Source: Chloroflexota bacterium (GTDB lineage: Bacteria > Chloroflexota > Anaerolineae > Anaerolineales > Villigracilaceae). From it: a stretch of 64,000 bases of DNA. The stretch spans positions 1-64,000 of the forward strand of contig VGNE01000012.1 in the NCBI GenBank assembly GCA_016866215.1. Reading direction: 5' to 3'. Position numbers and translations under genes: made by a program. Below, one piece after another: positions 1 to 64,000 of the stretch (its first letter is position 1; the number at the start of each line of letters is the position of its first letter). Under the pieces are notes generated by a model. It searched no databases and had not been told where the DNA came from. It saw nothing but the letters and a program-made list of their open reading frames with translations.

Positions 1-108
1 AAACGTAAAATTGTTGAACCTGACAGAAAATTATCCGCTAAAGAAGTAGTTTCCAGAGTTTGCTCCGTGTTCGCTAATCCTGTATTGCCTTTCTTGAGGA
101 AATCCTAA
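1..108 (+). CDS. C-terminal end of a CDS entering from the left edge; product unknown
   Basis: Open frame from base 1: KRKIVEPDRKLSAKEVVSRVCSVFANPVLPFLRKS then TAA at 106-108. Confidence 0.35.
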   Translation, partial: KRKIVEPDRKLSAKEVVSRVCSVFANPVLPFLRKS

Positions 109-144
109 AATGTTTCCTGATTCTGCACTAGGCTCAAATAAAAA

Positions 145-1056
145 ATGTGCCAGGACACCTGGATGAGGAATAAAGACACGCAAGACCTTTCTGTGGAGGA
201 AATACGTTTCCTGTTAGTGGACAGACGCCGGGTGTCGCGGAATATCCGATTGGAACGTTTCTGCCAGACCGGACGAGTGATACCGTTTGTCGGTGATCCA
301 GACGTGGTTAAAGACCTCGGAAATGGGTCATCATCCGTGCGAACAAAAATCAGAAATACAAAAGCCTCGCATCGCACCTGGTTGGATTTCCTCCTGCCAG
401 GGATGGAGATTCTAGCAGTGGTCGGCCTGATTGCTATTGTGGCAAGCGGCTTGTCAGTGCTAGGCACTTTAAATCGGAACGCAGCCGCCGCTCTCCAACA
501 ACCTACGCTTGAGCCAACCCCAATCGTTAGGGAAGTTATGCTTCCCGAGGGCCAGACGCCGCCAAATAGTCCGGGTGGTGCAACACCCAATGAAGCAGGG
601 ATCCCGCAACACCTGCGGCCAATAGTCCAATCCATAGCCAATCTTCCAATTCCAACTCCGGAACGCCAGCAGGCAATTCGGATTCAGATTCCAGCGATCA
701 GTGTGGACTCGCCTATCGTGCAGGGTGATGGATCGGAACAACTCAAGAAAGGGGTCGCCCAACATATCGGAACACCGAATCCGGGCGAGAATGGCAATAT
801 CGTCTTATCGGGCCACAATGATGTGTATGGGGAAATCTTTCGATATCTGGACCGCTTAAGACCCGGCGATAGCGTCATCTTATTTACAAACCGAAGGCAA
901 TACACTTACATTATCATCGGGACACAAATGGTTGAACCGACGGCAGTCGAAGTCATGGCTCCCACGCAGGATGCCAGAGTGACACTGATCTCATGCCACC
1001 CCTATCTTGTGGACATTCATCGCATCGTTGTATCGGCCGTTCTACAAAGTCAATAA
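145..1056 (+). CDS. Sortase family protein (class D/E-like)
   Basis: Single N-terminal TM segment, Pro-rich linker, then IQIPAISVDSPIVQGD...LSGHNDVYGEIFRYLDRLRPGD...TLISCHPYLVDIHRIVV, the sortase His and TLxxC...R motifs. Confidence 0.85.
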   Translation: MCQDTWMRNKDTQDLSVEEIRFLLVDRRRVSRNIRLERFCQTGRVIPFVGDPDVVKDLGNGSSSVRTKIRNTKASHRTWLDFLLPGMEILAVVGLIAIVASGLSVLGTLNRNAAAALQQPTLEPTPIVREVMLPEGQTPPNSPGGATPNEAGIPQHLRPIVQSIANLPIPTPERQQAIRIQIPAISVDSPIVQGDGSEQLKKGVAQHIGTPNPGENGNIVLSGHNDVYGEIFRYLDRLRPGDSVILFTNRRQYTYIIIGTQMVEPTAVEVMAPTQDARVTLISCHPYLVDIHRIVVSAVLQSQ

Positions 1057-1332
1057 TTGATAAAACAACCTGCATGCTTCATCTGAATACATCATATTTA
1101 CCCTGAAAGATTTTATATATGCTGCCACAGGATAACACTGAACAGCTAATAGATTTCGTTCCGGCGAGCCAATTGCCAAAAATTCTTAACCACATCATAC
1201 GTCTTTGCTGCTTCATCGTTGAGCGCAATTTGGCGGCTGGCCTAATACGCCATTTTGCGTACGGAAAAAAGTTGACAGTCCCCCATGAGAACATTACAAT
1301 ATTCTAAATTTCTAATATAATGAAGGCATCAA

Positions 1333-1653
1333 ATGACTGACCGTCAAATATATAAACTCCATGCGAGCATCTGCCATACATTAGCCAATCCCAAACGGCT
1401 GGAAATCATAGACAAATTGCGCGCCCGCGAATTGTCGGTAACTGCGTTGGCAGAGGCTTTGGAAATCAGCCAGGCAAATCTGTCGCAGCATCTGGCAATT
1501 ATGCGTCAGAGGGGCATCCTCACGACACGCCGCGAGGGATTGAACGTTTTCTACAAGTTAAGCAATCCCAAAATTGTTAAGGCATGTGATCTAATGCGGC
1601 AGGTATTGCTGGAACATCTGGAAACTGGCGCTAAACTGGTTAGGGAAAATTAA
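1333..1653 (+). CDS. ArsR/SmtB-family winged-helix transcriptional regulator
   Basis: HTH: LANPKRLEIIDKLRARELSVTALAEALEISQANLSQHLAIMRQRGILTTRREG. Confidence 0.85.
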   Translation: MTDRQIYKLHASICHTLANPKRLEIIDKLRARELSVTALAEALEISQANLSQHLAIMRQRGILTTRREGLNVFYKLSNPKIVKACDLMRQVLLEHLETGAKLVREN

Positions 1654-1672
1654 CAAAATAGGAACCCATTTC

Positions 1673-2038
1673 ATGACTGAGCCTGAAAAGACAAATTACC
1701 TGTTCATCATTAACGATTCGCCTTATGGCAGTTTTCGTCCCTACCATGCACTGCGGCTCGCGCTGAACCTGGTCAAGCAGCCTGATGCCAGTGTGCGCGT
1801 GTTCCTGATAGGCGACGGGGTCAACTGCGCCAGCGCGGGACAAAAGACACCTGAGGGGTACTATAATGCCGAACGTATGTTAAGGTCGCTGGCGAAACGC
1901 GGCGAGGTCGCAACCTGAGGGACGTGCGCAGAGGCTCGCGGGCTCGAGCCTGAACGATTTGTGGAAGATGTGCGATCCGGCAGTCTCGATCTGCTCGGCG
2001 AATGGACCGTTGCGGCGAGCAAGGTACTGGTATTTTAA
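1673..2038 (+). CDS. DsrE-family protein, probable selenoprotein (TGA 1916-1918 read as Sec)
   Basis: ORF 1673-1918 continues in the same frame past TGA: ...NAERMLRSLAKRGEVAT-U-GTCAEARGLEPERFVEDVRSGSLDLLGEWTVAASKVLVF then TAA 2036-2038. The TGA falls on the first Cys of the DsrE CGTC motif, and a perfect 7-bp hairpin follows. Confidence 0.8.
1932..1951 (+). promoter_or_regulatory. Candidate bacterial SECIS hairpin
   Basis: AGGCTCG (1932-1938), loop CGGGCT, CGAGCCT (1945-1951). Perfect 7-bp stem with the GGG loop about 22 nt after the TGA. Confidence 0.65.
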
Positions 2039-2052
2039 ATTGCGAGAAATCT

Positions 2053-2283
2053 GTGGCGCGCGAGATTCGCATCCAACTTCAGGCTGAGAACTGCCGCGCC
2101 TGCCGCCGCTGTCTGGCGGCCGATATCTGCAAAGTGCGCGCCATCATGCGGATTGACGATGATGACCCGCCCTACATTGACATCGAACGCTGTAACGACT
2201 GCCGTTTATGCATCCCTGCTTGTCCCTTCGACGCGTTGCAAGTTATGAGCGACATTCGATTATCAGTAAAAACTATGAGTTGA
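2053..2283 (+). CDS. 2x[4Fe-4S] ferredoxin-like protein (GTG start proposed)
   Basis: CRACRRCLAADICKVRA...CNDCRLCIPACPFDAL Cys motifs. VAREIRIQ from GTG 2053, just after the DsrE stop. Confidence 0.7.
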   Translation: MAREIRIQLQAENCRACRRCLAADICKVRAIMRIDDDDPPYIDIERCNDCRLCIPACPFDALQVMSDIRLSVKTMS

Positions 2284-2299
2284 AACTGGAGATGAAATC

Positions 2300-3541
2300 A
2301 TGACTGGTAAAACTGTACTTATTCTGGGCGGAGGCATCGGCGGACTGGTTGCCGCCAACGAATTGCGACGTCTCCTTCCGAAAGAACACCGCATCATGTT
2401 AGTTGAGAAGAATCCTCAGCATGCCTTTGCGCCCTCCTTCCTATGGCTGATGACCGGTGACCGCCAGCCTGAGCAGATCACGCGGGATGTGCGCCAGCTC
2501 GTGCGCCCCGGCGTTGAGCTGGTTCTGTCCGAAGCGCAGGCGATTGACCTGTCGAATCGCCGCGTGCAGACCAGCGCGCAGACGTTGAATTACGATTATC
2601 TTATCGTCGCCCTCGGCGCGGAACTAGCCCCCGGCGCCATCCCTGGTTTGGCGGAGAGCGCACAGACCTACTACACGTTTGATGGGGCAGCGAAACTGCG
2701 CGATGCTTTGCAAAACTTCGCCGGTGGAAAGGTGGCTGTGGTTGTGAGCGCCCTGCCCTATAAATGTCCCGGTGCGCCGCATGAAGGCGCCATGCTGATT
2801 GCCAATACGCTTCGTCAGCGCGGCTTGAGCGATAAAGTTGAAGTACATCTCTTCACGCCGGAGCCTCAACCTATGCCGGTAGCGGGACCAGTTTTGGGCG
2901 ACGCGGTAAAACAGATGTTGGCAGATCGAGGCGTTGCCTTTCATCCACTGCACAAATTGACGCAAGTGGATTCAACCGCGCATGAGATTGCCTTCGACGG
3001 AAAGGAATCGTTCCGCTACGATTTGCTAGTCGCCATCCCGCCTCACCGCGGACCGCGCATCGCTCAAGAAGGCGGGATGACTAATGAAGCTGGCTGGATC
3101 CCCGTGGATCGCACTACCCTCCAGACGAAGCACGAAAATGTATACGCGATCGGCGACGCGACAGCCATCTCCATTCCCGGACGCTGGAAGCCCGATGTGC
3201 CTATGATGCTGCCAAAAGCCGGTGTGTTTGCCCATGCACAAGCAGAAGTAGTTGCGCGCCGTATCGCCGCTGAGATCGCGGGAACAAGCGGGCGAGACAA
3301 TTTTCCAGGCATCGGCTACTGTATGCTGGAAGCAGGCGAAAGTCTGGCAGGATTCGCGTATGGCAATTTCTTCGCCGAACCGTCGCCGCAGATCGAACTC
3401 CACAAGCTGGGCAAATCCTGGCATCTCGGCAAAGTGTTGTTCGAACAGTGGTGGCTGTCTCCCTATGGCTTGAAACGCGAGACACTGCGCCTGGCCCTGT
3501 CTCTTGGCGGCAGGACGCTCGGCATACCGATCAGCATTTAA
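2300..3541 (+). CDS. FAD-dependent pyridine nucleotide-disulfide oxidoreductase, sulfide:quinone reductase-like
   Basis: VLILGGGIGGLVAANELRR, YDYLIVALGAE, NVYAIGDATAI motifs. Confidence 0.8.
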   Translation: MTGKTVLILGGGIGGLVAANELRRLLPKEHRIMLVEKNPQHAFAPSFLWLMTGDRQPEQITRDVRQLVRPGVELVLSEAQAIDLSNRRVQTSAQTLNYDYLIVALGAELAPGAIPGLAESAQTYYTFDGAAKLRDALQNFAGGKVAVVVSALPYKCPGAPHEGAMLIANTLRQRGLSDKVEVHLFTPEPQPMPVAGPVLGDAVKQMLADRGVAFHPLHKLTQVDSTAHEIAFDGKESFRYDLLVAIPPHRGPRIAQEGGMTNEAGWIPVDRTTLQTKHENVYAIGDATAISIPGRWKPDVPMMLPKAGVFAHAQAEVVARRIAAEIAGTSGRDNFPGIGYCMLEAGESLAGFAYGNFFAEPSPQIELHKLGKSWHLGKVLFEQWWLSPYGLKRETLRLALSLGGRTLGIPISI

Positions 3542-3633
3542 TCCACCTTCGCGAATTCTTTATCAAACCTTTACATCAGCGTGGGAGAATGTAAAGAAAC
3601 GTAATTGGAAAAACTTTTGCAAGGAGAACGACT

Positions 3634-3918
3634 ATGTGTGGTTGTATGTTAATGCATGCGGCAATGGATCACGAGGGACACCAGACCTCCGCCCAGCCTG
3701 CGTCCGCGCCGCAAGCCAACGTGATGCCTGCCTCCAGCGGACGACAATGCGCTCACTGTGACTTCCCCCTTGGACAGGGTTTCGCTTTTTGCCCCAACTG
3801 CGGCATGAGTCTCAAAACTTCGGAATGTTCCGCCTGCGGACAAAAGGTTGATTCAACCTGGAGCGCGTGCGCCTACTGCGGCTCTCCGCTCGGCGAAGCG
3901 GAAACCAAAAGGATTTAA
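3634..3918 (+). CDS. Zinc-ribbon protein
   Basis: CAHCDFPLGQGFAFCPNCG and CSACGQKVDSTWSACAYCG double zinc ribbons. Confidence 0.7.
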   Translation: MCGCMLMHAAMDHEGHQTSAQPASAPQANVMPASSGRQCAHCDFPLGQGFAFCPNCGMSLKTSECSACGQKVDSTWSACAYCGSPLGEAETKRI

Positions 3919-4064
3919 ACACGAAGGACACAAAGTATGCCTTGAGCTTGTCGAAGGGTACACGAAGTAATACGAATAAAAACCGAGGGTTTTTCCTTTG
4001 TGATCTTCGTGTACTTTGTGTTTAATCATCTTGCGTTTTGTACAAGAATCTAAAGGAGTGACCG

Positions 4065-4403
4065 ATGAACAAAGTAAATTGGACTGTGGTCGTTGTGACC
4101 GTCATTATCGCCCTGCTCGTCTTGATGTTTGGCGCAAGCCTGTTGGGCGGCTCAGGCTACGGCGGATGGGGATACGGCGGTTGGGGAATGATGGGCCCGT
4201 GGATGATGGGCGGCATGTTCTTCATGTGGCTGATCCCCTTTGGTTTTCTCGTTCTTACCGTATTGGGTATCGCCTGGCTCGTGCGGACAATTGGCGGTGG
4301 AAACAATCCCCCCACCCATGCTCAAGTCTGTCCCTCCTGCGGGCGCGGCGCGCAGGTTGATTGGAAAAACTGTCCCTATTGCGGAGCGGCGCTGGTGAAA
4401 TAA
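4065..4403 (+). CDS. Membrane protein with C-terminal zinc ribbon
   Basis: Two hydrophobic segments flanking a Gly/Met-rich stretch, then CPSCGRGAQVDWKNCPYCGAAL. Confidence 0.7.
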   Translation: MNKVNWTVVVVTVIIALLVLMFGASLLGGSGYGGWGYGGWGMMGPWMMGGMFFMWLIPFGFLVLTVLGIAWLVRTIGGGNNPPTHAQVCPSCGRGAQVDWKNCPYCGAALVK

Positions 4404-4829
4404 ACCACTCTATTCCCGATCAGCATTGATGAAGAGGCGCTGGAATTTCTCAGGCGGATGGCGCCGATCCAGATCGAACGGGAATATAAGATCCGCCACC
4501 TGCGCAATTCGAAGTTGAAGCCGACGGATATGTATTTTGTGCCAGTAGGCAGTGAATAGTAATCAGTGAGTGAAAGCAGAAGTAACTTCGCTTTTTTGCG
4601 AAGTCCCTTTTGGTTTTAATCGTCTGCGCGTTTCTCCAACACATCGAATCGCGCAGACGGATCAAAGATGACTGAAAACTGATTACTTCATCGCGATACC
4701 CGACTCCATCCTCATCAGACTCCCCATTTAGCCAGGCGCCTTCAACATTCGTTACGAAGAAAGAACCTTCTGTACTGTATAATCACACCAGTTTCAAAGA
4801 TATGGTTTGCGTAAAATGCAAAAAACAAC

Positions 4830-5777
4830 GTGATAGCATGGCAATTTATGAAAAATCAGCGGATCACTCACTTTAATCGTTATGAGGCCATTGCCATTTT
4901 TCTGGTTTTGACGCTGCTTGCCATGGGTGACATGCTGGAGATCATCCCCTACTTCGCTCCTGTTGTCGCCAACCCGCTCTTCCCTTTTTTTCACGAGTCA
5001 CACGACCTGCTGGCCTTGATGGTAGCTTTATATGCAGCGCATAAGTTATCTCCGGCAGCAGGCTGGGGGGCATTAGCATGGTTTTTTATCGTCCACATCC
5101 CATATGCTTACATGGTTTTTCCGAATGCACTGCCCGAATTATTCCGGCTGGCAACGGTGATCGCCGCTGCCATCATTGGCATCCGCATTATCGCAATACG
5201 CAGTCGTCTCGAGAGACAACTTGAAGAACCTGCCTCGGATTTGGAAATCCAACGGGCCGCCGCTCTTCAACGCGCGGACGAATTGACCATTTTGAATGGC
5301 ATTGCTATTGTCGGGGTGGAAGCGACCAACGTGGATACTTTGATCGAAAACGCTGCCCAAATCCTGAAGGATGCACTTCACCCGGATTATTTCGACATAG
5401 GCATGGTGGAAGAATCATCTGACATGCTGCGTGTTTATAATTCAACACTCACCGCGAATAGTGAACGTTTGATGTTGCCTTTGGGAAAAGGCGTGACCGG
5501 TCAAGTGATAGCCACCGGTAAGTCCATACGGGTTCCTGATGTACGTCTCGAGCCTGCTTATCTCGCAGTGAATCCAGAAGTGTTATCGGAGTTATGCGTT
5601 CCGCTTAAAGTCAGCGAGAAGGTCATCGGATTGATCAACATTGAAAGTAAACATCTGGATGCTTTCAGCGAGGCCGATGAATACCTGATGACGACATTTG
5701 CCGGGCAATTGGTTAACGCAATCGAAAAAGTGCGCCTGTTCCAATTAGCGCATCGTCACGCGCAACGGTCAACGTGA
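4830..5777 (+). CDS. Membrane-anchored GAF-domain protein
   Basis: N-terminal TM segments, then a GAF domain: LPLGKGVTGQVIATGKSIRVPDV...LCVPLKVSEKVIGLINIES. Confidence 0.75.
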   Translation: MIAWQFMKNQRITHFNRYEAIAIFLVLTLLAMGDMLEIIPYFAPVVANPLFPFFHESHDLLALMVALYAAHKLSPAAGWGALAWFFIVHIPYAYMVFPNALPELFRLATVIAAAIIGIRIIAIRSRLERQLEEPASDLEIQRAAALQRADELTILNGIAIVGVEATNVDTLIENAAQILKDALHPDYFDIGMVEESSDMLRVYNSTLTANSERLMLPLGKGVTGQVIATGKSIRVPDVRLEPAYLAVNPEVLSELCVPLKVSEKVIGLINIESKHLDAFSEADEYLMTTFAGQLVNAIEKVRLFQLAHRHAQRST

Positions 5778-5903
5778 GGAAACGCCGATTGCAAACGAAC
5801 AAGATTTTATGTATTCGTTGAATGAGTATTTTGGAATCAGCGGACGTTAGCCTTTCCTGGACGGACAGTCTAGGGAGAACGCCGCCCCGCCAAAGGAGAA
5901 ACC

Positions 5904-6299
5904 ATGACCAATTCCCCCATCCTCCAACTGCGCGTCGCCATCACCGCCAGCGACTACGAGCGCCTCGTCAAATTCTACTGCGACGGACTCGGTCTCGAAC
6001 CCGCCGCGGTCTGGAACAACGACGGCGGGCGCGCGCTCATGCTCGAAATGGGTCAAGCCACGCTCGAACTGTTCGATGAGCGCCAGGCGGAGGTGATTGA
6101 CCAGCTCGAAGCGGAGAAACGAGTCAGCGGGCAGATCCGCTTTGCGTTGCAGGTACCCGACCTCCCGTCCGCGCTGAAGCGGGCGCTCGCCAACGGCGCG
6201 ACCCTCGTCCATCCGCCCGTCGAAACTCCCTGGGGCGATCTCAACGTCCGCATCCAGGATCCCGACGGGTTGCAGGTCACGTTGTTTCAATCGAAGTAG
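5904..6299 (+). CDS. VOC/glyoxalase family protein
   Basis: RVAITASDYERLVKFYCDGLGL...ETPWGDLNVRIQDPDGLQVTLFQ. Confidence 0.8.
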   Translation: MTNSPILQLRVAITASDYERLVKFYCDGLGLEPAAVWNNDGGRALMLEMGQATLELFDERQAEVIDQLEAEKRVSGQIRFALQVPDLPSALKRALANGATLVHPPVETPWGDLNVRIQDPDGLQVTLFQSK

Positions 6300-6400
6300 T
6301 GCAACACATCGTCCCCAAAAAGAAGATATCCCATAAACCTCGAAATTTTTTCTGTTGTCGTTTATATCAAGTCAAAGGAGAAAAGAAGGAGAAAAAAAAC

Positions 6401-6901
6401 ATGAGTGAAAAAATCAACGGCGTGGAAGTTGGCGAACTGCAGGAGTTCAAAAACATCTGCGCGCAGCATCCTGAAAAAGCCGACCGCAATCCCGCGCTCG
6501 TCGCGCACTGGGAGGGCGGCTCTCGCTCGCGGGTCGAATTCAAAGGAATGACCGTCCACCTCGGCGGCGACGGTGAATTCAACCCCATGCAGATGTTCCT
6601 CGCCACCCTCGCCGCCTGCGACGTGGATTTGATCGCCATGCACGCCTCCTTCCTCGGACTCAAGATCGAAGCGCTCTCGGTGGAGGCGGCGGGACATTTC
6701 AACGTCCGCTCGTATCTCGGCCTGGACGGGGGGCCGGGTTCGGGCTACGACGGCATTTCCTACGCCGTGCGGATCTCCGTCCCCGGCGCCACTCCCGAAC
6801 AGATCGCGCACCTGCGCGAGCGCTGCGAACGCTCCTCGCCCGTGGGCGATTCCATGTCGCGCGCGATCCCGTTGACATTGGAATTTCTGGCGCATCCATG
6901 A
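6401..6901 (+). CDS. OsmC family protein
   Basis: MQMFLATLAACDVDLIAMHASFLGLKIEAL...ERSSPVGDSMSRAIPLTLEF. Strong purine-rich RBS upstream of ATG 6401. Confidence 0.75.
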   Translation: MSEKINGVEVGELQEFKNICAQHPEKADRNPALVAHWEGGSRSRVEFKGMTVHLGGDGEFNPMQMFLATLAACDVDLIAMHASFLGLKIEALSVEAAGHFNVRSYLGLDGGPGSGYDGISYAVRISVPGATPEQIAHLRERCERSSPVGDSMSRAIPLTLEFLAHP

Positions 6902-6976
6902 CAATTTTGGTGTCGTTAAAAATAAAGACGCAAGTATAATTAATTCAATTGAACCAACCAGCCAAAGGAGAAAAAC

Positions 6977-7378
6977 ATGGAAATCATAGTTACTACCGTA
7001 ACCGGTCGCGTGCCAGTAACAGTGGCGCATGTGGAAGGGAATGTGGATGTTTCCACTGCGGACGTTTTTCAGGCAAACGTCCTGGGCCTGATCGAGGGCG
7101 GGGCAAGACACATCCTGTTGGACATGGAACACGTGCCCTTTATGAGCAGCGCCGGACTGCGCGCCTTGAACCAGATTTTCAACAAACTTCGCGAGGTGAA
7201 CGAAGACAATGTTACAGATGAGGAGATGAGGAAGGGTATTGGCGATGGTACATATAAATCACCCCATTTGAAACTCCTAAACCTTTCAGAAAACACGAAA
7301 GTCGCATTCGACACCGCGGGCTTTGACATGTACATCGAAACTTTCACCGACCGTCAAGCCGCGATCAATTCCTTCTAA
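6977..7378 (+). CDS. STAS-domain anti-sigma factor antagonist
   Basis: VAHVEGNVDVSTAD...HILLDMEHVPFMSSAGLRALNQIFNKLR. Confidence 0.8.
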   Translation: MEIIVTTVTGRVPVTVAHVEGNVDVSTADVFQANVLGLIEGGARHILLDMEHVPFMSSAGLRALNQIFNKLREVNEDNVTDEEMRKGIGDGTYKSPHLKLLNLSENTKVAFDTAGFDMYIETFTDRQAAINSF

Positions 7379-7470
7379 ATGCAGACTCAATACATGTATG
7401 CAGACGCGCAAGTCTGCCCTGTATTGATTCGTCCGACTCCAAAAAACTTTGACTCATCTGTAATCTATGT

Positions 7471-7519
7471 GCGAACGTTACACCTGCCCTGGCGGGCGGT
7501 GCCAGGGGAGAACGTTCGC
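7471..7519. repeat. Intergenic copy of the palindromic element
   Basis: GCGAACGTTACACCTGCCCTGGCGGGCGGTGCCAGGGGAGAACGTTCGC. Confidence 0.75.
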
Positions 7520-7668
7520 TACGCGTTTCGTGAACGCGTAAGAGACGCTCTCTAGCGTCGGGCGCACTCGCTCTATACATGAGCCAAAACTTTTTCCATC
7601 AGAGCGCTCCAACCTGACGCCCCCTGACTCGCGTACATGGCCGATAAAACAAAAGGCAGAAAAGAGCA

Positions 7669-10212
7669 GTGACCATGGCAGGAAAGCCGTCCAAAAAAAC
7701 GGAGAGGGGAAAGCCAGACGTTCAAGCCGAGTTGACCAAACTGAACGCCGCGCTGAAAAAAGCGCGGCAGACCGCAAAGCGCGCCAACGCCGAGATCGCC
7801 GAAGCGCTCGAAAGGCAAAATGCCACCAATGAGATACTGCACGCCATTGCCGCCTCGCCCACCGACCTCCAGCCCGTGTTGAACGTCATCGTCGAGAATG
7901 CGCGCCGCTTGTGCAACGCCAGCATGTCCGAGGTCTATCGCGCCGATGGGATGATGGTCTACAGCGTGGCGACGAGCGATATTTCGGAGGATGTTCTGGA
8001 AACCGCGCGGGAGGTGTCGAGCCAGTCCTATCCCGCGCCGCTGAACTGGGACAGCACGTTGTCTTCGCGCGCCATCCTGAGCCGCGAAATTGTTCACATC
8101 CCCGACATGGAACACGCGCCCGACCTGCCCGAAATCACGCGCCGTTACGTGCAGGCGAAGATCCTCAACAGCGTCCTCCAGGTTCCCATGATGCGCGAAG
8201 GCGAAGCCATCGGCGCGATCGGCATTGGCAAACGCGACCCCGCGCCCTTCACCGACAAACAAATCGCGCTGATGCACACCTTCGCTTCGCAAGCCGTGAT
8301 CGCCATCGAAAACGCGCGGCTGTTCAACGAATTACAGCAAAGCAACGCCGAGATCACCGAATCGCTCGAATACCAGACCGCCATCAGCGAAATCCTGCGC
8401 GTGATCGCCGCCTCGCCCACCGACATCCAGCCAGTGCTGGACGCCATCTCGGAGAACGCGCTCAAATTGTGCGGCGCGAACTTCAGCGCGGTCTACAACT
8501 ACGACGGCAAAATGCTCGACATGACCGCGCTCAGGAATTTCACCCCGCAAGCCACGGAGGAGATTCAGCGCGAATACCCGCGCCCGCTGACGCGCGACGG
8601 CGGTTACTCGGCGCGTTCCATCCTCGAGAAAAAAGTCATCCACGTCACCGACGCGTTGAACGATCCCGACATCCCCGAAGCCACGCGCCCCCTCGTCGCT
8701 TCGCTCGGATTCCGAAGCGGACTGTGGGTTCCCATGCTGCGCGAAGGCAACGCCATCGGCGCGTTCTGCGTGGCGCGTCCCGAAGCAGGCGCGTTCGACG
8801 AAAAGAAAATCAAACTGCTCCAGACCTTCGCGGATCAAGCCACCATCGCCATCGAAAACGTGCGTCTCTTCACTGAGACCCAGCGCCTGCTCAAAGAGAC
8901 CGAACAGCGCGCCGCCGAATTGCAGATCATCAACAGCGTGCAGGATGGACTCGCCTCCAAACTGGATGTGCAGGCGATCTACGACCTCGTCGGCGACAAG
9001 ATCCGCGACATTTTCCACGCGACGGGAACAGCCATTCAATTGTTCGACCATGAAAGCGAATGTCAGGATACGCCATATTGCTTTTTGAAGAAGCGCTTCA
9101 TCATTGAACGTCATGCGTATTCGGAACTTTCAAAACTGATGATAGATTCCCCCCAGCCCAGAATTTACCGCAACGTGGAAGAGTACCGCGCGTTGGGCGG
9201 GCAGGTACTTGAAACGGGCGAGGAATTCAAGTCGGGAATGAACGTACCGTTGATGGTCGGAAAAGAGATCAAGGGCATGATCCATATCGCCAACCTCGAC
9301 AAAGAAAACGCCTACGGCGACTCCGACCTGCGCCTGCTGACGACCCTTGCCAACTCGATGAGCGTCGCCCTCGAAAACGCCCGCCTCTTCGACGAGACCC
9401 AGCGCCTCTTCAATGAAGCCCAGGAATCCCGCGCCGCCGCCGAACATGCCAACCAGGCAAAGAGCGCCTTCCTCGCCAACATGAGTCACGAACTGCGCAC
9501 GCCGCTCAACGCCATCATGGGCTTCACGCGCATCGTCCGCAGAAAAGGCGAAGACGTCCTGCCCGAAAAACAAATCGAAAACCTCGACAAGGTTCTGGAC
9601 AGTTCCGAGCATCTCCTCCACCTCATCAACACCGTCCTCGACATCGCCAAGATCGAAGCGGGTCGCATGGACGTGCAAGCTGCGGACTTCAACGCCAACG
9701 CGCTCTTGGGTCTGTGCGCCAACACCGCCGCCCCGCTCGTCAAACCTTCCGTACGCCTTGTCAAACAAACCGACGACCTCGGCATCGTCCACTCCGACCA
9801 GGACAAGATCAAACAGATCATCCTCAACCTGCTCAGCAACGCCGCAAAGTTCACGGCGGACGGCGAGATCGCCCTCAAAGCCCGCAAAGAAAACGAAACA
9901 CTCATCGTGGACGTTTGCGACACGGGCATCGGCATCGCCGAAAAAGCGCTAGGCAAAGTCTTCGACGAATTCCAGCAAGCCGACACCAGCACCACGCGTC
10001 AATACGGCGGCACGGGCTTGGGACTCACCATCAGCCGCGACCTCGCCCGTCTGCTCGGCGGAGACCTGACCGCCCAAAGCGAATACGGCAAAGGCTCGAC
10101 GTTCACCCTTGCCGTCCCAACTCGATACGAACCCAAACCCGCCTCCCCTTCGGACCTCGCGCCTGATTCCGCGCCCCCAGCCGAATCTCACCCCGAAGCG
10201 GAGTCCAATTAA
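7669..10212 (+). CDS. Multi-GAF hybrid sensor histidine kinase (GAF x3, HisKA, HATPase_c)
   Basis: Repeated GAF modules; H-box NMSHELRTPLNAIMGF; N-box ILNLLSNAAKFT; G boxes DTGIGIAEKALGKVFDEFQQ and GGTGLGLTISRDLARLLGG. Confidence 0.9.
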   Translation: MTMAGKPSKKTERGKPDVQAELTKLNAALKKARQTAKRANAEIAEALERQNATNEILHAIAASPTDLQPVLNVIVENARRLCNASMSEVYRADGMMVYSVATSDISEDVLETAREVSSQSYPAPLNWDSTLSSRAILSREIVHIPDMEHAPDLPEITRRYVQAKILNSVLQVPMMREGEAIGAIGIGKRDPAPFTDKQIALMHTFASQAVIAIENARLFNELQQSNAEITESLEYQTAISEILRVIAASPTDIQPVLDAISENALKLCGANFSAVYNYDGKMLDMTALRNFTPQATEEIQREYPRPLTRDGGYSARSILEKKVIHVTDALNDPDIPEATRPLVASLGFRSGLWVPMLREGNAIGAFCVARPEAGAFDEKKIKLLQTFADQATIAIENVRLFTETQRLLKETEQRAAELQIINSVQDGLASKLDVQAIYDLVGDKIRDIFHATGTAIQLFDHESECQDTPYCFLKKRFIIERHAYSELSKLMIDSPQPRIYRNVEEYRALGGQVLETGEEFKSGMNVPLMVGKEIKGMIHIANLDKENAYGDSDLRLLTTLANSMSVALENARLFDETQRLFNEAQESRAAAEHANQAKSAFLANMSHELRTPLNAIMGFTRIVRRKGEDVLPEKQIENLDKVLDSSEHLLHLINTVLDIAKIEAGRMDVQAADFNANALLGLCANTAAPLVKPSVRLVKQTDDLGIVHSDQDKIKQIILNLLSNAAKFTADGEIALKARKENETLIVDVCDTGIGIAEKALGKVFDEFQQADTSTTRQYGGTGLGLTISRDLARLLGGDLTAQSEYGKGSTFTLAVPTRYEPKPASPSDLAPDSAPPAESHPEAESN

Positions 10213-10214
10213 CA

Positions 10215-10311
10215 GTACCGCAACATTCATGTTGCCCCGACAGCGCAAGATAAATCTTGCGGTACTGCAACATTTATGTTGCCCCGCATCGCAAGATGAA
10301 TCTTGCGGTAC
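10215..10311 (+). repeat. Two tandem 46-47 bp units, each containing two short palindromes
   Basis: gtaccGCAACATtcATGTTGCcccgacagcGCAAGATaaATCTTGCg repeated with few changes. Confidence 0.85.
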
Positions 10312-10326
10312 AAAACTGGAGCGCCC

Positions 10327-10689
10327 ATGAAAACCATCCTCATCGTCGAAGACACCGACCTCAACATAGACCTGCTCGTCCAACTGCTGGAAGACGACTA
10401 CCGCCTGCTCATCGCAAAGGACGGGGGGCAGGGCATCGCGATGGCGCTCGAACACAAACCCGACCTCATCCTCATGGACATCTCCCTGCCCGTCATGGAC
10501 GGCTACGAAGCCGCCCGCCAGATCCGACAAACGCTCCCTGACATCCCCATTATCGGACTCTCCGCGCACGCCATGGAAAGTCACATGCTGAAGGCGCGCG
10601 AGTCGGGCTGTGACGACTACCTCACCAAACCGCTCGATGAGACCCTGCTCTTCGCCGCTCTCGAAAAATATTTGGGCGCCGATGCGTAA
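10327..10689 (+). CDS. Response regulator receiver protein
   Basis: ILIVEDTDLNIDLL...DLILMDISLPVMDGYEAARQIR...DDYLTKPLD. Confidence 0.9.
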   Translation: MKTILIVEDTDLNIDLLVQLLEDDYRLLIAKDGGQGIAMALEHKPDLILMDISLPVMDGYEAARQIRQTLPDIPIIGLSAHAMESHMLKARESGCDDYLTKPLDETLLFAALEKYLGADA

Positions 10690-10768
10690 TGTGCGCTCTC
10701 TAGCGCACATGGCGACGTAAGAGAACGTCGCCTACGCACCGACGCGCAATTGGCGTTCTCTAACGCCA
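10690..10768. repeat. Three consecutive hairpins with CTCT / AAGAGA / CTCT loops
   Basis: TGTGCGCTctctAGCGCACA; GGCGACGTaagagaACGTCGCC; TGGCGTTctctAACGCCA. Confidence 0.8.
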
Positions 10769-10780
10769 GGAAAAACCTCC

Positions 10781-11956
10781 ATGAACAACCCTCCCCGCAT
10801 CCTGATCGTGGACGACGAACCCTACAACGTGGATTACCTCCAGCAGGAACTCTCCGACCACAACTTTGATCTGATCGCCGTCTTCGACGGAAAGGAAGCG
10901 CTCGAAAAGATCCGCGCATCCTCCCCCGACCTCATCCTGCTCGACATCATGATGCCCGTCATGGACGGATTCGCCGTGTTGGCGCAAATTAAGGCTGACG
11001 CCGCGACGCGCGACATTCCCGTCATCGTCATCTCCGCCAACGACGACCTGAAAAGCGTGGTGCGAGGGATCGAAATAGGCGCGGACGACTACCTGCCCAA
11101 ACCCTTCGAGCCGACCATCCTGCACGCGCGCATTTCCTCCAGCCTCGAACGCAAACGCCTGCGCGACCAGGAACAACTCTATCTAAAAAGTTTGGAACGC
11201 GAATTGGAGATCGGGCGCGAAATCCAGCAGGGATTCCTGCCCGCCGAGTTGCCGCGCGCCGAAGGCTGGGAAATCGCCGCATACTTCAAGGCGGCGCGCG
11301 AAGTGGCGGGCGATTTCTACGACGCATTCAACCTGCCCGATGGGAGGCTCGCTCTCGTCATTGCGGACGTGTGCGGCAAGGGCGTGGGCGCGGCATTATT
11401 TATGACATTGTTCCGCAGCCTGATCCGCGCCGCCGCGACCGCCGATTATTTTACGCGCGAGACCGACGCGCAGGAACCCGTCGCGGCGCGGCTGGAGCGT
11501 TCCATCTCGCTCGCCAACGATTACATCGCCAAAACCCACAATGAGGCGGGCATGTTCGCCACCGTCTTCTTCGGGATTCTCGACCCGAAAAGCGGACTGC
11601 TGACCTACGTCAACGCGGGACACGAACCGCCCGTGATCGTGAGAGCGGGTGGCGCGCAGGAGAGACTGCCACGGACAGGTCTCGCGGTTGGTCTGATGGC
11701 GGGTTTCAAGTTCGCGCAAAAAAACTACCAGCTCGAGAAAGGCGACCTGTTCTTCACCTTCACCGACGGCGCGCCCGAATGTAAAAACCCACGCGAAGAA
11801 TTTTTCGAACGCGGACGTTTGCTAGCCCTGCTTGATCCCAAAACGGAATCGGTTGAGACCCTGCTCCGCGAAATCGAAACACGCTTGCGCGAACACATCG
11901 CCGATGCGGAGCAGTTCGACGATATCACGATTCTCGCGGCGAGGCGATTAATATGA
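10781..11956 (+). CDS. Response regulator with PP2C/SpoIIE (RsbU-like) phosphatase domain
   Basis: REC: ILIVDDEPYNVDYL...LDIMMPVMDGF. PP2C: REVAGDFYDAFNLPDGRLALVIADVCGKGVGAALFM...FTDGAPE. Confidence 0.9.
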   Translation: MNNPPRILIVDDEPYNVDYLQQELSDHNFDLIAVFDGKEALEKIRASSPDLILLDIMMPVMDGFAVLAQIKADAATRDIPVIVISANDDLKSVVRGIEIGADDYLPKPFEPTILHARISSSLERKRLRDQEQLYLKSLERELEIGREIQQGFLPAELPRAEGWEIAAYFKAAREVAGDFYDAFNLPDGRLALVIADVCGKGVGAALFMTLFRSLIRAAATADYFTRETDAQEPVAARLERSISLANDYIAKTHNEAGMFATVFFGILDPKSGLLTYVNAGHEPPVIVRAGGAQERLPRTGLAVGLMAGFKFAQKNYQLEKGDLFFTFTDGAPECKNPREEFFERGRLLALLDPKTESVETLLREIETRLREHIADAEQFDDITILAARRLI

Positions 11957-12072
11957 AGCAGATCCCCTGCCTGAGCAAACATCCGCGTCAGTGAACAAGG
12001 AGGCGCCCGAAAAAATTCCATCCCTTTCTTTCATAATGGGTTGATCGGCGATTGCTGGTTTCCCCAACGCGC

Positions 12073-12633
12073 TTAATCCTGCTGCCCGCGCATTTGTCGA
12101 AATTCACGGATCAATGTGCTGTCTGCCAGGGCTTCCTCGAATTGGGCAAGCCAATCTTCGATGTAGGCATCGTCCAACGCCTCGCCCTGCTTTTGAATCA
12201 CGGACTCGACGTCGGCGCGATCTTTGGTGCGCGTCGAGAGCATTTTATAGACGACCAGGTCTTCAGCCGTGCAAACGCGAATGGTTTTGCCATTGAAAAG
12301 AGTCACAGCGCGCGCCCGTTCGATGGCGGTTTCATCGAAAATCGTATCCGCCAGCAGCACGTCAATTCGGACGCCATTCGAATCGCGAAAAAACGCCAAA
12401 CCGAGATGACGAAAGGAATCGTCGGGATTGCCGTCGAGAGGAGTGAAAGCCCGAAGAACGGCAAGGAGGCGGGCGCGGTCTTCGCGGTGGATCAAAACCT
12501 TCATGTCAATATCGCGGGTGAGGCGTGGTTCTCCCCATACGCCAACGGCAATCCCACCAATCGCCATGGTGGGGATACCCTCTTTTTCCAGCAGGTTCTG
12601 GAATGCGATGACGGCGTCAATCAGTTCGTTCAT
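12073..12633 (-). CDS. Nucleotidyltransferase (AbiEii/DUF6036-like)
   Basis: MAIGGIAVGVWGEPRLTRDIDMKVLI, a GG(x)nDxD-type NTase motif. Confidence 0.6.
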   Translation of the reverse strand: MNELIDAVIAFQNLLEKEGIPTMAIGGIAVGVWGEPRLTRDIDMKVLIHREDRARLLAVLRAFTPLDGNPDDSFRHLGLAFFRDSNGVRIDVLLADTIFDETAIERARAVTLFNGKTIRVCTAEDLVVYKMLSTRTKDRADVESVIQKQGEALDDAYIEDWLAQFEEALADSTLIREFRQMRGQQD

Positions 12634-12853
12634 GGTCTCGGTGGTTATTCAGTCTGGCGAGACGCGCCTGTAATTGGATCAGCGCCTGGTTGCGTTGATT
12701 TCGATAGATTGATTCGGTTTCATGAAGCCAGGGCGCGAATTCAGCCAGCAACGCGAAAAATTGGCGCGCGCCCTCCTGCGGCGATATGGAGCGCAACAGA
12801 CGTGTCTCCTCGGCGCGGATGGCATCCCAATTGGCAACGGAAAGTTTGAGCAT
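12617..12853 (-). CDS. Small 78-aa protein overlapping the NTase start
   Basis: MLKLSVANWDAIRAEETRLLRSISPQEGARQFFALLAEFAPW...; the 3' end overlaps the 5' end of the NTase ORF. Confidence 0.5.
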   Translation of the reverse strand: MLKLSVANWDAIRAEETRLLRSISPQEGARQFFALLAEFAPWLHETESIYRNQRNQALIQLQARLARLNNHRDHERTD

Positions 12854-12973
12854 TGAATTTGGAAATCCTTTCAGATGTTCAAGATGATTATACATCACCC
12901 GCGACGTATGCGCTGTTGCCAAACGCCCACGAAATTGACAACGCCTGTGGAAACGACGCGACAGGATGGCTGT

Positions 12974-13768
12974 ATGAATCAAATCCAAGCCATTGAAGAA
13001 AACGCCCTGACCTACTACAAAGGCATCGCCCGTCTTTTGGATGGCGACTTCATCGAAACTGACGAGATCGCCTGGTTCACTACGGGACGGCGGAGTCTGT
13101 ATCGCTTCAACGGCGTCGTCCGCACAACGACACGTCCCGAAAAATTAGGCGAACTCGCCGAACCCATCCTCGAAACGTTCCTCTCGAAACATCTTCCGTT
13201 TTTCTGGGCGGACTTTCCCGATGGCGGCACGCCTGGATTGGGCGATTACCTGAACTCAAAAAACGTTCGCTGGGAAAACTTCAAAGGAATGCCCTGCATG
13301 TCGCGCGGACTGGACGATCTGCCCGAAATATCGCTTCCAAAAGAAGTTGAGATTGCACGCGTTCAATCTGAGCAAGATCGAGCGGACTGGCTGGATGTCC
13401 TCATGGAAGGCTTCGAAGAACCCGAACCAAGCCGCCCCGATTTTCAGCAAATTCTTGCCAACTCGCTTACCGAATCCAAGCCCGTCTTCGAACACTTCCT
13501 TGCGCGCTGGCAGGGCGAGCCGTGCGCCGTCTCGACCTTGCTCCACGCGGATCACGGCGCGGGAATTTACCACGTCACGACATTGCCGCGTTATCGCGGT
13601 CACGGTCTCGGCAAAGCCCTCACCCTCGCCGCCATGCAGTACGCGCGCCAATCGGGACACAAGCAATCCGTTTTGTTCGCCACGCCATCGGGCTTTCCGA
13701 TTTACAAACAACTTGGGTTTGAAACTGTCACTACTGCTGATGGTTATGTTTGGAATCCAAATGAATGA
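12974..13768 (+). CDS. GNAT family N-acetyltransferase
   Basis: IYHVTTLPRYRGHGLGKALTLAAMQYARQSG...GFPIYKQLGFETV. Confidence 0.8.
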   Translation: MNQIQAIEENALTYYKGIARLLDGDFIETDEIAWFTTGRRSLYRFNGVVRTTTRPEKLGELAEPILETFLSKHLPFFWADFPDGGTPGLGDYLNSKNVRWENFKGMPCMSRGLDDLPEISLPKEVEIARVQSEQDRADWLDVLMEGFEEPEPSRPDFQQILANSLTESKPVFEHFLARWQGEPCAVSTLLHADHGAGIYHVTTLPRYRGHGLGKALTLAAMQYARQSGHKQSVLFATPSGFPIYKQLGFETVTTADGYVWNPNE

Positions 13769-14723
13769 TCTCCCCAACCCCGACCTGATCTACGATCTCT
13801 TCGGCGGCATCTTCAAACCGCAGTTCATCCGCATCGCCCTCCTGCTCGACGTGTTCACGCCGCTCGCGCGTCCCTCCACCGCGGAGCAAGTCGCGCAAGC
13901 CTGCCGCGCCGATTCGACGGGCATCCAAACCCTGCTCGATTATTTCGTCGCTGCGCAAATTCTCGAAAAACACGGTGACCGCTACTCCCTCACCCTCACC
14001 GCCGAGACCTTCCTCGTGCGCGGGCGCAAAGCCTACGCGGGCGACATGCTCCTCGATTACACCGATCCCAAAATGTACGACAGCATTTTGGAATCCATTT
14101 GCACAGGACAGCCGCGCTCGCTGAATGAAAACTTCGTTCAGGACGCGTGGCTCGAAAGTTACAGCCAGACGCGCATCCCCAACAGTTTGGAGATGTGGAA
14201 AGCGGCGGGAGTTCGACCCGAAGATAAAAAACCGCTTCGCCTCCTCGACCTCGCTTCGGGTTGCGCCATCAAAAGTTTTGCCCTCGCCCAAGCCTCGCCC
14301 AACCTCCGCGTCACCTGCCTCGACTCTGCTGACGTGCTGGACGTTGCCCGCGACCTCGCCGCGCGCATGGACATTACCTCCAGCGTGACCCTCCTCCCCG
14401 CCGACCTCTTCACCGCCGACCTCGGCGACTCTCTCTTTGACCTGGCGCTGGTCGGGCAAATCACGCATTACCTCACCCCCGCGCAAAACCGCGACCTCCT
14501 CCGCCGCATCCACGCCGCGCTGACCGACTCGGGAACGCTCGTCATTGACTGCCCCATGTCGAAAGAGACTCACACAGAATCCTCCGCCTTCCTCAACCTC
14601 TTCCTCTGGTCGAACGGCGGCGGGACGGCGCACTCGTTTGAATCGTATCGCGTTTGGTTGAAAGAAGTTGGCTTCCAATCCGTCACTCAACTCAGCGAAC
14701 GCTGGCTGAAAGCGGAAAAGTAA
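13761..14723 (+). CDS. SAM-dependent methyltransferase (O-methyltransferase-like)
   Basis: LRLLDLASGCAIKSFALAQ...DLALVGQITHYLTPAQNRDLLRRIHAAL. Confidence 0.75.
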   Translation: MNDLPNPDLIYDLFGGIFKPQFIRIALLLDVFTPLARPSTAEQVAQACRADSTGIQTLLDYFVAAQILEKHGDRYSLTLTAETFLVRGRKAYAGDMLLDYTDPKMYDSILESICTGQPRSLNENFVQDAWLESYSQTRIPNSLEMWKAAGVRPEDKKPLRLLDLASGCAIKSFALAQASPNLRVTCLDSADVLDVARDLAARMDITSSVTLLPADLFTADLGDSLFDLALVGQITHYLTPAQNRDLLRRIHAALTDSGTLVIDCPMSKETHTESSAFLNLFLWSNGGGTAHSFESYRVWLKEVGFQSVTQLSERWLKAEK

Positions 14724-14737
14724 TGGGCTTGTATTGC

Positions 14738-15355
14738 TTACGCTTTTCGGCACACCAACTCCCCCTTGCCGATGGGGACAATCAGCGCGTCAACTCGTTC
14801 ATCGCTCAACGCCCGTTCCAGCATTGTCTGTAACGCTTCGCGGTGATTGATGGCATTATCCGCCACGAGCAGACCGCCTTTGACCAGGCGCGGAATCACC
14901 ATCTCGTATATCTCGCTGTACACTTCCTTCTCCGCGTCGAGAAAACAAAACGCGATTTCATCGAATTTTTCGATGTGCTTGCGAGCGTCGTCGGCGATGA
15001 GTTCGACTACATGATCCACGCCCGCGGAGCGAAAGGTCTCGCGGGCGAGTTCAACTTTTTCGGGCAGGACTTCGAAAGTGGTCAGGCGCCGACCCGTCGC
15101 TTGCGCGGCTAACGCCAGCCAGAGAGTCGAATAGCCCGCGCTCGTCCCCACTTCGACGATGTCGCCTGCGGGCGCGTTTGCCAACAACAGGGCAAGGAAT
15201 TTCCCCGTCTCGGGCGGGATCTGGCGAAGTCTCTGCATACGCGGCGTGCCGTCGTCACGATCCTGCGCGTCGCGGGTTTCGAGATATTTCATCCGCGCGA
15301 GCATGGCGGGTGGGATGGAATGGAACATGGGGCGAATTTCTTTCGATAATCGCAT
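14738..15355 (-). CDS. Class I SAM-dependent O-methyltransferase
   Basis: [20 protein letters not shown]...[34 protein letters not shown]. Confidence 0.85.
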
Positions 15356-15357
15356 AG

Positions 15358-15414
15358 TTGGCGTTCTCAAACGCCAACGGGATTGTAGGGGCGCGTGAGA
15401 GAACGCGCCCCTAC
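15358..15414. repeat. Two hairpins with CTCA / GAGAGA loops
   Basis: TTGGCGTTctcaAACGCCAA and GTAGGGGCGCGTgagagaACGCGCCCCTAC, perfect stems. Confidence 0.8.
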
Positions 15415-15428
15415 GCAACGTCGCATGA

Positions 15429-15677
15429 TTAATACGATTCGGATTCTATTTCATCCTCTGCGCCGCAGCAATCGCCGCCGCAGCCTTCGCTTCCACAGCC
15501 GCAGCCCGCGGATGAAGCCTGCGCTCCTTCCGCGTCGCAACAGTCATTCGATGCGTTCGCGCCGCAACAATCGCCCGACTGTCCTGCGGGCGCGCCGCAG
15601 CAATCGGATTTGACCGTGGGCAGTCCCACCGACTTCTTGATCAATTTGACGAACAGGTTTTCATTTTGCGTGGACAT
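15429..15677 (-). CDS. Small Cys-rich (CCGA-repeat) protein, putative metal binder
   Basis: [53 protein letters not shown]. Confidence 0.6.
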
Positions 15678-16905
15678 GATATTTCTCCTTGTCATGAATT
15701 TTGAGAGACCCTAAAGGTCTTTGGAGACCTTTAGGGTCTGCCATTGAAACGGATTTGACAATCTCCACCAGGACTTCTACTCCTTGATGGATGGTTTCAA
15801 GATGAAGCGACTCGCGCGTATCGAGCGGGGTGTGCATGACGCTTCGTGCCTGACCCGTGGGCTGCTGCCCCAACCCGAGTGTGGGGATTCCCTTCGAGAT
15901 GAACGCAGACGAGTCGTCGCTGCCGCCGATCCACTTCGGTTCGATGCCGCGTTTCAACAGGATGTTCTCCGCGAGTTCCGCCAGCGGATCGCCGCGCTGA
16001 CGGTGTCCCAGCCGCAGGGCGTTGAGTTTGGACTCGCTGCCAATCCCATCGAGATTGATGACGGCGGAGATCGGCATTGGCGGATGGACAATCAACTGCT
16101 TTGCGCCCCACAAGCCCGACTCTTCGCCCGTCAAAAACGCGACCAGCAAATTGAATGGGAGTTTTTCTTCGACAAGTTCGCGAGCCGCAGATAAAACAGC
16201 CGCGACTCCCGAAGCGTTGTCGAACGCGCCAGGAAAGCGGACATCGTCCGAATCGTCGCCGAGATGGTCGTAGTGGGCGGTGAGGGCGAGGGTGAAATCC
16301 GAATCGCCGCGAAGGACGCCGATTACGTTATTGCAGGGACGGGTCGCGCGTTCGAGGGGCAAATCCAATTCAACGAGCACACCGTTTTGTTGCGCGAGTT
16401 CTTCCGCGATGGATGCCCGCACACGCAAAACAGGAATCTTGCCGCTGCCTGAGTACACGGTCTTGTGAAACCAGCGCGGCTCACCGTGTTCGACCAGCAG
16501 CGCGGCGGCTCCCAATTCGATAGCGGCGTTGAGCGTTTCGGCGAGATTGAATCCCTGCGGGCGTTCGGGGATGAGGATGACCTTTCCTTTGAAGTCTTCG
16601 GGAGGGAGCAAGTCATCTTCGCGGACGACCAGCAATTGTCCTTTGACTTGTCCGCCCGCGGAGAGCGCGGTCAGTTCGGCGAAGTCGCGGCGGGGAGAAA
16701 AGGCTCGGGGTCCAACGACCAGTTTCGGCGTCGAAATGAGGCGGGCGGCGGGGACGTCCACAGGTTGAAGCGCGGAGTCGAATCCCAGCGAGTCCAATTC
16801 CGCTTTGAGATAATGTGCGGTTCGACGCGCGCCCGCCGTGCCAGAGAGTCGTCCAGCAGTTTGAGGGCTGGTGAGAAATTCCAAATCGTGAAGGATGCGG
16901 CGCAT
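15661..16905 (-). CDS. M28-family aminopeptidase with PA domain
   Basis: LALTAHYDHLGDDSDDVRFPGAFDNASGVAAVLSAAREL...LTGEESGLWGAKQ...GGSDDSSAFISKGIPTLGL. Confidence 0.85.
   Translation of the reverse strand: MRRILHDLEFLTSPQTAGRLSGTAGARRTAHYLKAELDSLGFDSALQPVDVPAARLISTPKLVVGPRAFSPRRDFAELTALSAGGQVKGQLLVVREDDLLPPEDFKGKVILIPERPQGFNLAETLNAAIELGAAALLVEHGEPRWFHKTVYSGSGKIPVLRVRASIAEELAQQNGVLVELDLPLERATRPCNNVIGVLRGDSDFTLALTAHYDHLGDDSDDVRFPGAFDNASGVAAVLSAARELVEEKLPFNLLVAFLTGEESGLWGAKQLIVHPPMPISAVINLDGIGSESKLNALRLGHRQRGDPLAELAENILLKRGIEPKWIGGSDDSSAFISKGIPTLGLGQQPTGQARSVMHTPLDTRESLHLETIHQGVEVLVEIVKSVSMADPKGLQRPLGSLKIHDKEKYHVHAK
15706..15739. repeat. 15-bp perfect inverted repeat inside the 3' end of the peptidase ORF
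   Basis: AGACCCTAAAGGTCT ttgg AGACCTTTAGGGTCT. Confidence 0.85.
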
Positions 16906-17832
16906 TTACAAAACTCCGAGCAGGATGTTGTAGCCATAGCCGAAGGCGGTTGCGCCGATGAGCAGCGTCGCGACGACGAGGGCGACCACGCGCCAGCGGG
17001 CGATGGTCAGCGCGCCTGCGATGGCACCGATGGATGTGCCTGCGCCCGTGACGAGGAATGCGAGCACCGCGCCCTGACTCATGCCTGCGTCCATGAGCGC
17101 GCGGGCGAGCGGCAGGGAGGCTTCGGTGTTGAAGTAAAAGGGGATGCCGAGGATTGCCGCGAGCGGCACGCCGTAGACTTGTCCTTCGCCGAAGAGCGTT
17201 GAAATCCATTGCGAAGGGATGAGGTTGTTGAGCAGGTAGCCGATGAAGGCAAAGCCGAGGAAGAACAGCGCGAGACGTTTGCCTGCGAGCCAGGTTTCAT
17301 TGAGAAATTGGTTCAACGTAACGTGCGGCTTTGCTTGAATGGCGGGGGCGGTCAAGCCCGACGCGCCAGAGATGCTTTTGAAACGCGCCTGACCCGCAAG
17401 CCAGCCGCGCGACTCGAGCAGGTGCGCCGCCGCGCCGCCGACCAATCCCAACAAAATGGAGGCGAGGAAAAACGCCAGCGCGAAGTTCCAGCCGAACAAG
17501 CCCGCACTGAAAACGAGTTCCTGCGGGGAGGTGAGCGGCGAGGCGACCATGAATGCGATGATGGGCGCCCAGGGCATGTTTCCCGCCATCATGCCGAGGA
17601 TGACGGCGGTCGTGCCGCACGAGCAGAGCGGCGTGCCGACCGCCGCGCCTGTGGCGATGACCACGCCCGCTTTGCGGTTGCGTTGCAGGAACGCGGCGAC
17701 GCGGTCCTGGTTCACGTACAGTTTGAGCGCCGCGGCGATGACCGCGCTGGCGAGGAGGAAGATCCAGTTCACGGAGAGCGTGTGCCAGACTTGGGCGAGG
17801 GTTTTGGTGAGCAGTTCGATGAGGAGGGTCAT
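16906..17832 (-). CDS. Permease (ArsP/DUF318-like)
   Basis: Multiple TM segments; AAVGTPLCSCGTTAVILGMMAGNMPWAPIIAFMVASPLTSPQE and GIPFYFNTEASLPLARALMDAGMSQGAVLAFLVTGAGTSIGAIAG. Confidence 0.8.
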   Translation of the reverse strand: MTLLIELLTKTLAQVWHTLSVNWIFLLASAVIAAALKLYVNQDRVAAFLQRNRKAGVVIATGAAVGTPLCSCGTTAVILGMMAGNMPWAPIIAFMVASPLTSPQELVFSAGLFGWNFALAFFLASILLGLVGGAAAHLLESRGWLAGQARFKSISGASGLTAPAIQAKPHVTLNQFLNETWLAGKRLALFFLGFAFIGYLLNNLIPSQWISTLFGEGQVYGVPLAAILGIPFYFNTEASLPLARALMDAGMSQGAVLAFLVTGAGTSIGAIAGALTIARWRVVALVVATLLIGATAFGYGYNILLGVL

Positions 17833-17894
17833 TTTTGTTTCTGATTCCTTTTCGTTATCATCATCTGACCAGAGGCTGCGGAATGAATTCCACG

Positions 17895-18071
17895 TTACGC
17901 GGTTGCAATTTGGCAACAGATGGGTTTCTGGGTTTCAAGTTGTTGTGCCTTTGCCTTCTTTTCCGCTTTGCGGGCGCGTTGGGCGGTCTTTGCCAGCCGT
18001 TCTTTTTCGGCTTCCCGCAGCAAGTCTTTGTGATGTTCCAGATGAACCAGCCAATCGGTATGAGTAAACAT
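17895..18071 (-). CDS. Small hypothetical protein, coiled-coil-like
   Basis: MFTHTDWLVHLEHHKDLLREAEKERLAKTAQRARKAEKKAK... Confidence 0.4.
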   Translation of the reverse strand: MFTHTDWLVHLEHHKDLLREAEKERLAKTAQRARKAEKKAKAQQLETQKPICCQIATA

Positions 18072-18127
18072 GGTTGCGTCTCCTTTCTGTTTCACCCATG
18101 TAGACGCAATGATTTGCAAATGGACGC

Positions 18128-18157
18128 AAAAAACTGCGCCGATCTCGGCGCAGTTTT
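18128..18157. terminator. Bidirectional rho-independent terminator
   Basis: AAAACTGCGCCGA tc TCGGCGCAGTTTT. Confidence 0.75.
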
Positions 18158-18198
18158 GGTCAGATCGTATTCGAAAATGGGTTCTGGCGAATCGAGCG

Positions 18199-18513
18199 TT
18201 ATTGCTCTTCCGTGCCAGGTATTACTTCGTAATGAACGACCTTTTCCTCGAATTCCAGCAGATAATCCCCGTCTTCAGGGTAATAGCGGGCTTTCTCATA
18301 ATCATCCCCTGCAAACTTCCTGATTGCTTCGATTGAATCCCAGAAGGTCAGGATGAGGAAGTGAGCCTGTTCGTCTTCAATCCTGCGTAGGACATGCACG
18401 CCGAGATTGCCCGCAACGGCTCGATAATCGCGCAAGCCCGTCCGATTCAAGTATTCGACATATTCATCGGCTTTTGATTTGGGGGTTATACCATGCCAGA
18501 GTCTTGCAATCAT
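18199..18513 (-). CDS. Antibiotic biosynthesis monooxygenase (ABM)-like protein
   Basis: MIARLWHGITPKSKADEYVEYLNRTGLRDYR...FLILTFWDSIEAIRKFAGDDYEKARYYPEDG. Confidence 0.7.
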   Translation of the reverse strand: MIARLWHGITPKSKADEYVEYLNRTGLRDYRAVAGNLGVHVLRRIEDEQAHFLILTFWDSIEAIRKFAGDDYEKARYYPEDGDYLLEFEEKVVHYEVIPGTEEQ

Positions 18514-18515
18514 TA

Positions 18516-18731
18516 TTATGTACTCCTTTTCTCGCGGACGAGAATGCGGGCAAGGTATTGTTTCTCGGTGATTTCGCCGCGGTAAATTTTATCCAACAGG
18601 TTTCCGCCCAAAGCCGCAAGTATGGTTTCAGGCGGCAGCGAGGGACGCGGTGAAAGCGTCTTCTCCGCGCCGAGCAACCCAGCGATCAACACTTCGGACA
18701 AGTCGAATATGATGGTTCGTATCATTTTCAT
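18516..18731 (-). pseudogene. HAD hydrolase, N-terminal fragment
   Basis: IIFDLSEVLIAGLLGAE...ETILAALGGNLLDKIYRGEITEKQYLARILVREKRST ends abruptly at the RBS of the next gene. Confidence 0.5.
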
Positions 18732-18737
18732 CTCACT

Positions 18738-18824
18738 TCAGTTCACTTTTACATGCTTGAACAATTGCCCGCCGCGCCAGAGCGTGTCGTCGGCGTCGAA
18801 GGCGATGGTGTCGAAGGTGGGCAT
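18738..18824 (-). pseudogene. HAD hydrolase, N-terminal 28-aa fragment
   Basis: MPTFDTIAFDADDTLWRGGQLFKHVKVN retains only the DxDxT motif. Confidence 0.5.
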
Positions 18825-18835
18825 GGGATTCTCTT

Positions 18836-19354
18836 TCAATCCACGTCGCCCGCTTCGACGGATATGCCGCCAGGTTGGTAGACGGCGACCTGCGGCACGT
18901 AAAAGAATAACTTGTTGATGTCTTTTGCAAACCATTCCACCACCTTCTCGGCGGTCCAGCGTTCGGCGGTTTCGGCGAGCGTTGCGGGGGTGAGCGGCAG
19001 GCTGACACGCTGGTCATTCCAGACGTAGGTCAGAACTGAGTAAGCAGGGTCGAGGCGGCTAAGTGGAATCTTAATTCGCCCGGTGTCGAATAGCATCGAA
19101 TCGGGCAGGAGGCGGAAATCAATCGGCGAAAGAAACACGCCCGAATTGGTGTAGGGCTTGCCGAGTATCGGTTTGGCGACGGTGTTGTACAAGTTCTCGT
19201 AAAAACCTGGCAGGTGCGCTTCGATTTGCTTCCAGCGTTCGCTGTCGGGAAAATCGGACAATGGGCGCAGTCCGTTGGCAAGAATTAACGGTAATGGATC
19301 ATCCTGCTTGTTGAGGAAGGAATGATAGGCGAATTCGGTTGAACACACTTTCAT
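18836..19354 (-). CDS. Hypothetical protein
   Basis: 172-aa ORF of plausible composition; family not recognised. Confidence 0.5.
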   Translation of the reverse strand: MKVCSTEFAYHSFLNKQDDPLPLILANGLRPLSDFPDSERWKQIEAHLPGFYENLYNTVAKPILGKPYTNSGVFLSPIDFRLLPDSMLFDTGRIKIPLSRLDPAYSVLTYVWNDQRVSLPLTPATLAETAERWTAEKVVEWFAKDINKLFFYVPQVAVYQPGGISVEAGDVD

Positions 19355-19417
19355 GGGAAGGCTCTCCGTTGTTGTTCGATGAGCAGGAATTTACCTGGTG
19401 CAGGGAACGCCGCGCGG

Positions 19418-19999
19418 CTAACATTCATCATCTGAATCGCCGCAATCGTCTTGCTTCCCCGCGCATTTCTCGCAGTTGGGATGATAATCCACGACGCGAC
19501 CCAATCTATCGAACTCGAAATGACAGCAATCGAGAAACGCCCCTTTGAGTTTTTCGCGCCCCCGCTGCACGCGTGACTTGGCGCCCGATACCGATATATT
19601 GAGCCTTTCCGCCAACTCGACTTGGGAGAGTCCCTGCAACTCGGTCAGTTCCAGCGCTTCGCGGTATTTGTCATCGAGACAGCCGAGCATATCCTTGACC
19701 GAAGACGCGAGTTGGGAGACCGCGTCAGGCTCATCGTCGGGGGGAGAGGCGAGCGATTCGGAGAGTTCATCCTGCGGGCGCGCGCGGCGGTAGTGGTCAA
19801 TGATGGCGTTGCGCGTGATCTGGTAGATCCAACTTTCGAGGCGGTCTTTTTCGCGCAAACCGTCCATCTTGGAATGAATCTTGAGATAAACGTCCTGCAA
19901 GATGTCTTCGGCGGTATCGGGGTCGGGGACGCGCCCCGCGATGAAGCGATGCAGTTTGGAGTGGAAGTCGGTGTAGATGGTTTCGAGAGTCGCGTTCAT
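19418..19999 (-). CDS. SigZ-like ECF sigma factor
   Basis: TAEDILQDVYLKIH...LESWIYQITRNAIIDHYRR...LQGLSQVELAERLNISVSGAKSRVQRGREKLKGAFLDCCHFEFDRLGRVVDYHPNCEKC. Confidence 0.85.
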   Translation of the reverse strand: MNATLETIYTDFHSKLHRFIAGRVPDPDTAEDILQDVYLKIHSKMDGLREKDRLESWIYQITRNAIIDHYRRARPQDELSESLASPPDDEPDAVSQLASSVKDMLGCLDDKYREALELTELQGLSQVELAERLNISVSGAKSRVQRGREKLKGAFLDCCHFEFDRLGRVVDYHPNCEKCAGKQDDCGDSDDEC

Positions 20000-20104
20000 A
20001 GGAAACTCCAGAAAAGAGGGAATAGGTGGAGCAATGCGTCGACCAGAAAGATCAAGATGAACAGGATCGAAATGCGGATATATGGGGCACGCAGTCTGTC
20101 GAGA

Positions 20105-20467
20105 TCATGTTGAGTGATTGTCGTTTTGTTCAATATGTTCATTGATCTTCTGCGTCAGGGTCAGAGGGTCAGCATGAAGTTCCAGGCCAACGGAGATGTG
20201 CCCGCCGCGAATCGGCGCAACGTATTCAAAGAAGTTGCCATAGCGAATCAGCACAAAACGACAACCGCCACAGTCAATGTTTTCGCGCTGGATGGCCAGC
20301 GTGAGAATGGCAGGGTTGACGAGGAGTTCCTCATATTTGTCCGACTCCGACGCGCTGGTATTGGCTAGGCCGGGTCGCTCGGAGGAGGCGAGTTGCCCGT
20401 CGTGATAGATTGCGACATAGCGAATGTCTTTCGAGATGGCGAAAATGTTGTTGATGAGGGTTTGCAT
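20105..20467 (-). CDS. Roadblock/LC7-like domain protein
   Basis: DIRYVAIYHDGQLASSERPG...VNPAILTLAIQRENIDCGGCRFVLIRYGNFFEYVAPIRGGHISVGLELHADP. Confidence 0.45.
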   Translation of the reverse strand: MQTLINNIFAISKDIRYVAIYHDGQLASSERPGLANTSASESDKYEELLVNPAILTLAIQRENIDCGGCRFVLIRYGNFFEYVAPIRGGHISVGLELHADPLTLTQKINEHIEQNDNHST

Positions 20468-20501
20468 GTTATTTATCCATTCTACTCTTAAGCCACGAAG
20501 T

Positions 20502-21209
20502 TCACCGTCTTGGTTCCTGCAATCGTTTGAATAAAACGGTCACAAGCGTTGTTGCTGTCCCGAAATAGATGCACCACACCATGTTGGCGTACCTGCCGAC
20601 CAGGTTCCCCACTCCTGTGCCTGTTTCGTTGACGGGCATGGGTATCGTGGGAATCACCATCGCGGGGAGGAACAAAATCGCGTGGAAAATGAACAGCCGC
20701 TTGATCCAACTCTCCAACTTTTCACCAGCGAAGACGGGCGCGGTGGCGAGGGTTGCGGCGGTCATGAAGGCGTAACCGAGCATGTCCTGCGCGAAGATTG
20801 GCGTGCCAGGGATGAAGACGAACGGCGCGACCACTTCCTCCGCGATAGGCAGGTAGTTGTTCTTGACGAAGGTCAACTGCACGTAATACGTCAGCGAACA
20901 CATCACCGCGTAGATGATGGCGAACGACAGCCCGAGTTGGCTCCACACTTTATTCTCAGGCGCGGCGTAGTGGTGGATGCTTACCATCATCGTCACGAAC
21001 GCCGGCGCGAGCAGGAACGACGAGCCGTAAGCGACATCGAGCGACCAGTCGAACGCCAGCGACAAGTGGAAGATGATCAACAGCAATGTGACGACAACGG
21101 ACGACCAGAAGCCGAGTTGGGTTACGGAGTTGCTGTTGGGCGCGCCGTGTTCGTGATAGCCGAGCCTGTGCCCATCGGGGAGTTGGAATTGTTGATTGCG
21201 TTTGGTCAT
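20502..21209 (-). CDS. Membrane protein with a hydrolase-like N-terminal leader
   Basis: Multiple TM segments, preceded by QFQLPDGHRLGYHEHGAP. Confidence 0.55.
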   Translation of the reverse strand: MTKRNQQFQLPDGHRLGYHEHGAPNSNSVTQLGFWSSVVVTLLLIIFHLSLAFDWSLDVAYGSSFLLAPAFVTMMVSIHHYAAPENKVWSQLGLSFAIIYAVMCSLTYYVQLTFVKNNYLPIAEEVVAPFVFIPGTPIFAQDMLGYAFMTAATLATAPVFAGEKLESWIKRLFIFHAILFLPAMVIPTIPMPVNETGTGVGNLVGRYANMVWCIYFGTATTLVTVLFKRLQEPRR

Positions 21210-21258
21210 GTTTGCCTCCGTGTAGATGGACGCAGAAACGATGAAAAGGACGCAGGAT

Positions 21259-21360
21259 TTATTCGCTTTTCTCCGCAAACGCCAGCGCGTGACCATCGGG
21301 GTCGAGACTGTACGCGACGCAGTCGCCCCAGTCGCGGTTGGCAAGCGGACTCGCCACGCG
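21259..21360 (-). pseudogene. VOC/glyoxalase C-terminal fragment
   Basis: MRVASPLANRDWGDCVAYSLDPDGHALAFAEKSE; no N-terminal half upstream. Confidence 0.5.
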
Positions 21361-21361
21361 C

Positions 21362-21718
21362 ATGAAACTCACCTCCCGCACTACCCTCCTCCCTGCCGAC
21401 CTCTTCACCGCTGACCTCGGCGCCTCTCTCTTTGACCTGGCGCTGGTCGGGCAAATCACGCATTACCTCACCCCCAGCCAAAACCGCGACCTCTTCCGCC
21501 GCATCCACTCCGCGTTGATGGATGGCGGCACACTCGTCATTGACTGCCCCATGGCCAAACACACTCCTACTGAGACCTCTGCCTTCCTTACCCTCTTCCT
21601 CTGGGCAAACAGCGGCGGGACGGCGCATTCGTTTGAAACCTACAAATCCTGGCTGGAGGAAATCGGTTTTCAATCAACGATTCAATTGAGTGAGCGCTGG
21701 CTGGCGGCGAAAAAATAA
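21362..21718 (+). pseudogene. Methyltransferase C-terminal fragment, duplicate of the 3' part of 13761-14723
   Basis: TLLPADLFTADLGASLFDLALVGQITHYLTPSQNRDLFRRIHSALMDGGTLVIDCPM... nearly matches the 14385-14723 product. Confidence 0.75.
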
Positions 21719-21727
21719 TAAGACACA

Positions 21728-21841
21728 ATGGGGGCCCGAACTCTCATAGCAGCATTTGGTCTCATTCACGGTATGTGGTACGGCGGCTGGTGTTGGGGGA
21801 AAGTGACATCCCTTTTGCGAGCAGGTGCAGGGCTTGAGTGA
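21728..21841 (+). pseudogene. Alpha/beta-hydrolase N-terminal fragment
   Basis: MGARTLIAAFGLIHGMWYGGWCWGKVTSLLRAGAGLE stop (LVHGxWxGGWCWxKV motif only). Confidence 0.5.
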
Positions 21842-21901
21842 ATCGCCGTAGCACCCACAAGGGCAGGGATAAACACAATCGGACATATTTTTCGTGCTCA
21901 T
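21830..21901 (-). pseudogene. Mg-chelatase/ComM-like fragment
   Basis: CVYPCPCGCYGDSLKPCTCSQ resembles the CPCGxxGD...CxC motif of ComM-type proteins. Confidence 0.4.
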
Positions 21902-21958
21902 TCAAAGGAAAGAAGATTATTATTCACGAATTATTAGTAGATGCTAATCGTGTTTTCA

Positions 21959-22069
21959 AAGCCCGTCGGGACCGTATTGTATAAACAGCTTGGTTTTTAC
22001 CGAGTTGTCTTTTTTAAATGCAAGGATAACATCTCGGATGTACAGATTAGCCGTCATGATCTTATGTAG
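21959..22069 (+). pseudogene. GNAT acetyltransferase C-terminal fragment
   Basis: KPVGTVLYKQLGFYRVVFFKCKDNISDVQISRHDLM stop. Confidence 0.4.
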
Positions 22070-22230
22070 GTGACTCCTTATTTTTTTACTTCACAAATCC
22101 GGGCGGATGACCGAAGCAGCCAGCACAGGGACCAATAAGTAATAAAGAAATCTTGTAACTGGGTGGTCTCGATACCTGCAATGTACCAAACGCATTGCTG
22201 TACAAATATACGGCAAGAAGAAAACTAGTC

Positions 22231-23091
22231 TTACTTGGCCACCAAATCAGATGAAAATTTTTGTGCAATTTCAAATACTTCCTGCGGCTGTTCGAGCGGG
22301 ACAAGATGCGTGGCGCTCTCGATCGTTTTCACACAAATGGATGGATTGAGGCGCGTGGCTTTGCGCGCTGTGCTTTCCCAGAACGTATCTGTTTCCGCGC
22401 CGCGAATGATAAGCGTGGGAATTTTCAATTTCGGTAACGCGCGCCATAGGTCCATGTCTCGCCAGATGCTGGCATAGTATACGCGCGATTCCCATTCCGG
22501 GCTGTAAATCAATTCGTAGCCGCCATTTTCCTTTGGGCGCGTTATTCCCTGGATGTAGGCGCGCAAAGCGTTGTCATCCATGTATTTGAAGGTGGGACGA
22601 TCCCGGTATCTTTCAAACAAAAGTTCGAGATCGTCAAATTCACGGCGGCGATTCAACGCGGATGCAATATGCGGGTGAAGGCGATGCGCAAATTTGAATG
22701 TGAGTGCGATATTCCAGAGCGCGATGAAGGAGGGCGGAAGCAAAACAGGATCAAGAAGAATAAGGCGTTGGAATTTTTGCGGTTGGCGAAGCGCGGCTCT
22801 CAAAGCGGCGGTCCCGCCCATCGAATGGCCGAGGACAGTTGTCGGCGCGCGCGACTCGTTTTCATCCAAAAAGCGGAGCAGGTCGTCGCTAAAGGAAGTC
22901 CAATCGTGGATATCTTCATGTCGGCTGTCTTCCCACAATGGACGCTGGAGCATGGCTGTAACATGGCTGCTCCTTGCGAGCCGCGCAAGGAGCGGGCGAT
23001 AACATGCGGGCGGATAGCCGTTGGCATGTAAAAATAACAGGGAGGGGCCATCGCCTCCGAAATCCAGCGATGGGATGGGTGATGTGGGCAT
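22231..23091 (-). CDS. Alpha/beta hydrolase
   Basis: LLFLHANGYPPACYRPLLARL...TTVLGHSMGGTAALRAAL...ATHLVPLEQPQEV. Confidence 0.85.
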   Translation of the reverse strand: MPTSPIPSLDFGGDGPSLLFLHANGYPPACYRPLLARLARSSHVTAMLQRPLWEDSRHEDIHDWTSFSDDLLRFLDENESRAPTTVLGHSMGGTAALRAALRQPQKFQRLILLDPVLLPPSFIALWNIALTFKFAHRLHPHIASALNRRREFDDLELLFERYRDRPTFKYMDDNALRAYIQGITRPKENGGYELIYSPEWESRVYYASIWRDMDLWRALPKLKIPTLIIRGAETDTFWESTARKATRLNPSICVKTIESATHLVPLEQPQEVFEIAQKFSSDLVAK

Positions 23092-23242
23092 AATGCTCCG
23101 CTTGGACTACGTTAATGTAATTTCTGTGTTGTCCAAATGTAGTATTACATTTTGCCAGAAGTTATGCTTGTAAGCAAGGGAATTCTGTCGTCGCTATTTT
23201 CCCCAACTCTAATACTGTCTTATTTTATCTGACTCGGCTTGC

Positions 23243-23788
23243 TTAAGCCGTCACAACTTTCGCCAACTCATCCGCAACACGAAGATACTTTTCGTGAATT
23301 TCATCCTCATGTTCGATACGGTTAAAATCCGCGATTAACTGTTGATGTTGCTCAACGGGAATTACATGATCAGCCATCGGGAAGAGTATATGATCCTCCT
23401 TCTGGATGTGCTCGCGTAACAGCGCTGCATAGTCCAGTGCATTTTGGATAACCTGGGATAGGGCTGCAGTGTCGCCCGCCTGAACTCGCTCTGCGCTTTC
23501 CCGCATGGCGCGCGTCAGACGGCGTCCTTCTTCATGTTCCCCTATTATCATGCCTACTGGACCCATATCTCGCGGCATTCCATTCACTTCCAGGGCAACA
23601 AAGAGAACCCCTTCTTCTTTCTTGTGATGACACCCATCGGCAAAGTTCTTGATGAAATCAGCCGCCTTGAAAAAGAAATCCATTGGAACAATCTGACCTG
23701 CCGAAAGTCGATTCGCGGCGGTCTCCAGCGAGGCTAACACCCTTTCTATCACGCGATGCTCTTCCATTAAGATGTCTGTGGCTTGCAT
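23243..23788 (-). CDS. Hemerythrin HHE domain protein
   Basis: DILMEEHRVIERVL...FADGCHHKKEEGVLF...MIIGEHEEGRRLTRAM...LREHIQKEDHILFPMAD. Confidence 0.85.
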   Translation of the reverse strand: MQATDILMEEHRVIERVLASLETAANRLSAGQIVPMDFFFKAADFIKNFADGCHHKKEEGVLFVALEVNGMPRDMGPVGMIIGEHEEGRRLTRAMRESAERVQAGDTAALSQVIQNALDYAALLREHIQKEDHILFPMADHVIPVEQHQQLIADFNRIEHEDEIHEKYLRVADELAKVVTA

Positions 23789-23922
23789 GGAACTTTTTCC
23801 TTTCTGAACCGGACAAAATTAATCGGACTCTGGCTCTTCCCCGAATCGCCGATCCGCTGACTCGCTGGATCATTGAATCGCTGAATCTCCGAATCATTGA
23901 CTCGTTAAACCCGGTGAGCCGA

Positions 23923-25005
23923 TCATCCCCCCGCTGATTTTTGGATCTGCTCGACCACCATATCTCCCATTTGGGTTGTGCCGATGCCGCTGTGGGCATC
24001 TGTCGAGGGGATCCTGCCGCTGGAAAGCAAATACGCCACGCTGTCTTCGATGCGCTTTGCCGCGGCTTTTTCACCGAGGTAATCCATCATCATGCTCACC
24101 GCCATGACTGCCCCAAGCGGACAGGCGACGTTCTTCCCCGCGTATTTTGGCGCGGAGCCGTGGATCGGCTCGAACATGGATGTCTTGCCCGGGTGTAAAT
24201 TACCCGACGCGGCAATGCCCATCCCGCCCTGCAGCATGGAACCGAGATCGGTGATGATGTCGCCGAACAGGTTGGTGGTCACGATCACGTCGTACCACTC
24301 CGGCTTTTTGATCATCCACATCGTGCACGCGTCCACGTAGGCGTGGTCCTGTTCGATATCCTTGTATTCCTGCCCGACTTCGGCAAAGGTGCGCGTCCAA
24401 ATATCGTGCGGGCGGATGGCGTTGGCTTTATCCACCATTGTCAAACGCCCCGGTTTCTTGCGTTCCGCGGCGCGGGCGCGCGCCAGTTCGAACCCGTAAC
24501 GGATGGCGCGCTCCACACCTTTGCGCGTGTAGACGCTCGTGGAGGTCGAGACTTCATCCGGTGTGCCTTTCTTCAGGATGCCGCCAATTTGCGAATATTC
24601 GCCCTCGGTGTTTTCACGCACGACATAGAAATCAATATCATCAGGACCCTTGCCTTTTAGCGGACAAAGCGCCTCAGCGTAGAGTTTGATCGGGCGCAGA
24701 TTAATGTACAGGTCCAGCCCGAAGCGCAGGCCGAGAATGACCGAGCGTTCGACCAGTCCCGTTTCCACATCGGGGTGGCCGATCGCGCCGAGGAAAACCG
24801 CGTCCAGGGTGCGCCATTCGTCAATTACTTTGTCAGGCACAAGTTCCTTTGTCTTGAGATAATACGTGCCGGAATAAGGGTATTCGATGAAATTGCAGTC
24901 GAAGCCGCCGTCCTTCATTACGGTGCGCAAGGCTTTCAGACCTTCCGCCGCAACTTCAGGACCGATTCCATCCCCGCCAAGAACGCCGATGTTATATGTT
25001 TTCAT
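23923..25005 (-). CDS. Isopropylmalate/tartrate/isocitrate dehydrogenase family (LeuB-like)
   Basis: IGVLGGDGIGPEVAAEGL...RENTEGEYSQIGG...NLFGDIITDLGSMLQGGMGIAASGNLHP...FEPIHGSAPKYAGK. Confidence 0.85.
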   Translation of the reverse strand: MKTYNIGVLGGDGIGPEVAAEGLKALRTVMKDGGFDCNFIEYPYSGTYYLKTKELVPDKVIDEWRTLDAVFLGAIGHPDVETGLVERSVILGLRFGLDLYINLRPIKLYAEALCPLKGKGPDDIDFYVVRENTEGEYSQIGGILKKGTPDEVSTSTSVYTRKGVERAIRYGFELARARAAERKKPGRLTMVDKANAIRPHDIWTRTFAEVGQEYKDIEQDHAYVDACTMWMIKKPEWYDVIVTTNLFGDIITDLGSMLQGGMGIAASGNLHPGKTSMFEPIHGSAPKYAGKNVACPLGAVMAVSMMMDYLGEKAAAKRIEDSVAYLLSSGRIPSTDAHSGIGTTQMGDMVVEQIQKSAGG

Positions 25006-25150
25006 TTCACGCTTCCTCCAGTTAAATTTTTATCACAACTTTTTTTAACACAAAGTACACAAAGGTCACAAAGGAAAACGCCTTGAAATTAAAGTCCTTC
25101 CCTTTCGACCTGCGCCTCGACACTTTGACACTCTGACACTACGACACTAT

Positions 25151-27211
25151 TCAACTACTCAACCGCTCTTCCGCGTAAGCCAGCAGACCGCCCACGTCAA
25201 TAATGCGCCGTAAAAAATCGGGGAAGGGCACGGCCTGGTATTGTGCGCCAGTCGTCAGGTTACGGATGACTCCCGCGGCTGGTTCCACCTCGATCTCGTC
25301 GCCTTCGCTGATTCCATCCACTGCCTGCGGACATTCCAAAATTGGTAAGCCAATGTTGATGGCATTGCGGAAGAAGATGCGCGCATAGGATTTGGCGATG
25401 ACAGCCGAGACACCCGCGGCTTTGATGGTGAGAGGTGCGACCTCACGCGACGATCCACAGCCGAAATTTGAATCAGCGACAATGAGATCGCCGCGCCTCA
25501 TCTTTTGGACAAAGTTCGCGTCGGCATCTTCCATGCAGTGCAGGGATAGTTCGCGCGGATCGGCGGTGTTGCAGTGGCGCGCGGGGATGATCGCGTCGGT
25601 ATCCACGTTCCTGCCAAACTTCCACGCGTGACCATGAATGCGGACTCGCTCGCGAAGGTAATCCTTTTGCACGGGCCCGCCCGCGTGGCGCGGTAATATA
25701 TCAAAGAACAGGACTCGATCCGGGCGGGCATAGTCGGGCAGACGTGCCTCGGCAAAGGTAAGCACATCTTGTTTGGTGAGCTTTGTTCGTTCATCAGGCA
25801 CAATGCAAGCGCAGGTCAACTCGCCGAAGATTATGTCCGGCACGCCAACCACCGCCGCGTCTTTGACGCCTGGAAGCGAACGCAAAACCATTTCGATATT
25901 GCCGGGATAGATTTTGAATCCGCCGCGTATGATGACTTCATGCTTGCGCCCGACGATTCGCACAGGACCGTCCGCGTCAACGACTGCAAGGTCGCCTGTA
26001 TGAAGCCAGCCTTCCTTATCCAGAACTTGCGCGGTGGCTTCGGGGTTGTCCCAGTATCCGGTCATGATGTTATATCCGCGCGCGCACAGTTCGCCTTCTT
26101 CACCATACGGCAGGGACGCGCCTTCCGCGTTGATCACTTTAAGTTCGATGTCGTCCAATGGCGTGCCGACTGTTTCCGTTGCGGTAATGGGGCCGTCTTC
26201 GAGCTGGGTCATGGTGACGGCGGGCGAGGCTTCGGTCAAGCCGTAGCCGATCAGCAATTTGAAATCCATTTCTTCGCGGGCGCGGCGCACGAGTTCGGGA
26301 GGGCAGGGCGCGCCCGCCATGATGCCCGTGCGAAGGGTTGCGCATGAAGACGCGTGGAAGTCCGCGTGATTTAATTCCAGCGCGAACATGGTCGGCACAC
26401 CGGAGAGGACGGTAACGCCGGTCTCTTTGACCAGCCTCAAGGCTTCGCTGGGGCGGTAATGCGGCATGCAAACCAATTGTCCGCCCGCAACCGCGCAGGC
26501 CAGCGCGATGGCGGTAATGCCGAAGGTGTTGGAAAATGGGATCGTGCCGAGGAAAATATCCTCTGCCGTACATTCCAACCGCGACGCGATATCGGCCGCG
26601 TTATGCGTCATGCCACCGTGAGTCAGGATTGCGCCGCGCGGTTCGCCCGAACTGCCCAGCGAATGAATGATCGCCGCCGCGTCGTGCGGTTTTGCGATGA
26701 CGGGTGGAAGCGGAGCAGTGTCTTTCAGCAGACTGTCCCACGAAATGACACCGTCTTTCTTCTGCGATTTCGATGCGGACATCGAGATTACAAAATTTAA
26801 TTCGGGCAGGCTGGCGCGCAGGTCCAGCGCCATATCAAGATGATCCATGCCGTTGAATTGTTTCGGGTCTGAAAAGGTGATCAGCGCTTTTGGTTTTGTC
26901 TTTGTGAGGCGCGCGAGTGCGTCGGCGCGGTCGCGGCGCACGTTGACCGGCACAAGGATCAACCCCGCTTTGGCGGCGGCAAAGATCGTGATCACGTACG
27001 CGGGTGTGTTGGGTAATGTCACACCGAGACGATCTCCGGGATGTAGTCCCAACTCGCGCAGTCCAGCGGCAAGCGAGTTGGCCTTAAGTTCCACGTCTGC
27101 GTAGGACCAGCGTTCCTTATCGAGACGTAAAAAAGTCTGGTGGGGAAAGCGCATTGCCTGCACGCTCAACAATTCGCCAATGGTTGTGTTGTGAAAGGTT
27201 TCGTATGTCAT
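25151..27211 (-). CDS. Fusion: AMP-dependent acyl-CoA ligase (N-term) + isopropylmalate dehydratase small subunit/aconitase swivel domain (C-term)
   Basis: Ligase: TYVLTHG-type loop region, GYGLTEASPAVTMTQ, WLHTGDLAVVDADGPVRIVGRKHEVIIRGGFKIYP. Then LeuD: GHAWKFGRNVDTDAIIPARHCNTADPRELSLHCMED...DSNFGCGSSREVAPLTIKAAGVSAVIAKSYARIFFRNAINIGLP. Confidence 0.85.
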   Translation of the reverse strand: MTYETFHNTTIGELLSVQAMRFPHQTFLRLDKERWSYADVELKANSLAAGLRELGLHPGDRLGVTLPNTPAYVITIFAAAKAGLILVPVNVRRDRADALARLTKTKPKALITFSDPKQFNGMDHLDMALDLRASLPELNFVISMSASKSQKKDGVISWDSLLKDTAPLPPVIAKPHDAAAIIHSLGSSGEPRGAILTHGGMTHNAADIASRLECTAEDIFLGTIPFSNTFGITAIALACAVAGGQLVCMPHYRPSEALRLVKETGVTVLSGVPTMFALELNHADFHASSCATLRTGIMAGAPCPPELVRRAREEMDFKLLIGYGLTEASPAVTMTQLEDGPITATETVGTPLDDIELKVINAEGASLPYGEEGELCARGYNIMTGYWDNPEATAQVLDKEGWLHTGDLAVVDADGPVRIVGRKHEVIIRGGFKIYPGNIEMVLRSLPGVKDAAVVGVPDIIFGELTCACIVPDERTKLTKQDVLTFAEARLPDYARPDRVLFFDILPRHAGGPVQKDYLRERVRIHGHAWKFGRNVDTDAIIPARHCNTADPRELSLHCMEDADANFVQKMRRGDLIVADSNFGCGSSREVAPLTIKAAGVSAVIAKSYARIFFRNAINIGLPILECPQAVDGISEGDEIEVEPAAGVIRNLTTGAQYQAVPFPDFLRRIIDVGGLLAYAEERLSS

Positions 27212-27227
27212 GGGTCACTCTCTCTAA

Positions 27228-27341
27228 TATGTCACTGCGAGCGCGTAGCGCGAAGCAGTCTCCTGTTGCGAGGGGGGTTGTGTCGCCACGGCGCCACGGC
27301 GACGCTTAGTCACAAAAAAACAAGAGCGCTCCTCGCAATGA
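27228..27341. repeat. Dispersed palindromic repeat of the GTCATTGCGAGG...CCTCGCAATGAC family
   Basis: gtcactgcgag...cgaagcagtctcc...gcgctcctcgcaatgac. Confidence 0.65.
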
Positions 27342-27351
27342 CCTATCCAGT

Positions 27352-28608
27352 TTACAAATCCGCCGGTGAAATGATTCTTCCCGCGATGGCGGATGCGGCG
27401 GCGACGTATGGATTCGCCAGGTACACTTCGCTTGCAATGTGTCCCATGCGCCCGCGGAAGTTGCGGTTGCTGGTGGAAACGCAGCGCTCGCCGGCGGCAA
27501 GCACGCCCATGTGACCGCCAAGGCAGGGTCCGCAAGTGGGAGTGCTGACGGAGCAATCGGCTTCGATGAAGATTTCGATCAAGCCTTCGCGCAGCGCGTC
27601 CAGATAGACTTTTTGCGAGCCGGGGATGATCACCGCGCGCACGCGCGGATGTATCTTGCGTCCTTTGAGAATTTCCGCCGCGGCGCGCAAATCTTCGATA
27701 TTGCCGTTGGTGCACATGCCGATCACGACCTGATTGATTTCCAAATGATTTAATTCCGAAACTGGTTTAACGTTTTCCGGGATAAAGGGAACCGCAACAA
27801 AGGGTTCGAACTTGGATACGTCAATATCATAAACAGCAGAGTACTCTGCATCGGGATCGCTTCGCAAATACAAACCATCGTCCCGTCCGCGTGTGTGCAG
27901 ATAGGCGCGGGTGGTTTCATCCGCCGCGAAGAGACCAGCTTTTGCGCCCGCTTCTATCGCCATGTTCGCCATCGAGAAGCGGTGACTCATACCCATGCTG
28001 TCAATCGTTTCGCCGGTAAATTCCATGGCTTGATAACGCGCGCCTTCAACTCCAATGAGCGCAATGGTGTGCAGGATCAAATCCTTCCCGCCGACCCATT
28101 TTGGCAATTTACCGTGATAGATAAACTTCACACTCTCAGGCACTTTCATCCACATCTCACCGATCGCCATCGCCACAGCCGCGTCGGTCGAGCCGATGCC
28201 TGTGCCGAACGCGCCGACGAACCCATGCGTGCAGGTATGCGAATCCGCGCCTGCGATCAGGTCACCCGGCGCGACCAATCCCTGCTCAGGCAACAGGATG
28301 TGCTGGATGCCGGCGCGTCCCACATCGTAAAAGCGGATGCCGTGTTTATCCGCGAACTCGCGGCATTGCTTGACGATCTCTGCGCTTTTGATATCTTTCG
28401 CGGGCGTGAAATGATCCATCACGAAGACGATCTTCTTCGGGTCGAAGACGCGCGCGTTCCTGATCTTCTCGAATTCTTCGATGGCAAGCACGCCCGATAG
28501 TTCGGATGCCAGCACCAGGTCCACGCGTGCGTTGATGAATTGACCGGGGAATAATTCCTTTTGGTCGCATTTGGCGGCAAGTATTTTTTCAGCGAGAGTA
28601 TGTCCCAT
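27352..28608 (-). CDS. 3-isopropylmalate dehydratase large subunit/aconitase family (LeuC-like)
   Basis: LIAGADSHTCTHGFVGAFGTGIGSTDAAVAMAIGEMW...CTNGNIEDLRAAAEILKG...CGPCLGGHMGVLAAGERCVSTSNRNFRGRMGH. Confidence 0.9.
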   Translation of the reverse strand: MGHTLAEKILAAKCDQKELFPGQFINARVDLVLASELSGVLAIEEFEKIRNARVFDPKKIVFVMDHFTPAKDIKSAEIVKQCREFADKHGIRFYDVGRAGIQHILLPEQGLVAPGDLIAGADSHTCTHGFVGAFGTGIGSTDAAVAMAIGEMWMKVPESVKFIYHGKLPKWVGGKDLILHTIALIGVEGARYQAMEFTGETIDSMGMSHRFSMANMAIEAGAKAGLFAADETTRAYLHTRGRDDGLYLRSDPDAEYSAVYDIDVSKFEPFVAVPFIPENVKPVSELNHLEINQVVIGMCTNGNIEDLRAAAEILKGRKIHPRVRAVIIPGSQKVYLDALREGLIEIFIEADCSVSTPTCGPCLGGHMGVLAAGERCVSTSNRNFRGRMGHIASEVYLANPYVAAASAIAGRIISPADL

Positions 28609-28633
28609 AAATGGTTTCCTTTATGCAATTTTA

Positions 28634-28828
28634 TGTCATTGCGAGTATATCCATAGCGGGCGAAAACCGCTATTCTATGCGAAATGACACTCTGTGTCAT
28701 TAGTAGGGCGGTGTCTCGATACGGACTTCGTCCTACTCGACCACCAGGCCGAAGCAATCTCCTCACGTTGGTGGGGATTGCTTCGTCGCTCCCCTTCGCT
28801 ATTGCAAAGGGTCACTCCTCGCAATGAC
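28634..28828. repeat. Composite of dispersed palindromic repeats
   Basis: gtcattgcgag...; ggtgtctcgatacggacttcgtcctactcgacc; cgaagcaatctcc...ggggattgcttcg; actcctcgcaatgac. Confidence 0.65.
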
Positions 28829-30676
28829 GGATGTTAAGTCATCTATCACCGCGATTCTCTCAGCAGAGACTCGTCCTTCGTTATCCCAGCCGCGTTCGAA
28901 ATAATATTCATCCAACATATTCTGGAATTGTTCGCGGTCAATGTGATGACCTTTTGTCTTGCGCGCGGGCATGGGTTCGTCGAAATATCGTTTGGGCAAA
29001 GTATCGTCGGTGCGCGTCAAGCCGAAGTCCGCGTTGATCAGGCGTTCGGTATCCAATGTTCGGCGTCCGACAGCGCGTAGAGTCTCAAGTGTATATTCAA
29101 GTCCAGTTGCCGCCGCGATCAATTCGCAAAATTCTTCGTAACCCAGCAAATGTGGACTGTTGAATCCGCGCGTGATGAACCTGCACAAGCCCAGGCAATC
29201 GCCCACCGCGAAAATATCATCGCCCCACGCGATGATGAGACCTTTATCCTTGTAGCCTGTCGGGTCGGGATCGTTGGCGCGCCCGTAAATTTTTGCGCGC
29301 ACATCATCGGGCAGTTTGAAAACTTCCAGCGTGGGACGGTTGCGTAAATGATCCGCGCCGCGGCTGGCAACTGCAATCCCCAATGCAAAGCCTTTGAAAT
29401 ATCGTACATCATGCGGATCGGACTGCGGCAAATTTTTTACGGCGATCAAATAATCGCGTGCTTCAGGGGGGAAGAAGCGCATTGCTTGCGAACTCTCAGC
29501 CAATTTGTCGCCGAAGCCGCGCCGATACGCGATGTCTTCAATCAACGCATGGGCAGTTTCGTAATCGCCCCAATGCAAAGGCGCGCCAGTCATTGAATCG
29601 TCAATCAAGCCGCGCTGATATAACTCCATTGCCCAGGCGATGATCGTTCCCGTCGAAGACGCATCCAGCCCCAAATCGTTGACCAGATTGTTTAAAGTAA
29701 TCACCTGCTCGGTTGGCGCAATCCCGATGTTTGCGCCGAGCAAACCAATCGTTGAATATTCGGGTCCCTCGCCGCCGAGAATGTTGCGGTGGCGGCAATG
29801 CACAACACAGGATGTACATGCCAGCATCTTGTCCGAGAACTTTTCAATCTCCTCGGCGTTGAGCGTGTCCTCAAAATAATTATCCTGACTGTTGCGCGTG
29901 CGGATCGCGCCGAGTCGGTTGCTGACTTCCTATAATAAAGGCGTGCCCACTCTTCCAAGCACCTGCACGATCTTTGAATTCTTTAGATCATTCTGTTGTT
30001 TGACGCGCAGCGCGCGCAGTGTGTCTTTTTGCGCGACTTCAATCGTCTCGCCGCCGCGTGCAACGATGGCTTTGAGATTCTTACTCCCCATGACTGCGCC
30101 CATGCCGCCGCGTCCCGCCGCGTTTTTCTTGCCCGTCATAATTGCCGCCATGCGAACAAGATTTTCTCCCGATGGACCGATCACTGCGGATACAGTTCCC
30201 GCTCCATGCTTTGCTTTGAGTTGATCTTGCGCTTCGATGATTCTCGTCCCCCAGAGTCCATCCGCAGGCAGAATGCTGATCTTTCCATCTTCGAGTAATA
30301 AATACGATGGCTTTTCCGCGCGACCCAAAATAACGAGACGGTCAAATCCCGCTTTACGCATTGCTGCCGCGAAAAAACCGCCGCAATTTGAGTCTCCTAA
30401 TATCCCGCTTTCGGGCGAGCGCGCTGAAACATTGAAGCGCGCCGCGTTGGGCGCCATGGTGCCTGTCAATAATCCTGCGCCGATGATGAGCGGATTGCGC
30501 GGATCGAATGCGTCAATATCGCGCGGGTCGCCGTGTGCGCGAAGGTAATGACGCAGGTACGCCATATTCAATCCGCGCCCGCCAAGATAGGCGCGCATCA
30601 AATTGTCAGGAATGAATGTGATTTTAATTTCACCATCAGTGAGATTGATGATTGCGATGGTTGCCTGATAAATCAC
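28799..30676 (-). pseudogene. Aldehyde:ferredoxin oxidoreductase (AOR), interrupted by an in-frame TAG
   Basis: N-part LGGRGLNMAYL...GRGGMGAVMGSKNLKAIVARG; then ...VGTPLL-TAG-EVSNRLGAIRTRNSQDNYFED...MLACTSCVVHCRHRN in the same frame. GTG start 30676 proposed. Confidence 0.8.
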
Positions 30677-30677
30677 A

Positions 30678-30929
30678 TCAACCTCCCGCAATCGGCCAGA
30701 CGAGATGAACGCGCGCATCTTCATTCAACAAAGAATCGCGAGACGCTTCCGCATCACCGATAAAAATGTGAGGCGGAGTCTGGTCGAACTCAATGCCGAG
30801 GCTCGGATACTGTTCCCGAAGCGCAACCAGCAAATCGTCGACGCGTGAAGCGGGGTTTATATCCATCTCAATTTCACGAAGACCAATCGCGCGCCAGAAC
30901 GGTTCCGCAAGTCTGACGTAAACTTTCAC
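30678..30929 (-). CDS. MoaD/ThiS-like sulfur carrier (GTG start proposed)
   Basis: VKVYVRLAEPFWRAIG...VDDLLVALREQYPS...LNEDARVHLVWPIAGG (C-terminal GG); overlaps AOR start. Confidence 0.7.
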   Translation of the reverse strand: MKVYVRLAEPFWRAIGLREIEMDINPASRVDDLLVALREQYPSLGIEFDQTPPHIFIGDAEASRDSLLNEDARVHLVWPIAGG

Positions 30930-30930
30930 A

Positions 30931-32244
30931 TCAAACTCTTTCTCTCTTGCGCGAGAGTTCGTAATCCAATTCTTCATCGGTGACTTCCTGATTGGCTCTT
31001 ATGCGGCGACTCATCACGGTGACAATTCTTCTGACGTCTTCATCCGAAAGCAGGCGATTGGAGCGTTTGGCAACTTCCAGAATTTTTGTTATATAGGTGG
31101 GATTTTCCTCGATCTTATTTTTGCGCAGGAAGAAGCGCACGTTATGTTCGCCCGATAAGGGTCCGATTTCAATTTCATGGACGCGCCCGACCATGCTGGA
31201 AGGCACGCCGCAGTACACATGTTCCGCAAGCCAGTTGTCATTCTTGCTAAGGGCTTTTGCAATTGCCGCGGCGTGAACGCCAGTGGCTGTGCGGAACGAA
31301 TCCGCGCCGACAATGGGATAGTTGAAGGGAATGACCGCGCCGCATTTTTCGGAGATCACTTCGCAATATTCGGGGAGTTTGGTCAAGTCGCGGTTTGCCC
31401 AGCCAAGCAGGTTGAGGTTGACAAGTAGGAGTTCCATCGGCGTGTTGCCGCTGCGTTCGCCGATGCCCAAACCGCAGGCATGGACGCGATCCGCTCCCGC
31501 CTCGATTGCCGCGAGCGAATTGATGACGTCGAGTCCGCGGTCGCGGTGACCGTGCCAATCGATCCCGACATTTGGATCAATTTCATCCACCACCTTTCGC
31601 AGGAAAGTGATCAATGCGTGGACGCCGTGCGGCGTGATATGCCCGACTGTATCCGCCGCGCAAATGCGATGCGCGCCTGCGCGGATGGCTGTCGTGTACA
31701 CCTGGCGCAGAGTCTCGGGCTGTGCGCGGATCGTATCTTCGGTGACGAACATGACCGGGAGTCCGTTCTTCACCGCGAAACTCACTGATTCCTCGGTTTG
31801 TTTCAACAGGAAGTTAATGTCCCAGCCTTCGGCATATTGACGGATCGGGCTTGTGCCGACGAAGATGGCGGCTTCGATGGGCACACCGACTTCCTGTGAC
31901 ACATCCACAATGGGGGCGATATCTGAAACTACAGAACGCGCCGCGCTTTGGGGTTGGATGGGCATTTTCTGGTTGACGATTTCCTTCGCCAGAACCGTGA
32001 CGTGGTATTTGAATTTTTCCCCCGCGCCGCACAAGCCCAAATCTGCCGCGTCAACTCCCAGATCGTTCATCAGATAGAGCAGGTACACCTTGTCCTGAAT
32101 CTCGGGCTGGATCACGGAAGGGGATTGCAGCCCGTCGCGCAGGGTCTCGTCCGTGACCATGATGCGCTGTTTTGGCTTTTCGGGCGCGTCCACCAGGTTC
32201 CAATCGTAGATCAATTCGTGTGTATCGTTAGGATTTGCAGACAT
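30931..32244 (-). CDS. HMGL-like/2-isopropylmalate-homocitrate synthase family enzyme (LeuA-like)
   Basis: IMVTDETLRDGLQSPSV...GAHRICAADTVGHITPHG...GIDWHGHRDRGLDVINSLAAIEAGADRVHACGLGIGERSGNTPMELLLVNL. Confidence 0.85.
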   Translation of the reverse strand: MSANPNDTHELIYDWNLVDAPEKPKQRIMVTDETLRDGLQSPSVIQPEIQDKVYLLYLMNDLGVDAADLGLCGAGEKFKYHVTVLAKEIVNQKMPIQPQSAARSVVSDIAPIVDVSQEVGVPIEAAIFVGTSPIRQYAEGWDINFLLKQTEESVSFAVKNGLPVMFVTEDTIRAQPETLRQVYTTAIRAGAHRICAADTVGHITPHGVHALITFLRKVVDEIDPNVGIDWHGHRDRGLDVINSLAAIEAGADRVHACGLGIGERSGNTPMELLLVNLNLLGWANRDLTKLPEYCEVISEKCGAVIPFNYPIVGADSFRTATGVHAAAIAKALSKNDNWLAEHVYCGVPSSMVGRVHEIEIGPLSGEHNVRFFLRKNKIEENPTYITKILEVAKRSNRLLSDEDVRRIVTVMSRRIRANQEVTDEELDYELSRKRERV

Positions 32245-32349
32245 GGTTTACTCCTTTGGTTACTTATGTCATCTTACACAGCAGGGGCGACTCGCCCAGC
32301 GAGAGCAAAGCGCCTTGCTAAATCTTGAAGGGTCGCCCCTACGATTGAT

Positions 32350-32940
32350 TCAATTCATCATTTCCCTGCCAGCTTGGAAAGCCTTTAAGTTTCCTTCCAA
32401 ATAGCGCGCAGGGATGCGAAGTTTCAAAGTCTTGTCCCAGGTTTCCTGTTGAATGGGCAGCAGGGTGGACAACGCGCCGAGCAGCACAACGTTTGCCATG
32501 CGCCCGTCACCGAGGTCGCGCGCGATCTTGGATGCGGGCAGAACGATCACGCGCAATCCTTTTGATTTCAAAAAGTCAATGGCTTCATGCGGATATATTT
32601 TTTCGGCGTTGGCAACCGAGCCTGGGATCAACTCATAATCGTTGACCAATATCGTCCCCTCTTTGGCGTTCACATAATGTGCGAAGCGCAACGCTTCCAG
32701 TTTTTCCAATCCGATCACGGCAAGCGCTTCACCGGGTGTGACAATGGGCGAATGTACTTTCGCAACGCGGCCGAAGCGTACGTGTGTCTCCACGCTTCCG
32801 CCGCGCTGCGAAACGCCATGCACTTCGGTTTGTTTGACGTCGAACCCCGCGCTGACCGCGGCAAGCGAAGTCAACTCGGCGATCAATAACGATCCCTGTC
32901 CGCCGACCCCCGCGAACATCAAACTAATCGTGTTGCTCAT
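32350..32940 (-). CDS. iorB: Indolepyruvate:ferredoxin oxidoreductase beta subunit
   Basis: ISLMFAGVGGQGSLLIAELTSLAA...KQTEVHGVSQRGGSVETHVRFG. Confidence 0.85.
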   Translation of the reverse strand: MSNTISLMFAGVGGQGSLLIAELTSLAAVSAGFDVKQTEVHGVSQRGGSVETHVRFGRVAKVHSPIVTPGEALAVIGLEKLEALRFAHYVNAKEGTILVNDYELIPGSVANAEKIYPHEAIDFLKSKGLRVIVLPASKIARDLGDGRMANVVLLGALSTLLPIQQETWDKTLKLRIPARYLEGNLKAFQAGREMMN

Positions 32941-34682
32941 ACCATCACCTCCGCAAGTTTGATCGCGTCCGTTGGGCAGACTTGCGCGCAGACGGTGCAG
33001 GATGTACATTCATTTGCGGCGATGACGGGGAAATTTTGTCCCGTGCGCGTGATGGCGGGACACCAAACTTTGAAGCATGCGTCGCATTGCGTACACAGTT
33101 CTTCTTCCACTACAAAGGGGATGACGTTCCGCCTCTTCATCTCTGGAAGTTGCTGGCACGCTCCCCGGGCAATTACTACCGACGGTCCCTGGTATGCGAT
33201 GGCGCGTCGAAGTGTGTTGACGATTCCCTTGCGCTGCCAGGTATCCACCACTTCGACGGAACCCACACCTGTTGCGCGGCAAAAAGCCTCAAGGTCCAGT
33301 TTGGGCGCGTCCTCTCCCATAACATTCTTTCCTGAGGCGGGATTTTGCTGGCTTCCCGTCATGCCTGTGGCGGAGTTATCCAAAATCACAAGCGTGAGAT
33401 GGCTCTTGTTGTAGACCGCGTCAATGAGCGGCGGAATGCCTGCGTGAATGAAGGTCGAATCGCCGATAACCGCGACGGTATCTTCGTGTCCGGCTTGTTC
33501 CAATCCAACCGCCACACCGATGCTCGCGCCCATGCAAAATGTAGTGTGTTCTGCTTCATAGGGAGGCAGAGCGCCCAGGGTGTAGCAACCAATGTCGCCC
33601 GATACAGTAACCTTCAACTGGCGCAAAGCCGCGAAGACCGTGCGATGTCCGCAGCCGACGCACATCATCGGCGGACGCGGGATCAGGTTAACGCCTTCTG
33701 TATATGGCTTGGGTGGGTTGCCAAGCGCGAGTGCTTGCTGCAAACGTCCCGGCGAGTATTCGCCGATCACGCCAAAGATTTCCTTGCCTTTGAGGTTTGT
33801 GATTCCCAAATTGCGCATGTATTCTTCGATGAACGGCTCGCCCTCTTCGATGACATACACGGTCTCATATTGGGAGCAAAACTCACGCAGCAAGTTTACG
33901 GGCAGGGGAAAGGTCATTCCCAATCGCAAGACTCCCGCTTCGGGCATGACTTCCTTAACATATTGATACGCGATTCCTGAAGTCACCACGCCGATTGATT
34001 TATTATCATTGTGTTCGATGCGATTGAATGAACATGTTTCGGCGTATTCCGTGAGCGCATTCAGCGTTTTCTCAACTTCGGGTCGGCGCGCCAGGCGATA
34101 GATTGGGACAGAGAAGCGTTTCGCGTCGCGCACGAATTCCTTCTGTTCAACTTCCTTGCGTTCGCCGACTTCGACCAATCCTTTATGATGCGCGAGGCGC
34201 GTGGTGGTGCGTAACATAACGGGCGATTTGAATTGTTCGGATAATTCCAAGCCTGCGATGATGAAGTCGTGACATTCCTGCGCGTCGCTCGGCTCCAACA
34301 CAGGGACTTTTGCTACGCGCGCAAGATAACGATTATCCTGTTCGTTTTGCGAGGAGTGCATGCCAGGGTCGTCGGCAGAGATAACCACGAAGCCGCCGTT
34401 CGTGCCTGAATACGGAAAGACCATGAACGCGTCTGCGGCGACATTCAAGCCGACGTGTTTCATCGTGACCAGAACACGTAAGCCTCCAATCGCCGCGCCC
34501 ATACCCTCCTCAAACGCAACCTTTTCATTCGCGGACCAGCGTGGATTGGTTTCGGGGAAGCGCGTTGCGAGAGTCTCGATGATCTCGGTACTTGGCGTGC
34601 CGGGATACCCGGAGACAAATTTCACTCCGGCTTCCCACGCTCCGCGGGCGATGGCTTCATTGCCTAACAAAAATTCACGCAT
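32937..34682 (-). CDS. iorA: Indolepyruvate:ferredoxin oxidoreductase alpha subunit
   Basis: LLGNEAIARGAWEAGVKFVSGYPGTPSTEI...MCVGCGHRTVFAAL...CTQCDACFKVWCP...CTSCTVCAQVCPTDAIK. Confidence 0.9.
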   Translation of the reverse strand: MREFLLGNEAIARGAWEAGVKFVSGYPGTPSTEIIETLATRFPETNPRWSANEKVAFEEGMGAAIGGLRVLVTMKHVGLNVAADAFMVFPYSGTNGGFVVISADDPGMHSSQNEQDNRYLARVAKVPVLEPSDAQECHDFIIAGLELSEQFKSPVMLRTTTRLAHHKGLVEVGERKEVEQKEFVRDAKRFSVPIYRLARRPEVEKTLNALTEYAETCSFNRIEHNDNKSIGVVTSGIAYQYVKEVMPEAGVLRLGMTFPLPVNLLREFCSQYETVYVIEEGEPFIEEYMRNLGITNLKGKEIFGVIGEYSPGRLQQALALGNPPKPYTEGVNLIPRPPMMCVGCGHRTVFAALRQLKVTVSGDIGCYTLGALPPYEAEHTTFCMGASIGVAVGLEQAGHEDTVAVIGDSTFIHAGIPPLIDAVYNKSHLTLVILDNSATGMTGSQQNPASGKNVMGEDAPKLDLEAFCRATGVGSVEVVDTWQRKGIVNTLRRAIAYQGPSVVIARGACQQLPEMKRRNVIPFVVEEELCTQCDACFKVWCPAITRTGQNFPVIAANECTSCTVCAQVCPTDAIKLAEVMV

Positions 34683-34697
34683 GACACCTCCGTGTTC

Positions 34698-34853
34698 ATG
34701 TCATTGCGAGGGCGCTGGTCGAGTGGCGTTCGTTGCGTATCGAGACCATTGCCCGAAGCAATCTCCTCGCATAACGGGGGATTGCTTCGTCGGGTCTCGA
34801 TACGAGCGGGAAGAACACTCGCTCTACTCGACCCTCCTCGCAATGACGGTACA
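34698..34853. repeat. Dispersed palindromic repeat (GTCATTGCGAGG and GGTCTCGATACG families nested)
   Basis: gtcattgcgagggcgctggtcgag...cgaagcaatctcc...ggggattgcttcg...ctactcgaccctcctcgcaatgac. Confidence 0.7.
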
Positions 34854-34856
34854 TTT

Positions 34857-35708
34857 TTACAATTTTAAAATTCTTGCCGCATTATCATAAAGAATGGCTT
34901 CCTTCGCAGCTTCCGAAATTGGCAAAGCCCTGATTGCATTCGGGTTGCGTTGCAGATCGGGGTTGCCGGGCCAGTCGGAACCATAAATGACCTTATCTGC
35001 TAGTTCCTCGAGCCGTGGAAAATATTCCAATAAATTTTTCGCGGGCAAACCGGAGACTTCCATGTAAACGTTTGCGTGCCGCCGCGCCATCCAAAAGGCC
35101 TGCTGATACCAGAACGGTCGTCCCGAGTGCGCCATTAAAATATTCAATTCGGGAAAATCTATCGCTACATCGTCCAACAGTAATGGATCGCCATACTTGA
35201 TGCGCGCGCCTCTGAAGACCGATGAACCTGTGTGCACCATCATGGGCAATCCAAGTTCCTGCGCCTTCGCGTAAAGCGGATACATGCGCGGGTCGTTGGC
35301 GTAATGATGCTGGTAGGTCGGATATACTTTGATGCCTCGGAAATCGTAAGTCTTCACTAACCTTTCGAGTTCGGCGGCAAGATCATTGACAATGAATGGA
35401 TTGATGCTGGCGAAAGGCAGCACGCGTCCACGCGGACCTGAAGCTGGGTCGGCGATCCTGTTGGTTTCCGCGCAAAACTTGCCGACGTATTCGTTGTCCG
35501 CGACGCCCGTTGTGATCGGCGATACTTCCGCAAGCCCAACCGCCCAGTCAATATCGTTCGCCTGTAAATATTGACGAATGCCTTGAGGGGTGAGTATTTG
35601 TTCGACAAATTCATCCAGGTCTCCTGAAAAGTTGGAACGCATCCAATCCATTACCCAGGGATGTTCGTGTTCCGGACGGCTGAGATGAATGTGAAAGTCT
35701 ATGATCAT
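34857..35708 (-). CDS. Amidohydrolase family (ACMSD/TIM-barrel metal hydrolase-like)
   Basis: MIIDFHIHLSRPEHEHPWVMDWM...LPMMVHTGSSVF...ELNILMAHSGRPFWYQQAFWMA...VIYGSDWPG. Confidence 0.8.
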   Translation of the reverse strand: MIIDFHIHLSRPEHEHPWVMDWMRSNFSGDLDEFVEQILTPQGIRQYLQANDIDWAVGLAEVSPITTGVADNEYVGKFCAETNRIADPASGPRGRVLPFASINPFIVNDLAAELERLVKTYDFRGIKVYPTYQHHYANDPRMYPLYAKAQELGLPMMVHTGSSVFRGARIKYGDPLLLDDVAIDFPELNILMAHSGRPFWYQQAFWMARRHANVYMEVSGLPAKNLLEYFPRLEELADKVIYGSDWPGNPDLQRNPNAIRALPISEAAKEAILYDNAARILKL

Positions 35709-35797
35709 TGTTGCTCTCGGAGCAGACTTCGGAAGTCTTTTTGGGGGTCTTCATAATCGGAGTTCTATGCGGGAGACTTCCGAAGTCTTATTAATGT

Positions 35798-36820
35798 TTA
35801 CGGCACAATCACCGAGCGGATGCCTTCGCCGCTTCGCAGCGTATCGAACGCGGCGTTGATATCGTTCAACGGGAATTGCGCTGTGACAAGTTCCTTCACC
35901 TTGATCTTGCCCTGCCGCGCCAATTCCAGTACGCGTGGATAATCCACCGCGCGGCAGCCGAGCGAACCGAGGATTTCCATTTCGCGGTACATGACGCGCC
36001 CCGTATCGAGTGTCATCGGTTTATCGGTATAGCCGACCACCACGAAGCGTCCGCCTGTGCGAATGCAGGAAAAGGTTTGAGCCTGGGTTGCGGGGTTGCC
36101 GATGGCTTCAAAGCCGATGTCTGCCCCGCCGCCCGTCAGTTTGCGGACTTCTTTATCCACACGCTCGACGTTCTTTGCATTGATCGTGGCTTGCGCGCCG
36201 AGTTTCTTCGCCCATTCCAATTTGGCATCCACCACATCCACAGCGATGACTCTCGCCCCAATCGCCGCCGCGACCTGCACCAGATTCAATCCAATGCCTC
36301 CGCATCCGAAGACAATGACCGAATCGCCCGGTTTCACCTGTCCGCGATTGACAACCGCGTGATAAGGCGTGGTGACCGCGTCCGCGATGATGGAACTTTC
36401 GATCAATGGAAGTTCATCGGGCAATGCGATGATATCTTTGGCAGGCGCGAGCATATACTCCGCGTAACCGCCGTCCACGTTGTTGCCGAACATGACCATC
36501 TTCTCGCAGATGTTTTCACGTCCCGTGCGGCACATGGAACATTGTCCACATCCATAGACGGCAGGCAATAACACACGGTCGCCTTCATTCCATTGCGAGA
36601 CTCCCGCACCCAATCCTGCAACCGTGCCAGAGACTTCATGTCCCAGCACGAGAGGCGGCTTCTTGAACGTCGGCACGCCATGGTCAATGTAGTGCAGGTC
36701 GGTGTGACAGACTCCACAGCCCGCCACTTTAACCAGAACTTCTCCCACGCCTGGCTTTGGCGTCGGGATTTCTTCCACAGCCAACGGTCGGTTGGCGGCA
36801 TGAAAAACAGCAGCCTTCAT
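35798..36820 (-). CDS. Zn-dependent alcohol dehydrogenase; candidate 6-hydroxycyclohex-1-ene-1-carbonyl-CoA dehydrogenase-like
   Basis: [34 protein letters not shown]...[16 protein letters not shown]...[24 protein letters not shown]. Specific role inferred from neighbours. Confidence 0.75.
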
Positions 36821-37236
36821 TGTTGTTTATCCTCCAACGCCTGACGTAAATGATCGGGGACGCGCATTTTTTGAAATGTCTTGCGATCGGCCATTACGAT
36901 TGTGATTTCGCCATTTGCCGTCAGGCAATTAGTTGTTTCGTTGAAAATCTGAAAATCAAAACGCGCGCTGGAATTACCGATTTTTCCCACGCGGCAGTGA
37001 ATACGCAGCGAATCTTCAAAATGCGAGGGCGCAATGTAGGACGCGTGCGAGTCCACATAGAGCATATCCAAATTCTCAGCGAGCATTTGCTGGTAACTAA
37101 AACCAATAGCGCGCAGGTACTCGGTCACGGCGACATCAAAGTAATTGAGATACTGCGCGAAGTTCACGTGTCCCTGCGCATCGGTCTCATTGAAGCGCAC
37201 CCTGATGGATGTGGAAAATGGATAAAGGTCAGTCAT
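36817..37236 (-). CDS. Acyl-CoA thioesterase (4HBT hotdog)
   Basis: [34 protein letters not shown]. Confidence 0.8.
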
Positions 37237-37347
37237 TGGCTTATGCTTTTTTTGTACACGGATTTCGCGGAACTACACGGATTTTTTCTTTATAAAAAAA
37301 TTCCGTACTTTTCCGTGCAAACAGTGTAATCCGTGCACGAAAGTTCT

Positions 37348-38550
37348 TCATCCTGTACGGACTTCCAGCACGATTGCCGCGGCAGTATCGCCCGCCGCGC
37401 AGCCCGTGAATAATCCATAGCCGCCGCCGAGAATTACCAATTCCTCGATCAACTCAATGATGAGTCTCATGCCGGTCGGTCCCTGCGGATGCCCCCAGAT
37501 GAGCGACGAGCCGTAGTTGTTCATCTTATCCAATGCAATGTCCAACTCGCGGCTGAGGAAAATATCGTTCACGGCAAAGGGATTATGCGTCTTGATGGCT
37601 TTGATGTCTTTCAAGTCCACACCTGCCTGTCCCAATGCGCCGCGCACAGCGGGGATATTTGCCTTGGGCATGAAGCCTTTTGCGGCGCGTCCTTCATTAA
37701 AAGACAACAGTTGAATTTCGATTTTCGAATCGCGGCTGAGTTCACGCGCCTTTTCGCGTGTGGTGACAACCATGCCTGCGTTTCCATCCGCTGGGAAAGT
37801 CTGTCCGCCGAAGGTGACCGTTCCATCGGGCATGACGGGCTTGAGTTTTCCCAATCCTTCCGCAGTGGATGGGAAAATGCCTTCATCGTCTGCAACTGTC
37901 GCGATGACTTTTTTTCCAGATGGATTAACTTCCACGGGTGTCATATAGCATTTGTGGAAAGCCGCGTCGTTTTCGAGCGCCTTTTGATATTGAGCGTAAC
38001 GCATGAGTACGACTTCATGCTGTTCGGCAGTCGCGATGACCGCTTCCTTTGCGACATTCTCGGCTGTCTGCAACATGCTGTTGCCTGCGAACGGATCGCG
38101 ATTGAAGTTGTCCCACACCCAATCCTCCGCGTCGCCGCGCCCGCCGGGGTTGAGCGGATTCGGGTAAAGCAGGTGAGGTCCATTTGATGTGCGATCCGCG
38201 GTAATGCACAGGATCGAGTCGCTGCTGTCCGTTTCCACTGCTTGCGCCGCGCTGCCGATCACCCGCGCAGAGGTCGCACAAGCCTGCGAAAAAACGGGAC
38301 CCGTGACTCCCTCCGCGCCGATCAATCCCGCGAACCACGGCGCGCCGTAAAACGATTGCGTTGCGGGGATGGTCATGCCGAGATAGACGTTGCTGAATGT
38401 CTTGGGCGAGATGTTCCGCGCTTCCAATGCTTTGCGCGTCACATCCGCTGCGAATTTCAGCGCGTGCAAATTTGCAAAACTTCCCTGCCAGCGCGCGAAG
38501 GGCGAGCACCAATATCCACCGTAGGGGATGAATGATTTTTGGTATGCCAT
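37348..38550 (-). CDS. Thiolase-like acetyltransferase
   Basis: FSQACATSARVIGSAAQAVETDSSDSILCITADRTSNGP...NNYGSSLIWGHPQGPTGMRLIIELIEELVILGGGYGLFTGCAAGDTAAAIVLEV. Confidence 0.75.
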   Translation of the reverse strand: MAYQKSFIPYGGYWCSPFARWQGSFANLHALKFAADVTRKALEARNISPKTFSNVYLGMTIPATQSFYGAPWFAGLIGAEGVTGPVFSQACATSARVIGSAAQAVETDSSDSILCITADRTSNGPHLLYPNPLNPGGRGDAEDWVWDNFNRDPFAGNSMLQTAENVAKEAVIATAEQHEVVLMRYAQYQKALENDAAFHKCYMTPVEVNPSGKKVIATVADDEGIFPSTAEGLGKLKPVMPDGTVTFGGQTFPADGNAGMVVTTREKARELSRDSKIEIQLLSFNEGRAAKGFMPKANIPAVRGALGQAGVDLKDIKAIKTHNPFAVNDIFLSRELDIALDKMNNYGSSLIWGHPQGPTGMRLIIELIEELVILGGGYGLFTGCAAGDTAAAIVLEVRTG

Positions 38551-38551
38551 G

Positions 38552-39343
38552 TTACGCTCCCACGGTTTGTCCGCCGTCCACGAAGATGACCTGCCCCGTG
38601 ATAAACGAAGCCTGGTCGCTGGCAAGGAAGGCATGAACCGCCGCGATCTCGGAAGGTTCAGCCATGCGTTTCAGCGGAATTTTCTCGAGCAAGCCCGCCA
38701 TGATGTTTTCAGGGATCGCCGCCGTCATGCGCGTCTTCGTGCCGCCGGGCGCGATGCAGTTGACCGCGATGTTGAAGCGCGCCCATTCAAGTGCGAGCGT
38801 TTGTGTCAAGCCGATCACACCCGCTTTCGACGCGGCGTAATTCGCCTGTCCGATATGTCCTATTGCCGCAACCGAGGCGGTGTTGACGATGCGCCCGTAT
38901 TTTTGTTTGATCATTTCGACGGAGGCAATCTGCGAACACAGCCACGTGCCTTTCAGGTTGACGTTTATCACCACGTCCCACTGCTCATCGGACATGAATT
39001 TGACTTCGCCGTCCTTGATGCGCGTGGTCAGCGCGTCGCGGGTGATGCCTGCGTTGTTGATGAGAATATCGAGACGACCATATTCTTTGACGACAGAATC
39101 CACGACGCGCTGGACATCTTCGCGTTTGGTGACATTGGCAGTCACGGTCAATATCTGACCCTTCGACTCGCTCAGGGCGGCGCCTCCAGCCTGCTCTGCC
39201 TCTTTGCGCGTTTCCTCCAACCCAGCCTCATCCAGATCAACTGTCGCGACCTTCGCGCCTTCTTCTAGAAAGCGCAGCACCGTCGCGCGTCCGATTCCAT
39301 TTCCTCCGCCCGTGATCAATGCGACTTTATCTTTGAGTAACAT
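38552..39343 (-). CDS. Short-chain dehydrogenase/reductase
   Basis: VALITGGGNGIGRATVLRFLEEGAKVATVDLDE...YAASKAGVIGLTQTLALEWARFNIAVNCIAPG. Confidence 0.9.
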   Translation of the reverse strand: MLLKDKVALITGGGNGIGRATVLRFLEEGAKVATVDLDEAGLEETRKEAEQAGGAALSESKGQILTVTANVTKREDVQRVVDSVVKEYGRLDILINNAGITRDALTTRIKDGEVKFMSDEQWDVVINVNLKGTWLCSQIASVEMIKQKYGRIVNTASVAAIGHIGQANYAASKAGVIGLTQTLALEWARFNIAVNCIAPGGTKTRMTAAIPENIMAGLLEKIPLKRMAEPSEIAAVHAFLASDQASFITGQVIFVDGGQTVGA

Positions 39344-39365
39344 ACTGCCCTCCAGTTATTTTTAT

Positions 39366-39464
39366 GTCATTGCGAGGAGTGGCGCCGAGGCGCCACGACG
39401 AAGCAATCTCACGTAATTATCAAGCAGGGAGGGATTGCTTCGCTCCGCTCGCAATGACGGATTG
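39366..39464. repeat. Dispersed palindromic repeat (GTCATTGCGAGG family)
   Basis: gtcattgcgaggagtggcgcc...cgaagcaatctc...gggattgcttcg...ctcgcaatgac. Confidence 0.75.
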
Positions 39465-39465
39465 T

Positions 39466-39915
39466 TTACGACTTTGTTTTCATCAGGAGAGTCCACTCTC
39501 CTTCAACAACAACCTCATCTCGCTGGTTGCGAATGCGCACGGCAAACTTGACCACGCCTCGATCTGGTTTTGACGTGGGTTTCTTCTCCGTCACTTCCAT
39601 CTCAAGGTGGATCGTGTCGCCGAATTTCACCGCGCCTTTATAGCGCGTGACCTGCTCCATCAGTGCAATGGTTGTGCCTTCGAAGATGCCCATCCAATTT
39701 GCCATGCCAGTTGCCATGGCAAGGATCAATACGCCGTGCGCGATGCGCTCGCCAATGGGAGTTGACTTTCCAAATTCCGCATCGGTGTGCAGGGGATTGA
39801 AATCGCCGGAGAGACCTGCAAAGTTCACCACATCCGCTTCGGTGACGGTGCGCGCCTGCGAAGGGAACACCGCTCCCATTTCAAATTCGTCATAAGTAAG
39901 TCCGCGTGATGCCAT
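39466..39915 (-). CDS. MaoC-like dehydratase
   Basis: LTYDEFEMGAVFPSQARTVTEADVVNFAGLSGDFNPLHTDAEFG...IAHGVLILAMATGM. Confidence 0.85.
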   Translation of the reverse strand: MASRGLTYDEFEMGAVFPSQARTVTEADVVNFAGLSGDFNPLHTDAEFGKSTPIGERIAHGVLILAMATGMANWMGIFEGTTIALMEQVTRYKGAVKFGDTIHLEMEVTEKKPTSKPDRGVVKFAVRIRNQRDEVVVEGEWTLLMKTKS

Positions 39916-39948
39916 AACTTTTCTTTTCTCCTTGATCCAACTACTCAA

Positions 39949-40713
39949 CTATCTATGTTTCCAAACTGCAGCTCGTTTTTCCATGAATGCCGCGAGACCT
40001 TCGTGCGCGTCTTCGGTCTTCATCAATTCATCCAAATAGAGTCTTTCCAACTCGGATGCTGACGCGTCCCAAGCGCCGAAGCCCGATTGCAAAGCGCGCT
40101 TGGTCATGGTGAGCGCAACGCGGCTGAGATTTGACAGCTGCGTGACCTTCTCTTGAACCCATTGCTCCAACTCATCAGCGGGAACGACGGCATTGACCAA
40201 GCCGATCTTCAACGCTTCATCAGATGTAAGCGTGCGACCCGTAAGCAGCATATCTGCGGCAGCGCGATAACCGACCATGAGCGGCAGTCTCATCGCGGCG
40301 ATGGGAGCAAACGCGGCAAGGTGAATCTCCGGCTGCCCGATCTTTGCTTTATCAGTCATCACCGCGAGGTCGCAGCATAGAACCAACTCGCACCCGCCGC
40401 CTAATGCGTGACCGTGCACAACAGCCAGCGTAGGGCAGGGGAAATTCGCCAGCGCGCGGCAGGCGCGATCAAAGAGCGGAATCATCTCGCCGACTTTATC
40501 GGGCGTGTGATCGGCAACGTTCACACCAGCCGAGAACATTTTCCCTTCGGCGCGCAGGATGAGGACGCGCAGGTTTTCGTCGCGGGATAACTCCGTTAGC
40601 GCGGACTCGAGTCCACTCAAGGCGGCAATATCAAGCACGTTTAGCGGAGCCCGCCTCAATGTCAGGGTGGATGCGCCGTTCTTCGTCTCGACGGTGATGA
40701 ATGAGTCGGTCAT
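39949..40713 (-). CDS. Enoyl-CoA hydratase/isomerase; candidate cyclohexa-1,5-diene-1-carbonyl-CoA hydratase-like (Dch)
   Basis: LTLRRAPLNVLDIAALSGLESAL...PCPTLAVVHGHALGGGCELVLCCDLAVMTDKAKIGQPEIHLAAFAP; ATGA overlap with the upstream hydrolase gene. Confidence 0.75.
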   Translation of the reverse strand: MTDSFITVETKNGASTLTLRRAPLNVLDIAALSGLESALTELSRDENLRVLILRAEGKMFSAGVNVADHTPDKVGEMIPLFDRACRALANFPCPTLAVVHGHALGGGCELVLCCDLAVMTDKAKIGQPEIHLAAFAPIAAMRLPLMVGYRAAADMLLTGRTLTSDEALKIGLVNAVVPADELEQWVQEKVTQLSNLSRVALTMTKRALQSGFGAWDASASELERLYLDELMKTEDAHEGLAAFMEKRAAVWKHR

Positions 40714-41747
40714 TTGAGTTCCGCGCCACATGCGCCGCAGTGAGTAAATTCTTCGGGCAGGGCTTTTGCGCCGCAAGCGAAGCAAGTCTTTTCGTACGCG
40801 CCCCAGATGAACTCGCTGCTCTTGCCTTGCGCGGCGCGTTCGCGCAACATGCGATAGCGCGCGGGGCGTTTTTCGACGAAGGCGGTCATGCCTTCGAGCG
40901 GCTCCCATGAAGTGTAGTGAATGGACAGCCAATCGCGCGCAGCGCCAATGGTTTGATGCCAGCCGAGATTTTTCCAGAAGTTGACTTGTTCTTTTGTGAA
41001 GCGCGTGCATTCGGCAAATTTATCCACCAGTTCCTGCGCGAGGACGTCCACCATTTCATCGAGTTTGGAAAGATCAATGCTGTAACCGTCCGCGCCTTTT
41101 TGCGCTTTGGAAATTTGTTCTGGCGTGGCATGACTAATGAACTCGCCATCCTTTTTTACCGACGGTGCGACTTCGTTAACGAGTCCCCATTCCAATGCCT
41201 GATACGCGGGGATGCGGCGATTCGTCATTAACATGTAGCGGGCGCGGCGATCCCCAACCGTGATCGGCAGCCATTGAGTCGCCCCGCCCGCCGCGACGCT
41301 TCCGACGCCTGTGCCGACCTGTCCCACCCAGGCATGTTCCGCGATGACAGCGAGATCACATGCCAGGTTTGATTCGTTCCCGCCGCCGACAGCCATCCCA
41401 TTCAAGCGCGCAATGACAGGCTTGCCCGTGTTGACGATGCTTTCGATATACGCGCCGAACAAGCGCATATATTTCCAGTAGTCGTGCGGCGAGCGCGTGT
41501 AGCGTTCCTGATATTCCTTGACATCCCCACCCGTGCAAAAGGCTTTGTCGCCTGCGCCCGTGTAGACGATGACAGCTACTTCATCGTCGAACGCGGCTTG
41601 ACGGAAAGCCTGCGCCAGTTCCTCCAGCGCGTTGGTGCTGTAGGAGTTGTACACCTGCGGGCGATTGATGGTGATGCGCGCCACCCAATTCGCCTTTTCG
41701 AAGATGATTTCTTTGAAGTCGGTTTTTTGTTGTTTCAATACATCCAT
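40710..41747 (-). CDS. Enoyl-CoA hydratase-like; BamA/Oah-like 6-oxocyclohex-1-ene-1-carbonyl-CoA hydrolase candidate with C-terminal zinc ribbon
   Basis: RITINRPQVYNSYSTNALEELAQAFRQAAFDDEVAVIVYTGAGDKAFCTGGDVKEYQERYTRSPHDYWKYMRLFGAYIESIVNTGKPVIARLNGMAVGGGNE...; tail CFACGAKALPEEFTHCGACGAELK. Confidence 0.75.
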   Translation of the reverse strand: MDVLKQQKTDFKEIIFEKANWVARITINRPQVYNSYSTNALEELAQAFRQAAFDDEVAVIVYTGAGDKAFCTGGDVKEYQERYTRSPHDYWKYMRLFGAYIESIVNTGKPVIARLNGMAVGGGNESNLACDLAVIAEHAWVGQVGTGVGSVAAGGATQWLPITVGDRRARYMLMTNRRIPAYQALEWGLVNEVAPSVKKDGEFISHATPEQISKAQKGADGYSIDLSKLDEMVDVLAQELVDKFAECTRFTKEQVNFWKNLGWHQTIGAARDWLSIHYTSWEPLEGMTAFVEKRPARYRMLRERAAQGKSSEFIWGAYEKTCFACGAKALPEEFTHCGACGAELK

Positions 41748-41764
41748 TTGTTATTCTCCTTTTC

Positions 41765-41925
41765 ATGTCATTGCGAGACGGTGTTCTTCCGTCGAAGCAA
41801 TCCCATAGCCACAGGAAACTGGTTCCCTTCGACACGCCCTATCGGGCAGTCAGGGCAGGCGCTTGGTCTCGGTACGTTCTTCGCTCCGCTCAGAACTACT
41901 CGACCAGCGCTCGCAGTGACATCAG
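41765..41925. repeat. Dispersed palindromic repeats (GTCATTGCGAG / GGTCTCGGTAC...CTACTCGACC)
   Basis: gtcattgcgagacgg...cgaagcaatccc...; ggtctcggtacgttcttcgctccgctcagaactactcgacc; gctcgcagtgac. Confidence 0.65.
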
Positions 41926-42764
41926 TTTCTATCTTCGCCAACCACTTCATCCACGAATTGATTGGCGGGTTTTTCCAGGATTTGATGATAGTCATCGAAC
42001 AGTTGCCGCGACTTGAATCCAATCCAATCGGGCGGGAGCAGGGCGGCGGGCAGGTTGGGATCAATGCGTGGAAAATTCTGGAAGTGATGGATCAACCAGA
42101 AACGGCGGACGAAACAATCGTCCAACGACAGCGCGTGTTTCCCGTTGCTTTTACATTCAAGATATTCCTTTTCAAATTTGGCGAGAAATTTTTTATATTG
42201 GGTCGTCAGGTTGGGCAGGTCCCAGCAGCGTTGAACGAGTTCCTGGTCTTCCGAAGGACCTGCGTGAATCCCTGAAAATATTTCGAAGTGATCCTGAATG
42301 CCGAGTTCATTGCCCAGCGCGGTGATTTCCGTCTTGCGGTTGTGAGGGGAGACCCATGTATTCGGCGCGAGTTGGCCAAACCCAAGCCAGGGCAGGCGCG
42401 CGCGGAAGGCGTGACGCAGGCTTCTTTTTTTCTCTGGTAATGAGAAGACAACAATGTGCCACATCCCATCCCATTCTTTGAGCGGCGGCTCGAAGATGCG
42501 TTTTTCCCCTTGAATGAGCAATGACCAACCGCGCGGAGTAAGCGAATACTGACTGCGGCGCCCCTCTTTGCGTGTTGCCAGCCAGCCCTTGCGCGACATG
42601 CGCGAGAGCGTGATCCGCGCGGCATGCTCGCCGACATCCAAATGACTCAGCATGGAGAGCAGGCTGCTCGTCCAAATGGAGCCGCCGCGCGCGAGGATGA
42701 ATTCACCGAACAAGGTGAAGATCAAAAACTGCGTGCGGACGGATGGTTTTTCTGTAGTTGCCAT
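41922..42764 (-). CDS. PaaX-family transcriptional regulator
   Basis: QFLIFTLFGEFILARGGSIWTSSLLSMLSHLDVGEHAARITLSRMSRKGWLATRKEGRRSQYSLTPRG...WDGMWHIVVFSLPEKKRSLRHAFRARLPWLGFGQLAPNTWVSP. Confidence 0.85.
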   Translation of the reverse strand: MATTEKPSVRTQFLIFTLFGEFILARGGSIWTSSLLSMLSHLDVGEHAARITLSRMSRKGWLATRKEGRRSQYSLTPRGWSLLIQGEKRIFEPPLKEWDGMWHIVVFSLPEKKRSLRHAFRARLPWLGFGQLAPNTWVSPHNRKTEITALGNELGIQDHFEIFSGIHAGPSEDQELVQRCWDLPNLTTQYKKFLAKFEKEYLECKSNGKHALSLDDCFVRRFWLIHHFQNFPRIDPNLPAALLPPDWIGFKSRQLFDDYHQILEKPANQFVDEVVGEDRN

Positions 42765-43582
42765 TATGTTATTTCCACTGCATCTTCTTTATTCAATTTT
42801 TCCATGCGCCGGAATCCTAGGATTGCCGCGCCCAGCGCGGTGACGAATTGAACCATATCGCCTTCCGCCACATTGACCTCGGTCTTGAGTTGCTCGCGCA
42901 CCACGCGTCCCATCGATTCATAGCGCAGGATTCCGCCGATCAATGTGAACTCTGGAGTCAAGCCAACGCGTTTGATCAATTGCGTGGAGCGGGCAACGAG
43001 TGAAGTGATGGCTCCAAACATAATGTCAGAAGGAGATGATCCCTGCGATAGGTGGTTAATCACTTCTGATTCCGCGAACACTGCGCAAACGCCGGAGATT
43101 GGCACGGCTTGTTTGGACACAGCCGCCAGTGTTCCGATCTCTTCGGTTTTGTAGCCCATGTAACGCGCGGTCTTTTCGAGGAACGCGCCTGTGCCTGCGG
43201 CGCATTTATCGTTCAAACGAAATGACTTGACTTTTCCGCCCTCGACAAGTTGGATGGCCTTCATCGTCTGCCCGCCGACATCCAAAATGGTGCGGGTGTT
43301 TGGATAGAGGAAGGTCGCACCACGTGCGCTGGCGTTGATGTCTGTCACATTGACATCGCGGAACGTGACCAGATGCCGCCCAAAACCGGTGGTCACCAAA
43401 TAGGAACAGTCAACCTCATGAAGTCCCGCGAGATCGAGGGCGTTGTGAAACGCCTTGCGCGCGGCTTCTTCGAGCCGAAATCCCGTGCTGAGCATGGAGC
43501 GGCTGATAATCTCTTTTCCATCGCGCAGGATAACGGCTTTTGTGTAAGTGGAACCAACGTCAATACCTGTAACGTAAGTCAT
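42764..43582 (-). CDS. BadF/BadG/BcrA/BcrD-type ATPase (benzoyl-CoA reductase/2-hydroxyacyl-CoA dehydratase activator)
   Basis: [16 protein letters not shown]...[14 protein letters not shown]...[20 protein letters not shown]...[11 protein letters not shown]. Confidence 0.9.
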
Positions 43583-44394
43583 GCGGTCTCCTTTACGCTG
43601 GAGGGGGCACGGCTGGCGACAATGTGATCGAGCGCAAATAATGCGGCTCCGAGCGCGCCGATGTAATGCGAGTCAGCGCTGATATTTAATTTGAAACCAA
43701 TCGCCTGTTCGAGCGCCTTGATCACCCCTGGGTTTTTGGTGACGCCGCCTGTGAAAGTTAGTTCTTCTTCGATCCCAACGCGGCGAAGCAAACCGACGGA
43801 GCGCGATGCGATGGACAGATGCACGCCCCAGAGAATATCTTCGATCTTTTTGCCTTTACCCAGCCACGATAATACTTCGGACTCGGCGAAGACCGTGCAT
43901 GTGGTGCTGATCTTGACCGGTCTTTCCGACTGCATGGCGACGTTGCCCAATTCGCCGAGCGGAATATCCAGCGCGGCTGCGGCGGCTCCGAGGAAGCGAC
44001 CCGTCCCTGCCGCGCATTTATCGTTCATACAGAAATCCAGCACGTCGCCATTTGAACCAACGCGAATTGCTTTGGTATCCTGTCCGCCCATATCCAGCAC
44101 AGTTTTTGTGTTGGGAAACATGTGCGAGGCGCCGCGCGCGTGACAGGAAATTTCAGTCACCTGTGTATTTCCAAACGTGACGCGATACCTGCCATAGCCT
44201 GTGCCGATCACGTATTCGACTTCCTCTTCCTGAATGTTGCTGTTCTTGAGCGCTTCGTTGTATGCGTTCTCAGCCGCGACGACAACATTCGCACCCGTAT
44301 CGGTCAGGGAACGCCCAACGATTTCACTGGCTTCGTTGATGATGATCGCTTTTGTTTGTGTCGAGCCGACATCTACACCTGCGGCGTATGCCAT
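43579..44394 (-). CDS. BadF/BadG/BcrA/BcrD-type ATPase, second paralogue
   Basis: [18 protein letters not shown]...[14 protein letters not shown]...[20 protein letters not shown]...[11 protein letters not shown]. Confidence 0.9.
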
Positions 44395-44413
44395 GAAAAC
44401 CTCCAGTTGTCAG

Positions 44414-44490
44414 ATGTCATTGCGACCTTCGGGAAGCAATCTCGTCGCAATGGGAGATTGCTTCGCCCCTATCGGGGCTCGCAATGACAT
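44414..44490. repeat. Dispersed palindromic repeat (GTCATTGCGAG family)
   Basis: gtcattgcgaccttcgggaagcaatctcgtcgcaatgggagattgcttcg...ctcgcaatgac. Confidence 0.7.
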
Positions 44491-44497
44491 GATCTGT

Positions 44498-45814
44498 TTA
44501 TGCGTTCTGTGCCGTTAATCGGCGTGATGCAAGTCCTTCAAAGAAGGCATCCGCGCGATTTTTTATCTGCGCTTCAGAGACAACGCGCTTGTCCATCATG
44601 TCTGATTCGATGAAGAGACTCGGCGTGTCCGTTGCAGCCATCATTGCTCGGCGTCCATCTGCCAGGCCTGTCGAGACCGTGCGGCAGGATTTGATCGGGT
44701 GATAAATGACGCCGTCCAGTTCATAGTCCTTGACCATCTTGATCAAGACGCGATCCTGATGGAACATGTTATCCATCGCTTCGCGGACGCTGATCAAAGT
44801 GCCTTCCGCCAAACTTTCAATGGGACGATTGACATCGTACTCAAATCCCATATTGGCTCCGCCCGAAGCGAAATGCAAATATGTGGAATGAACAAACGCG
44901 CCGCCCCATTCTGCGAACATCTCATTGAAGCGGCGGAAGATCGGATAGCACGGCACGCCGACGAATGCCAGCCGGTATTTTTCATCGGTCTGCGTGCCGA
45001 TTCCGCGCGCGGCTTTGTATTCCATTTCTTCCACGAGATTCTTGAAAAATTGACTGCCTTCTTTTGTGCCGCGGAAATTATTCGAGACCCCCAGATACAC
45101 CGTGCCGTCGGTCAACGCATTGAACAGCGATGGTTTACTCTTGTTGAGTTCAAGCACGCGCTTCCAACCGCTGTTCATATCATTGGCGTAAGCCATCGTT
45201 TCACGCAGGCGGTCAATGTCAAACTTCTTTCCCGATACTTTTTCGCACAGCGTAATCAGTTCTCTGATCTGCGCTTCGACGTATTTGCAATCACGCGCGA
45301 AATCCGAACTGCCTAATTGAAATTGTCCGCCCGCCTGACGCGTGGCTGGCACATCTAATACAAAGACAGGCACACCGTACATGCGTTCCCAAATCTCCGC
45401 CCATTTGACATAGGTGTTGCAGGCATTGGTTAACACGGTCAGCGCGGGTTTGGGAATATTCCCCATCGGATGTTTTCTTTCGCGCAGGTGAACGCCGATG
45501 TCCGCTTTGACATATCCGCAAATATCGGGCGAGTAGCCGTAATCTTCTGCGACGGTCAGGTATTCATCCGCAACACGGCGAACTGCAGTTTGCAGGGAAG
45601 TGATCTCAGGCAGGACGAGCGGAAAATCGAAGACCTTCAATATCTCCGCCATGCTTCCCATCACGAAGACATACGCCGCGCCCTGGTTGTTCTTTGCCGC
45701 TTCGCCCAATTCTGCAAACCAATCGCGGAACAGGTTCGCCCCTTCCACGTTGCCGCGCCCAACGATGTCAACTTTTTTATCTTCTGTCATTATGTCACCT
45801 TTATTAAATGTCAT
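44498..45814 (-). CDS. 2-hydroxyacyl-CoA dehydratase D/benzoyl-CoA reductase BcrB/BzdO-like subunit
   Basis: 438 aa; HPMGNIPKPALTVLTNACNTYVKWAEIWERMYGVPVFVLDVPA...ALTDGTVYLGVSN...GVPCYPIFRRFNEMFAEWGGAFVHSTYLHFASGG. Confidence 0.85.
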   Translation of the reverse strand: MTFNKGDIMTEDKKVDIVGRGNVEGANLFRDWFAELGEAAKNNQGAAYVFVMGSMAEILKVFDFPLVLPEITSLQTAVRRVADEYLTVAEDYGYSPDICGYVKADIGVHLRERKHPMGNIPKPALTVLTNACNTYVKWAEIWERMYGVPVFVLDVPATRQAGGQFQLGSSDFARDCKYVEAQIRELITLCEKVSGKKFDIDRLRETMAYANDMNSGWKRVLELNKSKPSLFNALTDGTVYLGVSNNFRGTKEGSQFFKNLVEEMEYKAARGIGTQTDEKYRLAFVGVPCYPIFRRFNEMFAEWGGAFVHSTYLHFASGGANMGFEYDVNRPIESLAEGTLISVREAMDNMFHQDRVLIKMVKDYELDGVIYHPIKSCRTVSTGLADGRRAMMAATDTPSLFIESDMMDKRVVSEAQIKNRADAFFEGLASRRLTAQNA

Positions 45815-45877
45815 TGCGATGGTGGTCGAGTAGAGCGAGTGATCGTCTCGCTCGTATCGAGACCCGACGAAGTGACA

Positions 45878-47044
45878 TCATCCGAATAATATATTTTCCG
45901 TGAATGTCTCCAGTTGGATCTCCATGTGATCGAAACTGGTCATGCTCTCTTCGAACTCGCTGACGAAGTAGGGAATCCCTTTTTCATCCAACGCCTTTGT
46001 GTATGCCACCTGCTCTTCTAACCCTGGTTCGCACATCTTCGCGGCGGTGATGATCGCCGCCTCTGCGCCCGAGTCCGCGATGCGCTGCAAAAGCATTTTC
46101 TCTTTTGGTTTGCGCGAGTCATGTTGCACGGGGCTGTAACTTGATTTCTCCAAATACGCTTCCGCGAGATTGAATAACGGATCGCCTTCAAGCGAGACAT
46201 CTTCAAGAATCCAGCGCAAGCCGATTAACAAATCATCATCCACAACATAACAAGATTGCGAGATCGTGCGAATTAAATCCAGCGGAGGCTGCTCACAGAA
46301 GCCACCCTCGAAGACCACCTTGATTTTGTCATGACGTTTGACTGAGCGCGTCTCGATCAGCGGCATGACAGCCTTGAGCATTTCGTTATGTTCCTCGCGC
46401 GTGATCAATCCCCCGACGTTCATAAGCAAATATGTTTCATATGCCGAGATCAACCAGGGTTGTTTGCGCTTGAATTCGTATAACTGGCGCAGCAGGCTTC
46501 TATTTTCATTAAAGACAGACAGGGAATTTTTCAGCGCCTCTTCCGTAATCTTTCTCCCCGTGATCGCTTCGATATCCGCTTGCACGCGCGCGTATTCATC
46601 GCGCAGGTATGTCGCAGATGCGGCGGAGTTCGCGTTTTGAGGCAGGTACAGGATCTGGCATGGATAATCGAAATTGCGTCCCCACACCGCCCCAAGATTA
46701 CGCGCCGCGTCGCAGATGGGGTGGGTGACGAACAGATCCAATTCGACCTGCTTGCTCAACACAAGTTCGAGCGAGGTCTTGATGATCGAACATAGATAGG
46801 AGCCGAAATGGGAATCCGAGTGCATACACTCGACAGGCGCGCCGCGCATTTTTAGCGGCAGCATCCCCGCCGCGTGAGCGATTTCTTCTGGAAAGTAAAC
46901 CTGAAAATGACCGAGAACTTTTCCCCCCGCTTCGCGCCAACGCTTCACTGTTGGAAATTCGGCGTCCTCTACCAATTCCCGACATTCCGCGATGATCCCA
47001 TCCAATGATTGACCCTGCCACTTATCGAATAATCGTAAAACCAT
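45878..47044 (-). CDS. 2-hydroxyacyl-CoA dehydratase D/benzoyl-CoA reductase BcrC/BzdN-like subunit
   Basis: 388 aa; [54 protein letters not shown]...[18 protein letters not shown]...[34 protein letters not shown]. Confidence 0.85.
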
Positions 47045-47523
47045 GCAGAACCTCCAACCATGAGGAAATTCATTGCCTGGAAAACATATCTCGCTATTGC
47101 GTCATAACGTCACAGAAGTGAGATATGTTTAGTATAAGGCGTTTTTGGGATTTGTCAACTTAAAATTTCCCCGATCAGGTTTTACAACTGCCCCTTCTCA
47201 GGAACAGCCATGTTGGGGTAAGTTGGAAGCCAAACTTGGCGGCTTTTTTCTGCAAGTATTTCACCTGTTGCTCGTGATAACGATATTCATACCCATGTAC
47301 ACTAAACGGCTCTTATTCCACCTGGCACTTTAGCATTCGATACACCACCCGCGCGATCAGGCGCTCTGGGGAGCGGTGGTCTCGAGTTCCATAGCGGGAA
47401 CTTTCTTTTTCTATAACCGCCGAAACATGAGCCAACAGCCTCATGTCTAGCCAAACCGCAGACCCCACAGATAGTCTTTTGCGCTAGTTATGCGCCCGCA
47501 GGTTAACAATTGAAGGTGAACAA

Positions 47524-47561
47524 ACACACATGAGGTCGGGAGTTCGAACCCCTCCGCGCCC
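47524..47561 (+). other. tRNA 3'-end-like remnant (T-arm plus acceptor 3' strand) with no matching 5' half
   Basis: gaggtcgggagttcgaacccctccgcgcccgca: TTCGAAC T-loop, followed by a hairpin and poly-T. Confidence 0.4.
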
Positions 47562-47592
47562 GCAAAAAAACTGCTGAAAAGCGGTTTTTTTA
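47562..47592 (+). terminator. Rho-independent terminator-like hairpin
   Basis: aaaaaaactgct gaaa agcggttttttt. Confidence 0.6.
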
Positions 47593-47693
47593 TTCATATA
47601 CAAACTCATATCCTGGAAATAAGTTAATCAGATAGTCTCATAATTTCATAAGAATTCAGTTTCCTGATCGATTCTCTTTTATAATCAATCGTC

Positions 47694-48359
47694 ATGACAA
47701 CATTTCATCCTTCCGCGCAAAGAAGCAGTCGCACCAACGAAGCCTGGCTGGCAGACCTGCGAGACTCAGGTGACACACATGCAGAAGCATTAAATGACCT
47801 GCACGAGATTATCCAAAAGGGTTTACCCTACGCGCTTTCGCGCTGGCTCTCCTCAGATAACCCGCTCTTCCAGCCCCTGGTGGAAGAAGTGACACAGGAA
47901 ACCCTTCTGCGTGTGCTCGACCAACTGGATACATTTGAAGGCCGCAGTCTCTTCACCACCTGGGTACATAAGATCGCCATTCGGATCGCATTGACAGAAC
48001 TGCGCCGAAAAAGATGGCGGGATGCATCGCTGGACGAACTGACGGAAAATGAAGACGCTCCGCCTCCCCGCGGCCTGCTTGCTGACCCACAAGCCTCCCC
48101 CGAAACCTCAGCGGAACGCGCCGACATGCTCGTACGCGTCCGCCGCATTCTTGAGGAGGAACTCACCCCAAAACAACGCGAAGCCCTCGTCCTGCTCAGC
48201 TTGCAGGATATCCCCATCGAAGAAGCGGCCAAACGCATGAAGACCAATCGCAACGCGCTTTATAAACTCCTGCACGATGCCCGTCTGCGGTTGAAAAGAC
48301 GACTGGCCCTTGAGGACCTCACTGCGCAAGACCTATTAACCGCCTTTGAGCAAAAGTAA
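47694..48359 (+). CDS. RNA polymerase sigma-70/ECF factor
   Basis: PLVEEVTQETLLRVLDQLDTFEGRSLFTTWVHKIAIRIALTELRRKRW...LTPKQREALVLLSLQDIPIEEAAKRMKTNRNALYKLLHDARLRLKRRL. Confidence 0.85.
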   Translation: MTTFHPSAQRSSRTNEAWLADLRDSGDTHAEALNDLHEIIQKGLPYALSRWLSSDNPLFQPLVEEVTQETLLRVLDQLDTFEGRSLFTTWVHKIAIRIALTELRRKRWRDASLDELTENEDAPPPRGLLADPQASPETSAERADMLVRVRRILEEELTPKQREALVLLSLQDIPIEEAAKRMKTNRNALYKLLHDARLRLKRRLALEDLTAQDLLTAFEQK

Positions 48360-48392
48360 GATTAATATTTCGTTAATCGTCTCAACCTATAG

Positions 48393-48683
48393 ATGAACCT
48401 GAAATCTTTATTTCAAAATATTCAAAATACATTCGCGCCTCAACAAAAACTTGAAGATGAAGTTGTGCTCAAGTTTTTAAGAGTACTTGAAAAAGCGCGG
48501 GAGGATGAACTATCCTGCGGTGAAATGTACGCCCGCCTGGACATATTTGTCGAAACCGAGGTGGAAACAAAGGATGCAAGCAGGATTCCCGCTCTTATTC
48601 GCGAACATTTGGATATGTGCGCGGACTGCTGCGAAGAATACGAAGCGCTGCTGGCAGTGCTGGAAAATACAAGGGTAAAATAA
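48393..48683 (+). CDS. Putative anti-sigma factor (zf-HC2-like)
   Basis: LSCGEMYARLDIFVETEVETKDASRIPALIREHLDMCADCCEEYEALLAVLE (HxxxCxxC), directly after the sigma gene. Confidence 0.65.
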   Translation: MNLKSLFQNIQNTFAPQQKLEDEVVLKFLRVLEKAREDELSCGEMYARLDIFVETEVETKDASRIPALIREHLDMCADCCEEYEALLAVLENTRVK

Positions 48684-48717
48684 AAAATGACGGATGAAAA
48701 TCCCGTCATTTTTTTAT
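48683..48717 (+). terminator. Rho-independent terminator
   Basis: AAAAATGACGG atgaaaat CCCGTCATTTTTTT. Confidence 0.8.
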
Positions 48718-48720
48718 TTC

Positions 48721-49269
48721 TCACGCATGGAACAATTTCTCCCCCGCGCGAATTGCCACCTTCACACGATTTTCAGCGGGCGTGATGGGGCAAGACCACA
48801 TCTCATTGTATGCGCAGTACGGGTTATAGGCGACATTGAAATCCACGATAAAACGACCGCCCGCTAAAGGCTCAGGCTCGAGATAACGTCCGGCAGGGTA
48901 TGTCTCTTTGCCCGCCAGGGCATCCACGAACGGGAGGAAAAATCCATGTCCGCTTTTGTAGATCGTCAACTCAATTTCCTTCTCTTCCACGACGAACTTG
49001 AACTTTCCAAATCTTTCATAAACCTGAACATCCCCCGTTGAAGTTTGCATTTCAAATCTCTCCTTGTTCGGGAATTCATCCACCCTGGCTTCAAAGCGCA
49101 GAGCATGATTTTCAGGGAAATACTGCAATCCGTGAAAATCATGCTTCTGCTCGAGATTCAGCGGGCTTTGCGGATGACTCCCAAAGAAATCATCCTTCTC
49201 CGCACGAAAAGCATCCAAGTCGGTCATCGTTCCTCCTGTCAGCGCCATGCAAACTAGACTGTCGTGCAA
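48721..49269 (-). CDS. DUF1684 family protein
   Basis: YPAGRYLEPEPLAGGRFIVDFNVAYNPYCAYNEMWSCPITPAENRVKVAIRAGEKLF. Confidence 0.8.
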   Translation of the reverse strand: MHDSLVCMALTGGTMTDLDAFRAEKDDFFGSHPQSPLNLEQKHDFHGLQYFPENHALRFEARVDEFPNKERFEMQTSTGDVQVYERFGKFKFVVEEKEIELTIYKSGHGFFLPFVDALAGKETYPAGRYLEPEPLAGGRFIVDFNVAYNPYCAYNEMWSCPITPAENRVKVAIRAGEKLFHA

Positions 49270-49688
49270 TATGAATTCTTACGAAACCATTACTGACTCC
49301 ACTGCAAAAACCTTTTTTACCGCGAAGACCGCAAAGAACACAAAGAAGTTCTTAAGATATTAAAGAATCAAGCGAAGAGTCTTTAAGAAAACCTTCACGA
49401 TTTTAATTTTTTCTTCGCGGACTTCGCCTCTTCGCGGTAAAGAGTCCTTTTTGCAGTAGACTCATTACTAATATAACAACCCCTTGCCAATTCATCTGCA
49501 ATATGCTATTTTTAATGCCAAGGATAAAAAATGGCTGAGGTACACAAAACAGATATAATCATACAAGATGAACGGAATACGGCAGAAATGTTCACAGAAA
49601 TGATGCGCGTCAACGGCTTTCCCGTCATAAAAATGTTCTCCAGCGCCCTTTCCATACCCATCCTCATATTTGAAGATTATTTTATCGC

Positions 49689-50282
49689 ATGAATCTTCTG
49701 CGCGCCTTCATCGCCATCGAACTGCCAGCAACCCTTCAAGATGCAATCGGAACACAAACAATCTGCCTGCGCCAAACTTTGAGAGATGACCTCGTCCGCT
49801 GGGTTCCAACACAAAATATGCATTTAACCTTAAAATTCATCGGAAATATTGCCAACTCGCATTTGGAATTCCTTAAACAGTTACTCATCCGCACAGCCGA
49901 GTCTCATCCACAGTTCGACTTGCAAATCGGTGGTATCGGCTCTTTCCCGACCCCGAAGCGGCCTCGCGTCATTTGGGCAGGCATTCACGCCCCAGCTGAC
50001 CTCGTCTCCCTGCAAAGAAACATTGAAGCAGGCACATCCCGCCTGGGCTACGAAAAGGAAGAACACCCTTTCTCCCCGCATCTCACTATCGGACGGGTAC
50101 GCCAGAACATTGACCCAGCAGACTTGCAAGAAATCCGCAAGTCTTTGGACGGGATTCAAATTGGCAATATTGGCGTCGCCCGAATAGACTCCATCCAACT
50201 TTATAAAAGCGAACTGCACTCCAGCGGCTCGGTTTATACAAAATTATTTTCTGCGCCATTAAAAAATAGAGGTGAGACCTGA
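49689..50282 (+). CDS. thpR: RNA 2',3'-cyclic phosphodiesterase
   Basis: LLRAFIAIELPATLQDAI...MHLTLKFIGNI...FSPHLTIGRVRQ (two HxTx motifs). Confidence 0.9.
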   Translation: MNLLRAFIAIELPATLQDAIGTQTICLRQTLRDDLVRWVPTQNMHLTLKFIGNIANSHLEFLKQLLIRTAESHPQFDLQIGGIGSFPTPKRPRVIWAGIHAPADLVSLQRNIEAGTSRLGYEKEEHPFSPHLTIGRVRQNIDPADLQEIRKSLDGIQIGNIGVARIDSIQLYKSELHSSGSVYTKLFSAPLKNRGET

Positions 50283-50623
50283 ACGCACTCGAACTTGCAC
50301 GCGATATTGTAAATTCCCTGGAAGACAAAAAGGGGGAGGGGATCGTCCTGATAGACCTGAAGGACATCGTTACATTTACCGACTATTTCATCATTTGCAC
50401 CGGCACCAGTGACCGCATGCTAGATGCCCTCGCCAATGCCTCGCTGGATGAAATGCGCAAAAAGCGCCGCAAGAAGGGTAAAAAAGAGGGCAACTCCCGT
50501 GACGGCTGGGTGGTCGTGGACTACGGCGATGTTGTTGTCCACCTCTTCTCACCAGACCAGCGCGATTTCTATCGACTCGAAGAATTATGGGAAGACGGAA
50601 AAGTATTGCTGAGATTGCAATAA
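50279..50623 (+). CDS. rsfS: Ribosomal silencing factor RsfS (CTG start proposed)
   Basis: NALELARDIVNSLEDKKGEGIVLIDLKDIVTFTDYFIICTGTSDRMLDALA...WVVVDYGDVVVHLFSPDQRDFYRLEELW. Confidence 0.85.
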   Translation: MNALELARDIVNSLEDKKGEGIVLIDLKDIVTFTDYFIICTGTSDRMLDALANASLDEMRKKRRKKGKKEGNSRDGWVVVDYGDVVVHLFSPDQRDFYRLEELWEDGKVLLRLQ

Positions 50624-50626
50624 ATC

Positions 50627-50665
50627 AACATCCCGCAGAATTCAAAAGTCTGCGGGATGTTTTTA
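50627..50665 (+). terminator. Rho-independent terminator
   Basis: AACATCCCGCAGA attcaaaag TCTGCGGGATGTT TTTA, 13-bp perfect stem. Confidence 0.85.
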
Positions 50666-50728
50666 TGAATTACGCAATTCGAAACGCGAAATCATCGGAG
50701 CAGCGGTCAAGGTTTCATGCCTGCTCAC

Positions 50729-51703
50729 TCAGGGTGTGTATTCGTAATGTTTGGTGAGGGTGTAGGTGATGTAATTCTCCCACAGGGGCTGTACAATATC
50801 CCATTTGTAATCATGAGATGAGAAGGTTTGGATGACCATCCGCCCGCCCATGCATACAGCCAACACGCCATAATCCGACTTGCGGTCAAGATGAAGGCCG
50901 CCCACCATCACTGCATCTCCGCCTGAACTTAGTTTTAGCAAGTCGCCGGCGTCAGTGAACCATTCCGGATATGGATAGGACGGCGCCGCTACCGTATTTG
51001 GCGAGGAGAGTATTGGATGAGACTTATCCAGCCAGTAGATCGAGAAATTGAAAGGATCATAAACGTAATCGCGTATCCAATCACGGAAGAAGCTGACGCC
51101 ACACTTACTTAAGATTGGAGCAATTTTACCGGTAACGATCTTATCCAAATACCAGGCTTCGATGATAACCGCTCCGCCACTTTCGATATGGTCATACATC
51201 ATTTCGAACATTTCACCGCTGAATTCGGTGCGTACCTCTGCAGCGACGATCATTAAATCCCACTCGGTGGCAGAATTGGCATGCTCCTTGAAGGTGCCCA
51301 AAGCATCGCCAGTGTTCACGATTTTGCCTCCTGAAAAGTTCATCGTGTTGATGGTACTGCTGACGATCGGTAATAACGAGGGGTATCCCACAATATCCTC
51401 ATAAATGAGAATGTTGGATGCTTTGATTCGCGCCCGCATATCAACCGGGGTGGATGTGGGGATTACCGCCGCCTCGGCAGGAGCCGAAGTATAAGTCGGG
51501 TAAGGGGTATAAGTCTCAGCTGGCGGCGGGAAAGTTGGAGCCGCCAGCGTCATCTGTTGGTTTGCCACACTGGTTTGCTGAATGCCCAATGCCACCTGCG
51601 TTGCGACTGCGTCAGCATCGCCACCGCTCCCACCGGGGATGGTACAGGCTAATACCGCAAGTACAAGTATCAATGCTGCTGTGAACCATGGTGATCTTTT
51701 CAT
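50729..51703 (-). CDS. Lipoprotein, GATase-like fold possible
   Basis: MKRSPWFTAALILVLAVLACTIPG lipobox; 300-aa soluble domain. Confidence 0.6.
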   Translation of the reverse strand: MKRSPWFTAALILVLAVLACTIPGGSGGDADAVATQVALGIQQTSVANQQMTLAAPTFPPPAETYTPYPTYTSAPAEAAVIPTSTPVDMRARIKASNILIYEDIVGYPSLLPIVSSTINTMNFSGGKIVNTGDALGTFKEHANSATEWDLMIVAAEVRTEFSGEMFEMMYDHIESGGAVIIEAWYLDKIVTGKIAPILSKCGVSFFRDWIRDYVYDPFNFSIYWLDKSHPILSSPNTVAAPSYPYPEWFTDAGDLLKLSSGGDAVMVGGLHLDRKSDYGVLAVCMGGRMVIQTFSSHDYKWDIVQPLWENYITYTLTKHYEYTP

Positions 51704-51792
51704 AGCAATTTCTCCTTTATTCAGCGGAAGAAACAACACGCCCCCTAATAAGATAACTATACAACGGTTTACCTTATTTTAGCAGATATACA

Positions 51793-52263
51793 TTACTCCT
51801 CAAACATCCACACATCTACAGCGCGTTTCCAATCCACAAGTTCTTCATACTTAAACCAGAGTGCAACTTCGCTTTCACCGGTTTCGGGTTTGTCCGAAGC
51901 GTGGATGAGGTTGCGTCCCACTTCGAGGGCAAAATCATGGCGGATGCTGCCAGGCGCTGATTCAACGGGTTTGGTTGAACCAACCGTCTGACGCACAGCA
52001 GCAATAGCGCTTGGACCTTCCCAAACCATCGCCATCACCGGCGCGGAAGTTATGTACGAGATCAAACCGTTATAAAATGGTTTGCCTTTGTGTTCGGCAT
52101 AATGCGTTTCAGCCAATGTCTGGGTGACCTGAATAAATTTCGCGCCAACAAGGCGAAGTCCGCGGCGTTCAAAGCGGGCAATCACTTCACCGATCAAACC
52201 GCGTTGCACGCCGTCAGGTTTTACAAGTACGAGCGTTCTTTCCACAGATTTCCTCCCGAACAA
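51793..52263 (-). CDS. ndk: Nucleoside diphosphate kinase
   Basis: RTLVLVKPDGVQRGLIGEVIARFERRGLRLVG...GSTKPVESAPGSIRHDFALEVGRNLIHASDKPETGE. Confidence 0.95.
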   Translation of the reverse strand: MFGRKSVERTLVLVKPDGVQRGLIGEVIARFERRGLRLVGAKFIQVTQTLAETHYAEHKGKPFYNGLISYITSAPVMAMVWEGPSAIAAVRQTVGSTKPVESAPGSIRHDFALEVGRNLIHASDKPETGESEVALWFKYEELVDWKRAVDVWMFEE

Positions 52264-52322
52264 AAAATGATGTCATTGTTGTCCAATCCCCATGCTGGAC
52301 GATTGAACAACAATGAAAAATA

Positions 52323-55313
52323 TTAACGAATTAATTCTTCGGCTTTGTTATAAGACTCAAGCGCTTCCATCAAGCGGTTTGCGCGCATGTAGGCATCCCC
52401 CAGCGTCTGCCAGATGCTGACTTCCACAGGATAACGATAGATCGACTCATTCAAATCACGGATGGTCTCTTCAAGATGCTTGCCCTTCCTGATCAATTTC
52501 CTGTAATGATCCAATGCTGCGGGTATATCGCCTTGGTCCAGCTTACCTTTTGCCTGATTCAACGCATCAACATTGTCTTGTCCCTCCGCTTTTGGCTGGG
52601 ATGGTGTTGGGCGGGATCTCTTCCTTGCAGTGGAAGCGCCAATGGGTTCGATCGGCTCTGGTGAAAAAGAAAACTTCATGGTCGGAATTCCACGCGATTG
52701 AGATGAAGGCTGCCTTGTTTTCGGTTTGAGAGCCTGCACTGCCTGACTTGGCTTGGGCTCTTCAAAGGTTATTTCTTCCAAAGGCTGCCAGTCGGAAGGC
52801 GAGGTGGGTCTGGGCTCTTGCGGCGTTTCTTCCGCCTCCCAGTGTTCGCGAATCGACCAGGGCGTTGTGTCATCGTAATTGGCTTCCTGCGGGGCAACAA
52901 CTGTCTCATCCTCATTTTGCAGCCAGTCCGGGAGGTCCGCTTTCATGTTTACTGGAACAGGCTCCTTAGTCGGAGTTGAGGCGATGGGTTCCTTCAAGGA
53001 TTCATCTCCTGCATCCATACCATCGAGTGTGCCAGACAGATCAGAGACAGTAAGTTGTGTTCCGAATTGTTTTTCGGGCGTGCTTGGGAAAGGCGGCCTT
53101 TCAGAGGCTCGAATTAATTCAGGGTTAAAATCGAGGCCGGGTTCATCATCCAAACTGCTGAGCCAGTTGGAAAGATCTTGAGTGTACAGGTTATTATCCG
53201 CGAAGGAAAATTGTTCATCAGATAAAACGGACGGGTCGCCAGCATAGATCGTCTGCTGGGTTTCACTTAACCACTCAGGCTTATCACGGCGCTCAATTTT
53301 TTGCTCTTCAGGTTGTTCTTCCTGTCTTTCTTTTTCTTCGAGGTTACGAAGCCACATCCCGGTTTCGTCAATGGCGGGTGTGGGTGTGGAAGCTTTTTCA
53401 AATTCGGCAAAGAACCCTTCGTCAATGTTCTGAGCTTCAGCAACCCAATTGGATTTGATCGTTTCTTGGGAAGGAACAGGTTGAGTCTCGCCCAAAGACT
53501 GCGTCTGCGGCACCCATTCGGGTGGGATTTCACTACGTTTGCCTGGGTCGGTGACAAGTTCTTCGGGTTTGGCTTCATGCTTGACAGCAAGGGATTCAAG
53601 CCATGCCACTGCATCATCCTGTTCCTGGGTAGATGCGCCAAGGCTTTGTGCAATTTCCTGATCGGCAGAAGTTTGTTGACCCATATTCTGAGCCTGGATC
53701 ATCCATTCCTTTGGTTTCTCATGGCCTTTGCCGGGATCAGTAACAAGTTCTTCGGGTTTGGCGCCCTGCTTGGCGGAAAGGGATTCGAGCCATGCCACTG
53801 CGTCATCCTGTTCATTGGCTAACGCGTCGTGGATGTCATTCGACGGAGTATATTCCTTATTCGTTTCAAGGTCCCGCAGCCATTCCGGGATATCTTCTTT
53901 ACTGCCAGCCTGGGTATTTTCAATGTTGACCGACCAATCAGGTATTTTGACAGGTTCCGAGGAAGCATCGGATGCCATGGCCCTATTGGCTCCACCACGC
54001 CAATCGGAAGCATCACTGGTGGACCTGGCTTGCGAAGTATCGCTCAGGTTAGCCAGGCGTGGTCGCTGGAGCTCGCCGGTTGCCCATTTAGGAGTTTGAA
54101 CAGGTTGGACAGGTTGGACAGACTGGACAGACTGGACAGGTTCTACTGCATCTGAACGGGTTTCGGAGATAGGATCCAAGTCAGCGGAGACGGGGGCTTG
54201 TCCTCTGAGCCAGTCCGGTATATCGGCAGGGACAAGTTTTTCTGAGCTATCTCTGCCAATATTGGATGAGGGTTGTTCGGGTGCATTGGATTCCGCCCAG
54301 CCGGCATCACGGAGAAAATCCGGGATATCATCTTTTGCCTCGGCGGAAAAGGGCTCATACGCGGATGAGACCTCTGCGGGCGGAGGGGATGCGTAAGACA
54401 TTTCGCCTGCAAATATGGCAGATTTCAACCAATCTGGTTGATTATCAAGAGGGGGTTCACCCAGCGCAGGCACGGGGGAAAAATCGGAACCATGACCGCT
54501 CGGGAAACTCCACTCCTGTCCTGTTGAAAATTCATCACCGGAAACTTCAAGTCTATCCAAATTCACGGATTCATCAGGGACTTCGCTAATTTGAAAGACT
54601 GAGTTTTTAGCGAACGCTGCGTAAGGATCCAACTCGCTAACACGCATTCGATAGACCTGGGTATTTTCAGAATCATCTCCAATTGCGGAGGATAGATCAA
54701 CCATGATGCGATTCGCATCAAAGCAATATGGGAATTCTGTAAGCAATTGATTACAAAGATCAGAAGCCGCTAAATTTTGCCCACTTTTGAAAAAAGAAGT
54801 TGCCAGCAAGATCTGCATATCGGTGCGCTGCGGATCCTTCACCAGCACAGCGCGGATCTCCGCAATGGCTTGCGGATACAATTCACCCTGAACGTACATA
54901 TGCGCAAGTGCGCCACGCGTCATACGGATTTTGGGCGGTTTCGAACCATCGCGGCGGCCATACAATCTTTGCAGTTCACCTTGAATAGCGGCATTCGACG
55001 GCTGAGATTCAGAAGCGCGTTCCATATGCCAGATGGCATCATCCAATTTGTTCTCTTCATCGCGGATAATGCTCAAGCCGACGTGTGCAACAAAATCATC
55101 CGGCACACACATGAGCACGCGACCAAAAATATCAACCGCTTCGTTATAGCGCCGTGACTCAAGATAAGCCTTGCCCAACAAGCGATAGGTTTCAAGTTGT
55201 TTCGGGAAGGTTTGCAGGATGTGACGACAGTGAACAATCGCCTCATCTGTATGTCTTTTTTCAATGAGGCTTTCTATTTCACGAAGGTAATTTCTCAACG
55301 AGACTTTTGCCAT
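52323..55313 (-). CDS. Large TPR-flanked protein with repetitive disordered centre
   Basis: TPR-like N-terminus (YRLLGKAYLESRRYNEAVDIFGRVL) and C-terminus (ALDHYRKLIRKGKHLEET...WQTLGDAYMRANRLMEALESYNKAEELI). Centre rich in IPDWL/PEWL motifs. Confidence 0.8.
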   Translation of the reverse strand: MAKVSLRNYLREIESLIEKRHTDEAIVHCRHILQTFPKQLETYRLLGKAYLESRRYNEAVDIFGRVLMCVPDDFVAHVGLSIIRDEENKLDDAIWHMERASESQPSNAAIQGELQRLYGRRDGSKPPKIRMTRGALAHMYVQGELYPQAIAEIRAVLVKDPQRTDMQILLATSFFKSGQNLAASDLCNQLLTEFPYCFDANRIMVDLSSAIGDDSENTQVYRMRVSELDPYAAFAKNSVFQISEVPDESVNLDRLEVSGDEFSTGQEWSFPSGHGSDFSPVPALGEPPLDNQPDWLKSAIFAGEMSYASPPPAEVSSAYEPFSAEAKDDIPDFLRDAGWAESNAPEQPSSNIGRDSSEKLVPADIPDWLRGQAPVSADLDPISETRSDAVEPVQSVQSVQPVQPVQTPKWATGELQRPRLANLSDTSQARSTSDASDWRGGANRAMASDASSEPVKIPDWSVNIENTQAGSKEDIPEWLRDLETNKEYTPSNDIHDALANEQDDAVAWLESLSAKQGAKPEELVTDPGKGHEKPKEWMIQAQNMGQQTSADQEIAQSLGASTQEQDDAVAWLESLAVKHEAKPEELVTDPGKRSEIPPEWVPQTQSLGETQPVPSQETIKSNWVAEAQNIDEGFFAEFEKASTPTPAIDETGMWLRNLEEKERQEEQPEEQKIERRDKPEWLSETQQTIYAGDPSVLSDEQFSFADNNLYTQDLSNWLSSLDDEPGLDFNPELIRASERPPFPSTPEKQFGTQLTVSDLSGTLDGMDAGDESLKEPIASTPTKEPVPVNMKADLPDWLQNEDETVVAPQEANYDDTTPWSIREHWEAEETPQEPRPTSPSDWQPLEEITFEEPKPSQAVQALKPKTRQPSSQSRGIPTMKFSFSPEPIEPIGASTARKRSRPTPSQPKAEGQDNVDALNQAKGKLDQGDIPAALDHYRKLIRKGKHLEETIRDLNESIYRYPVEVSIWQTLGDAYMRANRLMEALESYNKAEELIR

Positions 55314-55374
55314 AACCGTTTTCCTGTGTTAAGTATGCCCGATTCTTTAAAAAATCGCAAGGCTCTACGCTATT

Positions 55375-56670
55375 TTACTCGTAAAACAGCGGTAATGGCG
55401 GGACAGATTCATCAACAAGCTGATGAGCGGATAGCAACGCCTTGCGCGCCTCAACCAATTTCTCTTCGTCATTCGCGTGGATCTCTAAAAGCGGCTCGCC
55501 TTTTTGAACCTGATCTCCCACTTTTTTGTGGATGACGAACCCAACAGCATGATCCACAGGATCGCCTTTCTTCGCCCTTCCAGCCCCCAAGGCCACCGAC
55601 GCTTCGCCTACGATCCTTGCATGGATCTGGGAAATGAATCCGTTTCGAGGGGCATTCACCACTTCCACATATTTTGCGCGCTCAAACCTGGACATGTCAT
55701 CCACAAAGGAAACGTCACCGCCCTGCGCCTGAACCAGCACGCGGAATTTCTCAAGCGCGCTCCCATCCGCAATGGCTTTTTCAGCCATAGCACGGCCTTC
55801 ATTGAGGTCTTTTGCACACTGCCCTAATACAAGCACATGCGCGGCGACATGCAAACAATGTTCGCGGAAATCGGCGGGACCGCCGCCGTGCAGGGTTTCA
55901 ATTGCTTCGATCACTTCAAGAGCATTTCCAACCGCCGCACCCAAGGGTTGATTCATATCCGAGAGCAGGGCAACAGTTTTACGCCCCGCCAAACGGCCGA
56001 TAGCCACCATTAAATCAGCGAGTTCGCGGGCTTCGTCCATAGTTTGCATAAATGCGCCCAAGCCGGTTTTTACATCCAGCACAACGGCTTGCGCACCCGC
56101 GGCAATCTTTTTGCACATGATGGAGGAAGCAATCAATGGAATGGAAGGCACCGTTCCTGTCACATCGCGCAGTGCGTACATTTTACCGTCCGCAGGCGCG
56201 AGGTCCAAAGATTGACCCGTCAGTACGATACCTTTTTCTTTTAATTGCTTTTTAAATTCGTCGGTGGTTAAATCGACGCGATAACCAGGAATGGACTCCA
56301 ATTTATCGAGGGTGCCGCCGCTGAAGCCCAGTCCGCGGCCTGACATCTTGCCGACAGGCAACCCACACGCCGCAACCATCGGCAGGACGGAGATGCTGGT
56401 CTTATCGCCCACGCCGCCTGAGGAGTGTTTGTCCACCGCAATGTCAACAACATCGGAAAGGTCAAGCACCTGCCCGGAATGTGCCATGGCAAGGGTAAGA
56501 TCGGTGGTTTCTGTGGGCGTCATGCCGTTGAGCATGACTGCCATTGCAAAAGCGGAGGCTTGATAATCTGGAATATCCCCGTTCGTAAAACCACGCACAA
56601 AGAATTCGATCTCAGCGGTTGTTAATTGTCTTTTGTCGCGTTTTTTGATGATGATGTCTACCGCGCGCAT
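55375..56670 (-). CDS. Pyrimidine-nucleoside/thymidine phosphorylase
   Basis: MRAVDIIIKKRDKRQLTTAEIEFFVRGFTNGDIPDYQASAFAMAV...DKHSSGGVGDKTSISVLPMVAACGLPVGKMSGRGLGFSGGTLDKLESIPG. Confidence 0.95.
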   Translation of the reverse strand: MRAVDIIIKKRDKRQLTTAEIEFFVRGFTNGDIPDYQASAFAMAVMLNGMTPTETTDLTLAMAHSGQVLDLSDVVDIAVDKHSSGGVGDKTSISVLPMVAACGLPVGKMSGRGLGFSGGTLDKLESIPGYRVDLTTDEFKKQLKEKGIVLTGQSLDLAPADGKMYALRDVTGTVPSIPLIASSIMCKKIAAGAQAVVLDVKTGLGAFMQTMDEARELADLMVAIGRLAGRKTVALLSDMNQPLGAAVGNALEVIEAIETLHGGGPADFREHCLHVAAHVLVLGQCAKDLNEGRAMAEKAIADGSALEKFRVLVQAQGGDVSFVDDMSRFERAKYVEVVNAPRNGFISQIHARIVGEASVALGAGRAKKGDPVDHAVGFVIHKKVGDQVQKGEPLLEIHANDEEKLVEARKALLSAHQLVDESVPPLPLFYE

Positions 56671-56775
56671 AGTATCTCCTTGTGAAATCTTGCGCGGATA
56701 TTTTATCGCATAAATGAAGGTAGACTGGTAAACAAGTAGACAAGGAAACAGGTGAACAAGTCACTGGAGCGTGGC

Positions 56776-57816
56776 CTACAACCTGAGTAACTTCTGCCCT
56801 TCCCTGCCATCTTGTACCGCCCACCCCAGCGCTGTGATCATATCACGCAGGCGGTCTGACTCTGTAAAATTTTTATGGACACGCGCTTGCCGGCGTTGTT
56901 CCAGCAGGGATAATACTTCGTCTGAGGGGGTTTCTACTTTGGCGTTGCTATTGCTTGAATTCAGCGCTATTTCCCATACTTTGGGATCAATCCCTTTTTC
57001 AATTGGTTCGGGTGTGATGTAATTGCCAAGCTCATTTAATGAAAAACTTGCGCCAGCAGGATAGATTTCCAGGGTGTCACGTTTCAAAATAGAGACCGAA
57101 CCGAGACCGTACGCAGAACAAATTTCTTTCTCACAATCGATGATGATGCCCGAATGTTCATCCAGCCCGACGATGATATTTTGTATGGGGGTTAGTTTGC
57201 GCCATTGTTCAAAACGCTCCATGCCCATGAAACAGCGGCTTGTATCCAGATCCGCGCCGCCTTCGGCGTTATTCCAATGCGGAATGAAAGAGACCTGCAT
57301 TCCAAAATCGGAAAATAAACGCAACCCATCTTTTATATGCACATCTTCGCCCGCTTTGTAAATTTCATAAACAGGCAAAACCCATTCGCCGACGGAAATG
57401 GCTGCAGCGGAAGCAAAGACCAGGGTTGCGCCAAGCCTGTGCCGCGCTCGGAGGATATCCCAGGCCAGTGTGCCGCGTAACTGACGAGCTAGGTAGCTCG
57501 GACTGCCTGGCCCCATAAAGATCATATGGGCTTGCAACAACGGTTTTAAAATTTCAATGTTGTCGGGGCTGAACTCTGTCCCTTGCTTGCGGGCGGGAAT
57601 AAGATCAATCCTTGGTTTATAGTTTTGCAAGCGGGTCTGCAGGAACTCTCCCACACGTCCTGCGACAAGTGAGGAATTTAACTCAAAGCCAGCGGGCGTT
57701 TCCAGTATGGCGATCCGCAGCGGGCTGGGAATGAGGCGGGCAAGATTTTCGAAGATGCGTCCACCCGCAAGGGATGTCTCCCCGGAACCGAGAAAGGCAA
57801 TGCGTCCCAAAGTCAT
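56776..57816 (-). CDS. Cyanophycinase/peptidase S51-like protein with C-terminal CysRS-tail-like domain
   Basis: RIAFLGSGETSLAGGRIFENLARL...MGPGSPSYLARQLRGTLAW...GATLVFASAAAISVGEWVLPVYEIYKAG; tail EVLSLLEQRRQARVHKNFTESDRLRDMITALGWAVQDGREGQKL. Confidence 0.65.
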   Translation of the reverse strand: MTLGRIAFLGSGETSLAGGRIFENLARLIPSPLRIAILETPAGFELNSSLVAGRVGEFLQTRLQNYKPRIDLIPARKQGTEFSPDNIEILKPLLQAHMIFMGPGSPSYLARQLRGTLAWDILRARHRLGATLVFASAAAISVGEWVLPVYEIYKAGEDVHIKDGLRLFSDFGMQVSFIPHWNNAEGGADLDTSRCFMGMERFEQWRKLTPIQNIIVGLDEHSGIIIDCEKEICSAYGLGSVSILKRDTLEIYPAGASFSLNELGNYITPEPIEKGIDPKVWEIALNSSNSNAKVETPSDEVLSLLEQRRQARVHKNFTESDRLRDMITALGWAVQDGREGQKLLRL

Positions 57817-57817
57817 G

Positions 57818-58300
57818 TTAAGTGGATGATCCGTTAATTTGATCTATTACATTTAAGAGGGTTTCATTATCAGGAATATCCGACATGGACGAACCGTAAT
57901 GTACATATCGGATGCGGCCTTCGGTATCCACGATGCAATTCAGGGGCATGCGTCCGAGCTTGAAAAGATTCACTTCCTGGCGATATGCCCTCGCGACAAC
58001 GTGATCGAAGTCGGGTAAACCGATAAATGGGATGTTTTCTTTTTCCCAATATTTCTTGAAAGAGTCCATGTCATTAGGGCCGACAGCCAGTATCTCCGCG
58101 CCGCGTGCCGTGAAATCTTCATACTGATCGCGTATGCGCGCCAACTGCGTGCGGCAATATGGTCACATAAAGCCGCGCAGGAACGCAAGCAGGATGGGTT
58201 TTCTTCCGCGAAAACTTGTCAGGCGCACACGCTTGCCATTTGTGTCTACAAGCTCGAAATCGGGCGCGAGTTCGCCGGGGGTCATGAGGCCAGGGTTCAT
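57818..58300 (-). CDS. AhpC/TSA peroxiredoxin-like protein, probable selenoprotein (TGA 58165-58163 read as Sec)
   Basis: In frame from ATG 58300: MNPGLMTPGELAPDFELVDTNGKRVRLTSFRGRKPILLAFLRGFM-U-PYCRTQLARIRDQYEDFTARGAEILAVGPND...; TGA lies on the first Cys of CPYC. ATGA overlap with the upstream UDG stop. Confidence 0.8.
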
Positions 58301-59145
58301 GTCACTTCATCAATGTGTTCTTTTACTTTTTTCCAGATCGCATCGAACATTTTCACCGTCAATTTTCCCGTCAATGTATTTTGCTGGCTGGGATGATAGG
58401 AAGCCAGTAACCAGTGATCCGTCATCAGTTCATAAACCGCGCCATGAGAAAATGCCGGGGGCGGTTTTTGATTTACGACACCTGCACTCCCTGGCACCGC
58501 CCGCCAGGGCAGGTGTGCGTACGGTGCAAGTTTTGGCGATTTACGATTATAAATGCGAAGCACGCGCTCGAAGGCGACACGTCCCAATGCGACGATGACT
58601 TTCGGTTTGATGATTTCAATTTCGCGTTCAAGATATGGCTGACAATTATTTAACTCCGCTTGACTCGGCTTATTATCCGGCGGAGCGCAGCGACCTGACG
58701 CGGTGATATACATATCTTTGAGGACAAGATCATCGCTTCTGGACTCCGCCTCGGCTTGATTCGCGAACCCGGCGCGATGCAAGGCTGGGAAAAGGAATCC
58801 GCCCGAAGCGTCCCCTGTGAACTGGCGCCCTGTTCGGTTGGAGCCATGTGCCCCGGGAGCAAGCCCCACTACAAGTACACGCGCCTGCGGGTCACCAAAC
58901 CCAGGGACTGGTTTTCCCCAATATGCTTGATCTTTATATGCCTTGCGTTTAACACGCGCAACTTCCTCGCGCCATTCTACAAGGCGGGGACATTTACAGC
59001 AGGAGATGATTTCGGTGTTTAGTTGATCGAGGGTCATAGCATAATCCGTGATGCGTGATGCGTAAATTACGGAGTACGCATCACGCAATAAACATCGCAT
59101 CCCCAAAAGAATAGAAACGATAGCCTTCTTTGATAGCAATTTCAT
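58297..59145 (-). CDS. Uracil-DNA glycosylase (type 5-like) with internal repeat-derived insertion
   Basis: CPRLVEWREEVAR...VPGFGDPQARVLVVGLAPGAHGSNRTGRQFTGDASGGFLFPALHRAGF...LLASYHPSQQNTLTGKLT. True start probably internal (MTLDQLNTEI). Confidence 0.85.
   Translation of the reverse strand: MKLLSKKAIVSILLGMRCLLRDAYSVIYASRITDYAMTLDQLNTEIISCCKCPRLVEWREEVARVKRKAYKDQAYWGKPVPGFGDPQARVLVVGLAPGAHGSNRTGRQFTGDASGGFLFPALHRAGFANQAEAESRSDDLVLKDMYITASGRCAPPDNKPSQAELNNCQPYLEREIEIIKPKVIVALGRVAFERVLRIYNRKSPKLAPYAHLPWRAVPGSAGVVNQKPPPAFSHGAVYELMTDHWLLASYHPSQQNTLTGKLTVKMFDAIWKKVKEHIDEVT
58478..58516. repeat. Palindromic element inside the UDG CDS; 28 nt identical to 7480-7507
   Basis: ACACCTGCactcCCTGGCaccgcccGCCAGGGCAGGTGT. 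Confidence 0.8.
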
Positions 59146-60124
59146 AGGCAGACAAAATTCTCTCCCGTCCCGCGAACGCGCTGACCAGCATGATCAGCGT
59201 GGACTTGGGTAAATGAAAATTTGTGATCAGTGCATCCACAATTTTGAATTGATAGCCGGGCAGGATGAAGATGGATGTAGGGCCGGTGAATGCAGTAATC
59301 AGTGATCGGTGATCAGTATTTACGATTTCCGATTTACGATTTACGCTTGCGGCAGATTCAAGCGTTCTTACTGATGTCGTGCCAACCGCAATGACTCGTC
59401 CACCGTTTTGTTTTGTTTGATTAATTAAGTCTGCGGTTTCTTGAGGAAGTTCACACCACTCGGTATGGATCTTATGTTCTTCAGGGTCTTCTTCTGTGAC
59501 AGGCGCAAAGGTATCCAAGCCCACATGCAAGGTGACGTAGGCGATCTTTACACCTTTTTCTTTTAGGCCATCCAATAATTGCGTTGTGAAATGTAATCCC
59601 GCAGTAGGTGCGGCGGCGGAACCGACATCACGCGAGTAGACGGTTTGATAGCGTTCCGGGTCCTTCAATTTTTCGTGAATATACGGCGGCAATGGGACAT
59701 GCCCCACTTTGGGAAAATACGGCTCGATGGGTTCAGAAAACTTTATGAGTCGTTCAGAGCCTTCAAGTATTTCCATGATCTCAGCTTGAGGGCCATTCTC
59801 CACATATACTAATTTGCCTACGCGCAGACCTTTACCCCCTACCAAGGCTTCCCATGTCAATTCATCGCGGCGGCGCAGGAGGAGTAATTCGACTTGACCA
59901 CCTGTCTCTTTTTTAGCGAAGATTCTGGCAGGGATAACACGCGTGCGATTCAAAACTAATAGATCATTTGATTTCAGATAATCAAGTATGTCATGAAATA
60001 TTTTATGTTCCATTATGCCTGTGCCACGATGAAGCACAAGCAAACGCGAGGAATCGCGCGGCTCGGCAGGAGTCTGCGCGATGGAGGATTCGAGGAGATG
60101 ATAGTCGAAGGATGATGTTTTCAA
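59081..60124 (-). CDS. queA: S-adenosylmethionine:tRNA ribosyltransferase-isomerase
   Basis: FDYHLLESSIAQTPAEPRDSSRLLVL...LVLNRTRVIPARIFAKK...GTTSVRTLESAA...LPGYQFKIVDALITNFHLPKSTLIMLVSAFAG. Confidence 0.95.
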   Translation of the reverse strand: MKTSSFDYHLLESSIAQTPAEPRDSSRLLVLHRGTGIMEHKIFHDILDYLKSNDLLVLNRTRVIPARIFAKKETGGQVELLLLRRRDELTWEALVGGKGLRVGKLVYVENGPQAEIMEILEGSERLIKFSEPIEPYFPKVGHVPLPPYIHEKLKDPERYQTVYSRDVGSAAAPTAGLHFTTQLLDGLKEKGVKIAYVTLHVGLDTFAPVTEEDPEEHKIHTEWCELPQETADLINQTKQNGGRVIAVGTTSVRTLESAASVNRKSEIVNTDHRSLITAFTGPTSIFILPGYQFKIVDALITNFHLPKSTLIMLVSAFAGRERILSAYEIAIKEGYRFYSFGDAMFIA

Positions 60125-60943
60125 TTTAGAGATCTCAGATGCTTTATGCTGAATATGTCGACATGATCGACAAACTTATCTTGAGATTTTATTTTCTTCA
60201 TCATTGTTATAAAATGGTTTTCGCTAATTATCTCATCTACATATGGAACTGCAGAAAAAATAATAATGTCAAAAGCATCTGAAGTCGACGATTGCCTTTT
60301 ATCAACATAGAATTTATAAAATACTACCAATGATGTCATTTTTATTGATGGAAATGCATCAATATCTACAGCTTTCCCCGAATCGATAAATGATTTAGTA
60401 AATTCCCATTGGCGGTAGTGCTATTTGCTGAAATCCTGCCAATTGAACAAACTCTCGTATTTTTTTCTTTGTATATTTTCCGTGATCTGGAGGAAAATTT
60501 TTCACCAATTCTATAATATCTGCAACTATTTCTTCCCGCCCTGAAATCCAGCGCTTTTCATCCGCAAGTATTTGATCATCTCTAAATGCTTTATCCAAGA
60601 CTTCACTCAACTTTGCTTTCGCCAGAACCCCAGGAAAACCAACTAATATAGGATTTACGTTCGCAGAAACAGGATATACGGATACTTCTTCATGCAATAA
60701 CTGCTCATGACTCTTAAGAATAATACATGGAATAGTAGAAAATAGTTCTGAAAACCGCGCATAAATTGTAGGAGCTCTTCGTATTTCAAGAACAGTGAAA
60801 AGTGAAAAGCAAACTATAGTTTTTTCTGCCGTAGTCCATTCTAAAAGTTTGCGAAACTCTTGAAATCTATTCTTAATAACTTCACTAAGAATATTAGTAT
60901 CGACTAATAAGAGTTTATACTTTTTTCCGTTTAGTGTAATCAT
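60121..60943 (-). pseudogene. PIN-like domain protein, apparently frameshifted
   Basis: LLLVDTNILSEVIKNRFQEFRKLL...ends PPMGIY stop. Another frame continues QWEFTKSFIDSGKAVDIDAFPSIKMTSLVVFYKFYVDKRQSSTSDAFDIIIFSAVPYVDEIISEN. Confidence 0.55.
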
Positions 60944-60964
60944 GAGAAATCAAGTAGTTATCAT

Positions 60965-61189
60965 TTATTTCAAAAACCGCTCAACCAAATTCAAAATAAT
61001 TGTAAGTACCACCGAAACCAAAATCGAACTTGTGACTGGGAAATAAAATCCGCCATTCTCCCCTTCGATGCGAATATCCCCGGGCAATCTTCCAAGTGGG
61101 ATTCCAAATTTCACAGCGAGATACACTCCCCCGCCGATGAGGAATAATGCAATTCCAGCGAGCATTAGGTAGCGGGCAATGTTTTCCAT
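60965..61189 (-). CDS. DUF2905 family membrane protein
   Basis: MENIARYLMLAGIALFLIGGGVYLAVKFGIPLGRLPGDIRIEGENGGFYFPVTSSILVSVVLTIILNL. Confidence 0.85.
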   Translation of the reverse strand: MENIARYLMLAGIALFLIGGGVYLAVKFGIPLGRLPGDIRIEGENGGFYFPVTSSILVSVVLTIILNLVERFLK

Positions 61190-61196
61190 AACTTCA

Positions 61197-61290
61197 TCCC
61201 GTCATTACGAGGGCGACAGCCCGAAGCAATCTCTCATTAAGTTTGGGATCGCTTCGTCGCAAAGATCAAGAGCGCTCCTCGCAATGACAT
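61197..61290. repeat. Dispersed palindromic repeat (GTCATTGCGAGG family)
   Basis: gtcattacgagggcgacagcccgaagcaatctc...gggatcgcttcgtcg...gctcctcgcaatgac. Confidence 0.7.
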
Positions 61291-62312
61291 CACAACAACC
61301 TCTGCTGTCCCTCTTCCGTGTAAACAAATCCCAAATGATCATACGCGGACTTGGTGGCGACGCGCCCTTGCGGTGTGCGATCAAGAAAGCCGAGCTGCAA
61401 GAGATACGGCTCGACCACATCCATGATGGTATCCTGTTCTTCGCTGATGGACGCGGCGATGGTGTTCAAGCCGACCGGGCCACCACTGTATTTTTCGATG
61501 ATGGTTTTTAGCACGCGGCGGTCTACATCATCGAGGCCAAGCGTGTCCACTTGCAAGAGATCCAGTGCTTCTTTGGCGACATTTTTCGTGATGACACCAT
61601 CCGCGCGGACTTGGGCAAAATCCCGCACGCGGCGCAACAAGCGCAAAGCAACACGCGGAGTCCCACGGGCACGACTTGCCATTTCTATGATGCCGTCTTT
61701 TTCGGCTTCCACTTTCAACATCCCTGCAGCGCGTGTGACAATTGCCTGCATCGCGTTGAGATCGTAATAATCCAGACGATAGACAGCACCGAAGCGCGCC
61801 CGCAATGGGGCGGTTACAAGCGCAAGCCGGGTTGTGGCGCCGACAATGGTAAAGCGCGGCAATTTCAAGCGAATCGAACGCGCCGAAGGTCCTTTGCCAA
61901 TGACGATATCGAGCGCAAAATCTTCCATGGCGGGATAAAGAACTTCCTCCACGGCCCGGCCCAAACGATGGACTTCGTCAATGAAGAGCACATCGCCCGC
62001 GCGCAAGTTGGTGAGGATGGCGGCCAGGTCGCCTGCGCGTTCGATCACAGGCCCAGCCGTCACTTTGACATTGACGCCCATCTCATTGGCAAGTAGGTGC
62101 GCGAGAGTCGTTTTCCCTAACCCCGGCGGCCCATAAAATAAAACGTGATCCAGCGCTTCGCCGCGTTTGCGCGCCGCCGCAATGAGAATGGATAAATTCT
62201 CCTTGACCTGATCCTGCCCGATCAAGTCTTTCATTCTCTCAGGACGCAAGGCGTTATCTACGCGATCATCGGGTTTGGATTCGGGGTCGAGGGGACGTTG
62301 GATATTACTCAT
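61290..62312 (-). CDS. ruvB: Holliday junction branch migration DNA helicase RuvB
   Basis: [57 protein letters not shown]...[41 protein letters not shown]. Confidence 0.97.
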
Positions 62313-62378
62313 AGCGGAGATTATAACAATAAACCACCTCCCAATTTTCAATTAAGGAGAGAAGCGCTTCAAAATCAA

Positions 62379-62410
62379 ACATGGATGACCCAACCTTCGG
62401 TCATCCATGT
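62379..62410 (-). terminator. Hairpin after the riboswitch array, possible expression-platform terminator
   Basis: Minus: ACATGGATGACC gaaggttg GGTCATCCATGT followed by TTGATTTTG (weak U tract). Confidence 0.5.
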
Positions 62411-62424
62411 GAAAGGATTTGCTC

Positions 62425-62520
62425 TTCGGCAGTCTGGCGATCATGATCACGAAAAAATAATTTTGTGATTACAGACCCATGACTTTGCGTCATCAGGTTT
62501 CCCTGATTTTGCCTTTCGGC
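62425..62520 (-). ncRNA. GEMM/cyclic-di-nucleotide riboswitch aptamer 3 of 3
   Basis: Minus: CCGAAAGGCAAAATCAGGGAAACCTGATGACGCAAAGTCATGGGTCTGTAATCAC...GATCGCCAGACTGCCG. Confidence 0.8.
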
Positions 62521-62610
62521 AGTCGGTCGGTCCTGACCAGCTAACTTCGCTGGTTTTAGACGCTCTGACTTTGCGCCGTCACGCTTTCGCGTGATTTTGC
62601 TTTTATCGGC
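62515..62610 (-). ncRNA. GEMM riboswitch aptamer 2 of 3
   Basis: Minus: CCGATAAAAGCAAAATCACGCGAAAGCGTGACGGCGCAAAGTCAGAGCGTCTAAAACCAGCGAAGTTAGCTGGTCAGGACCGACCGACTGCCG. Confidence 0.75.
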
Positions 62611-62694
62611 AACCCTGGTAATCCTGGCTCAGTTCAGCGTTAGATTCAGGGCTTTGCGCCACCGGGTTTTCCCGGTTTTGCTCTTTATCGGAGC
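62605..62694 (-). ncRNA. GEMM riboswitch aptamer 1 of 3
   Basis: Minus: CTCCGATAAAGAGCAAAACCGGGAAAACCCGGTGGCGCAAAGCCCTGAATCTAACGCTGAACTGAGCCAGGATTACCAGGGTTGCCG. Confidence 0.75.
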
Positions 62695-62700
62695 ACTATT

Positions 62701-62729
62701 ATTATCGCATTTTTTTCCATTAATTTCAA
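62701..62729 (-). promoter_or_regulatory. Sigma-70-type promoter driving the riboswitch array
   Basis: Minus: TTGAAA (62729-62724), 17-bp spacer, GATAAT (62706-62701) with an upstream TG. Confidence 0.6.
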
Positions 62730-63850
62730 TCACTCACTTGTTCTAAAAATACGATTTCAACCGTCATACCCCAGCGCAAACGGGGATCGGTTTCATCAAC
62801 ACGAATGCGGACGGTGTAAAGAATATCGCCGCCGAGTTGGGTATACGCCTTGCTGATCTCGATCACAGTGCCTTTCAATTGCAAATCTGACAGGGCATCT
62901 GGACGGAGTATCACTTTTTGTCCTTCAACCAGTTTCACAACCTCCAGCTCGGTGATGTCGGTCGTTTCGACCACCCACGCGCTGAAATCCGCGATGCTCA
63001 CAGCGCGGGTTTCCATGCCGGCCTGCTCGCCGGCTTTCACATTTACATCAGCCACCACGCCGGCAAAAGGCGCCACGAGTACATAATTTGAAAGCGCATC
63101 ATATGCCGCATCCAGATTGGTTTTCGCGAATGCAAGTTGATCGGCGTTCGGTCCATCCAAACTTATTTCATATTGATATTTCGCTTCAGATTCTGCGGCA
63201 AGCGCGGCTTCATACGCGGCTCGGACTGTGTCGCGGTCGCGCATATCTTTTTCAAAATCTCGCTTTGCCTGATTCAAATCCTCCTGCGCCTGCTCAAGAG
63301 CATCCTCAGCATTTTTACGTTTGGAATTATCCTTATCGAGATCTTTATATTTATCGAACTCTTTCTGGGCGTCTTCCAGATCCGCCTTGCGATCTTCAAT
63401 CTCAGCCTGGGCATCTTCGATGCGGTCTTCGATTGCGGTGACATTCAAATCTTCCCATTTTTTCTCCGCTTGTGCGCGGACGACTTGCGCCTCCATGTAA
63501 GCCTGCCAGAGTCTGGCGCGCTCTCCGCTCGCATTGCGGATCAGCAGATCATAGGCGTTTTGAGCGAGGACAAGCTGCGCCTCAGCCGCGCCCGCATTTG
63601 CGAGGCGCGCGAGAACATCTCCCTCGCTGACGGTGTCTCCCGCTTTCACCAACACCTGCTCCACCACCCCGCGCACCTGAAAGGACAGGTTTGCAGCGCG
63701 AATGGGTTCAAGCCTACCCTCCGCAATCACTTCATCAGCTGCGACAACCTGCTCGGGCGCAGGGGTTGCCTGCGGAACATTTCCACACGCCGCAAGCAAA
63801 AGCGCGAGGATTGCGATCAATGTAACGAAACTAAAGATATTTTTTTTCAT
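62726..63850 (-). CDS. RND/ABC efflux periplasmic adaptor (HlyD/MFP family) lipoprotein
   Basis: LALLLAACGN lipobox; VRGVVEQVLVKAGDTVSEGDVLARLANAGAAEAQLVLAQNAYDLL; long coiled coil; VLVAPFAGVVADVNVKAGEQAGM. Confidence 0.85.
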   Translation of the reverse strand: MKKNIFSFVTLIAILALLLAACGNVPQATPAPEQVVAADEVIAEGRLEPIRAANLSFQVRGVVEQVLVKAGDTVSEGDVLARLANAGAAEAQLVLAQNAYDLLIRNASGERARLWQAYMEAQVVRAQAEKKWEDLNVTAIEDRIEDAQAEIEDRKADLEDAQKEFDKYKDLDKDNSKRKNAEDALEQAQEDLNQAKRDFEKDMRDRDTVRAAYEAALAAESEAKYQYEISLDGPNADQLAFAKTNLDAAYDALSNYVLVAPFAGVVADVNVKAGEQAGMETRAVSIADFSAWVVETTDITELEVVKLVEGQKVILRPDALSDLQLKGTVIEISKAYTQLGGDILYTVRIRVDETDPRLRWGMTVEIVFLEQVSD

Positions 63851-64000
63851 GGGGAACCTTTTCGATTTACAATTTACGATTGGTGGTCGAGTAGCCCGAA
63901 TGATTTTAGAGGGCATATCGAGACCACGATTTTCGATTGACAATTCACGTTTTACGAATTACGCATTGCTTTTTTAACTGGCGGTTTCGATACGCCCTTT

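What the first reader, a model, noticed from the sequence alone, without database searches (positions are those of the whole stretch)
62379..62729. Triple tandem GEMM (cyclic-dinucleotide) riboswitch array with its own promoter ahead of ruvB
Seen: on the minus strand three consecutive units share GCAAAA-stem-GAAA-stem-G(A/G)CGCAAAG(C/T)C...TGCCG, the hallmark of GEMM-I aptamers. They are bounded by TTGAAA-17bp-GATAAT upstream and a 12-bp hairpin downstream, then the ruvB start at 62312. Established: GEMM-I RNAs sense c-di-GMP (or 3',3'-cGAMP variants), and tandem doubles are known. A triple array linked to a Holliday-junction helicase gene is, as far as I know, unusual.
Basis: partly seen in the sequence, partly recalled or inferred. 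Interest (0 to 1): 0.85.

Follow-up and report, generated by a model that had tools for sequence, protein, structure and literature searches.

The report
Stand-alone RNA with three GEMM domains
A stretch of DNA that looked like a triple sensor switch in front of the DNA-repair gene ruvB is better read as a separate RNA gene, kept in dozens of related Chloroflexota genomes, that packs three cyclic-dinucleotide-binding modules into one closed fold and does not belong to ruvB.

Summary
Three GEMM-I units are really there (Rfam c-di-GMP-I 52.4, 46.6 and 71.9 bits), between a sigma-70-like promoter and a 12-bp hairpin. The ruvB-riboswitch reading is not supported. The 270-280 nt array occurs, as one full-length copy per genome, in about 60 Anaerolineales genomes. 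Its next gene is ruvB in 33, but elsewhere MBOAT, response-regulator, GH25 or other genes, and in 8-9 genomes a convergent gene. ruvB has its own TATAAT 12-13 nt before ATG in 45 of 45 loci, so it looks leaderless and independent. Conservation covers promoter, array and hairpin, then stops; 61 of 63 arrays are followed by a strong hairpin. Of 69 pairs in the structure I drew, 50 change on both sides, including a helix that pairs the RNA's 5' end with the end of unit 3 and closes all three units in one fold. The ligand-specificity base (nt 20) is usually A/A/G in units 1/2/3, against G in 29 of 30 ordinary GEMM-I units of the family. Best reading: a free-standing cyclic-dinucleotide-binding RNA, comparable to Bdellovibrio merRNA but trimeric, widely conserved and with mixed pockets. 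Ligands, expression and mode of action are untested.

The parts
62728..62745 (-). Conserved block TAGAACAAGTGAGTGATT just upstream of (and touching) the -35; its left half resembles this genome's LexA-type box. In this genome it overlaps the 3' end of the HlyD-like gene
   Evidence: base counts; TAGAACATGTGTTCTA sites; coordinates
62724..62729 (-). -35 element TTGAAA of the array promoter
   Evidence: TTG invariant in 60 of 60 arrays
62701..62709 (-). extended -10 (TGC)GATAAT; predicted start about 62694, at the first bases of the closing helix
   Evidence: start site inferred from spacing
62691..62695 (-). 5' strand of closing helix, TGCTC
62605..62692 (-). GEMM-I unit 1 (nt 20 = A at 62682)
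   Evidence: RF01051 52.4 bits
62515..62611 (-). GEMM-I unit 2 (nt 20 = A at 62601); non-standard middle of P3
   Evidence: RF01051 46.6 bits, 39.2 alone
62425..62523 (-). GEMM-I unit 3 (nt 20 = G at 62513), closest to consensus
   Evidence: RF01051 71.9 bits
62420..62424 (-). 3' strand of closing helix, GAGCA
62371..62410 (-). terminator-like 12-bp hairpin followed by TTTGATTTT
62320..62325 (-). TATAAT of ruvB's own, apparently leaderless promoter (not part of the RNA gene)
   Evidence: same element in 45 of 45 loci
61290..62312 (-). ruvB, downstream neighbour, probably independently expressed

Best explanation
The feature is a free-standing RNA gene of about 320 nt. Shown by sequence comparison: it has its own promoter, folds into three GEMM-I units held inside one closing helix that pairs its 5' end with the end of unit 3, and is followed by its own hairpin; it is kept as a unit whatever gene lies downstream. 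Inferred: it is transcribed on its own, stops at the hairpin, and binds cyclic dinucleotides, c-di-GMP in unit 3 (G20, A47, C92, GAAA loop) and probably 3',3'-cGAMP or a relaxed set of cyclic dinucleotides in units 1 and 2 (A20). Most likely, but least certain: it acts away from its own locus, as a ligand-loaded store or buffer of the signal, or as an RNA whose shape and partners change with the ligand, and not as a switch for ruvB.
For: Three RF01051 hits. The DNA of the full array is found as one full-length copy per genome in about 60 genomes of the family and in two of another family. Covariation on 58 arrays: 93.3% of cells paired, 50 of 69 pairs changed on both sides, score 0.331 against 0.170 shuffled and at most 0.087 when slid; closing helix 5 of 7 pairs compensated. 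The closing helix has distinct paired sequences: GCTC/GAGC, GCACTT/AAGTGC and, in family f14, TGCATCC/GGATGCA. 61 of 63 arrays are followed by a hairpin of -10 kcal/mol or better. Downstream genes: ruvB 33, MBOAT, response regulator, GH25 and others, and convergent purA, XDH-like or DnaJ-like genes in 8 genomes plus one unverified ORF; paired core positions are as intact there (92%) as in front of ruvB (95%). ruvB has its own TATAAT in 45 of 45 loci. All 58 arrays have stops in all three forward frames. nt 20 is A 49/60, A 55/60, G 44/60; A47 and C92 are kept in 54-60 of 60.
Against: No transcript data. About 33 of the arrays do precede ruvB on the same strand, so leaky read-through could still matter there. 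The hairpin's T-tract is weak in many genus members (TTTGATTTT). No Hypr-type GGDEF was seen among the six GGDEF domains read in this genome, so a source of cGAMP for the A20 units is not evident. Unit 2 departs from the consensus in the middle of P3 in this family and might not bind ligand. A few genus genomes keep GEMM-I riboswitches but lack the array.
Confidence: 0.68

Rival explanations
1. Cis-acting triple-tandem riboswitch: ligand binding to the array controls the hairpin terminator and so read-through into ruvB (or whichever gene follows), giving a sharper response, as in B. thuringiensis Bc3-5.
For: ruvB follows on the same strand in about 33 genomes; a terminator-like hairpin follows the array; triple c-di-GMP-I arrays that act in cis are documented (PMC4759541).
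Against: Convergent or unrelated next genes in many genomes; ruvB has its own leaderless-type promoter everywhere; no conserved pairing between hairpin and aptamer in a constant register, whereas many single riboswitches of the family show a CCTGGC/GCCAGG register (a coarse test with overlapping distributions); one hairpin for three units rather than one per unit.
Confidence: 0.15
2. Free-standing structural or regulatory RNA in which the GEMM folds serve mainly as architecture or protein-docking modules, with ligand binding lost in units 1 and 2.
For: A20 in units 1 and 2; the standard P3 middle of unit 2 is replaced in f1; P2 of unit 2 usually has an AAAA loop instead of a GNRA loop.
Against: A47 and C92 stay conserved in units 1 and 2; A20 is a functional cGAMP-specificity base in Geobacter; f14 arrays keep a standard unit 2 with A20.
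Confidence: 0.13
3. 3' UTR or attenuator belonging to the upstream gene (HlyD-like or guaB).
For: The array lies directly downstream of an HlyD-like gene in the window, and the conserved upstream block overlaps its last codons.
Against: The upstream gene changes (HlyD, guaB, others) while the promoter hexamers stay.
Confidence: 0.04

Closest known systems
merRNA of Bdellovibrio bacteriovorus (PMC3627812)
   Same: Non-coding RNA containing a c-di-GMP (GEMM-I) riboswitch without a conserved downstream ORF; proposed c-di-GMP reservoir
   Different: merRNA is 445 nt, described as holding a c-di-GMP riboswitch, and was not found outside Bdellovibrio; here three units share one closing helix, the RNA spans many genera and two families, and units have mixed nt 20. 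No sequence comparison with merRNA was made
[quoted passage not shown] thuringiensis (PMC4759541)
   Same: Three consecutive GEMM-I aptamers
   Different: Bc3-5 is three complete riboswitches in the 5' UTR of cspABCDE acting in cis; here units are fused head to tail with one terminator and no fixed target gene
GEMM-Ib cGAMP riboswitches of Geobacter (PMC6456294, PMC8835794)
   Same: A at nt 20
   Different: Those are single or tandem cis switches in an organism with the Hypr cyclase GacA; here A20 and G20 units are mixed in one RNA and no Hypr GGDEF was seen in this genome
Mixed AdoCbl / c-di-GMP / c-AMP-GMP riboswitch series described in PMC9481103
   Same: Neighbouring GEMM-I aptamers with G20-type and A20-type pockets
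   Different: There each riboswitch cluster is described as working independently in cis with its own terminator

Membership tests
c-di-GMP-I (GEMM-I, RF01051) aptamer | Covariance-model score over 35 bits | tested here: met
   52.4, 46.6 and 71.9 bits; unit 2 alone 39.2 bits
c-di-GMP-I (GEMM-I, RF01051) aptamer | Pocket bases G20, A47, C92 | tested here: inconclusive
   Unit 3: G 44/60, A47 60/60, C92 59/60. Units 1 and 2 keep A47 and C92 but have A20 in 49 and 55 of 60
c-di-GMP-I (GEMM-I, RF01051) aptamer | Binds c-di-GMP | not testable with these tools
   needs in-line probing
GEMM-Ib (cGAMP) subtype | A at nt 20 | tested here: met
   Units 1 and 2 in the window (62682, 62601) and in most arrays
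GEMM-Ib (cGAMP) subtype | cGAMP-making Hypr GGDEF in the genome | tested here: not met
   Six GGDEF domains read in the own genome all have the canonical Asp; a seventh, partial match was not read, and other cyclases were not searched
Cis-acting riboswitch of ruvB | Array lies in the 5' leader of a conserved target gene | tested here: not met
   Next gene varies and can be convergent; ruvB has its own TATAAT at -12/-13 in 45/45 loci
Cis-acting riboswitch of ruvB | Expression platform with mutually exclusive pairing | tested here: inconclusive
   No constant complementary register between hairpin and unit 3; longest-match lengths overlap with single riboswitches
Free-standing riboswitch RNA (merRNA kind) | Self-contained transcription unit, no conserved downstream ORF | tested here: met
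   Promoter and hairpin conserved with the array, varied neighbours
Free-standing riboswitch RNA (merRNA kind) | High expression and ligand storage | not testable with these tools
   no transcriptome data

The most novel reading that the evidence does not exclude
A conserved trans-acting RNA that reads two second messengers at once: two A20 pockets (3',3'-cGAMP or mixed cyclic dinucleotides) and one G20 pocket (c-di-GMP) inside a single closed fold, acting as a buffer or comparator of cyclic-dinucleotide signals without a gene in cis.
Probability: 0.25. Interest if true: 0.9.

Novelty: new variant of a known kind. Interest (0 to 1): 0.74.

Why it matters
Almost all known riboswitches are judged by the gene behind them. 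A sensor RNA conserved for its own sake across many genera would mean that cyclic-dinucleotide-binding RNAs can work as free molecules, a hypothesis so far resting on merRNA of one lineage. The recurring A/A/G pattern also gives a direct test of whether one RNA can read two second messengers, in a phylum common in wastewater and sediments where such signalling is little studied.

Tried and rejected
ruvB control: rejected on gene context and on the ruvB promoter. Other tandem GEMM-I pairs about 170 nt apart in the family looked at first like the same array with a hidden middle unit; on reading they are ordinary aptamer-terminator-aptamer pairs before secreted-protein genes. Co-occurrence with GGDEF was uninformative: all 57 genus genomes have GGDEF. 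Hypr cyclase as the cGAMP source: not found in the own genome. Antiterminator search by longest complement gave overlapping distributions (singles mean 6.2, arrays 5.2) and is only weak evidence. First alignment A1 was in mixed orientation and was discarded. A class-wide search with the f14 array found no further families; weak or partial relatives could be missed by blastn. Papers: no link between a c-di-GMP riboswitch and ruvB, and no description of this array, in the held library.

Full report
Observation. Three GEMM-I units reach the Rfam c-di-GMP-I threshold: 62692-62605 (52.4 bits), 62611-62515 (46.6) and 62523-62425 (71.9). The middle unit is missing from the first window scan because its model span overlaps both neighbours; scanned alone it scores 39.2 bits. 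The promoter hexamers TTGAAA-17-GATAAT and the 12-bp hairpin are as described. The RNA folds 5.65 SD better than dinucleotide shuffles. The gene behind it is ruvB, the gene before it an HlyD-like membrane-fusion protein.

The array is conserved as one object. The genome (3.74 Mb, 128 contigs) belongs to a family of Anaerolineales in which GEMM-I RNAs are common: 116 of 152 genomes have at least one. Named relatives found by RuvB are Chloroflexi/Anaerolineales MAGs. A DNA search with a 272-nt array from a relative finds the array in about 60 genomes of the family, one full-length copy each. Besides these, most lower-scoring matches are single GEMM-I units. Two genomes of a second family (f14) carry a homologous triple; a class-level search found no more.

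Structure. On 58 aligned arrays a structure that I drew (69 pairs: 62 in the three GEMM-I cores plus 7 closing pairs) keeps 93.3% of cells paired; 50 pairs show changes on both sides; the covariation score is 0.331, against 0.170 in shuffles and at most 0.087 when the 3' partners are slid. The structure was derived from one member, so part of the percentage paired is built in; the two-sided changes are not. RNAalifold on its own finds 69 pairs, 51 with two-sided changes, and also a hairpin after the array. A helix pairs the first transcribed bases with the bases after unit 3: GCTC/GAGC in the genus, GCACTT/AAGTGC in genus g20 and some others, TGCATCC/GGATGCA in f14; five of its seven pairs have compensatory changes. 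In the window it is 62695-62691 with 62424-62420. The predicted start (about 62694) falls on this helix. The units have no P1 helices of their own: the CCGA that ends one unit begins the next. So three GEMM cores share one closing stem.

A self-contained transcription unit. Upstream, TTG of the -35 and G, A, AA and T of the extended -10 are invariant or nearly so in 60 arrays. Downstream, 61 of 63 arrays are followed by a hairpin of -10 kcal/mol or better; its sequence differs between clades (CAGGGATGACC..., CCTGCCGTTG...CAACGGCAGG plus T-run, AAAGAACTGC...) but the stem is kept. After the hairpin, conservation stops. All 58 arrays have stop codons in all three forward frames.

Not a leader of ruvB. 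In 45 of 45 distinct ruvB loci, inside and outside the genus, with or without an array, TATAAT stands 12-13 nt before the ATG. That is the layout of a leaderless gene with its own promoter. The gene after the array is ruvB in 33 genomes; in others it is an MBOAT acyltransferase followed by an AlgX-like gene, a response-regulator protein, a GH25/LysM protein or others. In G058 (purA), five g20 genomes (XDH-like) and G138/G149 (DnaJ-like) the next gene points towards the array; in G094 the convergent ORFs have no Pfam match, so that case is weaker. Where the next gene is convergent the array core is still 92% paired, against 95% before ruvB. Upstream genes also vary (HlyD, guaB, others). Frequent nearness to ruvB looks like shared neighbourhood.

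Specificity bases. Geobacter work shows that A to G at nt 20 of a GEMM-Ib aptamer changes its selectivity from cGAMP to c-di-GMP (PMC6456294), and the same base is used to call c-AMP-GMP aptamers in PMC9481103. Here nt 20 is A in 49 of 60 unit 1, A in 55 of 60 unit 2 and G in 44 of 60 unit 3 (C in 11, A in 4); the single commonest combination is A/A/G, 37 of 60. The f14 arrays have A/A/G too. Among 30 ordinary GEMM-I units aligned from the same family, 29 have G. A47 and C92 are kept in all three units (54-60 of 60). Unit 2 in family f1 has an altered P3 middle and usually an AAAA P2 loop; in f14 it is standard. The own genome has seven GGDEF matches; six were read and have the canonical Asp, none the Ser of Hypr enzymes. 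What fills A20 pockets is therefore open.

How it most likely works. Shown: conserved unit, structure, context. Inferred: an RNA of about 320 nt starts at the closing helix and ends at the hairpin, and unit 3 binds c-di-GMP. Proposed: it acts away from its locus, either as a store or buffer of cyclic dinucleotides, as suggested for Bdellovibrio merRNA (PMC3627812), or as an RNA whose partners depend on ligand. The first steps I hold likely (about 0.85 for a separate RNA gene); the mode of action is a guess among two or three (about 0.4 for store/buffer).

Comparison with the known. Triple c-di-GMP-I arrays are not new: Bc3-5 acts in cis, and 12 triplets were counted in PMC9481103. A stand-alone GEMM-I RNA is not new either: merRNA. 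What I did not find in the held papers is a trimeric, single-fold, widely conserved, stand-alone GEMM-I RNA with mixed nt 20; papers outside the library were not searched. I therefore file it as a new variant of a known kind.

Open points. Expression, ligand binding and function are untested. The conserved block TAGAACAnnTG before the -35 resembles the left half of the LexA-type box of this genome, but the right half does not match in the genus; I give it no weight.

Noticed in passing
window 62728-62745 (minus) and the same place in about 50 arrays: Block TAGAACAnnTG(A/T)GTGA before the array's -35; left half equals the LexA-type palindrome TAGAACATGTGTTCTA found at two promoters in this genome, and lexA itself has CAGAACAGACGTTCG between -35 and -10. 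Possible SOS or other regulator link.
   Followed up: partly
window 62320-62325 and 45 ruvB loci: ruvB of these Chloroflexota has TATAAT at -12/-13 from ATG, which suggests leaderless ruvB mRNA as a general trait here.
   Followed up: partly
G000:C25:47646 (L248) and G000:C83:4155 (L249): Two related small membrane-protein genes behind perfect TAGAACATGTGTTCTA boxes lying between -35 and -10.
   Followed up: no
L002, L003, L004: Three single GEMM-I riboswitches elsewhere in this genome, before a trypsin-like secreted protein, a secreted protein with a signal-peptidase-like gene, and a transposase-like ORF.
   Followed up: partly
window 62579-62594 (unit 2 P2) and G102/G137 unit 1, G109 unit 3: The same P2 hairpin TCACGCGAAAGCGTGA turns up in different units of different genomes, as if exchanged between units.
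   Followed up: no
L031 (G111:C10): A single GEMM-I riboswitch with A20 outside the arrays, the only one among 30 aligned singles.
   Followed up: no
L066, just before the ruvB start (oriented 1366-1450): Tandem copies of ACATCGTGCCCGCAGGGT directly before the ruvB -10 in G150; CCCGCAGGG also precedes TATAAT in several relatives.
   Followed up: no
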